Below, one piece after another: positions 1 through 43,533 of a stretch of DNA of 43,533 nt. The notes under the pieces were generated by a model. The model did not search any database. It was not told the DNA's origin and saw nothing but the letters and a program-made list of their open reading frames with translations. The stretch's first letter is position 1, and every line of letters starts with the position of its first letter. The stretch lies in assembly GCA_013822585.1 (NCBI GenBank), contig PNKG01000003.1:1-43533 (forward strand), given 5' to 3'. Source of the stretch: Opitutus sp. Its GTDB lineage: Bacteria; Verrucomicrobiota; Verrucomicrobiia; Opitutales; Opitutaceae. A program made the translations under genes and the position numbers.

Positions 1-39
1 GGTGCGCTCTTTGCCGTGGAGGATGCCGATCTTTTTCAT
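1..39 (-). CDS. Start of an unidentified gene running off the left edge (partial)
   Basis: Reading leftward from an ATG at 39, the 13 codons before the window edge give MKKIGILHGKERT, a plausible hydrophobic first beta strand of a Rossmann-like or ATP-grasp-like protein. No stop interrupts it. There is no Shine-Dalgarno sequence, which is normal for this window. It would be divergent from the esterase gene. Too little is visible to name a function. Confidence 0.4.
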   Translation of the reverse strand, partial: MKKIGILHGKERT

Positions 40-174
40 AGGGGGAAGGGATCGTGGTGGATCAGGAAACTGGCCCCGCTAGTCGCGCCAAGTCCCGCGA
101 GGCTGTCCACACCATTTCCGGGGCGCGCGGCGGGCTTGCCGCCGGGCGTGGGGCCCGTAAGGTCCGCGGTCCGC

Positions 175-1011
175 ATGTCCCAGCCCCCGTCCTCCCGTCG
201 CTCCCCTGCCCCGCGCCCCTCGCGCGGCCCCAAGCTGCGGGTCTGGCAACGGTTTCACTCGCGGATTTTCCGCAACAGCCGCGACGTGACCGTCTGGACG
301 CCTCCCGGCTACGGCGACCCGCGCCGGCGGCACCCGGTGATCTATTTCCAGGACGGCCAAAACATTTTCGACCCCGCCACCGCCTTCGCCGGCGAGTGCT
401 GGCGCGCCGGCGAGACGGCGGCCGACCTCGTGCGCGGCCGCGAAATCACGCCGCCGATCCTCGTCGGCATCGGCCACGCCGGCGCGACGCGGATCCACGA
501 ATACACCCCGACGCGCGCCGAGTTCGAGCTCGACGGCCAAAAACAGCGCAGCGCCGGCGACGCGAAGCGCTACGCGCGCTTCGTCGTGACGGAGCTGAAG
601 CCCTTCATCGACGCCCGCTACCTCACCCTGCCCGGTCCGCGCACGACCTCGCTCGTCGGCTCGTCCATGGGCGGACTCGTCTCGCTCTACACCGCGCTGT
701 GGCATCCGCGCGTGTTCGGCAACGTCGCGGCGCTGTCGCCTTCGCTGTGGTGGGACGACCGCGTGGCGTTGCGCGATTTCGGCGCGCTCAAGCGCCCGCT
801 GGACTTCCGCCTCTGGCTCGACATCGGCACGGCCGAGCCGGGCTGGGAGGTCGTCAGTTATTTCCGCGACACGCTCGTCGGCGCCGGCTGGACGCTCGGC
901 GAAAATCTGGAGTATCGCGAAATCCCCGGCGGCGGGCACAGCGAGCAAGCCTGGGCCGCGCGCCTGCCCGACGTGCTGCGCTTCCTCGTCGGTCGCGGGC
1001 GGTTACGCTGA
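175..1011 (+). CDS. Putative alpha/beta-hydrolase esterase (esterase D / enterochelin-esterase-like)
   Basis: A 278-residue protein of the putative esterase family, serine hydrolases that cleave carboxylic esters. The nucleophile elbow G-S-S-M-G-G is clear, preceded by the family block VIYFQDGQNIFD and followed by LSPSLWWDD; a late histidine sits in the GGGHSEQAW segment. I chose the ATG at 175 because the upstream in-frame stretch from 16 is arginine/proline-rich and unlike the family. No signal peptide is evident, so a cytoplasmic enzyme is likely. The substrate cannot be told from sequence. It converges on a possible gene remnant and the RAYT/REP element downstream. Confidence 0.8.
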   Translation: MSQPPSSRRSPAPRPSRGPKLRVWQRFHSRIFRNSRDVTVWTPPGYGDPRRRHPVIYFQDGQNIFDPATAFAGECWRAGETAADLVRGREITPPILVGIGHAGATRIHEYTPTRAEFELDGQKQRSAGDAKRYARFVVTELKPFIDARYLTLPGPRTTSLVGSSMGGLVSLYTALWHPRVFGNVAALSPSLWWDDRVALRDFGALKRPLDFRLWLDIGTAEPGWEVVSYFRDTLVGAGWTLGENLEYREIPGGGHSEQAWAARLPDVLRFLVGRGRLR

Positions 1012-1014
1012 GTC

Positions 1015-1080
1015 TCAGCGCTGCAGCAGGCGGTCGATCCACGCGGAGGCGAGCTGCGTCGCCACGACCGAGTGCGATCC
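1015..1080 (-). pseudogene. Possible C-terminal remnant of a gene cut by the REP element
   Basis: Reading the minus strand into a TGA at 1017-1015 gives GSHSVVATQLASAWIDRLLQR, which looks like a genuine protein C-terminus. The frame runs directly into the REP hairpin at 1082, where coding sense is lost. The stop lies 3 bp beyond the convergent esterase stop, a spacing typical of real convergent genes. Coding character over 22 codons cannot be proven, so this is tentative. Confidence 0.25.
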
Positions 1081-1081
1081 G

Positions 1082-1108
1082 TGTAGGGCGGGGTCGCCGA
1101 ACCCCGCC
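1082..1108 (+). repeat. REP hairpin, left copy of RAYT-flanking pair
   Basis: A 27-nt element beginning TGTAGGG, followed by a hairpin with arms GGCGGGGT and ACCCCGCC read on either strand. It is the exact reverse complement of 1657-1683, so the pair brackets the transposase gene. The GTAG foot next to the stem is the guide tetranucleotide known for RAYT recognition in enterobacterial REPs. Confidence 0.85.
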
Positions 1109-1178
1109 GCTTTGCCGGTGTTCCCGCTTGAGCCAATCGCCGCATGGGGCATCCACGAATCACGGGCCGTCTGCTATC

Positions 1179-1646
1179 ATGTCTGCGCGCGCCCATCTGC
1201 ATAGGCTGTCCACCCTCTGGGTCGAGAATCCGCTCTATTTTGTCACGCAGAACACCGCAGGCCGACGGAGGATTTTGCACCTGCCCGCATCGGCCGGGAT
1301 CGTTCGCCGTGCGCTCGCAGATGCCGACAAAGTGCATGGCTGGGCGGTCGGAAAATTCGTGATCATGCCCGACCACATCCATTTCTTCGTCCGGGCCAGG
1401 CCGGGCGCCAAGTCGCTCTCCAATTTCATGCGCGACTGGAAACGTTGGACGGCCCGCGAGATTCTGGCCGCACATGGCTTGCGGGCACCGTTGTGGCAGG
1501 CCGAATTCTTCGACCATGCCCTGCGTTCCGCGAACAGTTACGCTGAGAAGTGGGAATACGTCCGCCTAAATCCCCTGCGTGCCGGTTTGGTGCTGTCGGA
1601 CGAGTCATGGCCGCACGAGGGCGAGATCCATGCGCTTACCTATTGA
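1179..1646 (+). mobile_element. REP-associated tyrosine transposase (RAYT, IS200/IS605-like Y1 family)
   Basis: A 155-residue single-domain Y1 transposase. The HUH metal-binding motif is PDHIHFF (residues 64-70), and the catalytic-tyrosine helix with the diagnostic tail is SYAEKWEYVRLNPLRAGLV followed by WPHEGEI. RAYTs nick single-stranded REP hairpins next to GTAG and are held responsible for REP spread. The gene sits between perfectly inverted REPs at 1082-1108 and 1657-1683, an arrangement called a REPtron. The ATG at 1179 gives the usual RAYT N-terminus (WVENPLYFVTQNT). It looks intact. Confidence 0.92.
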
Positions 1647-1656
1647 AAGTGAAGAT

Positions 1657-1683
1657 GGCGGGGTTCGGCGACCCCGCCCTACA
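1657..1683 (-). repeat. REP hairpin, right copy of RAYT-flanking pair
   Basis: Exact 27-nt reverse complement of 1082-1108, ending in CCCTACA (TGTAGGG on the minus strand). It lies 10 bp past the RAYT stop. Perfect identity of both copies suggests recent activity or selection. Confidence 0.85.
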
Positions 1684-1741
1684 TCGGAAACGAAAGAGCC
1701 CTCCGGCGGGGCGGGCTCGCGGCAAGGGACCGGCCGGCCCT

Positions 1742-3415
1742 TCACTCGAGGCCGGTCACGTTGACGTCGTTCGGGTGCTCGACGGTGAACTTCACGGTGA
1801 GCTCGCGTTTCTCGCCGGGCTTGAGGTCGAGCGTCCACTTCAGCGCGCCCTCGTCGGTGGGCTTCACCTCGCCGGCGGCGGGCGCGAGCTGCTTGATGAC
1901 GATCTTCTCGTTGCGCGAGAGCGGGAGCTGATCGACCACGATCACGCGCTCGGCCGTCCGCTTGTTGTTCTGGATCGTGAGCAGATACTCGTAGGTGATG
2001 CGCTTGCCGGAGTTGGTGAGGCCGGTGTCCTCGGTGAATTTCTGCACGCGCTTGTGCTTCACGGCGATGCCCTCGTCCGCACCGAGCGCGAGGTCGAACT
2101 TCTCACCGGCCATCACGGTGCGGAGGTGGCTGGTGGCAACGAAGGTGTCGTCAAGGAACACGTTCATCGCGCCGGCGAGCAGCGGGAAGTCGGAGCTGTT
2201 GATCACCTTCGCCGTGAGGAACGCCGTCTGCTGGCGTTTCGGCACCGTGAGGTATTCGGGGTTGGCGGCGAAACGCGCGCTGGTGATCGGCACCTTCTGC
2301 GCCGTGCCGTCGCTTGGGATGGTGGACGCAGTCGCGATCTTGAACGACGCGCTGGTCGCGCCCGCTTCGATCGTGGCGCCGGCCATCTCGGCTTCGCGCG
2401 ATTCGTCCGACAGGGCGCCGGCGACGTCGGAGGTCATCGTCTGCATGTTGACCTCGCGCGGGGCGTTGGCACCGGGCGCGACCATGGCGAGCTTGGCGCG
2501 GGCATCGCGATCGGAGTGCTCGGCCATCTGGCGAAGCAGGACGGGATTGAACACATCGAGATTCCACGCCGTGAGCGCCGGGGCGGCACCACCAAGGGAC
2601 GGGCGCGCGGTGGAGAGCGTCAGTGTGACGTCCTTCCAGTCCTCGCCGGTGTTCTGGCGCACGACGCCGAAATACCCGAGGGCCACGGCGCGTTCGCCGC
2701 TGAGCACGCGCGCGTCGTAGCTCGACGACCACGAGGCGCCACCGACCGTGTAGGAAAGGCCGAGCTCGAGGCGGCCGGCCTGCGCCGCCGAGACGCGCAC
2801 GGTGACGGTCTTGTAGCCGCGACCGCCCGCGCCGCGCAACTCGTTGAGCTGTTGCTCGAGCGCGGCGATCTTTTCCGCGAGCGTCTCGTGCTTGGCATCG
2901 ATCTTCTGCACCGCCGCGGCGATTTCGACCAGCTGCTTCTGGCCAAACTCGAGCGTGGCGCGCACCTCATCGAGCTTCGGTCGATCGACGTCCTTGCCGC
3001 CGGGGGAAACCGCGCCGGCGATGAAGCGCGTGATCGCCTCGCGTTGGCCGGCGAGCACGCCGGCTTCGTCCTGCAACCGCCGGTCGTCGGCCCGCAGCGC
3101 GCGGAGCTGATCCTCGATCTGTTTCACGCGCTCATTGGGTGTGAAGTCCACGTAGGTGCGCCGGGCACTGACGTCGAGGATCGTGGCCTGGGCCGGGCCG
3201 CGGCCGGTGACCTGAAGCGACTGCTCGAGCAGCGTCTCGGGCAGGTTGGCGAAGACCAGCTCGGCCGGACCGGCGGCGAGATCGAGCGCGGCGGTGCGGG
3301 TGACGACGGCGCGGTCGGCGTAGACCGTGACCGCGGAAATCCGGGAATCGACCGGCGCGGCGGTGAGCGCGGCGGCGAACGGAACGAGGAGGGCGAGGAG
3401 CCGGAATGATTTCAT
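1742..3415 (-). CDS. Mucoidy inhibitor A (MuiA)-family protein, DUF4139/DUF4140
   Basis: A 557-residue exported protein. A signal peptide (MKSFRLLALLVPFAAALTAAP) is followed by the DUF4140 N-domain (SRISAVTVYADRAVVTRTA), a long alpha-helical, coiled-coil-like stretch at about residues 90-200, and a beta-rich DUF4139 C-domain with the SYTVGGASWSSSYDARV block. Family members are periplasmic or surface proteins linked to mucoid colony form in some bacteria; the biochemical role is unknown. Length is normal for the family. It is transcribed in the same direction as the small winged-helix gene upstream, 96 bp away. Confidence 0.82.
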   Translation of the reverse strand: MKSFRLLALLVPFAAALTAAPVDSRISAVTVYADRAVVTRTAALDLAAGPAELVFANLPETLLEQSLQVTGRGPAQATILDVSARRTYVDFTPNERVKQIEDQLRALRADDRRLQDEAGVLAGQREAITRFIAGAVSPGGKDVDRPKLDEVRATLEFGQKQLVEIAAAVQKIDAKHETLAEKIAALEQQLNELRGAGGRGYKTVTVRVSAAQAGRLELGLSYTVGGASWSSSYDARVLSGERAVALGYFGVVRQNTGEDWKDVTLTLSTARPSLGGAAPALTAWNLDVFNPVLLRQMAEHSDRDARAKLAMVAPGANAPREVNMQTMTSDVAGALSDESREAEMAGATIEAGATSASFKIATASTIPSDGTAQKVPITSARFAANPEYLTVPKRQQTAFLTAKVINSSDFPLLAGAMNVFLDDTFVATSHLRTVMAGEKFDLALGADEGIAVKHKRVQKFTEDTGLTNSGKRITYEYLLTIQNNKRTAERVIVVDQLPLSRNEKIVIKQLAPAAGEVKPTDEGALKWTLDLKPGEKRELTVKFTVEHPNDVNVTGLE

Positions 3416-3511
3416 GGGCGTTCGGATGATGGTGAACTCAACGACGTGCGACCGGACGCTTTCTTAGGCGTTCCGCAGCCGGAACGCAACGACCCCCTGC
3501 GGCCGAGGCGT

Positions 3512-3796
3512 TTAACCCCGGTCGACGAGGTCGAGCAGGTCGCCGACCTTGCGGTGCGACTCGAGCGGGTGCCGCAAGCGGTAAGCGCGGTTGATCTTGT
3601 AGCGGTTGCGCTGGCCCTCGCGTGTGCGGGTCAGCACGCCGTCCTTCTCCAGCGCGCTGACGATGGCGTGGACCGCGCGCTCGGTGATGCCGACCTGCGC
3701 CGCCACCTCGCGCAGAGTGATGTCCTCGTTCTGCGCGAGGCAGACGAGCACATGGGTGTGGTTGGTGAGGAAGGTCCAGCCGGGCGTCTCGGCCAT
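3512..3796 (-). CDS. Winged-helix (MarR/IclR-type) transcriptional regulator
   Basis: A 94-residue protein that is almost entirely one winged helix-turn-helix domain: WTFLTNHTHVLVCLAQ, then the recognition region LREVAAQVGITERAVHAIVSAL and the wing EKDGVLTRTREGQRNRYKIN. No ligand-binding domain is present. I chose the ATG at 3796 (MAETPGWTF) rather than 3859, because the longer form would extend through the repeat-bearing intergenic region. It is divergent from the isocitrate dehydrogenase gene, with 89 bp between starts, so it is the obvious candidate regulator of that gene pair. Confidence 0.75.
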   Translation of the reverse strand: MAETPGWTFLTNHTHVLVCLAQNEDITLREVAAQVGITERAVHAIVSALEKDGVLTRTREGQRNRYKINRAYRLRHPLESHRKVGDLLDLVDRG

Positions 3797-3824
3797 GAAC
3801 CCAATTTGGCCGGGTCCGGGCCCG

Positions 3825-3878
3825 ATTTCAAGAATCCAGACTATTGAAATTGACTTCATGTATATTATTTCAAGAAAT
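3825..3878. promoter_or_regulatory. Candidate operator: repeated ATTTCAAGAA sites between divergent genes
   Basis: In an otherwise GC-rich window this 54-bp AT-rich patch holds ATTTCAAGAA at 3825-3834 and again at 3867-3876, exactly 42 bp apart (about four helical turns). Between them is an opposite-facing ATTGAAAT at 3843-3850. The second copy extends into the inverted repeat TATTTC-AA-GAAATA. It lies between the winged-helix regulator start (3796) and the isocitrate dehydrogenase start (3886), where an autoregulatory operator is expected. A -10-like TATATT lies at 3861. Binding is inference. Confidence 0.5.
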
Positions 3879-3885
3879 ACAAGCC

Positions 3886-5403
3886 ATGAACTCTCCCGCC
3901 TCCGCCCTTCCGGCCGCCCCCGTCACGACCGCGTCCACCCCGGCGGTGCCCGTCACCATCGCCCGGGGCGACGGCATCGGCCCCGAAATCATGGACGCCG
4001 TGCTGCGCATCCTCGCGGAGGCCGGCGCCCGCCTCGCGCCGGAGGATGTCCAGGTCGGGGAGAAGGCCTATCTGGCCGGCCGCACCTCGGGCATCGGCGA
4101 GGAGGCCTGGGCTTCGCTGCGCCGGACGCGGGTGGCGCTGAAGGCGCCCATCACCACGCCGACCGGCACGGGCTACAAGAGCCTCAACGTGACGCTGCGC
4201 AAGACCCTCGGCCTCTATGCCAGCGTGCGCCCCTGCGCAAGCTACGCCCCCTTCGTGCCTTCCCTCTTCACCGGGCTCGACGTGGTCATCATCCGCGAGA
4301 ACGAGGAGGACACCTACGCCGGCATCGAGCACCGCCAGACCGACGAGGTTTACCAGTGCCTCAAGCTCATCACGCGCCCCGGCTGCGAGCGCATCTGCCG
4401 CTACGCCTTCGACCACGCGCGCCGCCACGGCCGCCGCAAGGTCACCTGCATGGTGAAAGACAACATCATGAAGCTCACCGACGGCCTCTTCCGGAAGGTC
4501 TTTCTCGAGACGGCCGCCCATTACCCGGAGATCCAGACCGAGGCGATGATCATCGACATCGGCACGGCCCTCCTCGCGACCGACCCCCTGCGCTTCGACG
4601 TGGTCGTCGCCCCGAACCTCTACGGCGACATCATCTCCGACGTGGCGGCGCAGTGCGCCGGCTCCATCGGCCTGGCCGGCTCGGCCAACATCGGCGAACA
4701 CTGCGCGCTGTTCGAGGCGGTGCACGGCTCCGCGCCGGACATCGCCGGCCGGGGCATCGCCAATCCCTCCGGCCTGCTCGAGGCCGCCTGCCTCATGCTC
4801 GTGCACATCGGCCAGGCCGACGTGGCCAACCGCATTCGCAATGCCTGGCTCCGCACGCTCGAGGACGGTTTTGCCACCGCCGACATCTTCCGCGACGCCG
4901 CGCGCCAGAAGAAGGTCGGCACCGCGCAATTCGCCGAGGCCGTGATCTCCCGCCTCGGCCAGGAACCGCGCCACCTGCCGCGCGACGCCGCCCCAGCACC
5001 CGCTGCCGTGCCCGCCGCCGCCGCGACGCCACCGGTCTCGCCCACCCCGAAGACTCTCCCTGAAAAGATTCTCGAGGGCGTGGACGTGTTCCTCCACTGG
5101 TCGCCCGCCCGGCGCGATGCCGCCAAACTCGCCGAGCGCGTGCAGGCCGCCCTGCCCGCCCCGCTCAAGCTGAAGATGATCGCCAACCGCGGCGTGCTGG
5201 TCTGGCCGGAGGGCCGGCCGGAGGCGTTCTGCACCGACCACTGGCGCTGCCGCATCATCGCCACCGGCGAGAATCCGATGCGCCCGCGCCACATCGCCGA
5301 GGCGCTCCTCGCCCTCGAGGCGCATCACCTCGACGTGGTGAAGACCGAAAACCTCTACCGCTTCAACGGCCAGCCCGGCTACTCGCTCGGCCAGGGCGAG
5401 TAA
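3886..5403 (+). CDS. icd: Isocitrate dehydrogenase (probably NAD+-dependent), Thermus/Rickettsia type
   Basis: A 505-residue TCA-cycle enzyme oxidising isocitrate to 2-oxoglutarate and CO2. Visible are IARGDGIGPEIMDAV at the N-terminus, the substrate-loop tyrosine in ENEEDTYAGIEH, the catalytic lysine in KDNIMK, the metal-binding NLYGDIISD block and the cofactor block EAVHGSAPDIAG. At the positions of E. coli Icd Lys344-Tyr345 it has Asp-Ile, the known signature of NAD+ preference. Residues from about 385 form an extra C-terminal domain seen in Thermus-type enzymes, joined by an Ala/Pro linker. The ATG at 3886 is preceded by the putative operator and has no Shine-Dalgarno. A permease gene follows after 25 bp. 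Confidence 0.9.
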   Translation: MNSPASALPAAPVTTASTPAVPVTIARGDGIGPEIMDAVLRILAEAGARLAPEDVQVGEKAYLAGRTSGIGEEAWASLRRTRVALKAPITTPTGTGYKSLNVTLRKTLGLYASVRPCASYAPFVPSLFTGLDVVIIRENEEDTYAGIEHRQTDEVYQCLKLITRPGCERICRYAFDHARRHGRRKVTCMVKDNIMKLTDGLFRKVFLETAAHYPEIQTEAMIIDIGTALLATDPLRFDVVVAPNLYGDIISDVAAQCAGSIGLAGSANIGEHCALFEAVHGSAPDIAGRGIANPSGLLEAACLMLVHIGQADVANRIRNAWLRTLEDGFATADIFRDAARQKKVGTAQFAEAVISRLGQEPRHLPRDAAPAPAAVPAAAATPPVSPTPKTLPEKILEGVDVFLHWSPARRDAAKLAERVQAALPAPLKLKMIANRGVLVWPEGRPEAFCTDHWRCRIIATGENPMRPRHIAEALLALEAHHLDVVKTENLYRFNGQPGYSLGQGE

Positions 5404-5428
5404 GGCCCGCACCCCGCACGCATCCGCC

Positions 5429-6457
5429 ATGGACCTCCTCCCTTCGCTCCTGCAAAGCCTGTTCTCACCGGTGGTGCTCGCCTTTCTGCTCGGCATCGTC
5501 GCGACGCTCGTCCGCAGCGACCTCAAGATCCCCGAGCAGCTCTACGCCGCGATGACCATCTACCTGCTCTTCGCCATCGGGCTGAAGGGCGGGGCCAAGC
5601 TCGAAGGACTTGCCTGGGGCGAGTTGGCGCGCCCTATGACCGCCGCGATGCTGCTGTGCCTCGCCATTCCGGTCTGGTCGTTCGCGATCTTGCGGCGCAT
5701 CGGCCGCTTCTCGTCCGTGGACTCCGCCGCCATCGCGGCGCACTATGCATCGGTCTCGGTCGTCACGTTCGGTGCGAGTCTGACATTCCTGGACGCACGC
5801 CAGGTGCCGCACGAAGGCTTCCTGCCAGCGCTTCTGGCCCTGATGGAAGTGCCCGGCATCATCGTCGCCTTGCTGCTCGCGCGCGTCGCCAACGCCGTGC
5901 CCGCCGAAGCCGCAACCGCTGCCCCGATGCGCGGGCTGGGCTTCGTCGCCCCGGGCGCAGCGGTGCCGTGGGGCAAGATGCTGCACGAACTTCTCACCAG
6001 CAAAGGCATTCTCCTGCTGCTCGGCGGGCTGGCCATCGGTTTCACCTCCGGTCAATCCGGCTACACGCAGGTCGCCCCGTTCTTCGACGGACCCTTCCGC
6101 GGCGTGCTGATGCTGTTCCTCCTCGAGATCGGCCTTGTCACGGGGCGTCGCCTGCAGGACTTGAAGCACACGGGGTTCTTCATCGGCGGCTTCGCCCTCG
6201 TCGTGCCCTTCCTGCACGGCCTGCTCGGCGTTTGGCTCGGCCAATGGGCCGGGCTCAGCGTCGGCGGCGCGACCGTGCTCGGCACCCTGGCTGCCAGCGC
6301 CTCCTACATCGCCGCGCCGGCCGCCGTGCGCGTCGCCCTGCCGCAGGCCAATCCCGCCCTCTACCTCACGGCGTCGCTCGCGATCACGTTTCCGTTCAAC
6401 GTCGTGCTCGGCATCCCCGCCTACTTCGCCTTCGCCCGCTGGCTCTACGCCGCCTGA
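5429..6457 (+). CDS. SbtA-like sodium-dependent bicarbonate transporter family permease
   Basis: A 342-residue integral membrane protein with about ten hydrophobic segments in two halves, matching the SbtA (former DUF897) family. Recognisable family blocks are IAAHYASVSVVTFGASLTFL, MEVPGIIVALLLAR, KGILLLLGGLAIGF and the late LAASASYIAAPAAVRVALP. Cyanobacterial SbtA imports bicarbonate with sodium; in heterotrophs the substrate is not established. It follows the isocitrate dehydrogenase by 25 bp on the same strand, so co-transcription is likely. No SbtB-type PII partner is visible nearby. Confidence 0.8.
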   Translation: MDLLPSLLQSLFSPVVLAFLLGIVATLVRSDLKIPEQLYAAMTIYLLFAIGLKGGAKLEGLAWGELARPMTAAMLLCLAIPVWSFAILRRIGRFSSVDSAAIAAHYASVSVVTFGASLTFLDARQVPHEGFLPALLALMEVPGIIVALLLARVANAVPAEAATAAPMRGLGFVAPGAAVPWGKMLHELLTSKGILLLLGGLAIGFTSGQSGYTQVAPFFDGPFRGVLMLFLLEIGLVTGRRLQDLKHTGFFIGGFALVVPFLHGLLGVWLGQWAGLSVGGATVLGTLAASASYIAAPAAVRVALPQANPALYLTASLAITFPFNVVLGIPAYFAFARWLYAA

Positions 6458-6467
6458 CCCCCGAGCC

Positions 6468-6490
6468 ATTGTCACCTAATAGGTGACAAT
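6468..6490. promoter_or_regulatory. Perfect palindrome with TAATA centre (operator-like)
   Basis: The arms ATTGTCACC and GGTGACAAT flank the pentanucleotide TAATA; the perfect inverted repeat totals 23 bp. It lies 11 bp after the permease stop and 77 bp before the SDR start. There is no T-tract, so an operator is more likely than a terminator. The same TAATA/TATTA centre with different arms recurs at 30766-30790 and 37321-37339. Confidence 0.5.
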
Positions 6491-6566
6491 CTCCGGGAAG
6501 CACGCTCGGCGTTCGCAGGCGCGAAAAAACCTTCGCGCGCCACGCCGCGGCTGCCACGCTTGCGCC

Positions 6567-7409
6567 ATGCCTCAACTCGCCGGCCAGGTCGTCATCGTCA
6601 CCGGGGCCTCCTCCGGTATCGGCGAGGCCACCGCCCGCCGCCTCGCGCGCGGCGGGGCGAGGGTCGTGGTTTCCGCCCGCCGGCCGGACCGGCTCGACGC
6701 CCTCGCGCGCGAACTCGACCCGGCCGGCGCGAACATCCTCGCCGTCGCCGGCGACATCACTGACGACGCCGACCGCCGCCGGTTGGCCGAAGCGACATTG
6801 GCGAAGTTCGGCCGGATTGACGGGCTGGTGAACAACGCCGGCTACGGCACGCGCGGGCCGGTGGAGACCACGCCGGTCGACGCCATTCGCCGCAACTTCG
6901 AGACCAATGTCTTCTCGCTTGTCGCACTGACGCAGCTCGTGTTGCCCACAATGCGCGCGCAACGCTCCGGCACGATCGTCAACATCGGCTCCGTCGCCGG
7001 CCGGATCGCGCGCCCGCTCTCGAGCATCTACGATTCCACCAAGCACGCGCTCGAGGCGCTGACCGACGGGTTGCGCGGCGAGCTGAAGCCCTTCGGCGTG
7101 CGCGTGACGCTCATCCGCCCCGGCTACATCGTGACCGAGTTCGTGCAGGCCGCGGACGCGGCGTCGGAACGCCACCTCGAGAACGCGGGGCCGTATCAGC
7201 CCTTCATGACCGGTTTCCGTCTCGGCTACCAGAAGCTCCGCCGCGTCGCCGGCGCGCCCGACGACATCGCGGTGCTCGTCGAACATGCGCTCGTGTCGAA
7301 CGACCCGGCGCCGCGCTACGCGGCCCCGTTCCACGCGAAGGCATTCCTCTTCCTGAAATGGGTGCTCCCCGCCCGACTGCTCGCGCACCTCACGCGCCTG
7401 CGGACCTGA
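6567..7409 (+). CDS. SDR-family NAD(P)-dependent oxidoreductase
   Basis: A 280-residue classical short-chain dehydrogenase/reductase. The dinucleotide-binding motif TGASSGIG is near residue 13, NNAG near 90, the catalytic serine in VNIGSVAG and the YxxxK pair in YDSTK. The C-terminal region is longer than in minimal SDRs and has no membrane segment. I chose the ATG at 6567 because it puts the Rossmann motif at the usual position; an earlier in-frame ATG at 6483 would add a basic, non-family tail. The substrate cannot be inferred. The palindrome at 6468-6490 lies upstream. Confidence 0.88.
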   Translation: MPQLAGQVVIVTGASSGIGEATARRLARGGARVVVSARRPDRLDALARELDPAGANILAVAGDITDDADRRRLAEATLAKFGRIDGLVNNAGYGTRGPVETTPVDAIRRNFETNVFSLVALTQLVLPTMRAQRSGTIVNIGSVAGRIARPLSSIYDSTKHALEALTDGLRGELKPFGVRVTLIRPGYIVTEFVQAADAASERHLENAGPYQPFMTGFRLGYQKLRRVAGAPDDIAVLVEHALVSNDPAPRYAAPFHAKAFLFLKWVLPARLLAHLTRLRT

Positions 7410-7446
7410 TAGCGTCTGGAGTTGTCGTTTGACACTCCTGAAAACT

Positions 7447-7462
7447 GGTAAGACGGTAAGAC
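7447..7462. promoter_or_regulatory. Tandem GGTAAGAC repeat directly before the antitoxin start
   Basis: Two head-to-tail copies of GGTAAGAC end exactly at the GTG start of the VapB-like gene. A TTGACA hexamer lies at 7430-7435. Toxin-antitoxin operons are usually self-repressed by antitoxin bound at repeats near the start, so this is a candidate operator. No experimental support. Confidence 0.35.
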
Positions 7463-7720
7463 GTGACCACGACGCTTTCCAGCAAAGGCCAAATCGTCCT
7501 TCCCAAGGCCGCCCGACGCCGGCTCGGACTTCAGCCCGGCACGAAGTTCGCCTGTCGCGTGCGCGACGGCGAGATCGTGCTGGTGCCCGAGACGCGGCCC
7601 GCGACCAAGGTGAAGCTGAAGCGCCACGCCTTGACCGGCCTACCCGTGCTCACCCCGCCCAAAGGCAGCGGCACGCTGACCTCGGCCCGCGTGCGGGAAC
7701 TGCTGACGGACTTCCCGTGA
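7463..7720 (+). CDS. AbrB/MazE-type antitoxin (VapB-like)
   Basis: An 85-residue protein with a swapped-hairpin AbrB DNA-binding domain at residues 1-48: TTTLSSKGQIVLPKAARRRLGLQPG followed by the acid-rich strand DGEIVLVPE. The basic and hydrophobic tail would wrap the toxin. The start is a GTG; no ATG fits. Its TGA overlaps the toxin start in GTGA, a four-base overlap typical of toxin-antitoxin pairs with translational coupling. Confidence 0.85.
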   Translation: MTTTLSSKGQIVLPKAARRRLGLQPGTKFACRVRDGEIVLVPETRPATKVKLKRHALTGLPVLTPPKGSGTLTSARVRELLTDFP

Positions 7721-8103
7721 AATACCTGCTCGACGTGAACGCGTTGGTGGCGGCGCTGTGGGCGGCGCACGAGCACCACGCGCGAATCCATCAGTGGCTC
7801 GCCGCCCTGCCGGATGCCGACGAGGTGCTGACCTGCGGGCTGACGGAGATCGGCTTCGTCCGCGTGATCAACGCGGCCTACGGCGTGCCGGTCGCGGTGG
7901 CGAAAGAGGCGCTGTCGGAGTTTCGCTCGCGGGCGGAAATCGGGTATTTGGAAACCACCCCGTCACCGTGCGACACGCTCCCCGCCTGGGCGCATTCGCA
8001 CAAGCAAGTGATGGACGCCTACCTCGTCGCCATCGCCGAACACCACGGCGCGAAACTGGCGACGCTGGACCGCGGAATTCCGGGGGCGAAGCTGGCCGGC
8101 TAG
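7717..8103 (+). CDS. PIN-domain ribonuclease toxin (VapC-like)
   Basis: A 128-residue PIN domain, a metal-dependent RNase usually acting as the toxin of VapBC modules. The acidic residues expected for the active site are in LLDVNALVA (Asp6), the CGLTEIGFVR segment (Glu), VMDAYLVAIA (Asp) and LATLDRG (Asp). The GTG start at 7717 overlaps the antitoxin stop. Its TAG stop shares the palindromic CTAG at 8100-8103 with the stop of the convergent DUF3592-like gene. RNA target unknown. Confidence 0.87.
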   Translation: MKYLLDVNALVAALWAAHEHHARIHQWLAALPDADEVLTCGLTEIGFVRVINAAYGVPVAVAKEALSEFRSRAEIGYLETTPSPCDTLPAWAHSHKQVMDAYLVAIAEHHGAKLATLDRGIPGAKLAG

Positions 8104-8588
8104 TCGTCAGGAAGCTCGTAGCTTCCTTTTCGGCGGGCGGGAAATATGATCGGCCGCAGCAGGCTCGCAGCAATTAAACTGGGGAAAAGCAGTATCGCCA
8201 TCAGGTCGCCGATCCAAAGGTGCCACGCGTTATCCACTTCGAATTCCCAAGCGGAATCGCTAAGTTGATTGCTGGTCCTGCGCGCAACCAAACTTACACG
8301 GTCGCCGACAGTCAGGACCTGAAAACTACTGTAGCGGTGCGAATGGAATCTGAACGTCTTGTGCTCGACCAGCAGCTCCACCTCCACCACAGGAGCGCTA
8401 ACAGAACCGCCGCGCGCCGTTGAGGACCGGTCCATGCCGATGACGGTAGCGCGATAGGGTTTTCCGTAGGCATCGAATTGCCACGCAGAATAGATGTTTT
8501 GGCAGGCCATCCAGACGATGCTCCCGAACAGGAGTAGCGCGCCCACCAGAAGAATATTTGAAACCCAAAGCAGCCAGCGCGAGTTCAT
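8100..8588 (-). CDS. DUF3592-like membrane protein
   Basis: A 162-residue protein with a first membrane segment (LLWVSNILLVGALLLFGSIVWMA), a soluble beta-rich domain (GKPYRATVIGMDRSSTARGG to GDRVSLVARR) and a second membrane segment near the C-terminus (LWIGDLMAILLFPSLIAASLL), the layout of DUF3592 proteins. Function unknown. Base composition is clearly more AT-rich than the neighbours, suggesting recent acquisition. The start ATG at 8588 overlaps the uvrC TGA in ATGA, so translation may be coupled to uvrC. A longer start at 8612 is possible but would overlap uvrC further. Confidence 0.65.
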   Translation of the reverse strand: MNSRWLLWVSNILLVGALLLFGSIVWMACQNIYSAWQFDAYGKPYRATVIGMDRSSTARGGSVSAPVVEVELLVEHKTFRFHSHRYSSFQVLTVGDRVSLVARRTSNQLSDSAWEFEVDNAWHLWIGDLMAILLFPSLIAASLLRPIIFPARRKGSYELPDD

Positions 8589-10072
8589 GTGTTGCGAGAT
8601 TGGCTCAGCCACGCGTGCACCTCCGCGGCGAGCTTCGGGCCGAAGCCCCCGACTTTGGCGATCTGGTCCGTGCTGGCGGCACGGAGCTTTTCAATCGCGC
8701 CGAAGTGGGCGAGGAGCGCAGCCTTCCGCTTCGCCCCGAGGCCGGGGAAGTCGTCGAGCACGCTCTCCTTGATTTTCCGCGAGCGGAGATCGGCATTGTA
8801 GGTGTTGGCGAAGCGGTGGGCCTCGTCGCGCAGGCGCTGGAGGAGGTTCAACCCGGAGTGCGTGAGCGGCAGGTTGAGCGGCGCGCGCTGGTCGGGGAAG
8901 ATGATCGTCTCGCGCTTCTTCGCGAGGCCGATCATCGGCGGGGGCGGCGCGCCGATGCCGAGAAAGGCCTTCAACGCCGCCGCGATCTGGCCGCGTCCGC
9001 CGTCGATGACGACGAGATCGGGGAAGGGCTTCTGCTCGTCGAGGAGGCGCTTGTAGCGGCGGGCCACCACCTCCTCCATCGCGCGGAAGTCGTCGTTGCC
9101 GATGAAGCTCCGGATCGAAAAGCGCCGGTAGTTCGCCTTGTCCGGCGCGCCATCGGTGAAGTGCACCAGGGAGGCGACGACGAAGGTGCCGCTGATGTGC
9201 GAGATGTCGAAGCACTCCATGTGGCGCGGCGGCGCCTCGAGGCCGACGGCCTGCTGCACCGCGCGCAGGGCCTCCTCGTTGGGCCGCAGGCGCGTGAGGT
9301 CGCGGGTGAATTTCCGCGTGCGCGCCAGCGTGCGCTCGAGCGCCTGCACGACATCGCGCAGCTCGGCGGCCTTCTCGAACTCCTGCTTGGCGGCGCGGGC
9401 CTTCATCTCCTCGCGGAGCTCGTCGAGCCACTCGCGGCTCTTGCCGTCGAGGAAGTCGCAGGCCTGCTCGACGCGCGCGCGGTAGTCGGCCGCCGCGACC
9501 TCGTTGGGCCAGCCGTAGAGCTCGGCGCGGACGTCCTCGTAGAGTTGGTAGCGACCGTCGGGCAGGCGCGCGGGGCGCGTGTCGCCGAGGAGGATGCCGA
9601 ATTGCTTGCGCATCGTCGCGAGCGTGCGGCGGAGGAGCGCGGAGTGCGCGAAGGGGCCGAAGTAGCGCGAGCGGTCCTCCTTGCGGAAACGGGTGAGCGT
9701 GAAGCGCGGCAGCTCGTCCTCGGGGTTGACGCGCACGAGGAGGAAGCGCTTGTCGTCGGTGAAATCGGTGTTGTATTTCGGCCGCCACTGCTTGATCAGC
9801 TTGCCCTCGAGGAGGAGCGCTTCGGGCTCGGACTTCACCTCGATGGTGTCGAAGTCGGCGATCATCTCGATCAGCGTGCGGATCTTCGGCTGGTGGCGGA
9901 GCTGGCGGGGGCGGCCGGGCTGGAAATAGGAGGCGACGCGTTTCTTCAGGCTCTTGGCTTTGCCGACGTAGATGATGCGGCCGAGCCGGTCCTTCATCAG
10001 ATAGACGCCCGGCCGCTCCGGCAGCAGCCGGAGTTTTTCGCGGATCGCGTCGGTGGAGCGGGCGTCGGACAT
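8585..10072 (-). CDS. uvrC: UvrABC excinuclease subunit C, compact form
   Basis: A 495-residue nucleotide-excision-repair nuclease making both incisions around UvrB-bound damage. In order: GIY-YIG domain (RPGVYLMKDRLGRIIYVGKA, about 17-95), UVR/UvrB-binding helix pair (EEMKARAAKQEFEKAAELRD, about 220-240), RNase H-like 5' nuclease domain with MECFDISH, VVIDGGRGQI and DEAHRFA catalytic blocks, and helix-hairpin-helix repeats (DFPGLGAKRKAALLAHFG, VGGFGPKLAAEVHAWL). About 100 residues between the UVR motif and the RNase H domain, present in the 610-residue E. coli protein, are missing without disrupting the frame. The start at 10072 places GIY-YIG normally. Confidence 0.93.
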   Translation of the reverse strand: MSDARSTDAIREKLRLLPERPGVYLMKDRLGRIIYVGKAKSLKKRVASYFQPGRPRQLRHQPKIRTLIEMIADFDTIEVKSEPEALLLEGKLIKQWRPKYNTDFTDDKRFLLVRVNPEDELPRFTLTRFRKEDRSRYFGPFAHSALLRRTLATMRKQFGILLGDTRPARLPDGRYQLYEDVRAELYGWPNEVAAADYRARVEQACDFLDGKSREWLDELREEMKARAAKQEFEKAAELRDVVQALERTLARTRKFTRDLTRLRPNEEALRAVQQAVGLEAPPRHMECFDISHISGTFVVASLVHFTDGAPDKANYRRFSIRSFIGNDDFRAMEEVVARRYKRLLDEQKPFPDLVVIDGGRGQIAAALKAFLGIGAPPPPMIGLAKKRETIIFPDQRAPLNLPLTHSGLNLLQRLRDEAHRFANTYNADLRSRKIKESVLDDFPGLGAKRKAALLAHFGAIEKLRAASTDQIAKVGGFGPKLAAEVHAWLSQSRNT

Positions 10073-10085
10073 GGGCTTGCCGAAG

Positions 10086-10178
10086 AAAACCACTAATGGA
10101 CACGAATGCACACGAATAACCCAACTCCGTTCTCGACCGCGGAGAGACGGCATTCGTGCCGATGAGTGTTCACGGGGG
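10086..10178. repeat. Dispersed GGACAC-type repeat, degenerate inverted pair
   Basis: The stretch 10086-10117 reads AACCACTAATGGACACGAAT then GCACACGAAT, a roughly 12-nt periodic motif. Around 10150-10178 a degenerate reverse-complement copy (GCATTCGTGCCGATGAGTG) follows. The same motif family occurs at 39032-39124. It lies between divergent uvrC and cinA and so occupies their promoter region. Confidence 0.5.
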
Positions 10179-10238
10179 GTTCCCAACGGGCGGCTGGCAA
10201 TTTGGGCTTTTCGGGCTACGGTGCCGGCCTTGGATAGC

Positions 10239-11564
10239 ATGGCCGCACCTTCACCGAACGATTCCCCGCCCGCTCCCGCGGGCAAATCAATTCCGCGCTA
10301 CGAGTTGATCACCCTCGGCGACGAATTGCTCCTCGGCCTCACCGCCAACAGCCACCTGGCCTGGATCGGCGCCCAGCTCGGCCGCCGCGGCGTGCTGCTC
10401 GGGCGCAACGTCACCATCACCGACGAGGCCCCGGCCATCGCCGCGCAGTTCCGCGAGAGCTGGGCGCGCGCCGACGTGGTCATCACCACCGGCGGCCTCG
10501 GGCCGACCTGCGACGACCGCACGCGCGAGGTGGTGGCGGAAATCCTCGGGCAGGAGCTGGTCTTCGACCCGGAGATCATGCGCGCGATCGAGGAGCGCTT
10601 CGCGAAGTTCAACCGCCCCTGCACGCCGAACAACCGCCGGCAGGCCTTCAAGTTCTCCCGCGGCGAGGTCCTCCCCAACCCCAACGGCACCGCGCCGGGG
10701 CTGTGGGCCGAACAGGACGGCAAGGTGCTCGTGATGCTGCCCGGGCCGCCGAACGAACTGCAGCCGATGTTCACCGACCAGGTGCTGCCCCGCTTGGCGC
10801 AGCTCGGGCTCGTCAGCGACCAGGAGGGCTATCTCCAGCTCCGCACCGCGGGCGTGGGCGAGTCGATGCTCGAGACGCGCTTCCAGCCGGTCTTCGCCCG
10901 CTATCCGGGGCTGGGCGTCGCGTATTGCGCGCACCAGTGGCAGGTCGACTGCCGCATCAGCTCGCCCGACGGCCGCCATCCGCGCGCCACGCTGCAGCAG
11001 ATCGCCGCCGAATGCGCGGCGCTGCTGGGCGACGACTTCGTGTGTTTCGGGCAGGACAACCTCGCCAAGGTCGCCGCGGACCTGCTGCGCAATTCCGGCC
11101 GCACGCTCGCCGTGGCGGAATCGTGCACCGGCGGCCTCCTCGCCAACAGCTTCACCGACATCTGCGGCGCCTCGAAATTCTTCATGGGCGGCATCGTCAG
11201 CTACTCCAACGACTCCAAGACGCTCCTGCTCGACTGCCCCGAGTGCCTGCTCTCGCAGCACGGCGCCGTGAGCGCGGAGTGCGCCGTCGCCATGGCCAGC
11301 GGCGTGGCCGAGCGGCTCAGCGCCGACTACGGCCTCGCCATCACCGGCTACGCCGGCCCGGCCGCCGGCCACTGCTGCGACGACAGCGCCGTCGGCACGA
11401 TCTACATCGGCCTGCATTCGCCGCTGGGCGACTGGTCGAAGAAGCTCGTCTGTCCCGGCGCGCGCCACCCGGTGAAGCTCCGCGCCGTGACCGCCGCGAT
11501 CGACTGGCTGCGCCGCGAAGTCGCGCGCGAACTGCGCCGCGCCGCCGCCCCGCTGGCGAACTGA
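10239..11564 (+). CDS. cinA: CinA-family protein (nicotinamide-nucleotide amidohydrolase, PncC)
   Basis: A 441-residue two-domain CinA protein. The N-terminal MoCF/COG1058 domain has ELITLGDELLLGLTANSHLAWIGAQL and TTGGLGPTCDDRTREVVAE; the C-terminal PncC domain has AVAESCTGGLLANSFTDICGAS and GGIVSYSNDSK. PncC deamidates nicotinamide mononucleotide to nicotinic acid mononucleotide in pyridine-nucleotide salvage; the N-domain acts as an ADP-ribose pyrophosphatase in some members. The ATG at 10239 precedes the family start by about 20 residues of Pro/Ala-rich sequence. Divergent from uvrC, convergent with the outer-membrane gene. Confidence 0.9.
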   Translation: MAAPSPNDSPPAPAGKSIPRYELITLGDELLLGLTANSHLAWIGAQLGRRGVLLGRNVTITDEAPAIAAQFRESWARADVVITTGGLGPTCDDRTREVVAEILGQELVFDPEIMRAIEERFAKFNRPCTPNNRRQAFKFSRGEVLPNPNGTAPGLWAEQDGKVLVMLPGPPNELQPMFTDQVLPRLAQLGLVSDQEGYLQLRTAGVGESMLETRFQPVFARYPGLGVAYCAHQWQVDCRISSPDGRHPRATLQQIAAECAALLGDDFVCFGQDNLAKVAADLLRNSGRTLAVAESCTGGLLANSFTDICGASKFFMGGIVSYSNDSKTLLLDCPECLLSQHGAVSAECAVAMASGVAERLSADYGLAITGYAGPAAGHCCDDSAVGTIYIGLHSPLGDWSKKLVCPGARHPVKLRAVTAAIDWLRREVARELRRAAAPLAN

Positions 11565-11610
11565 GTCGCGCACCGCGTTGGAACGCATTGACCCGATGCG
11601 GTCACGCCCC

Positions 11611-11755
11611 GAGCGCGTTGCGGTCAACGCGCTCCACCTCCGCGCCGTGACAAGGAAGAGCCGCGGCGCGCCGGGCGCGCCGCGGCTTGGGCACACACTA
11701 ACCTGCAAGGCATTCCCACCGCCTTGTCATCGCGCGGTCCGCGGAACGGACCGCG
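11611..11755. terminator. Cluster of three strong hairpins between convergent genes
   Basis: Between cinA (ends 11564) and the convergent outer-membrane gene (ends 11770) lie three perfect inverted repeats: GAGCGCGTT/AACGCGCTC at 11611-11634, AGCCGCGGCGCGCC/GGCGCGCCGCGGCT at 11659-11687, and CGCGGTCCG/CGGACCGCG at 11733-11755. None has a long T-tract. Position suggests bidirectional termination or 3'-end protection. Confidence 0.5.
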
Positions 11756-11769
11756 GTGGTCCGGCTGAA

Positions 11770-12417
11770 TCAGTAGCGGAAATTCACGCCGACGCGGTAT
11801 TCCATGTTCTGGTCGTCGTCGCGCGAGACGCTGCCGAGCACGGTGAACTTGTCGGTGAGGCGGACGTTCGCCTTCACGCCGAAGTCCCACGTGCCGTTGC
11901 CGGAGCCCTCGGTGAGGTCCGTGTAGCGCACGAACGGTGTCACGGCCACGACGGGCGAAAGCTCGATCTCCGCGCCGACCCCCGCGCCCCAGCCGAAGGA
12001 ATCCTCGCGGTTGTTGCCGAACTCCTGCCAGACCCAGCCCACGCCGGCCTCGGCGTAGGGCTTGATGCCCTGGTAGTTCGTGAACACGCGCGCGCCGGCG
12101 AGCAGGCTGTGCTGCCTCAGGCGCGAGCCGAAGACGCGGTCGGTCTGAGTGTAGTCGTATTCGAGAAACGCATCGAGGCCGTCGCGCACGTTCCGGTTGA
12201 AGCCGAGCGTGAAGCTGTCGGCGTCGACGCCGGTGCCGTCGAGGTCGATGAACCCGTAGGACAGCGACGCATAGTTCTGCCCGAGCAGGCCGGCGCCGCG
12301 CTCGGCGGGCGCCGGTTCGGCGGCGGGGGCCGTCGTCTGCGCGAACGCCGACGCGGCGAGGCCGAGCGAAACCGCTGCGGCCAGGAGGAGGGAATTGGTG
12401 GAATGGATGTTCTTCAT
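11770..12417 (-). CDS. Outer-membrane beta-barrel protein
   Basis: A 215-residue exported protein. A signal peptide (MKNIHSTNSLLLAAAVSLGLAASAFAQ) is followed by a short Ala/Pro linker and about eight amphipathic strands (NYASLSYGFIDLDG, SFTLGFNRNVRDGLDAFLEYDY, FGWGAGVGAEIELSP, WDFGVKANVRLTDKFTVLGSVS), ending in YRVGVNFRY with the C-terminal aromatic needed for Bam-dependent assembly. This resembles small OmpA/OmpX-like porin-type barrels. Length and the ATG at 12417 fit. Function beyond a barrel is not visible. Divergent from the peroxiredoxin gene. Confidence 0.8.
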   Translation of the reverse strand: MKNIHSTNSLLLAAAVSLGLAASAFAQTTAPAAEPAPAERGAGLLGQNYASLSYGFIDLDGTGVDADSFTLGFNRNVRDGLDAFLEYDYTQTDRVFGSRLRQHSLLAGARVFTNYQGIKPYAEAGVGWVWQEFGNNREDSFGWGAGVGAEIELSPVVAVTPFVRYTDLTEGSGNGTWDFGVKANVRLTDKFTVLGSVSRDDDQNMEYRVGVNFRY

Positions 12418-12659
12418 ACGGTTGATCAGTTTGGCGGTGGGGTGCCTCGGCCGGAGCCGTTGCGCCGCCACATGCGGATGAAAACACGCCGCGGCGCGCG
12501 AAGTTCCGGGCAAAAATATCCCCCAGTCGCGGAACCCCGCGCGGGCCGCGCTGTCGGGCGCGCGCGATTTTCCCGGGAACGGGACGCGCGGCGCCTCATC
12601 CGGACCGCAGGACCCGGTTGCGTTGCGAGCGCGCCAGGTTACTGTCCGGAGCCACGCCC

Positions 12660-13193
12660 ATGAAACCCCACCGTCTGCTCCTCGCCCTCCTCCCCGCCAT
12701 GTTCTTCCTCGCGAAAGCCTCCGCCGAACCCGTGAAGGTCGGCGACGCCGCGCCGGCCGTCACCGGCACGACCGACGCCGGCGCCAAGCTCAATCTCGCC
12801 GAAGTCTACAGGAAGCAGCCCTACACCCTCGTCTATTTCTACCCGAAGGCCGGCACGCCCGGCTGCACCAAGCAGGGCTGCTCGCTGCGGGACGGCTACG
12901 AGGCGCTGACGAAGAAGGGCGTCGCCGTCATCGGCGTGAGCCACGACGACGTGAAGGCGCAGGCCGACTTCAAAGCGAAATACCATCTGCCGTTCACACT
13001 CATCGCCGACACCGACAAGGCCGTGATCAACGCCTTCGGCGTGCCCACGCGCACGGTGCCCCTCATGGGCGAGCTCGCCGCGCGCTCCGCCTACCTCATC
13101 AAGGACGGCACGGTCGTCTACACCGACTACAAGGGCACGACGACCGAGCAGGCGCAGGTCATCCTCGACTTCATCGCTGCGCAGAAGAACTGA
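12660..13193 (+). CDS. Exported peroxiredoxin (BCP/AhpC-TSA family)
   Basis: A 177-residue thiol peroxidase. An N-terminal signal peptide (MKPHRLLLALLPAMFFLAKASA) directs it to the periplasm, unlike cytoplasmic BCP. The thioredoxin-like fold shows VYFYPKAGTPGCTKQGCSLRDGY, in which the first cysteine is the peroxidatic residue and the second, five residues on, the likely resolving cysteine of BCP-type enzymes; VIGVSHDDVKAQADF and LIADTDKAV follow. It reduces peroxides using thioredoxin-like donors. The ATG at 12660 gives the signal peptide. Confidence 0.9.
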   Translation: MKPHRLLLALLPAMFFLAKASAEPVKVGDAAPAVTGTTDAGAKLNLAEVYRKQPYTLVYFYPKAGTPGCTKQGCSLRDGYEALTKKGVAVIGVSHDDVKAQADFKAKYHLPFTLIADTDKAVINAFGVPTRTVPLMGELAARSAYLIKDGTVVYTDYKGTTTEQAQVILDFIAAQKN

Positions 13194-13495
13194 TGCGGTA
13201 GCGTCGCCTCATGTCGGGGCGCAGTCTTGCTGCGCCCGTGCGGCCAAATTGAACGCCGCCCTTCCGCCAGCGCTACTCCCCGGAGCAAGCTCCGGGGATT
13301 CGACGCGCGGCTTGCACAGTCCCGCTGGCGCGGGACTGGCCGGGCGGCGTCCTAATCTCACTTGTGAGACCCCGCAGCAAGCTGCGGGGAATGTGGCAGC
13401 ATTCAAACCCGTGGGGCCTCACCTCGCGTGAGGCCTTTTTCGTTCGCTCGGTCGGGGCTCGACGCAAGGTCGAGTCCTACAGCCGGCATGTGCCG
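13194..13495. other. Intergenic hairpin cluster without a gene
   Basis: This 302-bp stretch holds no credible ORF. It contains, in order: GGGGCGCAGTCTTGCTGCGCCC (13216-13237), a REP-type hairpin also found near 14511 and 35375; CCCCGGAGCAAGCTCCGGGG (about 13278-13297); TCCCGC-TGGC-GCGGGA (13320-13335); CTCAC-TT-GTGAG (13357-13368); CCCCGCAGCAAGCTGCGGGG (13370-13389); an intrinsic terminator at 13415-13440; and a CTAC-footed hairpin at 13455-13480. The two CCCCG-NAGCAAGCTN-CGGGG hairpins are near-copies of each other. Confidence 0.6.
13415..13440 (+). terminator. Intrinsic (Rho-independent) terminator
   Basis: A perfect stem GGCCTCAC / GTGAGGCC with the loop CTCGC is followed directly by TTTTT. 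It is on the plus strand, 222 bp beyond the peroxiredoxin stop, and also sits 56 bp past the stop of the convergent symporter gene. It may end a transcript from the hairpin cluster upstream. Confidence 0.75.
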
Positions 13496-14476
13496 TCAGG
13501 TGACTGCCGCCCTGCTCCACCGGTTCGCCAGCACGCCGTTCACGAGCAACTGCACCGGGTGGTAGAACAGGATCGGCAGCAAAATCAGCGACAGGTCCGC
13601 GCGCGCGCCGAAGATCAGCACGGCCAGCGGCACGCCCAGCGCCAGCGTCTTCTTCACCGCGCAGAAATAGCCCGCGATGAAATCCTCGCGCCCGAGCCGC
13701 AGCGCCCGGCACGTCGCCGCGATGACGGCCGACATGAACGCGAACAGCCCGGCCGCCAGCGCGAACGTGCGCAACGTCACCGCTGCGCCGTGGCGCTGCC
13801 AGACGCCGCTCTGCACCGAGTCGCAGAACGCCGCGTAGACCATGAACAGGATGGCGCCGTGGCTCAGGCGCGCGACCCACGGCTTGCGCGCGTCGATCCA
13901 CGCCGCCGCCTGCGTGCGCAACGCCGCGCCGAGCGCGAACGGCGCCAGCGTGAGCGCCGCGATCTTCAGCAGCAGCGGACCGGGCGGCGCCGACTGGCCG
14001 GTCGTGCGCATCAGCAGCTGCACAAGCACCGGCGTGAGCAGCACGCCGAGGACGTTTGAGAACGCCGCGTTGAAGAGCGCGCCCGCGGTGTTGCCGCGCG
14101 CCACCGCGGTGAACACGACCGAACTCGAGACCGTCGACGGCAGCACGCAGAGATAGAGAAACCCGTGGCGGATCGCCGCCGGCGCGTCCGGCCACAGCGC
14201 CGGCAGCAGCGCATCGAGCGCCAGCCCGACGACCGGAAACACCGCGAAGGTGAATGCCTGCACCACGAGGTGCAGCCGCCAGTTGGCCGCGCCTTCGCGG
14301 ATTTTTTCCCACGGCAGCGACCAGCCTTGGAGAAACAGAATCAGTGCGACGCCGAGATTCGTCAGCAGCTCCGGGTGCAACCAGCCGCCGCGCGCGCCCG
14401 GCCCGGGAAACGCGAACGCCAGCGCCGTCGCCGCGGCGAGGCCGAGCAGGAAGGCATTGGCGCGCAGCCAGGTCAT
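13496..14476 (-). CDS. Bile acid:sodium symporter-like permease (SBF-like, YfeH type)
   Basis: A 326-residue membrane protein with about ten transmembrane segments, matching the SBF-like family (PF13593 type; E. coli YfeH is a relative). Typical blocks are LILFLQGWSLPWEKIREG, FLYLCVLPSTVSSSVVFTAVARGN, FNAAFSNVLGVLLTPVLVQLL and GYFCAVKKTLALGVPLAVLIF. Substrate unknown. I chose the ATG at 14476, which starts just before the first helix; an upstream ATG at 14500 would add MTRSRNFP. Its promoter region is taken up by the inverted REP pair at 14508-14580. Confidence 0.85.
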   Translation of the reverse strand: MTWLRANAFLLGLAAATALAFAFPGPGARGGWLHPELLTNLGVALILFLQGWSLPWEKIREGAANWRLHLVVQAFTFAVFPVVGLALDALLPALWPDAPAAIRHGFLYLCVLPSTVSSSVVFTAVARGNTAGALFNAAFSNVLGVLLTPVLVQLLMRTTGQSAPPGPLLLKIAALTLAPFALGAALRTQAAAWIDARKPWVARLSHGAILFMVYAAFCDSVQSGVWQRHGAAVTLRTFALAAGLFAFMSAVIAATCRALRLGREDFIAGYFCAVKKTLALGVPLAVLIFGARADLSLILLPILFYHPVQLLVNGVLANRWSRAAVT

Positions 14477-14507
14477 GGGGAAATTGCGTGAGCGTGTCAT
14501 TCTGAGT

Positions 14508-14580
14508 GTAGGGGCGCAGTCTTGCTGCGCCCGGATCGCCGCGCGTTCGCCGAAAGGGCGCAGCAAGACTGCGCCCCTAC
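14508..14580. repeat. Inverted REP pair, GGGCGCAG hairpin family
   Basis: GTAG at 14508 is followed by GGGCGCAG-TCTTG-CTGCGCCC; the reverse complement, ending CCCCTAC, is at 14556-14580. Both copies carry the GTAG foot outermost, the same layout as the RAYT-flanking pair. It lies between the start of the symporter gene and the stop of the kinase-like gene. Relatives are at 13213-13237 and 35375-35444. Confidence 0.75.
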
Positions 14581-14605
14581 CCTAAGAGCGAAAGTCTGTT
14601 CTCGC

Positions 14606-15535
14606 TCACAGCTCATCGTCGTTCACCGGCGCGAGCACCTCGGCGCGCGGATCCAGCCGGGCGCGCCCGACCCAGTCGCGGAACAGCGGCGTGCGGTCGA
14701 GCAGGTCGGCGCCCAGCGGCGCGGCCACGAGGTCGATCACGCGCAGGGCGCCGCGCTCGTCGCGCACGACGTTGCGGTCGTGTGTGTCGGCCACGAGCCA
14801 GGGTTCGCCGTCGAGGAAGGCGAGGCGCGGGTGGTCGCGGTCGGCGCGGAGAAAGCGCGAGGGAATCGGGATGAGGCGGTCGGGGTCGAGCCCGGAGACG
14901 TCGTGTTTTTCCGGCAGCAACTTGCCGCAGGTCTGCTTGGCCACGAGCACACCCTCGTGGGTGACGCCGATGATCTCGGTCGGCATGCCGACGATGTGCG
15001 TCAGGCGGAGTTTCTCGAAGAGCCGGCGGTAGCCGCCGGGCACGGCGGTGGCGAGCAGCAGGCCGTCCGCGCCGCGCGCGAAGGCGAAAGTCGCGCCCAC
15101 GTCGCCGCCCTCGCGGAAGAGGAAAAACTTGTAGACCGACTGCCGCGCGTCGGCGAAGGCCAGCGCCTCCACGCCGCCGCCGATGCGGTGCAGGCGCGCG
15201 GTGTTGGACTCGAAGGGGTCGTCGGCTTCCGAGTCGAAGCCGAAATCCTCCAGGCGCACGAGCGGCAGCGTGCGGCGGAAGGCGCGGATGGCCGCGCCGA
15301 GTTCGGCCCAGCGCGGCTCGGCAAGCTCCAGCAGGCCTACTTCGTCCCCTTGGGCGAGGACGAGCGCGCGGTCCTGACGTGTTCCGAAAGCGCATTGGGC
15401 TGCCTTCGCGCCCATTTGATCGAGCGCCCGAAGTCGTTGCCCGTGACGGTCCAGAATCCCTGCCCAGGCTTCGCCGTCGGGGAGCCGGGGACCTTCGAGG
15501 AATGTTTCTCCTCCGGTGAAGGGGTCTTTTTGCAT
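14606..15535 (-). CDS. Kinase-like protein (resembles polyvalent-protein kinase domain)
   Basis: A 309-residue protein of uncertain function. The segment SVYKFFLFREGGDVGATF resembles a kinase N-lobe lysine strand, and WLVADTHDRNVVRDERGALRVIDLVAA resembles a catalytic loop and metal-binding aspartate (D-x-H-x-x-N followed by I-D). Family recall suggests the serine/threonine/tyrosine kinase domain described in polyvalent proteins of mobile elements; that is an inference. No signal peptide or membrane segment. The ATG at 15535 (MQKDPFTGG) is chosen; upstream in-frame sequence is low-complexity. It is divergent from rpmH. Confidence 0.5.
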   Translation of the reverse strand: MQKDPFTGGETFLEGPRLPDGEAWAGILDRHGQRLRALDQMGAKAAQCAFGTRQDRALVLAQGDEVGLLELAEPRWAELGAAIRAFRRTLPLVRLEDFGFDSEADDPFESNTARLHRIGGGVEALAFADARQSVYKFFLFREGGDVGATFAFARGADGLLLATAVPGGYRRLFEKLRLTHIVGMPTEIIGVTHEGVLVAKQTCGKLLPEKHDVSGLDPDRLIPIPSRFLRADRDHPRLAFLDGEPWLVADTHDRNVVRDERGALRVIDLVAAPLGADLLDRTPLFRDWVGRARLDPRAEVLAPVNDDEL

Positions 15536-15723
15536 GGATCGGACACGCGCCCACCGTGCGCCGGGCACGGGTGGAGGCAAAGGGAATCTGCGCGCAAGGT
15601 GTTCACAAAGCCCGCGCGAGGCCAGCACTTTGCCCGGCACCCGCGCGCGCCGGAGTGGAATCGCCGCGCGTCGCGGCAACGAGCCCGGGCTTGCCCCCGG
15701 CCGCCACCCGGAAATCCTGACGC

Positions 15724-15752
15724 TTGACACCCCCGGAGCCCTGCACTGACGT
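15724..15752 (+). promoter_or_regulatory. Possible promoter for the rpmH cluster
   Basis: A consensus -35 hexamer TTGACA is at 15724-15729, 48 bp before the rpmH start. No good -10 hexamer follows at the ideal spacing; TGACGT at 15747 or CTGACG at 15746 are weak candidates. Position before a strongly expressed ribosomal-protein gene supports it. Confidence 0.35.
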
Positions 15753-15776
15753 TGGCCCTCTTTTTTCAACAAAACC

Positions 15777-15914
15777 ATGCAACCTACATTCCGCCCGCAC
15801 CGCAAGAAGCGCGCCCGCAAGATCGGTTTCCGCGCCCGCAAGTCCACCAAAGGCGGCCGCAAAGTCCTCGCCGCCCGCCGCCGCAAGGGCCGCAAACGCC
15901 TGACGGTCGTCTGA
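15777..15914 (+). CDS. rpmH: 50S ribosomal protein L34
   Basis: A 45-residue, extremely basic protein starting [20 protein letters not shown] and ending [12 protein letters not shown], the universal L34 pattern (normally about 44-47 residues). It is part of the large ribosomal subunit. It heads the conserved rpmH-rnpA-yidD-yidC cluster that often lies near the replication origin; dnaA is not visible here. Confidence 0.95.
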
Positions 15915-15928
15915 TCCCCTTCCCCGCC

Positions 15929-16327
15929 GTGCCCGGCGCTGACAGACCGACCCCGTCGCAGCGCCTCCGCGCCGTGCAGCGCGTGAAGCGCAACCGCGAC
16001 TTCCACGCGGCCCGCGAACACGGCCGCCGGGCCGACTGCGGCGCGTTCCTGCTGGTCTGGCACGCCCGCCCCGCGCCCGATTCCGCCGCGCCGGCCCGCG
16101 CCGGGGTCGTCGCCTCCAAGGCCGCCCTCGGCAACGCCGTGCAGCGCAACCGCGCCAAACGCCGCCTCCGCGAGATCTTCCGCAAGCACCAGCACGCCGT
16201 GCCCGCCGGCCACGACCTCGTCCTCACCGCCCGGCCCGCCCTGCTCCGGCTGCCGTTCGCCGAGGTGGAAAAAAACTTCCTCGCCGCCTGCCGGAAGCTG
16301 GGTCCCGCCACTCCCCCGCATGCCTGA
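15929..16327 (+). CDS. rnpA: Ribonuclease P protein component
   Basis: A 132-residue basic protein binding RNase P RNA for tRNA 5' maturation. The family RNR box is clear in ALGNAVQRNRAKRRLREIFR, preceded by RVKRNRDFHAAREHGRR and followed by HDLVLTARPALL. The start is probably the GTG at 15929; a GTG at 15974 is an alternative, and no ATG fits. It begins 14 bp after rpmH and overlaps the yidD start by 8 bp, as in many bacteria. Confidence 0.9.
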   Translation: MPGADRPTPSQRLRAVQRVKRNRDFHAAREHGRRADCGAFLLVWHARPAPDSAAPARAGVVASKAALGNAVQRNRAKRRLREIFRKHQHAVPAGHDLVLTARPALLRLPFAEVEKNFLAACRKLGPATPPHA

Positions 16328-16664
16328 AGTCCGCCTCCTCAACCCGGTTTCCCGCGCCGTCGTCGGCGCGCTGAACGGACTCATCTGGGCCTACCAGAAG
16401 ACCCTTTCGCCCGCCCTGAGCGTCGCGGCCCCGATGGGCGGCTGCCGCTTTGCGCCCACCTGCTCGCATTACGCCCGGGAGGCGCTGCGCGAGCACGGCG
16501 TGTTCGCCGGCCTCGCCCTCTCCATCATCCGCCTCGCCAAGTGCGGCCCGTGGCACCCGGGCGGCCCCGATCCGGTTCCGCGCCGGAAGATTTCCTGCGT
16601 CAAAGTCATCTCCGCCTCCGGCGCAGACCGCTCCCCGCTCCCCGCTCCCCGCTCCCTTTCCTAA
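16320..16664 (+). CDS. yidD: Membrane protein insertion efficiency factor YidD
   Basis: A 114-residue member of the YidD family, which assists YidC-dependent membrane insertion. The core is typical: GLIWAYQKTLSPAL, GGCRFAPTCSHYAREAL and LAKCGPWHPGGPDPVP with the conserved cysteines. Family members usually stop soon after that last motif, at about 70-90 residues. Here about 25 more residues are encoded partly by a GCTCCCC heptamer repeat (16630-16656), so the tail is probably not functional. Its TAA overlaps the yidC ATG by one base (TAATG). Confidence 0.9.
   Translation: MPEVRLLNPVSRAVVGALNGLIWAYQKTLSPALSVAAPMGGCRFAPTCSHYAREALREHGVFAGLALSIIRLAKCGPWHPGGPDPVPRRKISCVKVISASGADRSPLPAPRSLS
16630..16656 (+). 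repeat. GCTCCCC heptamer tandem repeat before yidC
   Basis: Almost four perfect copies of GCTCCCC lie inside the 3' end of yidD, ending 7 bp before the yidC ATG. The unit is not a multiple of three, so a change in copy number would alter the YidD tail and the yidD stop position relative to yidC. Confidence 0.8.
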
Positions 16665-18454
16665 TGGACAAGAAAAACACCGTCATCGGCGTGCTCCTGA
16701 TCATCGCCGCCGTGGTCAGCTTCTACTTCAGCGCGAAGATGGCCCCGCAGCCCGCGCCGCGCCCGGCCATCGAGACCGCCCCGGTCGCCAACCCGATCGC
16801 CCAGAACCAGGCGCCGGCCCCCGGCCCCGCCTCCTCGCCGCACGACGCGGCGTTCACCGCCCCGGTGAAGACCGGCGCGCCGGCGGAGTTTCTCACGCTG
16901 AAGAACGACCATGTCGCCGTGCGCTTCACCACCGCCGGTGGCGCCATCGCCAGCATCGAGCTGCAAAAGCATGCCGCCGTGCTCGGCCTGCCCGAGCGCT
17001 ACATCCTCAACGCCCTCCACGCCGCCCCGGCACTGGCCTTCCTCGATTTCCCCGGCGCCGACCAGGACGCCCGCTACGAACTCGTCTCCCACACCGCCAC
17101 CGAGATCGTCTACCGCGCGCGCGTCGGCGACCGGATGGAAGTCACCCGCCGCTACACGCTGGCCGGCTCGGCCGGAAGCGACCCCTACCAGATCCGTCAC
17201 GAGACCACGTTCCGCAATCTCGGCGGCGAGCCCGTGACGCTGCCCCGCGGCATCGTCAGCCTCGGCACCGCCTCGCCGATCAATGCCGAGGACTACGGCC
17301 TCTATCTCAATGTCGGCTACTACGACGGCGAGGACTTCGAGCACTTCGAGCGCAGCAAGCTCGAGGGCGGCGGCTTCCTCAGCAGCTTCGGCATCGGCTC
17401 CAAGACCGACCTGCCCTTCATCGAGCAATCCGCCGCGGTGCAATGGGCCTCGGTCAAGAACCAGTTCTTCGCCTCCATCCTCACCCCCGACCAGCCCGGC
17501 GCCGGCATCCGCATCGAGCGCGTGAAGGTCTATCCGCAGGCGCCCGTCGAAGACCACCGCGCCTATGGCGTCACCGGCCTCGCCTATTTCGACTTCAAGC
17601 CCCTCGCCGCCCACGCCACCTCCACCTGGGGCGCCACCTACTACGCCGGCCCCAAGGAATACAACCGCCTCGCGAACACCGATCACTTCAAGAAGAACGA
17701 GGACAAGGCGATGCAGTTCGGCTTCTTCGGTTGGTTCGCGAAGCTGCTGATCACGATCATGACCTGGGTGCACAACCTGATCGGGGGCGAAGCCATGAAG
17801 TGGGGCTGGGGCTGGGCCATCGTCATCACCACGCTCTTCCTCAAGCTCGTCTTCGTGCCCTTCACCCTCGCCGCCTCCCGCTCCTCCAAGCGCATGGCCA
17901 AGCTCGCGCCGATGATGACCGAGCTGCGCGAGAAATACAAAGACCAGCCGCAGAAGGCGCAGGAGGCCATGCTCCGCCTCTACAAGGAATACAAGGTCAA
18001 CCCGCTCGGCGGCTGCATCCCGGTCCTGATCACGATCCCGTTCTTCATCGGCTTCTTCTCCATGCTCCAGAGCGCGTCCGAGCTGCGCTTCGCGGCCTTC
18101 CTCTGGGCGCCCGATCTTTCCGCGCCCGACACCATCGCGCGCATCCTCGGCTTCCCCCTCAACATCATGCCGCTCCTCATGGGCGCGACAATGATCATCC
18201 AGATGCGCCTCACCCCCACGCCGACCACCGACCCGGCTCAGGCCATGATGTTCAAGATCATGCCGTGGATGTTCACGATCTTCTGCTACAACTTCTCCTG
18301 CGCCCTGGCGCTCTACTCGACCATCAACGGCCTCTTCACCATCGGCCAGCAGATGGTCATCAACCGCATGCCCGAACCCGAACTCGAGAAACGCGAGCCC
18401 GCCGCCCCGGGCGGGATGAAGAACGTCACGCCGAAGAAGAAGAAGAAAGGCTGA
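16664..18454 (+). CDS. yidC: Membrane protein insertase YidC
   Basis: A 596-residue YidC/Oxa1/Alb3 insertase with the Gram-negative layout: N-terminal membrane anchor (VIGVLLIIAAVVSFYFSAK), a large periplasmic beta-domain from about residue 60 to 350, then the conserved core with LLITIMTWVHNLIG, WGWAIVITTLFLKLVFVPFTLAASRSS (including the hydrophilic-groove arginine), LGGCIPVLITIPFFIGFF and MPWMFTIFCYNFSCALALYSTINGL. The tail is basic (PKKKKKG), suited to ribosome contact. The start MDKKNT at 16664 overlaps the yidD stop. Confidence 0.96.
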   Translation: MDKKNTVIGVLLIIAAVVSFYFSAKMAPQPAPRPAIETAPVANPIAQNQAPAPGPASSPHDAAFTAPVKTGAPAEFLTLKNDHVAVRFTTAGGAIASIELQKHAAVLGLPERYILNALHAAPALAFLDFPGADQDARYELVSHTATEIVYRARVGDRMEVTRRYTLAGSAGSDPYQIRHETTFRNLGGEPVTLPRGIVSLGTASPINAEDYGLYLNVGYYDGEDFEHFERSKLEGGGFLSSFGIGSKTDLPFIEQSAAVQWASVKNQFFASILTPDQPGAGIRIERVKVYPQAPVEDHRAYGVTGLAYFDFKPLAAHATSTWGATYYAGPKEYNRLANTDHFKKNEDKAMQFGFFGWFAKLLITIMTWVHNLIGGEAMKWGWGWAIVITTLFLKLVFVPFTLAASRSSKRMAKLAPMMTELREKYKDQPQKAQEAMLRLYKEYKVNPLGGCIPVLITIPFFIGFFSMLQSASELRFAAFLWAPDLSAPDTIARILGFPLNIMPLLMGATMIIQMRLTPTPTTDPAQAMMFKIMPWMFTIFCYNFSCALALYSTINGLFTIGQQMVINRMPEPELEKREPAAPGGMKNVTPKKKKKG

Positions 18455-18482
18455 AGGCCGGAAGGGCCGGAAAGCTGAACTC
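18451..18482 (+). repeat. 8-nt tandem repeat array, CTGAAGGC-type (downstream of yidC)
   Basis: Four consecutive 8-nt units: CTGAAGGC, CGGAAGGG, CCGGAAAG, CTGAACTC. The yidC TGA is inside the first unit. The array faces, in inverted orientation, the one at 18557-18596 before the YebC gene. Same family as 31699-31738, 32658-32689 and 38209-38252. Confidence 0.65.
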
Positions 18483-18556
18483 CAGCCCGCCCTCCGGCCC
18501 GCACTGAAAACGCCCCAGGCGCTCCGCTCCCGGCGACACGATCTCCATCGACGACT

Positions 18557-18596
18557 CAGCCCTTCCGCCCTTCAATCCTCCAGCCCTTTCCGCCCC
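18557..18596 (-). repeat. 8-nt tandem repeat array, CAGCCCTT-type (upstream of yebC)
   Basis: Consecutive 8-nt units CAGCCCTT, CCGCCCTT, CAATCCTC, CAGCCCTT, TCCGCCCC end one base before the YebC ATG. Reverse-complemented these read AAGGGCTG and variants, matching the yidC-distal array. It replaces any Shine-Dalgarno with a pyrimidine tract. Confidence 0.65.
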
Positions 18597-18597
18597 C

Positions 18598-19353
18598 ATG
18601 GCCGGTCACAACAAATGGTCGAAGGTCAAACGCCTCAAGGCGGTGACCGACGCGCGCAAGGGCAAGGTCTTCTCGCGCCTCGCGCGCGACATCACCCTCG
18701 CCGCCAAGGCCGGCGGCGGCTCGCCCGACGCCAACGCCCGCCTGCGCACCCTCCTGCTCAAGGCCCGCGAAGCCAACATGCCCGCCGACAACGTCGAGCG
18801 CGCCATCAAGAAAGGCACCGGCGAACTCCCCGGTGTCGTCTTCGAGGAGTTTTCCTACGAGGGCTACGGCCCCGGCGGCGTGGCCTTCATCGTCAAGGTC
18901 ACGACCGATAACAAGCAGCGCGCCGCGCAGGAGGTGCGCTCGATCTTCACCCGCTGGGGCGGCAACCTCGCCCAGACCGGCGCCGTGTCGTTCCAGTTCT
19001 TGCACGCCGGCCAGTTCCTCGTCGCCGCCGGCAAAACCACCGAGGACCGGCTGATGGAGGTCGCCCTCGACGCCGGCGCCGACGACGTGATCGCCACCGA
19101 ACAGGGCTTCGAGGTGCGGTGCAACATCCACGCCTTCGACAAGGTCGCGCACGCCCTCGAACACGCCGGCATCAAGCCCGACTCCGCCGAGATCGCCTAC
19201 ATCCCCGTGAACACCGTGCCGGTGACGAACCTCGACGTCGCGAAGAGCATCGTGCGGCTGCAGGAGGCCCTCGAGGAAAACGAGGACGTGCAGGCCGTCT
19301 TTTCCAACGAGGAGATGGACGAAAAGACCGGCGACGCCGCGCACGCCGGCTGA
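18598..19353 (+). CDS. YebC/PmpR-family protein (DUF28)
   Basis: A 251-residue protein with the invariant family start MAGHNKWSKVKRLKAVTDARKGK and the blocks DITLAAKAGGG, LLLKAREANMPADNVERAIKKG and YEGYGPGGVAFIVKVTTDNKQR. Members are described as transcriptional regulators or as translation factors easing polyproline-type stalls; which applies here is unknown. Length and start are standard. It follows yidC after a 143-bp gap bounded by inverted octamer arrays, and converges with the HDOD gene with only 7 bp between stops. Confidence 0.92.
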   Translation: MAGHNKWSKVKRLKAVTDARKGKVFSRLARDITLAAKAGGGSPDANARLRTLLLKAREANMPADNVERAIKKGTGELPGVVFEEFSYEGYGPGGVAFIVKVTTDNKQRAAQEVRSIFTRWGGNLAQTGAVSFQFLHAGQFLVAAGKTTEDRLMEVALDAGADDVIATEQGFEVRCNIHAFDKVAHALEHAGIKPDSAEIAYIPVNTVPVTNLDVAKSIVRLQEALEENEDVQAVFSNEEMDEKTGDAAHAG

Positions 19354-19360
19354 CCGCCGG

Positions 19361-20203
19361 TCAGACGATGGAGGCGCGCAGGCGCTTGAAGGTCTCCTCG
19401 GCGCGCTGCACGCCGCTGGCGAAATGCAGCTCCGAGATCCGCGCCGCCGCCAGGGTGGCCGCATCCGCACGCGGATGCTCGCCCGGCAGGCCGTAGCCAT
19501 TGCGCGCCGCGACCGCCGCGGCCAGCTGGAGAAGATGCACGGCCGGCTCTTCCCGGCCGGTCGGGTCGTCGTGATGCTCGATCGCACCGACCACCTCGGC
19601 CGGCAACTGCCAGTGTTGCAGGACATGCGCCGCCACGCTCCAGCCGTCGGTCCCCCAGTGCCGGCGCTCCCACTCGGCCACATGGCTGGAACCGCTGGCG
19701 GAAAACGAGGGGAAGGAGGCCGCCTCGCGCTGCGCGGCGCGGTCGAGCACGACCTTGCCGATGGAGCGCAGCAGCCCCGTCGTGTAGCAGGCCTGGCGAT
19801 CCAGTCCGGCGCGGCCACCGAGTTCTTCCATGAGGGTCGCCGTGAAAAGCGCGTTCGCCCGGTAGCCGGCCCCGCTGATGCCGTAGAGCGCGAGCGGATG
19901 GTCCGTCAGCTGCACGGCGGCCAGCGCGCCGACGAGCCGGTGCACCTCGCCGAAGCCGATCGCGACCACGGCATCCTCGATCGAGGCGATGGGCACCGCG
20001 CGGCCGTAGGCGGCGCTGTTGGCCATGCGGAGCAGGCGCGAGACCAGCGCGGCGTCGCGCCGCAGGAGAGCCACCACATCGGTGGCATCGGTCCCGGGAT
20101 CGCGCACAAGCCGGCCCAGCTCCGCGAGGAGTCGCGGAGCAGCGGGGAGTTGCTGCGCCAAATCGAGGAACAGCACCTCGGTGTAGGTGCCGGCCGTTGT
20201 CAT
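19361..20203 (-). CDS. HDOD-domain protein
   Basis: A 280-residue protein with an HDOD domain, an HD-like fold that has usually lost the metal site and serves in signalling. Recognisable are LLRRDAALVSRLLRMANSAAYG, IASIEDAVVAIGFGEVHRLVGALA, YTTGLLRSIGKVVLDR and VAAHVLQHWQLPAEVVGAIEHHDDP. No receiver or GGDEF domain is attached. The ATG at 20203 is 44 bp downstream of the ArsR stop on the same strand, so the two may be co-transcribed. Target process unknown. Confidence 0.82.
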   Translation of the reverse strand: MTTAGTYTEVLFLDLAQQLPAAPRLLAELGRLVRDPGTDATDVVALLRRDAALVSRLLRMANSAAYGRAVPIASIEDAVVAIGFGEVHRLVGALAAVQLTDHPLALYGISGAGYRANALFTATLMEELGGRAGLDRQACYTTGLLRSIGKVVLDRAAQREAASFPSFSASGSSHVAEWERRHWGTDGWSVAAHVLQHWQLPAEVVGAIEHHDDPTGREEPAVHLLQLAAAVAARNGYGLPGEHPRADAATLAAARISELHFASGVQRAEETFKRLRASIV

Positions 20204-20247
20204 GTTTCCCCCTTCATCGGCCCCGCCGGCCCGGGGTGAAGGCCTTT

Positions 20248-20583
20248 TCAAGCCGGGGTCAGATGCCCGATCTGGCGGGTCAGCGACTTCTCCAGGCTGC
20301 CGCAGACCAGCGCGCAGAGCTTCGGGATCGTCGGGTCGCTGATGCGGTAGAAGACCTGCAACCCCTCCTTGCGGCGCGCGAGGATGTGCGCGGCCGTGAG
20401 CGTCTGGAGGTGCCGCGACACGTTCGCCTGCGTGCCGCCGGTGAGCTCGACGAGCTCCGTCACGTTCCTCTCCCCCTCGAAAAGGGCCTGGATCAGGCGC
20501 AGCCGCATCGGCTCGGCCAGGACGGCGAAGCGGGCGGCGACGAGCTGCAGGGCGGCCTCGCTGAGGGGGCGGTGCTTGGGCAT
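20248..20583 (-). CDS. ArsR/SmtB-family repressor with a C-terminal Cys pair
   Basis: A 111-residue winged-helix repressor: FAVLAEPMRLRLIQALFEGERNVTEL, recognition helix GGTQANVSRHLQTLTAAHILARRKEG and wing LQVFYRISDP. The last helix holds Cys90 and Cys94 (KLCALVCGSL), which could form a thiol or metal sensor of the alpha-5 type; the classical alpha-3 ELCVCDL motif is absent. The start at 20583 is chosen because 20610 and 20622 would lie in the promoter. It is divergent from the DUF2892/RND operon and probably represses it and itself. Confidence 0.85.
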   Translation of the reverse strand: MPKHRPLSEAALQLVAARFAVLAEPMRLRLIQALFEGERNVTELVELTGGTQANVSRHLQTLTAAHILARRKEGLQVFYRISDPTIPKLCALVCGSLEKSLTRQIGHLTPA

Positions 20584-20603
20584 GCGACGGAGGAAACACC
20601 CGC

Positions 20604-20648
20604 TTGACATCGTGGCAAGCATATGCGCCTATGCTCATATAAAGTCAA
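20604..20648. promoter_or_regulatory. Divergent promoter and ArsR operator
   Basis: An AT-rich inverted repeat AGCATA-N6-TATGCT at 20618-20635 lies between the ArsR start (20583) and the DUF2892 start (20657), typical of ArsR operators. A -35-like TTGACA on the plus strand is at 20604-20609, and on the minus strand TTGACT at 20648-20643 pairs with CATATG at 20625-20620 after 17 bp. The operator would overlap both promoters. Confidence 0.55.
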
Positions 20649-20656
20649 TAAGTCCC

Positions 20657-20881
20657 GTGACCACCCACCACCTCGTCCGCCTCCTCGCCGGCTCCGTCAC
20701 CCTGCTCGGCGCCGCCCTCGCCTGGTTCGTCCATCCTTACTGGATCCTGCTGCCGGCTTTCGTCGGCCTGAACCTCATCCAATCCGTCTTCACCGGCTTC
20801 TGCCCGCCGACCCTCATCCTGCGCAAACTCGGCTGGGTCGACGGGCAGGACGTCATCCGCTGGGGCGGCCGCAACCGCTGA
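20657..20881 (+). CDS. DUF2892 (YgaP-type transmembrane) small membrane protein
   Basis: A 74-residue protein with two hydrophobic segments (LVRLLAGSVTLLGAALAWFV and WILLPAFVGLNLIQSVFTGFCP) followed by LILRKLGW, the DUF2892 pattern also fused to rhodanese in E. coli YgaP. These small proteins are frequent beside ArsR regulators and sulfur genes; the mechanism is unclear. The GTG at 20657 is the only suitable start. It is the first gene of the operon divergent from ArsR, 5 bp before the RND adaptor. Confidence 0.8.
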   Translation: MTTHHLVRLLAGSVTLLGAALAWFVHPYWILLPAFVGLNLIQSVFTGFCPPTLILRKLGWVDGQDVIRWGGRNR

Positions 20882-20886
20882 AAACC

Positions 20887-21906
20887 ATGGCCGTGCGACC
20901 CGCGATTTCCGCCGCCCTCATCGGGATTCTGCTTTCCGGTTGCTCCCGTCCCAGTGACAAGCCCGCCGCCCCCGCCCCGCCGGCGGTCGCGGTGCGCACC
21001 GCGGCCGTCGCGGAGGAAAGTCTGCCCGTGTTGGTCGACGCCCCGGCGACGGTCCGCCCGGCGGAGCGCGCCACCCTCGCCGCCAAGCTCACCGGATCCA
21101 TCGCCACGCTGCCCGTGGCCCTCGGCCAGCCGGTGGCCGCCGGCGAGGTGCTCTTGACGCTCAACACCCCCGAGATCGCCGCCCGCCTGCGCCAGGCCCA
21201 GGCGCAGCTGGCCGAGGCCGGGCGCAACACCGCGCGCGTCCGCATGCTCGTCGAGAAGGGCGTCAACGCGCCCGAGTCGCTCCGCGACGCCGAGGACCGC
21301 CAGCGATTCGCCGAGGCTTCCGTGGCCGAGGCCGAGGCGCTCGTCGCGTTCGCCACGCTGCGCGCTCCCTTCGCCGGCGTGATCACGGAAAAGCACGCCC
21401 TGCCCGGCGATCTCGCGGTTCCGGGCCAGGCCCTGCTCGTGCTCGAGTCCACCCAGCGCCTCCGCGCCGAAGGGTTCGTGCCCGAGCAGGCGGGCGCCTT
21501 GCTGAAGCGCGGCGATCCGCTCGCCGTCGCGCTGCGCGACGGCGACCGGCCGGTCGAGGGCGCGATCGACGAGATTTCCGCCGCAGCCGACGCCGCCAGC
21601 CGCTCCGTGCTGGTGAAGGTCGCGCTGCCCCCGGGCCTCGCCCGCTCCGGCCAGTTCGCCCGGCTGCTGGTGCCGCACGGCCGGTCGTCCGCCCTGCTCG
21701 TGCCGGCGGGCGCGGTCACCCGTTTCGGCCAGATGGAGCGTGTCTTCGTGGCCGAGGAACAACGCGCCGTGCTCCGGCTCGTGAAGACCGGCCGCCTGCT
21801 GGACGGCCGCATCGAGATCCTTTCCGGCCTGCGCCCCGGCGAGCGCATCGTGCTCGATCCCCCCGCGACGCTGCGCGACGGCCAGCCCCTCGCGACCGCC
21901 CCATGA
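20887..21906 (+). CDS. RND efflux periplasmic adaptor lipoprotein
   Basis: A 339-residue membrane-fusion protein linking the inner-membrane pump to an outer-membrane channel. The lipobox LLSGC at about residues 15-19 makes it a lipoprotein. Then come a lipoyl-like half ([23 protein letters not shown]), a helical hairpin ([19 protein letters not shown] to [13 protein letters not shown]), the second lipoyl half ([30 protein letters not shown]) and beta-barrel domains. Its TGA overlaps the pump ATG in ATGA. No outer-membrane factor gene is present in this operon. Confidence 0.9.
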
Positions 21907-24900
21907 GTTCCGCCCCCGAAAAACCCGGGTTCGCCGGCCGGCTGGCGGCGGCCTTCACGGCGTCGCGCCTGACGACGCTGGCGGTGGCCGCCTCTCTTCT
22001 GCTCGGCGGGTTCGCCGTGCTCATGCTGCCGCGCGAGGAGGAGCCGCAGATCAAGGTCCCCATGATCGACGTGCTCGTCGCCATGCCCGGCGCCACCGCC
22101 CGCGAAGTCGAAAACCGCGTCACGCGCCCGATGGAAAAACTCCTCTGGGAAATCCCAGGCGTCGAATACCTCTACTCCACCTCCCGTCCGGGCGGCGCGC
22201 TGGTCATCGTGCGCTTCAAGGTCGGCTCCGACCTCGAGCAGTCCCTCGTCCGCCTCAACCAGAAACTGCAGGCGAATTACGACCGCATCCCGCCCGGCGT
22301 CGGCGCCCCGCTGGTGAAACCGCGCACGATCGACGATGTGCCCATCGCCGCCCTCACGCTCCACAGCCGCGCGCACGACCATCTCACCCTGCGCCGGCTC
22401 GCCGCCCAGCTCGACGACGCCGTCAAGGCGCTGCCCGACGTCTCCGAGACCACGCTGATCGGCGGCGTGCGCCGCCAGCTCCGCATCCAGGTCGACCCGG
22501 CCAAACTCGCCTCGCGCCAGCTCACGCTCGACGACCTCGCCCGCGCCCTCCGCGCGGCCAACGCGCGGAGCCAGGACGGCGCGCTCCCCTCCGGCAACCG
22601 GTCGCTGCTGATCGAAACCGGCTCCTTCCTCCGCGACGCCGCCGACGCCGCCGGACTCGTGCTCGGCGACGCCGCGGGCCGGCCGATCTACCTGCGCGAT
22701 GTCGCCACCGTCGCCGACGGCCCCGCCGAGCCCTCCGATTACGTGCTCTTCGGCTCGGCGGATGGCGAGGCGGCCGCCGTCACCCTCGCCGTGGCCAAGC
22801 GCCCCGGGGCCAACGCCGTCACCGTCACCCGCGAACTGCGCGCCACGCTCGACCGCCTGCGCGGCGTGCTGCTGCCGGCGGACGTGGACGTGACCTTCAC
22901 CCGCGACTACGGCGAGACCGCGAGCGAAAAATCGAACGAACTGCTGCTCCACATGGGCATCGCCGTCTTCGGCGTCGCGCTCCTGATCCTCCTCTTCCTC
23001 GGCTGGCGCGAGTCGCTGGTCGTGCTGCTGGCCATCCCCGTCACGCTCTCGCTCACGCTGCTCGTCTTCTATCTCTACGGCTACACGCTGAACCGCATCA
23101 CGCTCTTCGCGCTGATCTTCTCCATCGGCATCCTCGTGGACGACGCGATCGTGGTCGTGGAAAACATCGTGCGCCACCAGCGGCTGCCGGCGGCGCGCGG
23201 GCGGGCGCTGCGGGACATCGCGGTCGAGGCGGTGATCGAGGTGGGCAACCCGACCGTGCTCGCGACCTGGGCCGTGATCGCGGCCGTGCTGCCCATGGCC
23301 TTCGTCGGCGGCCTCATGGGCCCCTACATGCGGCCGATCCCGATCGGGGCGAGCGCCGCGATGCTGTTTTCCCTCGTCGTGGCGTTCACCGTCACGCCCT
23401 GGGCCGCGGTGCGCGTGCTGCGCCGCCGGGCGGAAAGGCTCTCGTCCGCACACGAGGCCGACGTGCACGACGTGGCGCCCGACGACTGGTCGACCCGGCT
23501 CTATCACCGCCTCATGGACCCGCTGATTGCGCGCCGTCGCTGGCGCTGGGCCTTCCTCGGCGGCGTGGCCGCGCTGCTCCTCGGCGCACTGGGGTTGGTG
23601 CCGCTCGGCGTCGTGCAGGTGAAGATGCTGCCCTTCGACAACAAGTCGGAGTTCCAGGTCGTCCTCGACACGCCCGAAGGCACCACGCTCGAGGAGACGA
23701 CGCGCGTCGCACGCGAGCTCGCCGCGGAACTGCGCCACGAGCCCGAGGTGCGCGATTACCAGATCTACGCGGGCACCGCCGCGCCGTTCAATTTCAACGG
23801 CCTCGTCCGCCACTACTTCCTGCGCCGCGGCCCGCACGTCGCCGACATCCAGGTCAACCTGCTGCCCAAGGGCGAACGCTCCGCCCAGAGCCACGACGTT
23901 GCCGCGCGCGTCCGTCCGCGCCTGGCCGAAATCGCCCGGAAACACGGCGCGACGCTCGCCGTGGCCGAGGTGCCGCCCGGCCCGCCCGTGCTGCAGACGC
24001 TCGTGGCCGAGATCTACGGTCCGGACGAGGAAAGCCGCCTCGCGCTCGCCCGGCGCGTGAAGGATATCTTCGCACGCACGGAGGGCGTCGTGGACATCGA
24101 CTGGTATGTCGAGGAGCCGCAACCGGCCGCGCATTTCCGCGTCGACCGCACCAAGGCCGCGTTGCACGGCATCAGCGTGGAAACCATCTCGCGCACGCTG
24201 CGCACCGCCGTCGGCGGCGCGACGGTCGATCTGCTTCACCAGCCGCTCGAGCGCGAGGATGTCGACCTCGTCGTCGAACTCCCCCGCGCGCTGCGCGGCC
24301 GTCCGGAGGACCTGCTCGCACTGCAGCTTCGCCCCGGCCACGACGAGGTCGCCCGCGCCGGCGGGCCTCCGCTGATTCCGCTCGGCGAACTCGTCACGCT
24401 CGAGCGCGCCGTCGGCGAGCGGAATCTCTACCGCAAGAACCTGCGGCCCGTCGTCTACGTCACGGGCGACGTCGCCGGCCGGGTCGCCAGCCCGGCCTAC
24501 GCGCTCTTCGCCATGAACCGCGAGATCGCCCGCCTCGACGCGCGGGAGTTCGGCGGCACCCAGCCGCGGATCGAGCTCCACCAACTCAACCAGCCGCGGA
24601 GCGAGCTGGAGCCGGCCCTCAAGTGGGACGGCGAGTGGCACGTGACGCTCGAGGTGTTCCGCGACCTCGGCCTCGCCTTCGGCGCCGTGTGCATGCTGAT
24701 CTACATGCTCATGGTCGGCTGGTTCAGGAGTTATGTGACGCCCTTCGTCATCATGGTGGTCATCCCGCTTTCGCTCATCGGCATCCTGCCGGCACATGCG
24801 GCGATGGGGGCGTTCTTCACTGCGACCTCGATGATCGGCTTCATGGCCGGCGCAGGCATTGTGGTGCGCAATTCGATCATTCTGGTCGACTTCGTCGAGT

Positions 24901-25151
24901 TGCGCCGGGCGCAGGGCCTTCCCCTGGCCGCAGCCGTGGTCGAGGCCGGCGCGGTGCGGTTCCGGCCGATGCTGCTCACCGCCCTGGCGGTGATCGTCGG
25001 CGCGTCGGTCATCCTCGCCGACCCGATCTTCCAAGGCCTCGCCCTCTCGCTGCTCGCCGGCGAGGTCGCATCGCTGCTCATCAGCCGGTTCGCCGTGCCC
25101 GTGCTCTACTACATGGCGAACGCCGGGCGCGCCTCCTCTCCTGCCGCCTGA
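21903..25151 (+). CDS. RND-family efflux permease (AcrB/HAE-like)
   Basis: A 1082-residue proton-driven inner-membrane pump with twelve membrane segments in two halves separated by large periplasmic domains. Diagnostic are [38 protein letters not shown], the TM4 aspartate pair in [17 protein letters not shown], and the second-half block [23 protein letters not shown]. The AcrB-like aspartates argue against a purely metal-type pump, but the exported substrate cannot be read from sequence. Probably controlled by the divergent ArsR protein. Confidence 0.92.
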
Positions 25152-25481
25152 ACCGGCTTCCCCTTTTCTTGGCCGGCGTGAGGCTCGCCCGGCTGCCGGC
25201 GGATTTTTTTCGGGCGTGGCGCTTGCCGGGACGCCCGCGGTCGGCCGGCTTTGCAACTTCCTGGAAGGAGCCGGCCCTCCGGCGCGGAATCCGGGGACGA
25301 CCACCGTTCCGCGTCGGATCTCGCCTCCGGCACGCAGCCAGACGGCCTCCTTCGCACAATGGCGGACCACATTCCCGCCGGTCCCGGCCGCACAGCGCCT
25401 CCGGTTCCGAACGGGCGCTTGCGCCTCCCTTGTCCTTATCACCCGCATGGCTAAAACGCGGGGTTGGGGGTATATTTTCCC
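25152..25481. other. 330-bp intergenic region after the RND operon
   Basis: No gene is supported here. It begins with a probable terminator (25172-25210), then a hairpin CGGGCGT/ACGCCCG at 25211-25237. The remainder is GC-rich without obvious coding bias. Just before the next start the sequence turns AT-richer (GGGTATATTTTCC), which may hold promoter elements for the c-heme gene, but no convincing -35/-10 pair was found. Confidence 0.5.
25172..25210 (+). terminator. Probable intrinsic terminator of the RND operon
   Basis: GCCGGC at 25172-25177 pairs with GCCGGC at 25195-25200, with further pairing possible inside, followed by GGATTTTTTT. It is 20 bp past the permease stop. The T-run of seven is unusual for this GC-rich window. 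Confidence 0.5.
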
Positions 25482-26114
25482 ATGAAAACCCCGCTGCGTC
25501 TGTTGCTCGCGTGCGGCCTCGCTGGCGCGCTGTCCGCCCAGGACACCCAACCGGCTGAAGTGAAGTTCTCCTGGGCCGACCTGGCCGAACCCGCTGTCGC
25601 CGAACTGGCGAAATCCGGCGAACGCCTGATCGATCGCATCGGCGGATCGCTGATGGTCGAGGTCGAGCGCATGCTCGGCACGCAGGGCCTCGAGACCGCG
25701 GTGCAAACGCTGCACCTCCGGCACCTCAATCCCCCGCGGCCCGTCGAGGGCAAGCCGCGCGTCACCGAAATCAAGCGCACGAGCTTCCGCGTGCGCAACC
25801 CGCGCAACGCCCCCGACGCGGCCGACCTGGCCGCGCTCGAAATGATCCGCGGCTTCCTCAACAGTGGCGAGCAGCCGCCAAAACTCCTCGTGCAAAAAGT
25901 CGAGCGCGCGGACGCCCCGGTCGAATGGCGCGTCTACCGCCCGATCTCGGTCGGCCCCAACTGCCTCCTCTGCCACGGCCCCGTCGAGTCGCTGCAGCCC
26001 CAGGTGCGCTACCTGCTCGAGCGCTACTACCCCGAGGACAAGGCCACCGGATACAACGCCTACGACTGGCGCGGCCTCATCCGCGTCTCCTACGAGCGGC
26101 CGGACAAGAGCTGA
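25482..26114 (+). CDS. Exported DUF3365-type (Tll0287-like) single-heme c protein
   Basis: A 210-residue exported protein with a signal peptide (MKTPLRLLLACGLAGALSAQ), a helical domain of the Tll0287/DUF3365 type (RTSFRVRNPRNAPDAADLAAL, VEWRVYRPISV) and one CxxCH heme-c motif, CLLCH, at about residue 167. Such domains act as heme-based redox or gas sensors, stand-alone or fused to signalling proteins. No partner kinase is nearby. A rhodanese gene follows after 47 bp. Confidence 0.78.
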   Translation: MKTPLRLLLACGLAGALSAQDTQPAEVKFSWADLAEPAVAELAKSGERLIDRIGGSLMVEVERMLGTQGLETAVQTLHLRHLNPPRPVEGKPRVTEIKRTSFRVRNPRNAPDAADLAALEMIRGFLNSGEQPPKLLVQKVERADAPVEWRVYRPISVGPNCLLCHGPVESLQPQVRYLLERYYPEDKATGYNAYDWRGLIRVSYERPDKS

Positions 26115-26161
26115 ACGCATCCGCGGCTTGCGCGCGGCGCGAAGCCGGGCACTGTCGGCGC

Positions 26162-26554
26162 ATGCTCAAAAAACTCACCCTCTGCTTCCTCACGGTCACG
26201 GCCACCGTGTTCGCGGGCGATGTCGCCAGGATTTCCCCCGCCAAAGCCGCCGCCCTCGTGCACGACGGCCACGCCGTCCTGGTCGATGTGCGCGAGACCG
26301 CCGAGTGGAAGGAAACCGGCGTGGCCCAGCCGGCCGTGCTGCTCGAGAAAAGCGACTTCGACGGCGCCAGGGCGGCCTGGACGCCGTTCCTCAGGAAGAT
26401 CGGCAAGGACCGGACGATCATTCTCTACTGCCGCTCCGGCAAACGCGCCGGCACCGTGGCCGAGGCGCTCGCCGCGCAGGGTTTCAAGGTGGTCAACGCC
26501 GGCGGCTTCAAGGATTGGGCCGATGCCGGCCTGCCCGTGCGTCAGGTCGAGTGA
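26162..26554 (+). CDS. Exported single-domain rhodanese
   Basis: A 130-residue sulfurtransferase-like protein with a short signal peptide (MLKKLTLCFLTVTATVFAGD) and one rhodanese domain: VLVDVRETAEWKETG, the active-site loop CRSGKRAG and VNAGGFKDWADAGLPV. The catalytic cysteine is present, so persulfide transfer is plausible in the periplasm. It lies downstream of a heme protein and near an ArsR/DUF2892 operon, a context suggesting sulfide or thiol chemistry, though that is inference. Confidence 0.85.
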   Translation: MLKKLTLCFLTVTATVFAGDVARISPAKAAALVHDGHAVLVDVRETAEWKETGVAQPAVLLEKSDFDGARAAWTPFLRKIGKDRTIILYCRSGKRAGTVAEALAAQGFKVVNAGGFKDWADAGLPVRQVE

Positions 26555-26577
26555 GCCCGCCCTTGCGCTTGGCGGGC
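26555..26577 (+). terminator. Hairpin just after the rhodanese stop
   Basis: GCCCGCC (26555-26561) and GGCGGGC (26571-26577) form a perfect stem with a nine-base loop starting immediately after the TGA. There is no T-tract, so it may attenuate or protect the 3' end rather than terminate. Confidence 0.35.
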
Positions 26578-26597
26578 GGCTGCATCCCCTTGCCCGC

Positions 26598-27197
26598 ATG
26601 ACCTCCCCGGCGCCCCGCGGCGCACACTTCCTCTTTCTCCTCGCCAGTTCGCGCCGCGACGGCAACGCCGAGACCCTCGCGCGCCACGCCGCCGCCGCCC
26701 TGCCCGGCGGCACGCGCCAGACCTGGCGGCGGCTCGACGAGCATCCGCTGCCGCCGTTCGCCGACCTGCGGCACGCCTCGGCGGAGGCGTGGCAGCCCGC
26801 AATCGACGGCCACGCGCGCACGTTGCTCGAGGCAACACTGGCGGCGACCGACCTCGTGTTCGTCGCGCCGGTCTACTGGTATTCGCTGCCCGCCTCCGCC
26901 AAGCTTTACCTCGACCACTGGACCGCGTGGCTGCGCGCCCCGGGCTGGGATTTCAAGGCCCGCATGGCCGGCAAGTCGCTCTGGGCCGTCACCGCGTTGA
27001 GCGACAGCGATCTCCGCTACGCCGCTCCGCTCGAGGGCGCGCTCAAGCTGACCGCCGCCTACCTGGACATGCGCTGGGCCGGCCTCCTCGCCGGAGAAGG
27101 CAACCGCCCCGGCGACGTCACCCGCGACACGCGCGCCCTGACCGCGGCGAAAACCTTCTTCCGCTCCGCCGACCCCGGCAGCAGGGCCGACGGCTGA
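26598..27197 (+). CDS. Flavodoxin-like NAD(P)H-dependent oxidoreductase
   Basis: A 199-residue flavodoxin-fold protein of the FMN reductase type. The phosphate-binding loop is FLLASSRRDGNAETLAR near the N-terminus, and the second flavin contact is FVAPVYWYSLPASAKLYLDHW. GKSLWAVTALSD follows. It should bind FMN and transfer electrons from NAD(P)H to quinones or similar acceptors; the acceptor is unknown. The ATG at 26598 puts the P-loop at the normal place. Confidence 0.8.
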   Translation: MTSPAPRGAHFLFLLASSRRDGNAETLARHAAAALPGGTRQTWRRLDEHPLPPFADLRHASAEAWQPAIDGHARTLLEATLAATDLVFVAPVYWYSLPASAKLYLDHWTAWLRAPGWDFKARMAGKSLWAVTALSDSDLRYAAPLEGALKLTAAYLDMRWAGLLAGEGNRPGDVTRDTRALTAAKTFFRSADPGSRADG

Positions 27198-27361
27198 GGC
27201 GGGCCGCGCCCCACGGGGAGAACAAATCCGCCGCCCGCTCCCCCTGCACCTCACCGCCTCCGCGAAAGCACTGGGGCGCACCCCCGATTGTGCCGATGCA
27301 GGGATACCCGGGGTTCCCCGTTAAAACGCACAGGACCCGGCCATCATCAGCCTCCTCCACC

Positions 27362-27742
27362 ATGTCCCAAGACATCCTCGACCAGATAACTGTCGCCATC
27401 GGCAGCCACCGGCAGTGGAAACAGCGCCTGCAAGCGGCCATCGACACCGGCCAAAGCACCTTCTCCGTGTCTGAAATCTGCGTGGACAATCGCTGCGACT
27501 TCGGTCGCTGGCTCTACCGCCTGCCCCCGGCGAGCCGCTCCTCCGCGCACTGGCGCGAAGTGCAGCGGCTGCACGCCTGCTTCCACCAGGAAGCGGGCGG
27601 CGTGTTGGAACTGGCGCTCCGCGGCGACAAGGCCGGCGCGCAAGAACGCATGACCCTGGGCGGCAGTTTCGCCGCCGCATCCGCCCATCTCACCGGCGCG
27701 ATGATGAAGTGGAAGTCAGACCCCGTGGTCGCCGCAGGCTGA
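27362..27742 (+). CDS. Stand-alone CZB (chemoreceptor zinc-binding) domain protein
   Basis: A 126-residue protein that is one CZB domain. The zinc ligands expected for the family (three His, one Cys) are visible: SHRQWKQRL near residue 15, the cysteine in VDNRCDFGRWLY, and the pair in RLHACFHQEAG. CZB domains usually sit at the C-terminus of chemoreceptors or diguanylate cyclases and sense zinc or hypochlorite through the Cys-Zn site. No receptor domain is fused here and no chemotaxis gene is in the window. Confidence 0.8.
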   Translation: MSQDILDQITVAIGSHRQWKQRLQAAIDTGQSTFSVSEICVDNRCDFGRWLYRLPPASRSSAHWREVQRLHACFHQEAGGVLELALRGDKAGAQERMTLGGSFAAASAHLTGAMMKWKSDPVVAAG

Positions 27743-27788
27743 CCCGCCCCGGCGACGTGCGCCGCGCTCGCCCGCGCCACCGGTCTCT

Positions 27789-28682
27789 TCAGCCCTTCCA
27801 ACTGAACAGCCGCTTCGCCGTGATCACGCAGACGCAATCCTCGCCGTCCTGCGTGTGCAGCCAGTGCGGGTCGAGTTCGGGGAACGCCTTCTCCAGCGCG
27901 GGGCGGGCTCGGCCGACTTCGAGCGTCACGATGCCGTGCGGCTGCAGGCGCTCGCGCGCCTGGCGCAGCAGCTTGCGCACGACGTCCAATCCGTCGCGCC
28001 CGCCGTCGAGCGCCAGCGCGGGCTCGCGTTTGAATTCCTCCGGCAGGTCGCGCAGCTCGCGCGTCGGCACGTAGGGCGGATTCGCGAGGATGAGGTCGTA
28101 TCTCACCGGCTTCACCGCGTCGAAGACGTCCGAACGGCGCAGCGTGATGCGCGCCCCGAGATCGTTCTGCGCAAAGTTGAAGCGTGCCACGGCCGCGGCG
28201 TCGGGCGACAGCTCGATGGCATCGATTTTCGCCCCGGGGAACCGCTCCGCCAGCAGCACCGCGAGGCAGCCGCTGCCCGTGCAGACGTCCACCGCGCGTT
28301 TCACCGGCTTGCCCGCCGGCAACCACGCGGGAATCTGCTCCGGCAGCAACTCCACGAAATACGAGCGCGGGATGATCACGCGCTCGTCGACGTAGAACCT
28401 GTGCCCGCCGAGCCAGGCCTCGCGGGTCAGGTAGGCGGCGGGCTCGCGCTCGTCGAGGCGGCGGCGGAAGACTGAGGCGACTTTCGCCGCCTGCCCGGGC
28501 GCGAGCGTGCGCCGCAGCACACGGCGCGGACTTTCGAGCGGCAGGTCGAGCGTGCGCAGCAGCAGGTAGAGCGCCTCGTCGTGCGCGTTGTCGGCCACCT
28601 GGCCGAGCGAAACCTTCTTCCTCGCGTAGGCGCGCACCGCCCACGCGAGCCAGTCTCCGATGGTCTGGGGGCGCGCGGGCAT
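27789..28682 (-). CDS. prmB: 50S ribosomal protein L3 N5-glutamine methyltransferase (PrmB)
   Basis: A 297-residue SAM-dependent methyltransferase of the HemK/PrmB family. Motif I is AVDVCTGSGCLAVLLAERFP and the catalytic motif is NPPYVPT. The block REPAAYLTREAWLGGHRFYVDERVIIPRSYFVELL is closer to PrmB (VDERVL-PRSP type) than to the release-factor enzyme PrmC. Methylation of L3 aids 50S assembly. The start at 28682 lies 3 bp after the stop of the rhomboid-like gene, so they form one transcript. Confidence 0.85.
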   Translation of the reverse strand: MPARPQTIGDWLAWAVRAYARKKVSLGQVADNAHDEALYLLLRTLDLPLESPRRVLRRTLAPGQAAKVASVFRRRLDEREPAAYLTREAWLGGHRFYVDERVIIPRSYFVELLPEQIPAWLPAGKPVKRAVDVCTGSGCLAVLLAERFPGAKIDAIELSPDAAAVARFNFAQNDLGARITLRRSDVFDAVKPVRYDLILANPPYVPTRELRDLPEEFKREPALALDGGRDGLDVVRKLLRQARERLQPHGIVTLEVGRARPALEKAFPELDPHWLHTQDGEDCVCVITAKRLFSWKG

Positions 28683-28685
28683 CGT

Positions 28686-29483
28686 TCAGGGCCTCTTCGG
28701 CCGGTGTTCGGAGCAGTAGCAGCGGTCGTCGTCGCCGTAACGGAAATCCTCCATCGGGTGCGTCACGTCGTTCTTGCCGCAGACCGCGCAGACGTGGCGC
28801 GGTTCGCGCTCGCCGGACCGCGCCGCGGCGACGCGCGCCTGGTGCTCCATGCGGCGGCGGCCGGAGCGGAGGCGGACGACGATGTCGCCCCCGAAGAAGA
28901 GGAGGAAATTGCCCACCGAGGCCAGCACCGCCAGGCGGTCGGGCCAGCCGCCGAGGACGAAGGTGATCGCATAGCCGATCCACGCGATCAGGGCCAGCCA
29001 CTTGATCTTCACCGGCAGGATGAAGAAGAGGACGATCTCGAAGTCCGGGTTGAGGAAGGCGAAGGCGAGGAAGACCGTGCCGGCGAGGAAGGCGTTCGTC
29101 GCCCATGTCGTCGGGAAAAGGAAGGCCACCAGCACCGTGAACAACCAGCCGGTGAAGATGAACAGGTTGAACCGGAACGCGCCCCAGTAGCCCTCCAGCG
29201 CGCTGCCCATCATCCAGAACATATACCAGCCGAAGGCGAGGAACACCGCGCCGACCAGCGTGAGCCGCGTCGGGTCGACCGGCGGCACAAACAGGAACGA
29301 GAAGACGCGCCAGATCTGACCCTCGAGCACGGCGGCGGGCAGCAGCGCAGTGAAGCCCAGGATGTCGGGCCGGCCGAACAGCGCCAGCGTCAGCACCACC
29401 ACCTGCCCGGCGACGAAATAGAGCGACAGGTTGTGGATCGCGAAGCGGCCGAAACGACGCTCGAGCGGGTTGAGAAAATCCAT
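28686..29483 (-). CDS. Rhomboid-like membrane protein with C-terminal zinc-ribbon motif, no visible serine active site
   Basis: A 265-residue protein with about six membrane segments. GQIWRVFSFLFVPP and MMGSALEGYWGAFRFNLFIFTGWLFTV match the rhomboid/derlin/TMEM115 pattern, but the protease GxSG and catalytic His are not found, so it is probably an inactive rhomboid-like protein. After the last helix come a basic stretch and a possible zinc site, CAVCGKND with CYCSEH near the end. The ATG at 29483 gives MDFLNPLERRFGR; upstream in-frame sequence is REP-like. Operon partner of prmB. Function unknown. Confidence 0.6.
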   Translation of the reverse strand: MDFLNPLERRFGRFAIHNLSLYFVAGQVVVLTLALFGRPDILGFTALLPAAVLEGQIWRVFSFLFVPPVDPTRLTLVGAVFLAFGWYMFWMMGSALEGYWGAFRFNLFIFTGWLFTVLVAFLFPTTWATNAFLAGTVFLAFAFLNPDFEIVLFFILPVKIKWLALIAWIGYAITFVLGGWPDRLAVLASVGNFLLFFGGDIVVRLRSGRRRMEHQARVAAARSGEREPRHVCAVCGKNDVTHPMEDFRYGDDDRCYCSEHRPKRP

Positions 29484-29649
29484 GCGATGGAACTGGCAGC
29501 CCGCCCCCCGGCGTGCAAGCGCCGAGGCGGCACTTGGAAAATCCGCGCGCCATTCGCCGCACGCCGTCCGACGAATGCCTCTGCGTTCGCGTGGCAAGGC
29601 GGTCGCCGACGGCCCGGCGGCGACAAGAGCGCGAGTCCTGGCAGGAACG

Positions 29650-29722
29650 GTAGTGTCGGCTTCAGCCGGCTGCCTTCCGATTTCGTTCGCTCATCCCGAC
29701 CGGCTGAAGCCGGTCCCACTAC
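29650..29722. repeat. Inverted REP pair, CGGCTTCAGCCG hairpin family
   Basis: GGTAGTGTCGGCTTCAGCCGG at 29649-29669 is mirrored by CCGGCTGAAGCCGGTCCCACTAC at 29700-29722. Both copies have GTAG at the outer foot. The right copy contains the TAG stop of the TPR gene. It fills the 235-bp gap between the TPR and rhomboid-like genes, where no ORF is supported. Confidence 0.75.
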
Positions 29723-30585
29723 TTCTTCGCCGCCGCTTCCTTCGCGGCAATCGCGTCGAGCACCTGCTGTTTCTCGGCCGTGAGTTGCAGATCGGTGACC
29801 TGGTCGAGCCGCGCCCGGGCGTCCACGACACGGTCGAGCTTCACGAGGATGTTCGCCTGGTGCAGGCGCACGAGCTGGCGCGTGGCGGTGGTGGCGGCGC
29901 GCTGTTCGAGGGTCTGCCAGACGCCGAGCGCCTCCTCCCAGCGCGGCGGGTCGAGCTCGTAGTAGGCTTTGGCTTGCTGGTAGGCGTAGGCGAAGTCGCC
30001 CGCGGCCAGGTCGGCGGCGCGGCGGTAGGCGTCGAGCATCGCCTGCTCCAGCGCCTCGCGCTTCCACTCGCCGCTGCGGATGAACTCGTCGCGCCCCTCC
30101 ATCAGCAGCTTGGCGAGGTGCAGGTGGTAGAGCGGCTCCTTGGGCTCGAGGTCGATGGCCGACATCAGGTAGGGCAGCGCGTCGAGCGGCTTGCCATCCT
30201 CCGCGAGGTGCTTGGCGAGCTGGTTCTTCACCAGGGCGATGTTCGGATCGAGCCTGTTGGCTTTCAGCAGCAGCGCGACGGCCTGCTTGTTCATGTCGAT
30301 CTTGCCGAGGAACAGGCCGTAGGCGACATAGGCGGCGGCGAAGTCCGGGTTCTTCTGGATGAGGATGTCGTAGCTGGCCGCAAGGTTCTTGGCGTCAGCC
30401 ATGAAACGGCCCTCGTCCAGTCCGTCGCCCTCCTGCTCGGCGCGGGCGAAGAGCTGCTTCTGCCGTTCGACGATTTCCTTGAGCGACTTCTCGGCCAGCG
30501 TCTCGGCGGCGAGGCGCGGGGGCGCGCCGACGGCCAGCAGGGCGCAGAGGACAAGGAGGCGGAAGATCACGGGGCGATGGGACAC
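29719..30585 (-). CDS. Exported tetratricopeptide-repeat protein
   Basis: A 288-residue protein with a signal peptide (MSHRPVIFRLLVLCALLAVGAPPRLAAE) followed by TPR-like helix pairs: DFAAAYVAYGLFLGKIDMNKQAVALLLKANRLDPN, ALVKNQLAKHLAEDGKPLDALPYLMSAIDLEPKEP, then further degenerate repeats and a C-terminal helix rich in Ala/Lys. TPRs scaffold protein complexes; no enzymatic domain is present. The stop codon lies inside a REP arm. The partner is unknown. Confidence 0.75.
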   Translation of the reverse strand: MSHRPVIFRLLVLCALLAVGAPPRLAAETLAEKSLKEIVERQKQLFARAEQEGDGLDEGRFMADAKNLAASYDILIQKNPDFAAAYVAYGLFLGKIDMNKQAVALLLKANRLDPNIALVKNQLAKHLAEDGKPLDALPYLMSAIDLEPKEPLYHLHLAKLLMEGRDEFIRSGEWKREALEQAMLDAYRRAADLAAGDFAYAYQQAKAYYELDPPRWEEALGVWQTLEQRAATTATRQLVRLHQANILVKLDRVVDARARLDQVTDLQLTAEKQQVLDAIAAKEAAAKK

Positions 30586-30944
30586 GGGCAGTGGCGGTTC
30601 GTGCCATGCTGCGTGCGTCGTGGCGGCACGGGCGATTCTTTTTCTGCCTCCGCCACGGATTTCGCACTGGCGGCGCGACGGTTTTGCGCGACTTTCACGA
30701 CGAGTCCGCGGCCCGCCACGCCACGGCCAATCCCGACGAAAAACCCGCCGGGCGTGCCCAGGCCAGTTTGTAGTCTATTAGACTACAAACCTCCCACGAC
30801 GATGCCAGCAGCCAAAGGCCCGAAGCGAAAGGCCGGAGCGGAAGGCGCGCCGGCCCGGACGCTCGTGAACACCACGCCGGCGGCATCCGCGGCGGGGCGC
30901 ACTCCGCGCTTCCGCTTTCAGGCGAAACGCGCATCGTGGCACGC
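30586..30944. other. 359-bp intergenic region with an orphan palindrome
   Basis: No well-supported gene. A 63-codon reading frame from an ATG at 30802 to 30993 is rich in Ala/Arg/Thr and overlaps the YqeY-like gene in another frame, so I do not call it. The notable content is the perfect palindrome at 30766-30790. The stretch after it may carry the remains of a gene once controlled by that site. Confidence 0.5.
30766..30790. promoter_or_regulatory. Perfect 25-bp palindrome with TATTA centre (operator-like)
   Basis: GTTTGTAGTCTA and its exact reverse complement TAGACTACAAAC flank a single T. The TGTAGTC/GACTACA arms resemble operators of BlaI/MecI/CopY-type repressors, but no such gene is in the window. 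An ATG lies 12 bp downstream at 30802. It shares the TAATA/TATTA centre with 6468-6490 and 37321-37339. No T-tract. Confidence 0.55.
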
Positions 30945-31394
30945 ATGGCCAACGTCTACGACACCCTCCGCGCCGACATCGTCGCCGCGATGAAAGCCCG
31001 CGAAACCGCCCGCGCCACCGCGCTGCGCACCATGGACGCCGCGATCCAGCGCGCCGCGATGGACGCGAACAAGCCGATCGACGAGGCGCTCGCCCTCGCG
31101 ACGATCCGCAAGGCCGTGAAAAACCTTTCCGACGCCCGCGCCGAGTTCGCGAAGGGCGGCCGCGCCGACCTCGTGGCCGCCAACACCACCGAGATCGGCT
31201 TCCTCGGGAAATACCTCCCGCAGGCGCTCGACCCCGCCAGGCTCGAGGCGCTCATCACCGAGGCCATCGCCGCCACCGGCGCGACCTCGAAGAAGGAGAT
31301 GGGCAAGGTCATCGGCGCGCTCAAGCAGCGCCCCGAAGCCGCGCTGATCGACTTCGGCGCCGCCAGCCGGCTCGTGCAGGCCCGGCTGCCGTGA
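30945..31394 (+). CDS. GatB/YqeY-domain protein
   Basis: A 149-residue YqeY-family protein, related to the tail domain of the GatB amidotransferase subunit that contacts tRNA. Family blocks are LRADIVAAMKARETARATALRTMDAAIQ, EIGFLGKYLPQALD, and ATSKKEMGKVIGALKQRPEAALIDFGAASRLVQARL. The biological role of stand-alone YqeY is not settled. The ATG at 30945 is chosen over a GTG nine bases earlier because it gives the usual N-terminus. It lies upstream of the his leader in the same direction. Confidence 0.88.
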   Translation: MANVYDTLRADIVAAMKARETARATALRTMDAAIQRAAMDANKPIDEALALATIRKAVKNLSDARAEFAKGGRADLVAANTTEIGFLGKYLPQALDPARLEALITEAIAATGATSKKEMGKVIGALKQRPEAALIDFGAASRLVQARLP

Positions 31395-31445
31395 CCGCGC
31401 CCGGCCCGGCACTTGGGGCCCGGGCTGCCCTGGGCGCTTCCGGCG

Positions 31446-31481
31446 CGAAACGGCGCGTTTCGTGTCATGCGGAAGTTTTTT
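31446..31481 (+). terminator. Possible terminator after the YqeY-like gene
   Basis: CGAAAC (31446-31451) pairs with GTTTCG (31457-31462) over a five-base loop. A run of six T follows, but 12 bases later (GTTTTTTCTT, 31475 onward), which is too distant for a textbook terminator. It separates the YqeY-like gene from the his leader. Confidence 0.35.
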
Positions 31482-31529
31482 CTTGCCGCGTCCGGGCTGC
31501 GGGGGAAATTCTCCGCGCACGATCACCCG

Positions 31530-31565
31530 ATGATCCCCAGCCATCACCATCACCACCTCCTCTAG
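31530..31565 (+). CDS. hisL: his operon leader peptide (five consecutive His codons)
   Basis: An 11-codon ORF reading MIPSHHHHHLL and ending TAG, too short for ordinary gene callers. Five adjacent histidine codons, about 170 bp before hisG, mark it as a classical attenuation leader: ribosome stalling at His codons when charged tRNA-His is scarce would change folding of the downstream RNA. The His-codon segment CATCACCAC (31548-31556) is exactly complementary to GTGGTGATG at 31597-31605. No Shine-Dalgarno is visible near the ATG, as for most genes here. Confidence 0.82.
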   Translation: MIPSHHHHHLL

Positions 31566-31654
31566 CCTTCCCACCCGGGAAGGCAGGTGCCTTCTCGTGG
31601 TGATGAATCCCTTTTCTGAACCCCGGTCGGCACCGTCCACCGGGGTTTCTCTTT
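31566..31654 (+). promoter_or_regulatory. his attenuator with intrinsic terminator
   Basis: After the leader stop come small hairpins (CCTTCCC/GGGAAGG around 31567-31582; GAAGGC-AGGT-GCCTTC around 31579-31594), the His-codon-complementary segment GTGGTGATG (31597-31605), and a terminator with arms AACCCCGGT (31619-31627) and ACCGGGGTT (31639-31647) followed by TCTCTTT. CCGGG around 31575-31580 could pair with the 5' terminator arm as an antiterminator. This is the 1:2 / 2:3 / 3:4 logic of amino-acid attenuators; exact alternative folds need RNA folding. Confidence 0.78.
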
Positions 31655-31698
31655 GGGCCCCGATGGAACCACCAGCCATCCCCTGCGCGAAAACCTCC

Positions 31699-31738
31699 CA
31701 GCCCTTCTGTCTTTCCTCCTTTCAGCCTTTTCTCCGCC
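31699..31738 (-). repeat. 8-nt tandem repeat array directly before hisG
   Basis: Units CAGCCCTT, CTGTCTTT, CCTCCTTT, CAGCCTTT, TCTCCGCC abut the hisG ATG. It is the inverted counterpart of the array at 32658-32689 after hisG, so hisG is bracketed. Same family as the yidC-yebC and hisF arrays. Confidence 0.65.
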
Positions 31739-32650
31739 ATGCCTCCCTCCGCCCCGCCCAAAGACCGCCTCCGCCTCGCCGTGCAGAAAAGCGGCCGCCT
31801 CGCGACCGACTCGCTCGACCTCCTCGCCCGCTGCGGCATCAAGGTCAAGACGCCCAAGGAGAAGCTCCTCCTCCACGCCGGCAATTTCCCGATCGACCTG
31901 CTCTTCGTGCGCGACGACGACATCCCGCAGCTCGTGATGGACGGCGTGTGCGACCTCGGCATCGTCGGCACCAACGTCCTCGAGGAGACCGCGCTCCAGC
32001 GGCGCACCGACGGCGACGGCGACGGCTACGAACTCGCGCGCACGCTCGAATTCGGCGGCTGCCGGCTCGCCATCGCCCTGCCCGAGGAACGCACCTACGC
32101 CGGCCCGGCCGACCTCGCGGGCCTGCGCATCGCCACCTCCTACCCGCAGCTCACGAAGCGCTTTCTCGCCGAAAAGGGAGTCGCCGCCGAGGTCGTGGTG
32201 TTGAGCGGCTCGGTCGAGATCGCGCCACGCCTCGGCCTCGCGGAGGCGATCTGCGACCTCGTCGCCACCGGCTCGACGCTCGAGGCCAACCAGCTCCGCG
32301 CGGTCGAGACCGTCTTCCGGAGCTCCGCCGTGCTCATCCGCGCCGCGCGCGAGCTCAACCCGGTCAAGGCCCATGCGCTCGAGCTGCTGCTCCGCCGCAT
32401 CGACGGCGTGCAACTGGCCGCCGAGGCCAAATACATCATGCTCCACGCCCCGAAGTCCGCCCTGCCGGAGATCCGGAAGCTCCTGCCGGGCGCCGAGAAC
32501 CCCACCCTCCTGCCGCTGGCCGGCGACGAGTCGCGCGTCGCGCTCCACGCCGTCTGCCAGGAGGCCGTGTTCTGGGAAACGATGGAGTCGCTCAAGCGCG
32601 CCGGCGCCAGCAGCATCCTTGTCCTCCCGATCGAAAAGATGATGCTGTGA
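31739..32650 (+). CDS. hisG: ATP phosphoribosyltransferase, long (regulated) form
   Basis: A 303-residue enzyme catalysing the first step of histidine synthesis, joining PRPP and ATP. It is the long HisG type: two catalytic lobes ([60 protein letters not shown]) and the C-terminal ACT-like feedback domain ending [23 protein letters not shown]. Short-form partner HisZ is therefore not needed. The C-terminus is strikingly like the enterobacterial enzyme. Feedback inhibition by histidine is expected for this form; transcription is likely attenuated by the hisL leader. Confidence 0.96.
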
Positions 32651-32657
32651 AATAAAG

Positions 32658-32689
32658 CTGAAGGACTGAAGAGCTGAAAGACTGAAACT
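32658..32689 (+). repeat. 8-nt tandem repeat array after hisG
   Basis: Four clean units: CTGAAGGA, CTGAAGAG, CTGAAAGA, CTGAAACT, starting 7 bp after the hisG stop. It is the best-preserved array of this family in the window and is the inverse of the one before hisG. Confidence 0.7.
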
Positions 32690-32775
32690 CCGGCCCGATC
32701 CTCCTCGCCCATGCCCCTCGTCTCCAGCCGCGATTGCCACCCCGTCGCCCGTCGCCGGGCAGAGGTCCGCGCATC

Positions 32776-34122
32776 ATGCCCACCGCACTCGACCAGCACC
32801 TCACGCTTCAGCCCTTCCCCGTGACTCCCCTCGTCTGGAAAAACCTCTCGCCCGCCCGCCGCGCCGCCGCCCTGCAGCGGCCCGCGCAAGCGGTGCGCCC
32901 CCAGGTCGCCGCCGCGGTCGCGCGCCTCGTCGCGCAGGTGCGCCGCGAGGGCGACGCCGCGCTCCGCCGCCTGACCGCGCGGTTCGACGGCGTCCGGCTC
33001 TCCGCGCTGCGCGTGAGCGAGGCCGAGTTCGCCGCCGCGGAGGCGGCGCTTTCGCCGGCCGACCGCGCCGCACTGCGCACGGCCTACCGCAACCTTCGGC
33101 GTTTCCACGCCGCCCAGCGCGCGGCTCCCGTGCGCCTCGAGACCACCCGGGGCGTCGTCTGCGCAAAGGTCTCGCGCCCCATCGGCCGCGTGGGCCTCTA
33201 CGTGCCGGGCGGCAGCGCGCCGCTGTTCTCGACCGCGCTGATGCTGGGCGTGCCGTCGCAACTGGCCGGCAACCCGGGGCGCGTGCTTTGCACACCGCCG
33301 GGCCCCGCCGGCCGCGTGAGCCCGTGGATCCTCTGCGCCGCACGGCTCTGCGGCATCGCCGACGTGTTCAAGGCCGGCGGCGCGCAGGCCATCGCCGCCT
33401 TGGCCTACGGCACCGCCACGATCCCGAAATGCGACAAGCTCTTCGGCCCCGGCAACGCCTTCGTCACCGAGGCCAAGCAGCTCGTCGCCCGCGACCCGGC
33501 CGGCGCGGCCATCGATCTGCCGGCCGGGCCCTCCGAGGTGATGGTCATCGCCGACCACACCGCCGATCCTGTCTTCGTCGCCGCGGACCTGCTCTCGCAG
33601 GCCGAGCACGGGCCGGATTCGCAGGTTGTGTTGGTGGCGTTGTCGGAAAAATTCGCCGCGCGGGTCTCCGCCGAGGTCGTGGCGCAACTCCGCCTCCTGC
33701 CACGCCGGGCCATCGCCGCCGCGGCCCTGCGGAAAAGCCGCGTCATCCTCGCCGCCTCGCGCGCCGAAGCGGCCGCGATTGCCAACCTCTATGCGCCCGA
33801 GCACCTGATCCTGCAGGTGGCAAACCCGCGCGCCCTCCTGCCGGAAATCACCGCCGCCGGCTCGGTGTTCGTCGGCGCGTGGACGCCCGAATCGCTCGGC
33901 GACTACGCGAGCGGCACCAACCACGTGCTGCCCACCTACGGCTGGGCGCGGGCCTACAGCGGTCTCGGCCTTTCCGACTTCCAGCGCTCCATGACCGTGC
34001 AGGAGGCGCGGCCACGCGGCCTGTGCCGCCTCGGCCCGGCCGTCGCCCGCCTCGCCGACGCCGAAGGCCTCGCCGCCCACCGCCGCGCCGTCACTGTCCG
34101 TCTGCAAAAACTCGCCCGATGA
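32776..34122 (+). CDS. hisD: Histidinol dehydrogenase
   Basis: A 448-residue zinc enzyme performing the last two oxidations, histidinol to histidine, with NAD+. Family blocks are RPIGRVGLYVPGGSAPLFSTALML, GGAQAIAALAYGTATIPKCDKLFGPGNAFVTEAKQ and DLPAGPSEVMVIAD. The zinc ligands are visible: Gln and His in LLSQAEHGPDSQ, Asp in ESLGDYASGTNHVLPTYG, and the late His in AHRRAVTVRL. The ATG at 32776 is taken; 42 upstream in-frame bases are Pro/Arg-rich. It is 125 bp after hisG. Confidence 0.95.
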   Translation: MPTALDQHLTLQPFPVTPLVWKNLSPARRAAALQRPAQAVRPQVAAAVARLVAQVRREGDAALRRLTARFDGVRLSALRVSEAEFAAAEAALSPADRAALRTAYRNLRRFHAAQRAAPVRLETTRGVVCAKVSRPIGRVGLYVPGGSAPLFSTALMLGVPSQLAGNPGRVLCTPPGPAGRVSPWILCAARLCGIADVFKAGGAQAIAALAYGTATIPKCDKLFGPGNAFVTEAKQLVARDPAGAAIDLPAGPSEVMVIADHTADPVFVAADLLSQAEHGPDSQVVLVALSEKFAARVSAEVVAQLRLLPRRAIAAAALRKSRVILAASRAEAAAIANLYAPEHLILQVANPRALLPEITAAGSVFVGAWTPESLGDYASGTNHVLPTYGWARAYSGLGLSDFQRSMTVQEARPRGLCRLGPAVARLADAEGLAAHRRAVTVRLQKLAR

Positions 34123-34164
34123 GCGCCTCCGCCTTTCTTTCCATCGCTCGGCTTCCCTCTGTCG

Positions 34165-34229
34165 CCGGGGTCGCTGACCCCGGTCTCCCTTCGAGTCGCG
34201 TCCACTCCGGGGTCGCTGACCCCGGCTAC
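34165..34229. repeat. Two REP-type palindromes between hisD and hisC
   Basis: Identical 19-mers CCGGGGTCGCTGACCCCGG occur at 34165-34183 and 34207-34225, spaced 42 bp. The second is followed by CTACA, giving a GTAG foot on the minus strand. They are direct repeats of self-complementary hairpins and fill the hisD-hisC gap. Confidence 0.75.
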
Positions 34230-34240
34230 ACCGATTTCCG

Positions 34241-35305
34241 ATGAAACCCATCGACTCCGTTCTCGCCCTTGTCCGCCCCGAGATCCTCGCGCTCACGCCC
34301 TACTCGTCGGCGCGCAAGGAATCATCCGGCGGACGCGTCTGGCTTGATGCGAACGAAAATCCCCTCACGCCGCACGCCGGCGCGCCGCGTCTCAACCGCT
34401 ATCCCGACCCGCAGCCGCCCGAGCTCATCGCCCGGCTCGCCTCGCTCTACGGCGTCGTGCCCGATCGCGTGCTCGTCACGCGCGGCTCCGACGAGGGCAT
34501 CGACCTGCTCCTGCGCGCCTTCTGCCGCGCCGGCCAGGATTCCATCGTCATCACGCCGCCGACCTACGGCATGTATGCCGTCGCCGCCGGCATCCAGGGC
34601 GCCGCCGTCCGCAGCGCCCCGCTCGAGCGCGACCAGGACTTCGCCCTCGATGTCGGCGCCGTGCTCGCGGCGGTCGACGCGTCGGTGAAGCTCGTTTTCC
34701 TCTGCTCGCCCAACAATCCCACCGGCCAGCTTCTCGCCTGCGACTCCGTGCGGCACGTCGTCGACGCGCTGGCCGGACGCGCCATCGTGGTCATCGACGA
34801 GGCCTACGGCGAGTTCGCCAGCGAGCCGAGCTTTGCCGGTGAATTGGCGGAGCGGCCGAACCTCGTCGTGCTGCGCACGCTCTCCAAGGCCTTCGGCCTG
34901 GCCGGCGCGCGCGTGGGCGCGACGCTTGCCACCCCCGAGCTGATCGCCGTGCTGAAAAAGATCATCGCGCCCTACCCGATCCCCACGCCGGTGGCGAACG
35001 CCGCGCTCGAGGCCTTGGCGCCGCACGCCATCGCGGCGGCCCGCCGTTCCGCGCTCGGATTGGTCGAGCAACGCCGACGGCTCGCGGCCGGCTTGGCCGA
35101 ACTGCCCGCCGTGAGGCGCGTGTGGCCGAGCGACGCCAATTTCCTTCTCGTCGAAGTCACCGACTCCGCCCGCGTGATGTCCGTCGCCCGCGCCGCGGGC
35201 CTCATCCTCCGCGACCGCAGCAAGGACGTCCCCAACACCGTCCGCATCACCGTCGGCTCGCCCGAAGAAACCGCCTTCGCCTTGGAGACCCTCGCCCGTG
35301 CGTAG
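34241..35305 (+). CDS. hisC: Histidinol-phosphate aminotransferase
   Basis: A 354-residue PLP-dependent class I/II aminotransferase converting imidazole acetol phosphate to histidinol phosphate. Visible are WLDANENPLTPHAG, VTRGSDEGIDLLLRAFCRAG, ITPPTYGMYAVAA, LCSPNNPTGQLL, the PLP-contact aspartate and tyrosine in VVIDEAYGEFA and the Schiff-base lysine in LRTLSKAFGLAGARVG. The ATG at 34241 is standard. The wording of several blocks is close to enterobacterial HisC. Confidence 0.95.
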   Translation: MKPIDSVLALVRPEILALTPYSSARKESSGGRVWLDANENPLTPHAGAPRLNRYPDPQPPELIARLASLYGVVPDRVLVTRGSDEGIDLLLRAFCRAGQDSIVITPPTYGMYAVAAGIQGAAVRSAPLERDQDFALDVGAVLAAVDASVKLVFLCSPNNPTGQLLACDSVRHVVDALAGRAIVVIDEAYGEFASEPSFAGELAERPNLVVLRTLSKAFGLAGARVGATLATPELIAVLKKIIAPYPIPTPVANAALEALAPHAIAAARRSALGLVEQRRRLAAGLAELPAVRRVWPSDANFLLVEVTDSARVMSVARAAGLILRDRSKDVPNTVRITVGSPEETAFALETLARA

Positions 35306-35374
35306 CCGCCGCGAACAATCCAACCGCGCGGCAGCGCGGGTCGGGCGAGTCCTCCGGACGAGCCGCTTGGCCTT

Positions 35375-35444
35375 GGGGGGCGCAGTCTTGCTACGCCCTT
35401 CGCTCGCTCGCGGCACCATTGGGGCGCAGCAAGATTGCGCCCCC
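35375..35444. repeat. Inverted REP-like pair between hisC and hisB
   Basis: GGGGCGCAGTCTTGCTACGCCC (35377-35398) and GGGGCGCAGCAAGATTGCGCC (35421 onward) are inverted copies of the GGGCGCAG hairpin family of 14508-14580, with a few substitutions. The GTAG foot has decayed in both, suggesting older, non-mobile copies. Confidence 0.7.
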
Positions 35445-35455
35445 ACCACGCTGGC

Positions 35456-36520
35456 ATGAAAAAACTCCTCTTCCTCGACCGCGACGGCACCCTGATCGAC
35501 GAACCCCCCGACCGGCAGGTCGACCGGCTCGACAAGTTCGCCCTCGAACCCGATGTCGTGCCGGCGTTGCGGCGCTTCGCCGAAGCCGGCTACACGTTCG
35601 TCCTGGTCACGAATCAGGACGGACTCGGCACACCCAGCTTCCGCGAAAGCGAATTCCGCCCGCTGCAGGACCTGCTGCTCCGCATCCTCGAGTCGCAGGG
35701 CATTCGCTTCGAGGCCGTCCGCATCTGCCCGCACACCGCCGCCGACCGCTGCGACTGCCGCAAGCCCAGGCCCGGCCTCGTGCTCGACTACCTGCGCGAC
35801 ACCGCGTGGGACCGCGGGGCCTCCGCCGTCATCGGCGACCGCGAAACCGACCTGCAACTCGCCGACGCGCTCGGCGTGCGCGGGCTGCGCTACGACCGCA
35901 AGGCCGGCGGCTGGTCCGCACTCGCGCGCCAGGTGCTCGACGCCCCGCGCAGAGCCACCGTCCGCCGCGAGACCAAGGAGACGAAGATCACCGTCTCGGT
36001 CGACCTCGACGCCCCGGGACCGGTGGCGCTCCGCACCGGCCTCGGCTTTTTCGACCACATGCTCGAACAGATCGCGCGCAACGCCGGCATCGCTCTCGAG
36101 ATCGCCTGCGAGGGCGACCTGCACATCGACGAGCACCACACCATCGAGGACACCGGCCTCGCCCTCGGCACCGCGCTGCGGCAGGCGCTCGGCGACAAAC
36201 GCGGCATCGGCCGCTACGGCTTCATCCTGCCGATGGACGAGGCCAAGGCCGAGGTTGCACTCGATCTCAGCGGGCGCGCCTGGTTGGTCTTCGACGCGCA
36301 ATTCCCGCGCGAGCGCGTCGGCGAGATGCCGACTGAAATGGTTTCGCACTTCTTCAAGTCGGTCAGCGACACCCTCGCCGCCACGCTCCACATGAAGGCC
36401 ACCGGCGACAACGCGCACCACATGGTCGAGGCGCTGTTCAAAGGCTTCGGCCGCGCCCTGCGCCCCGCCATCGCCCGCGGCACCGGCGGCGACATCCCCA
36501 GCTCGAAAGGCGTGTTATGA
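35456..36520 (+). CDS. hisB: Bifunctional histidinol-phosphatase / imidazoleglycerol-phosphate dehydratase
   Basis: A 354-residue fusion. The N-terminal HAD phosphatase (residues 1-165) has LLFLDRDGTLIDEPP with the DxD nucleophile, VTNQDGLGT, the zinc loop CPHTAADRCDCRKPRPG and IGDRETDLQLA. The C-terminal dehydratase has TGLGFFDHMLEQIA, HIDEHHTIEDTGLALGTAL and DNAHHMVEALFKGFGRAL. It catalyses two steps of histidine synthesis. Fused HisB(NB) is typical of gamma-proteobacteria and Bacteroidetes, and the ending SSKGVL equals the enterobacterial one. The ATG at 35456 is clear. Confidence 0.96.
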   Translation: MKKLLFLDRDGTLIDEPPDRQVDRLDKFALEPDVVPALRRFAEAGYTFVLVTNQDGLGTPSFRESEFRPLQDLLLRILESQGIRFEAVRICPHTAADRCDCRKPRPGLVLDYLRDTAWDRGASAVIGDRETDLQLADALGVRGLRYDRKAGGWSALARQVLDAPRRATVRRETKETKITVSVDLDAPGPVALRTGLGFFDHMLEQIARNAGIALEIACEGDLHIDEHHTIEDTGLALGTALRQALGDKRGIGRYGFILPMDEAKAEVALDLSGRAWLVFDAQFPRERVGEMPTEMVSHFFKSVSDTLAATLHMKATGDNAHHMVEALFKGFGRALRPAIARGTGGDIPSSKGVL

Positions 36521-36621
36521 ACGCGCGTCGATCGTCTTTCGTTCGCGCCGCCGGCGAACCGCAAAAACGCCAACCCCCGGCCTCCACGCACCAAGGAAGC
36601 CCTGAATGCCAAACTCGTCCG

Positions 36622-36673
36622 TTGGCGTTTGGCTCTTGGTGTTTCTCTGGGTCTTGGATGTTGGAGAGTGGAG
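36622..36673 (+). repeat. TTGG heptad array between hisB and hisH
   Basis: TTGG recurs at 36622, 36629, 36636, 36654 and 36661, with degenerate TGG at about 36648 and 36669, i.e. a period of about 7 nt. It lies in the 196-bp hisB-hisH gap, followed by a pyrimidine tract (CCTCTCACCCTCTCTTTCAC) leading to the hisH start. Confidence 0.55.
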
Positions 36674-36716
36674 TTGTTCTCCGATTTTTCCTCTCACCCT
36701 CTCTTTCACTCCCCTC

Positions 36717-37307
36717 ATGCTAGCCATCGTCGACAGCGGCGGCGCCAACATCGCCTCGGTGCGTTTCGCCCTCGAACGCCTCGGCGGGCGCGGCCAACTG
36801 ACGGCCGATCCGGCGGTCATCCGCGCGGCCGACCGCGTGATCCTGCCCGGCGTGGGCTCAGCCCCGGAAGGCATGAAGCGCCTGCACGCCAAGGGCCTGG
36901 TCGACTGCGTCCGCGCGCTCACCCAACCCGTGCTGGGCATCTGTCTCGGCATGCAGCTCCTCTTCGAGGCCTCCGCCGAAGGCGAAGTCCCGTCGCTCGG
37001 CCTGCTGCCCGGCCGCGTGGACCGCCTGCCGGAGTCTCCGGGCATCACGGTCCCGCACATGGGGTGGAACACGCTCGAAACCCTCCGCGCCACGCCCCTG
37101 CTCCGCGGCCTGCCGCCGGACGCCCGTTTCTACTTCGTGCACAGCTACGCCGCGCCGGTCACAGCGGACACCCTCGCCGCCGCGACCCACGGTGCCCGCT
37201 TTGCCGCCGTCGTGCAGCGCGGCAATATTTCCGGCGTGCAATTCCACCCCGAGCGCTCCGGCCCCGCCGGCGCGCAACTCCTCAAGAACTTCCTCACCCA
37301 CACCTGA
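36717..37307 (+). CDS. hisH: Imidazole glycerol phosphate synthase, glutamine amidotransferase subunit
   Basis: A 196-residue class I glutaminase that supplies ammonia to HisF. The nucleophile is Cys76 in LGICLGMQLLFE; the His-Glu pair is in GVQFHPERS; the oxyanion block is LPGVGSAPEGM and the interface segment VPHMGWNTLE. The ATG at 36717 (MLAIVDSGGAN) fits the family start. It forms a heterodimer with the hisF product encoded downstream. Confidence 0.95.
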   Translation: MLAIVDSGGANIASVRFALERLGGRGQLTADPAVIRAADRVILPGVGSAPEGMKRLHAKGLVDCVRALTQPVLGICLGMQLLFEASAEGEVPSLGLLPGRVDRLPESPGITVPHMGWNTLETLRATPLLRGLPPDARFYFVHSYAAPVTADTLAAATHGARFAAVVQRGNISGVQFHPERSGPAGAQLLKNFLTHT

Positions 37308-37320
37308 CGGCGGAACCCTT

Positions 37321-37339
37321 CATGCCGTAATACGGCATG
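37321..37339. promoter_or_regulatory. Perfect palindrome with TAATA centre in the hisH-hisA gap
   Basis: CATGCCGTAATACGGCATG is a perfect 19-bp inverted repeat, 14 bp after the hisH stop and 31 bp before the hisA ATG. Centre TAATA is shared with 6468-6490 and, as the complement, 30766-30790. As RNA it would be a hairpin at the hisA ribosome-loading region. Confidence 0.5.
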
Positions 37340-37369
37340 AACGCCGGGACCACTTCCCCCTGCCAGTTC

Positions 37370-38113
37370 ATGATCGTCTATCCCGCCATCGACCTGCGCC
37401 GCGGGCGCGTCGTGCGCCTGACCGAAGGCCGCTTCGAGGCCGAGACCGCCTACCACGACGACCCCGTCGCCGTCGCGCGCGGGTTCAAGGCCGCCGGCGC
37501 CGCCTGGCTGCACCTCGTCGATCTCGACGGGGCCAAAGATCCCACCCAGCGGCAGACGCGGCTCGTGGCCGAGATCGTCCGGGCCGCTGGCCTGCGCGTG
37601 CAATCCGGCGGCGGCGTCCGCGAGGAGGCGCACGTCCGTGCACTGCTCGACGCCGGCGTCGAGCGCGTGATCGTCGGCAGCCTCGCCGTGAAACAGCCGG
37701 CCCTCGTCGGCGCCTGGCTGGAGTCGTTCGGCCCGGAGAAGATCGTGCTCGCGCTGGATGTGCGCCTCGCCGCCGGCGTGCCGCTGATCGCCGTCGCCGG
37801 CTGGCAGGCCGACAGCGGCGTCACGCTCGACGCCACGCTCCGCACCTTCCTGCCGCGCGGGTTGCGCCACATTCTCTGCACCGATATCTCGCGCGACGGC
37901 AAGCTCACCGGCCCGAACTTCGCGCTTTACGCCGCGCTCCGGCGCGATTTTCCAACGCTCGCGGTGCAGGCGTCCGGCGGCGTGTCCTCGCTCGCCGACC
38001 TCCGCCGCCTCCAGGCGGAGGGCGCGCCCGGCGCCATCGTCGGCCGCGCGCTCTACGAAAACAGGTTCACCCTCAAGGAGGCATTGGCCGTCCCATCTTT
38101 CTCTGAATCGTGA
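37370..38113 (+). CDS. hisA: ProFAR isomerase (phosphoribosylformimino-5-aminoimidazole carboxamide ribotide isomerase)
   Basis: A 247-residue TIM barrel performing the Amadori rearrangement of ProFAR. Catalytic Asp is in [21 protein letters not shown] and the second Asp in [17 protein letters not shown]; phosphate-binding loops are [15 protein letters not shown] and [14 protein letters not shown]. The ATG at 37370 gives the usual MIVYPAID start; an earlier ATG at 37337 inside the palindrome would add 11 residues. Confidence 0.94.
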
Positions 38114-38129
38114 TCTCTGTCTTCTCCCC

Positions 38130-38166
38130 CATTCATCCGCGTTCCATCCTGCCAATCCTGAGATCG
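38130..38166 (+). repeat. Degenerate ATCCTG-type repeat in the hisA-hisF gap
   Basis: The stretch CATTCATCCGCGTTCCATCC followed by TGCCAATCCTG shows a loose period of about 9-11 nt around ATCC. It resembles decayed intergenic repeats of the same general kind as the GGACAC elements, but has no second copy in the window. Confidence 0.3.
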
Positions 38167-38208
38167 GGAAAGGCTTCCGCCCTTCCGCCCCCGCGCATGC
38201 TTCCGCTT

Positions 38209-38252
38209 CAGCCCTTCAGTTTTTCAGTCCTTCAGCCCTTCATTTCCCTCCC
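38209..38252 (-). repeat. 8-nt tandem repeat array directly before hisF
   Basis: Units CAGCCCTT, CAGTTTTT, CAGTCCTT, CAGCCCTT, CATTTCCC, then TCCC and the hisF ATG. Five units in strict 8-nt phase, in the same orientation relative to the gene as those before hisG and yebC. Confidence 0.7.
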
Positions 38253-39020
38253 ATGCTAGCCCGCCGCATCATCCCCTGCCTCGACGTCCGCGCCGGCCGC
38301 GTCGTCAAGGGCGTGCAGTTCCGCCAGCACGAGGACGTGGGCGACATCCTCGAACTGGCCCGGCGCTACCGCGACGCGGGCGCGGACGAGATCGTCTTCT
38401 ACGACATCACCGCGAGCAGCGACGGACGGACCGTGTCGGCCGACTGGGTGGAGAGCGTCGCGCGCGTGCTCGACGTGCCGTTCTGCGTCGCGGGCGGCAT
38501 CCGTTCCCTGGATGATGCGCGCCGCCTCCTGCACAGCGGCGCCGACAAGGTCTCGCTCAACTCCCCCGCGCTCGAAAACCCCGCGCTCGTCACCCGCCTC
38601 GCCGCCGAGTTCGGTTCGCAGGCCGTCGTCGTGGGCATCGATTCGCGGGCGGAGCACGGCGACTACTTCGTGAAGCAATACACCGGCGATCCGGACAAGA
38701 CCCGCGCCACGCGCTGGCGCACGGTCGACTGGGCCCGGGAGGCGCAGCGCCTCGGCGCGGGCGAGGTCGTGCTCAACTGCATGAATCAGGACGGCGTGCG
38801 CGGCGGCTACGATCTCGCGCAGCTCAAGCTCGTGCGCGCCGCGCTCACCATCCCGCTCGTCGCCTCGGGCGGCGCGGGCGCGCCGGAGCACTTCCGCGAT
38901 GTGTTCCGCGCCGCCGGCGTCGACGGCGCGCTCGCCGCGTCGGTTTTCCACAAAGGCACGATCCGCATTCCCGACCTGAAATCCTACCTCGCCCGCGAGG
39001 GCGTGTGCGTCCGCACCTGA
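38253..39020 (+). CDS. hisF: Imidazole glycerol phosphate synthase, cyclase subunit
   Basis: A 255-residue TIM barrel forming imidazole glycerol phosphate and AICAR using ammonia from HisH. Catalytic aspartates are in [19 protein letters not shown] and [35 protein letters not shown] and [14 protein letters not shown] are the conserved blocks. The insertion [20 protein letters not shown] is the enterobacterial-type HisF variant rather than the shorter IDAK form. Start and length are standard. Confidence 0.95.
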
Positions 39021-39031
39021 ACCCAGACCTC

Positions 39032-39124
39032 AACCACAAATGAACACCGATGGACACAGATCGAGGACGCGGCTTCGTTCGCTTTCTCCGTTCATCTGAG
39101 CGCATCTGTGTCCATCTGTGGTTT
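39032..39124. repeat. GGACACAGAT dispersed repeat, inverted pair in the hisF-hisIE gap
   Basis: AACCACAAATGAACACCGAT then GGACACAGAT (39032-39061) is mirrored by ATCTGTGTCCATCTGTGGTT (39104-39123), with a further unit TTCATCTGAGC before it. The same motif family lies at 10086-10117. Units recur about every 11-12 nt. It occupies almost the whole gap. Confidence 0.65.
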
Positions 39125-39134
39125 CTCCCCTCCG

Positions 39135-39749
39135 ATGAATTCTCTTCCGACTCTCGACTGGCAAAAGGGCGGCGGCCTCCTTCCCGCCATCGTCCAGGAT
39201 GCCGACACCCAACAGGTGCTGATGCTCGGCTACATGAACGCCGCGGCGCTCGAGCAGACGCTCGCGACGAAGCGCGTGACGTTCTTCTCGCGCGCGAAGA
39301 GCCGCCCGTGGGTGAAAGGCGAGACGTCCGGGCACTACCTCGATCTCGTCAATGTGGAGGCCGACTGCGACGCGGACGCCCTGCTCGTGCGGGCGCGACC
39401 GAACGGCCCGACGTGCCATCGGGGCACCTGCAGCTGCTTCGGCGAGGGCGGCGCGAGCGGCGTCGGCTTCCTCGCCGAACTCGAGCGCCTCGTGACGCAG
39501 CGCATCGCCTCCGGCGACGAAAAGAGCTACACGGCCAAGCTCGTCCGCGAGGGCGTGAGGCGCGTGGCGCAGAAGGTCGGCGAGGAGGGCGTGGAAACGG
39601 CGCTCGCCGCCACCGCGGGCGACCACGCTGAACTCGCCGGCGAAGCGGCCGACCTGCTCTACCACCTCATCGTGCTGCTGCGCGCCAAGGGCCTCACGCT
39701 CGGCGACGCGCTCGCGGTCTTGGAAAAACGCCACGCGGCGAAGAAATAG
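39135..39749 (+). CDS. hisIE: Bifunctional phosphoribosyl-AMP cyclohydrolase / phosphoribosyl-ATP pyrophosphatase
   Basis: A 204-residue fusion catalysing steps two and three of histidine synthesis. The cyclohydrolase half has LPAIVQDADTQQVLMLGYMN, FFSRAKSRPWVKGETSGHYLDL, the zinc cysteines in DCDADALLV and CHRGTCSCF. The pyrophosphohydrolase half (from about residue 110) has SYTAKLVREGVRRVAQKVGEEGVETALAA and AADLLYHLIVLL. The fusion is common in enterobacteria. The ATG at 39135 is preceded by TTCTCCCCTCCG, a pyrimidine tract. Last gene of the operon. Confidence 0.95.
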   Translation: MNSLPTLDWQKGGGLLPAIVQDADTQQVLMLGYMNAAALEQTLATKRVTFFSRAKSRPWVKGETSGHYLDLVNVEADCDADALLVRARPNGPTCHRGTCSCFGEGGASGVGFLAELERLVTQRIASGDEKSYTAKLVREGVRRVAQKVGEEGVETALAATAGDHAELAGEAADLLYHLIVLLRAKGLTLGDALAVLEKRHAAKK

Positions 39750-39763
39750 TCGGTTCACGATAA

Positions 39764-39859
39764 TGTAGGGCGTGGTCTCCCGACCCCGCCGGTATCGGCC
39801 GCGAGAGCGCGCGAAAAGCCCGAGAAGAAGGAGGCGGGGTCGGGAGACCCCACCCTACA
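39764..39859. repeat. Inverted REP pair after hisIE (same family as the RAYT pair)
   Basis: TGTAGGGCGTGGTCTCCCGA (39764 onward) and the inverse ending GAGACCCCACCCTACA at 39859 are 27-nt copies differing at only a few bases. Both keep the TGTAGGG head and the GC hairpin of the 1082/1657 pair. They lie between convergent hisIE and the YceI gene, with no transposase between them. Confidence 0.8.
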
Positions 39860-39901
39860 GTGTTTGCGGAGGTGCGTTGAGGGGTCGCGCGCCCTTTTCG
39901 C

Positions 39902-40468
39902 TCAGTCTTCCTTCGGGGCCGGCAGCTCCGCGACCATCTGGAAGCGCACGCGCACGTTGGGGTCGACCTTGAGCACGCCCATCCTGCGGATGGCCTTCAG
40001 CCCCCAGGTGCGATAGTCGACCGTGACCTCGCCCCTGATCGTGTAGCCGCGGCCGGCGCGGGTCACGTTGACGGGGAATTCGACGCGCTCGGTGACGCCG
40101 TGGAAGGTGAGCTTGCCGTTGGCCTGGCCCTGACCGTCGGGAGCGAGCGCGAGCACGCCGAGTTCGAACAGACCCGCGGCGTCGGCGCTGCCGAGCCATT
40201 CCATCATGTGGTGGTCCCGCTTCTCCTCGCCCGTCTTCAGGTCGGCAAATCGGAAGTCGAACCTGGCGCTTTTGATCTTGTTCGCCGGGTCGACGCCGAT
40301 CGCCGCCTGGAACTTGTCCAGCCGCCCGGTGAACGAGCCAACGGTGGCTTTAACGTCGACGTCGACGAAGGACTTCTCGCGGTCGATTTTCAGTGCTTGG
40401 TCTGCCGCGAACAGCGACGAAACGGCCAGCAGCGCGAACATCACGGGGAGCGGGCGGAGCGCTTTCAT
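39902..40468 (-). CDS. YceI-family periplasmic protein
   Basis: A 188-residue exported protein with a signal peptide (MKALRPLPVMFALLAVSSLFA) and a YceI lipocalin-like barrel: LKIDREKSFVDVDVKATVGSFTGRLDKFQ, SARFDFRFADLKTGEEKRDHHMMEWL, GKLTFHGVTERVEFPVNV and a final VRVRFQMVAEL. YceI proteins bind isoprenoid-like lipids; several are induced by stress. Start at 40468 chosen; 40480 is possible. Divergent from the Mpo1-like gene. Confidence 0.87.
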   Translation of the reverse strand: MKALRPLPVMFALLAVSSLFAADQALKIDREKSFVDVDVKATVGSFTGRLDKFQAAIGVDPANKIKSARFDFRFADLKTGEEKRDHHMMEWLGSADAAGLFELGVLALAPDGQGQANGKLTFHGVTERVEFPVNVTRAGRGYTIRGEVTVDYRTWGLKAIRRMGVLKVDPNVRVRFQMVAELPAPKED

Positions 40469-40534
40469 GGGGTGCACCATGCCGATCCGCGGCGGCAGCG
40501 CAAATCCGCAGTCGCTTCGCGCGCAGGGATGCGT

Positions 40535-41044
40535 ATGTCTTCCGCCAACCCCACCCCGACCATGAGCGAACGCCAGACCGCCGACCAGTGGTTCGCCGAA
40601 TACGGCGAGAGCCACCAGAACCGCATCAACAAGACCATCCATTGGCTCTGTGTGCCGACGATCTTTTACTGCGTGCTCGGCCTGATCTGGTCGATTCCGG
40701 TCGGCGGCGCCCTTGTCACCGCGATGCCGTGGTTCAACTGGACGCAGCCGGTCGCGCTCGCCGTGCTGTTCTTCTACCTGCGCCTGTCGATGCCGCTGGC
40801 GGTCGGGATGTTCCTCTTCATGGGCCTGTGCTACGGACTGATCGAGTGGCAGCACGCCGCCGGTTGCCCGGTGCCGGTGTGGAAAAGCAGCCTCGCGCTC
40901 TTCGTCGCGGCGTGGATCGGCCAGTTCATCGGCCACAAGATCGAGGGCAAGAAGCCGTCGTTTTTCCACGACGCGGTCTTCCTCCTCATCGGTCCGGCGT
41001 GGCTGATGCACTTCGTCTACCGCCGGCTCGGCTGGCGGTATTGA
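40535..41044 (+). CDS. Mpo1-like (DUF962) membrane protein
   Basis: A 169-residue protein with about four membrane helices of the DUF962/Mpo1 family. Conserved histidine segments are ESHQNRINKTIHWLCVP and the late GHKIEGKKPSFFHDAVFLLIGPAWL. Yeast Mpo1 is an iron-dependent dioxygenase acting on 2-hydroxy fatty acids; bacterial members are uncharacterised. An AGGG six bases before the ATG at 40535, rare here, favours that start; the next ATG at 40562 (MSERQTADQW) is an alternative. Confidence 0.82.
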   Translation: MSSANPTPTMSERQTADQWFAEYGESHQNRINKTIHWLCVPTIFYCVLGLIWSIPVGGALVTAMPWFNWTQPVALAVLFFYLRLSMPLAVGMFLFMGLCYGLIEWQHAAGCPVPVWKSSLALFVAAWIGQFIGHKIEGKKPSFFHDAVFLLIGPAWLMHFVYRRLGWRY

Positions 41045-41072
41045 GGAGCAAGGAGGCAGGCCGTCTTACCCG

Positions 41073-41140
41073 GTAGCGGAAGCCGTGAGGCTTTCGCGGC
41101 ATGGGCGAAGGCGAAATTCTCCCGGATTCCGCTACCCGGG
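41073..41140. repeat. Inverted REP pair, GTAGCGGAA family
   Basis: CCGGTAGCGGAA at about 41070-41081 is mirrored by TTCCGCTACCCGG ending near 41139, with a partly self-complementary interior (GCCGTGAGGCTTTCGCGGC). GTAG is present at both outer feet. It fills the gap between the convergent Mpo1-like and unknown genes. Confidence 0.65.
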
Positions 41141-41181
41141 CCTGATGTTCCGCCCTCGGTCCGCCGTCCCCCGGCAATCCC

Positions 41182-41646
41182 TTACCCGCGGCCGCCGCGA
41201 AGCACGACGACGTTGGCGAGGTCGTTCTTCTCGAACTCGGCCCAGTAGCGTTCCTCGATCTTCTTGAGCGCGTCCTCCTCGGAGGGCGGCGGTTCGACGC
41301 CCGGCGTCTCGAGCGCGCGTTTCGCCGCGGCGCCGGCGTGGTCGCGGTCGGCGAGGCGCTGGACGAGTTCGTGCCAGAAGGCGTCGTTTTGGAAGTCGAG
41401 CTGGATCTCCTTCATGCGCTCGTCCTCGGCGAGTTTGCCCGAGGGTTGGAGCGTGCCGTCGCCGCGCTCCTCCACGAGGTCGGCGCAACCCATCTCGGTC
41501 GCCAGCTCCATCAGCCGCTGGTCGAGGGCGAAGTAGCGCTTGGCCGCGGCGGTGTCCTCGCCCTGGTAACCGGTGACGGCCCACATGCCGAGGTGGACGA
41601 GTTCGAGGAGCTGGCGGTATTCCTTCGCGGTGAACGAAACTTTCAT
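41182..41646 (-). CDS. Conserved hypothetical protein
   Basis: A 154-residue, acidic, probably all-alpha soluble protein starting MKVSFTAKEYRQLLELVHLGMWAVTGY and ending in ERYWAEFEKNDLANVVVLRGGRG. No signal peptide, membrane segment or recognised catalytic motif. Base composition and codon use match the host-like GC-rich genes, which supports it being real and long resident. I do not recognise the family. Confidence 0.65.
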   Translation of the reverse strand: MKVSFTAKEYRQLLELVHLGMWAVTGYQGEDTAAAKRYFALDQRLMELATEMGCADLVEERGDGTLQPSGKLAEDERMKEIQLDFQNDAFWHELVQRLADRDHAGAAAKRALETPGVEPPPSEEDALKKIEERYWAEFEKNDLANVVVLRGGRG

Positions 41647-41754
41647 GGCGAAGGCCAACGGTTGCCCGCGCCCCGCGCCCCGCAAGCGCGAAGTGGGCGC
41701 GCGGATGCGCCTCGAAGGCAACCGTTCGTAGATTGATCGCTTGCGATTTTCGGC

Positions 41755-42759
41755 GTGCCGGGTAGCCAGCTCATCGTGGTGGCAAACAAACCCATTACCA
41801 TTGCGAGCCGCTTCTCGCCCGATGAACAGGCCGTGTTGCACCAAGGAGATTGTCTCGATCTGCTGCGCCATATTCCTGATCGAAGCGTGCGCCTGGTGGT
41901 CACCTCCCCGCCTTACAATCTCGGGAAGGCATACGAGCGCCGCCAGACAATCGCCGACTACCTTGCCTTTCAAACCCGGGTGATCGAAGAATCTGTTCGG
42001 ACGCTTGTCGACGGAGGCAGCCTCTGCTGGCAGGTGGGCAATCACGTCCAAAAATCCACCTCAAGCTCGATTCTCCCGCTCGACATTCTCCTGTATCCGG
42101 CGTTTGCGAACCTGGGCTTGCGACTGAGGAACCGCGTGATCTGGCATTTCGAGCACGGGCTTCATTGCACCAACCGGTTGTCCGGACGCTACGAAACTGT
42201 GCTTTGGTTCACCAAGGGTGAGGCTTACTACTTCGACGTGGATCCGATCCGTGTCCCGCAAAAATACCCGGGCAAGAAATATTTCAAGGGGCCGCGCGCC
42301 GGCCAATATTCCTGCAACCCGCTCGGCAAGAACCCGGGCGATGTGTGGATCATCCCCAACGTCAAGAGCAACCACGTCGAGAAGACAGGCCACCCCTGCC
42401 AATTTCCCGTCGAATTGATCGAACGGCTCGTCTTGTCTCTCACCGCCCCCGGCGAATGGGTTCTCGACCCCTTCGTGGGCGTGGGCACCTCCATCGTGGC
42501 CGCCGTCCGCCACCAGCGCCGCGGCGCCGGAGCGGAGAAAGACGCCCGCTACGCCGCCATTGCACGCCAACGGATCGATCTGGCGCTGCGCGGCGAATTG
42601 AAGACCCGCCCGATGCAGAAGCCGGTTTTCAACCCAAAAGACGCCGGTCTCAATCTCACCACCGCCCCATGGGGCGGCTCCACGGGCACCTACGCCGAAC
42701 CCACCGTTCGCCAGCTCAAGTTCTTCGAGCCGAAGTCCGAACGCACCCGCGTCAAATGA
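41755..42759 (+). CDS. Type II DNA methyltransferase (beta class, N4-cytosine or N6-adenine)
   Basis: A 334-residue SAM-dependent methyltransferase. Catalytic motif IV TSPPYN (residues 50-55) precedes the SAM-binding motif DPFVGVGTS (about 240), which is the beta-class order. The TSPPY form occurs mainly in N4-cytosine enzymes but also in some N6-adenine ones. It overlaps by four bases (ATGA) with a BstYI-like endonuclease, so it should protect RGATCY sites if the pair is functional. The start is uncertain: a GTG at 41755 is used, and later GTG codons are possible. Composition is distinctly more AT-rich than the chromosome around it. Confidence 0.9.
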   Translation: MPGSQLIVVANKPITIASRFSPDEQAVLHQGDCLDLLRHIPDRSVRLVVTSPPYNLGKAYERRQTIADYLAFQTRVIEESVRTLVDGGSLCWQVGNHVQKSTSSSILPLDILLYPAFANLGLRLRNRVIWHFEHGLHCTNRLSGRYETVLWFTKGEAYYFDVDPIRVPQKYPGKKYFKGPRAGQYSCNPLGKNPGDVWIIPNVKSNHVEKTGHPCQFPVELIERLVLSLTAPGEWVLDPFVGVGTSIVAAVRHQRRGAGAEKDARYAAIARQRIDLALRGELKTRPMQKPVFNPKDAGLNLTTAPWGGSTGTYAEPTVRQLKFFEPKSERTRVK

Positions 42760-43367
42760 AGATTGCCCAGGTTTATTCGCACCTCAACGGACTCGAGTAT
42801 CTTCTGGTGCACCGCAAGCCGCTCTGGACCGAAATTCAGCGCGTCATCCATGCCGTGGACGCCAACGCCTGCAAGACCAAGATCAGCCAAGAGAAGACCA
42901 TGCGTGGCCGCCGGTTGTTCAGTCCCAGGGCGATGAACGCCGGATTTGAGTCCCTGCTGCGCGATCTGGGCTGGCGAGAGAGCCGCGTTGCCTACTGGGT
43001 CACGAAAGACGAGAAACTCATCCGCCGAATTGTCGCCAAGTCGGCCGCCGACCAGAAAGCGGAAATCGAATCCGCCGGGCTTGAGCCGATTTACAGCTAC
43101 AACCAGACCGACTTTGTGAAGGACCGTGTCGCCCTCGAAGTGCAATTCGGGAAATATTCCTTCGTGGCCTACGATCTCTTCGTCAAACATCTCGCATTCT
43201 ACGTTGGTGATCAGATCGATGTCGGTGTGGAAATCCTCCCGATGAAACGCCTGCAGTGCGAGATGTCCTCCGGCCCCGCCTATTTTGAAGGCGAGTTGTT
43301 CAATGTCATCCGCAACGGTCGCGGTGTGCCCGCCGTTCCGCTCGTGGTCATCGGCGTGGAGCCTTAG
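42756..43367 (+). CDS. BstYI/BglII-family type II restriction endonuclease
   Basis: A 203-residue endonuclease. N-terminal QVYSHLNGLEYLLVHR, VDANACKTKISQEKTMRG, and the C-terminal FVAYDLFVKHLAFY and FEGELFNVIRNGRGVPAVPLV blocks match BstYI as recalled from family knowledge. The catalytic residues of the BglII group are placed correctly as Asp119, Glu128 and Gln130 (TDFVKDRVALEVQ). BstYI cuts R/GATCY; the same or a related specificity is likely but unproven. The ATG overlaps the methyltransferase TGA. Low GC relative to neighbours suggests horizontal arrival as a unit. Confidence 0.92.
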   Translation: MKIAQVYSHLNGLEYLLVHRKPLWTEIQRVIHAVDANACKTKISQEKTMRGRRLFSPRAMNAGFESLLRDLGWRESRVAYWVTKDEKLIRRIVAKSAADQKAEIESAGLEPIYSYNQTDFVKDRVALEVQFGKYSFVAYDLFVKHLAFYVGDQIDVGVEILPMKRLQCEMSSGPAYFEGELFNVIRNGRGVPAVPLVVIGVEP

Positions 43368-43507
43368 CGGCTTCGCCTGATTTCACGCGAACTCGCCGCA
43401 AGTCTGCAAACGTGCCGGCTGACCGGACGCGGCCTTGACCGGGCCGGGGGCGCTCCCTTCACTGCCCGACCGCTCCCCACATCCAGTTGGGGGCGCACCT
43501 TCCCGCC

Positions 43508-43533
43508 ATGTCCAACAGCTCCGCCGAAATCCC
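43508..43533 (+). CDS. Start of a gene running off the right edge (partial)
   Basis: An ATG at 43508 opens MSNSSAEI to the window edge. It follows a 140-bp gap after the endonuclease and a pyrimidine-rich GCACCTTCCCGCC leader like other genes here. Too short to identify. Confidence 0.35.

Follow-up and report, generated by a model that had tools for sequence, protein, structure and literature searches.

A candidate ribosome-mediated histidine attenuator ahead of the his operon in Opitutaceae

Positions 31530–31654 of the window, the whole 43,533-nucleotide stretch of Opitutus sp. DNA analysed here, can be assigned with high confidence to a ribosome-mediated attenuator acting on transcription of the his operon, with six segments that would work as they do in the his leader of E. 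coli/Salmonella. A classical attenuator of this kind had been proposed in an earlier note made from the letters of the window, and our analysis supports it: a His-rich open reading frame (ORF), mutually exclusive helices and a terminator are kept in 25/25 hisG loci with compensatory changes, and ribosome-mediated attenuation is the best explanation for this combination. As judged from sequence comparison, the His leader is real and conserved, and it is very likely functional. Its anatomy, its conservation, the compensatory changes and its co-occurrence with one type of operon are direct observations.

Attenuators based on leader peptides had been known for Proteobacteria and Actinobacteria (PMC1262725); later work added His leaders of Firmicutes (PMC2965389, PMC9413887). 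The earlier note considered the leader new as a case outside the proteobacteria. This stands for the phylum but not more widely, the Firmicutes cases having already been published; provisionally, no description of ribosome-mediated attenuation in Verrucomicrobiota was found among freely licensed papers. The mechanism itself is an established one; what is new, for the moment, is the phylum. A textbook mode of regulation is extended to a phylum for which no description was found.

Anatomy and conservation of the leader

The elements of the leader and of its putative promoter are as follows.

31483–31488, plus strand: -35-like hexamer TTGCCG, part of a CTTGC element; consensus match only, putative promoter
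31507–31512, plus strand: -10 candidate AATTCT, weak
31530–31565, plus strand: leader peptide ORF, MIPSHHHHHLL and stop, 11 codons; His run kept in 25/25 related loci
31542–31556, plus strand: segment A, the five His codons CATCACCATCACCAC, putative sensor; also complementary to D′
31565–31572, plus strand: segment B, GCCTTCCC; shares its first base with the end of the UAG stop
31577–31584, plus strand: segment C, GGGAAGGC; predicted partner B (ribosome stalled or absent) or D (ribosome at the stop)
31586–31596, plus strand: segment D, GGTGCCTTCTC; the 3′ part pairs with C and the 5′ part, GGTGCC, with GGCACC in E
31597–31605, plus strand: segment D′, GTGGTGATG, complementary to the His codons CATCACCAC; may lengthen the antiterminator on AACC of E
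31619–31634, plus strand: segment E, AACCCCGGTCGGCACC, terminator 5′ arm and part of the loop; alternative partner D/D′
31639–31654, plus strand: segment F, ACCGGGGTT and T-rich tail, terminator 3′ arm

The 11-codon ORF with five adjacent His codons is therefore present as the earlier note had described it, and so are the exact complement of the His codons (31597–31605 is the reverse complement of CATCACCAC) and a terminator within about 210 bp ahead of hisG. The terminator arms are AACCCCGGT (31619–31627) and ACCGGGGTT (31639–31647), followed by TTTCTCTTT, a T-tail broken by a C. The hisG ATG at 31739 is 209 nt past the leader ATG and about 85 nt downstream of the terminator. Five consecutive CAY codons occur once in the window and in 0/100 dinucleotide shuffles. 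The predicted folding energy of the 136-nt leader is −57.3 kcal/mol, and shuffled versions average −39.9 (z = −5.1); the 3′ part, with the His codons left out, also folds better than shuffles (z = −3.9).

To follow the leader through related genomes, we used 25 distinct species-level hisG loci, window included: the 17 closest relatives, Opitutaceae/Verrucomicrobiota loci with HisG at 73–88% identity, and 8 further loci. The next HisG relatives come from Gammaproteobacteria and Caulobacterales (55–59% identity). Alignment of the upstream regions, the check suggested beforehand, showed that the poly-His ORF and the terminator are kept throughout, and segments B to F and the T-run were likewise found in 25/25 loci. 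The His run counts five codons in 20 loci, four in 3 and three in 2. Both CAT and CAC occur at every His position, which argues for selection on the meaning of the codons. All 25 share the terminator, a hairpin placed directly at the stop codon, the sequence GYGCCTT and a motif resembling GTGG..GATG.

Pairing was scored after realigning the leaders from the stop codon (alignment A2), as a MAFFT alignment had misplaced D in one subclade. B:C is paired in 99% of cells over 24 distinct sequences, C:D in 96%, E:F in 95% and D:E in 94%. Changes on both sides were seen in 7 cells of E:F and B:C taken together (three pairs in E:F) and in 3 cells of C:D, and U-A is replaced with C-G in D:E in 5 sequences. 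The D:E pairing level was reached by 0/500 shuffles, slid registers gave at most 73%, and in most sequences D:E is stronger than the pairing obtained after shuffling D (mean z −2.3). The leader thus combines an ORF rich in codons for the end product ahead of the matching biosynthetic operon, a predicted intrinsic terminator between this ORF and hisG, and a mutually exclusive antiterminator with compensatory change, D:E being weaker in one subclade (L011, L013, L014, L016).

The same region could be a plain intrinsic terminator or a processed 5′ UTR giving constitutive partial termination, with a His ORF that senses nothing. Terminators are common and the leader has no Shine-Dalgarno (SD) sequence, but in-frame His codons with synonymous changes precede the his operon in 25/25 loci and the alternative helices are kept with compensatory changes, which leaves this reading very improbable compared to an attenuator.

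One genome, G203, has its his leader split across contigs, at L146 (G203:C235:6317-6445, minus strand) and L147 (G203:C137:17272-17404, minus strand). The leader and the B:C hairpin adjoin a recombinase-like ORF, while a hairpin, the terminator and hisG are on the other contig, and both halves carry GAGCTAGCCTTCCCTCCTCGGGAAGGC. This arrangement resembles the insertion of a mobile element at the attenuator hairpin.

Proposed switch and translation of the leader

From these elements we infer termination, ribosome stalling and a response to histidine, in the following way. When charged His-tRNA is plentiful, the ribosome would reach the UAG and cover B, with which the stop shares a base; C:D and E:F would then form and transcription would stop ahead of hisG. 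When His-tRNA is scarce, the ribosome would stall on the five His codons, leaving B free to make an early local hairpin with C. Once B:C has formed, D, together with D′, would be available to the 5′ arm and loop in E, no terminator would arise and hisGDCBHAF would be transcribed. With no ribosome at all, the His codons would pair with D′ around B:C, D would be tied up and E:F would terminate; this pairing crosses D:E, so termination may be favoured when the leader is not translated. The pairing between the His codons and GTGGTGATG emphasized in the earlier note represents one branch only, probably the state without ribosome. The regulatory decision is B:C versus C:D and D:E versus E:F, not this pairing.

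Mean helix energies are −19.8 kcal/mol for E:F, −19.3 for C:D, −18.6 for D:E and −14.0 for B:C, comparable values being what a switch needs. Folding with the ribosome as a mask had also been suggested in the earlier note. With B masked (ribosome at the stop), C:D pairing reaches 0.95 of the ensemble; a ribosome stalled on the first His codon gives by itself no preference for B:C, with 0.45 for B:C against 0.54 for C:D on average at equilibrium, and the window sequence, taken by itself, is dominated by C:D in this state. The antiterminating outcome would therefore depend on B:C forming first during transcription, an assumption commonly made for his attenuators, as in the E. coli system. Ribosome-masked equilibrium folding did not separate the stalled and stop states by E pairing alone, since, as long as F is missing, E has an upstream partner in every state; snapshots taken before E were more telling. 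In the model the leader would be translated and the position of the ribosome would set termination; what bears on this is the in-frame conservation with synonymous changes and the mask-based folding.

Control of hisG translation, or by another ligand (T-box, riboswitch or HisR repressor), would dispense with ribosome stalling. A Na+ riboswitch match below threshold is what could speak for it, on the other strand only, but no Rfam family matched in the window at gathering score. The terminator, at its distance from hisG, cannot mask the start, where there is also no SD to mask. We regard this explanation as very improbable. The sub-threshold Rfam matches to the Na+ riboswitch and to snoRNA/miRNA families were rejected as lying on the other strand or being implausible.

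According to the earlier note, the missing SD at the leader ATG would require ribosome loading different from the enterobacterial model. The SD is indeed absent at the window leader, but this is not specific to the leader: an SD-like motif was found at 2/25 leader starts and 0/25 hisG starts. Absence of the SD is a habit of these genes, not of the leader. Some Verrucomicrobia are reported to be scarce in SD sequences with an intact anti-SD (PMC10783764). A CTTGC -35-like element lies 42–50 nt ahead of the leader ATG in 25/25 loci. If it serves as a -35 box, transcripts would start only about 4–11 nt before this ATG (the -10 is weak), and near-leaderless initiation at the leader ORF is plausible. 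The system could be used to test transcription-translation coupling when a leader is translated without SD.

Downstream operon and its origin

The gene order after the leader is hisGDCBHAF, and the gene upstream of it is a yqeY homologue.

31739–32650, plus strand: hisG, ATP phosphoribosyltransferase, long E. coli type, 303 aa (TIGR00070; best solved relative 1h3d; tree)
32734–34122, plus strand: hisD, start codon uncertain (TIGR00069)
34241–35305, plus strand: hisC (TIGR01141)
35435–36520, plus strand: hisB, bifunctional histidinol-phosphatase/IGP dehydratase, a hisNB fusion (NF003937, 525 bits, cut-off 443)
36606–37307, plus strand: hisH (TIGR01855)
37337–38113, plus strand: hisA (TIGR00007)
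38253–39020, plus strand: hisF (TIGR00735)

No hisI(E) was recognized directly after hisF (39021–39760 of the window), where the ORF 39050–39631 matches no Pfam family; hisI presumably lies elsewhere. The hisGDC(NB)HAF order with a hisNB fusion is that of the gammaproteobacterial his operon, and the fusion probably originated in the gamma branch, from which it would have spread with the operon (PMC8305728). HisG, HisD and HisC are closest to gammaproteobacterial versions, HisD and HisC being nearer to these than to the two alphaproteobacterial loci compared. In the HisG tree, the join with Gammaproteobacteria has weak support (92/66), with narrow sampling.

To survey the leader, we built a covariance model from Opitutaceae leaders only (R1) and the same model without the His run (R2). 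Among 150 family genomes, 14 carry an E. coli-type HisG (E < 1e-140) and 126 another HisG, at about 30% identity. R1 found the leader in 14/14 of the former and gave a strong match in 0/126 of the latter, strong matches being limited to three genera of Opitutaceae. Ahead of hisG genes of the ordinary family type, no run of at least 3 His codons occurs in the 16 regions checked, and among 388 genomes of the phylum strong leader matches occur only in Opitutaceae. This co-occurrence indicates that operon and attenuator were probably acquired together.

R1 also detects common sequence and structure with gammaproteobacterial leaders of the RF00514 type, with full-length matches in E. coli (7.4e-13), Tolumonas (2.7e-11), Bowmanella (1.5e-10) and Idiomarina (about 1e-8 to 1e-7); in four alphaproteobacterial hisG loci it had no significant match. 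Once the His run is removed, the best gamma leaders score 2e-7 to 2e-6 (E. coli 2e-6) and an unrelated terminator 1e-5, which makes common descent of the hairpin part with the gamma leaders likely, not certain. R2 is itself unspecific, as seen from a 31.9-bit match at 11649–11756 of the window (minus strand). This two-hairpin terminator-like element, which R1 matches weakly as well, lies just past the stop of a minus-strand ORF; we rejected it as a second leader because it reads as an ordinary gene-end terminator.

Other loci of the phylum carry candidate attenuators. Before hisG of L199, L200 and L201 (genomes G299, G554 and G539, another family of the same class) we found a simpler His attenuator, with leaders MIWQVTIHHLHHHHVR and MTLHHHSLHHHTSRR and an antiterminator (−25.6 kcal/mol, z = −4.1) that begins at or just past the stop codon and overlaps the terminator 5′ arm. 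No His leader was seen at the remaining 27 hisG loci that were scanned in this genus. In Opitutaceae, an Ile-rich leader ORF precedes cimA (citramalate synthase, TIGR00977) in 17/30 genes examined (L158–L161, L164–L166, L169, L171, L173, L179–L185; also L149, L151–L154), for example VKATIIIAAIITIARLPGQVDAA and MTTTRIIADIIIIARQPGQDDAA. Those that were read over their full length also have a terminator, which makes this a candidate isoleucine attenuator. In a further family, L229 (228–371, genome G617) has the leader MIIVIIVSVSVLLGVSALRVLPDCS, ending in a stop codon, and a terminator before an ilvB-like acetolactate synthase gene, a candidate Ile/Val/Leu attenuator assigned by eye. From these loci, Verrucomicrobiota seem to make regular use of ribosome-mediated attenuation.

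They also bear on the possibility that the Opitutaceae attenuator arose locally by convergence instead of being imported with the operon. The His attenuator of the other family, with its different structure, and the Ile-rich leaders before cimA indicate that attenuators do arise in the phylum, and the likeness to gamma leaders without the His run is only modestly above that of an unrelated terminator. Convergence is nevertheless unlikely given the strict co-occurrence with the E. coli-type operon, the mutual full-length recognition (R1 towards E. coli at 7e-13, RF00514 at 28.8–45.7 bits in 11/14 loci) and the segment-by-segment match with E. coli given below. Joint transfer of attenuator and his operon is the history we favour, with fair confidence. 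We infer a donor that was most likely Gammaproteobacteria-like. The E. coli-type operon would have arrived in the ancestor of the three Opitutaceae genera and replaced the ordinary family HisG, and the attenuator would have been kept under selection since. This would be a clear example of an operon that moved between phyla with its attenuator and stayed under selection in the new host.

For the phylum as a whole, we lean slightly towards attenuation being established but unrecorded, in part imported with an operon and working SD-free on very short 5′ UTRs, in part evolved anew (the second His type, cimA Ile and ilvB Ile/Val).

Comparison with known attenuators

The window matches the Rfam His_leader family RF00514 with 28.8 bits, below its gathering score of 49. 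Of the 14 loci scanned by E-value, 11 match in the right place with 28.8–45.7 bits, all below 49, and at gathering score RF00514 has no match in 17 loci (L001–L017). The present leader set therefore indicates that this threshold misses real relatives outside Gammaproteobacteria. One RF00514-type locus, in E. coli NEB_Turbo (L198, 280–474, NZ_CP053605.1), has hisL annotated twice in tandem, a partial duplication of the attenuator in the record of this laboratory strain.

Like E. coli/Salmonella hisL, the Opitutaceae leader has a poly-His ORF, a UAG overlapping the first hairpin arm (B), a terminator before hisG, six segments that oppose B:C/D:E to C:D/E:F, and a hisGDC(NB)HAF operon downstream. 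The order and position of A to F are those of E. coli, and CUUC..GUGGUG.AUGAA recurs in D/D′. The two differ in the ORF, which has 11 codons with 5 His in Opitutaceae and 16 codons with 7 His in E. coli, and in D:E, which is GGUGCC:GGCACC instead of AUCUUCC:GGAAGAU. The Opitutaceae leader further differs by its GC-rich helices, the lack of SD and its phylum, Verrucomicrobiota.

The Firmicutes His attenuators (B. cereus group, Peptostreptococcaceae and Erysipelotrichales) share with it a poly-His leader ORF, a terminator and an antiterminator, and horizontal transfer of operon and attenuator has been proposed there in one case, Lutispora (PMC9413887, PMC2965389). Published searches in that phylum found no RF00514-like motif, whereas the Opitutaceae leader does resemble RF00514 (PMC9413887, PMC2965389). 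Actinobacterial attenuators, compared here by their description, belong to another phylum; they too have a leader ORF carrying codons of the amino acid that is made, and a terminator/antiterminator pair (PMC1262725).
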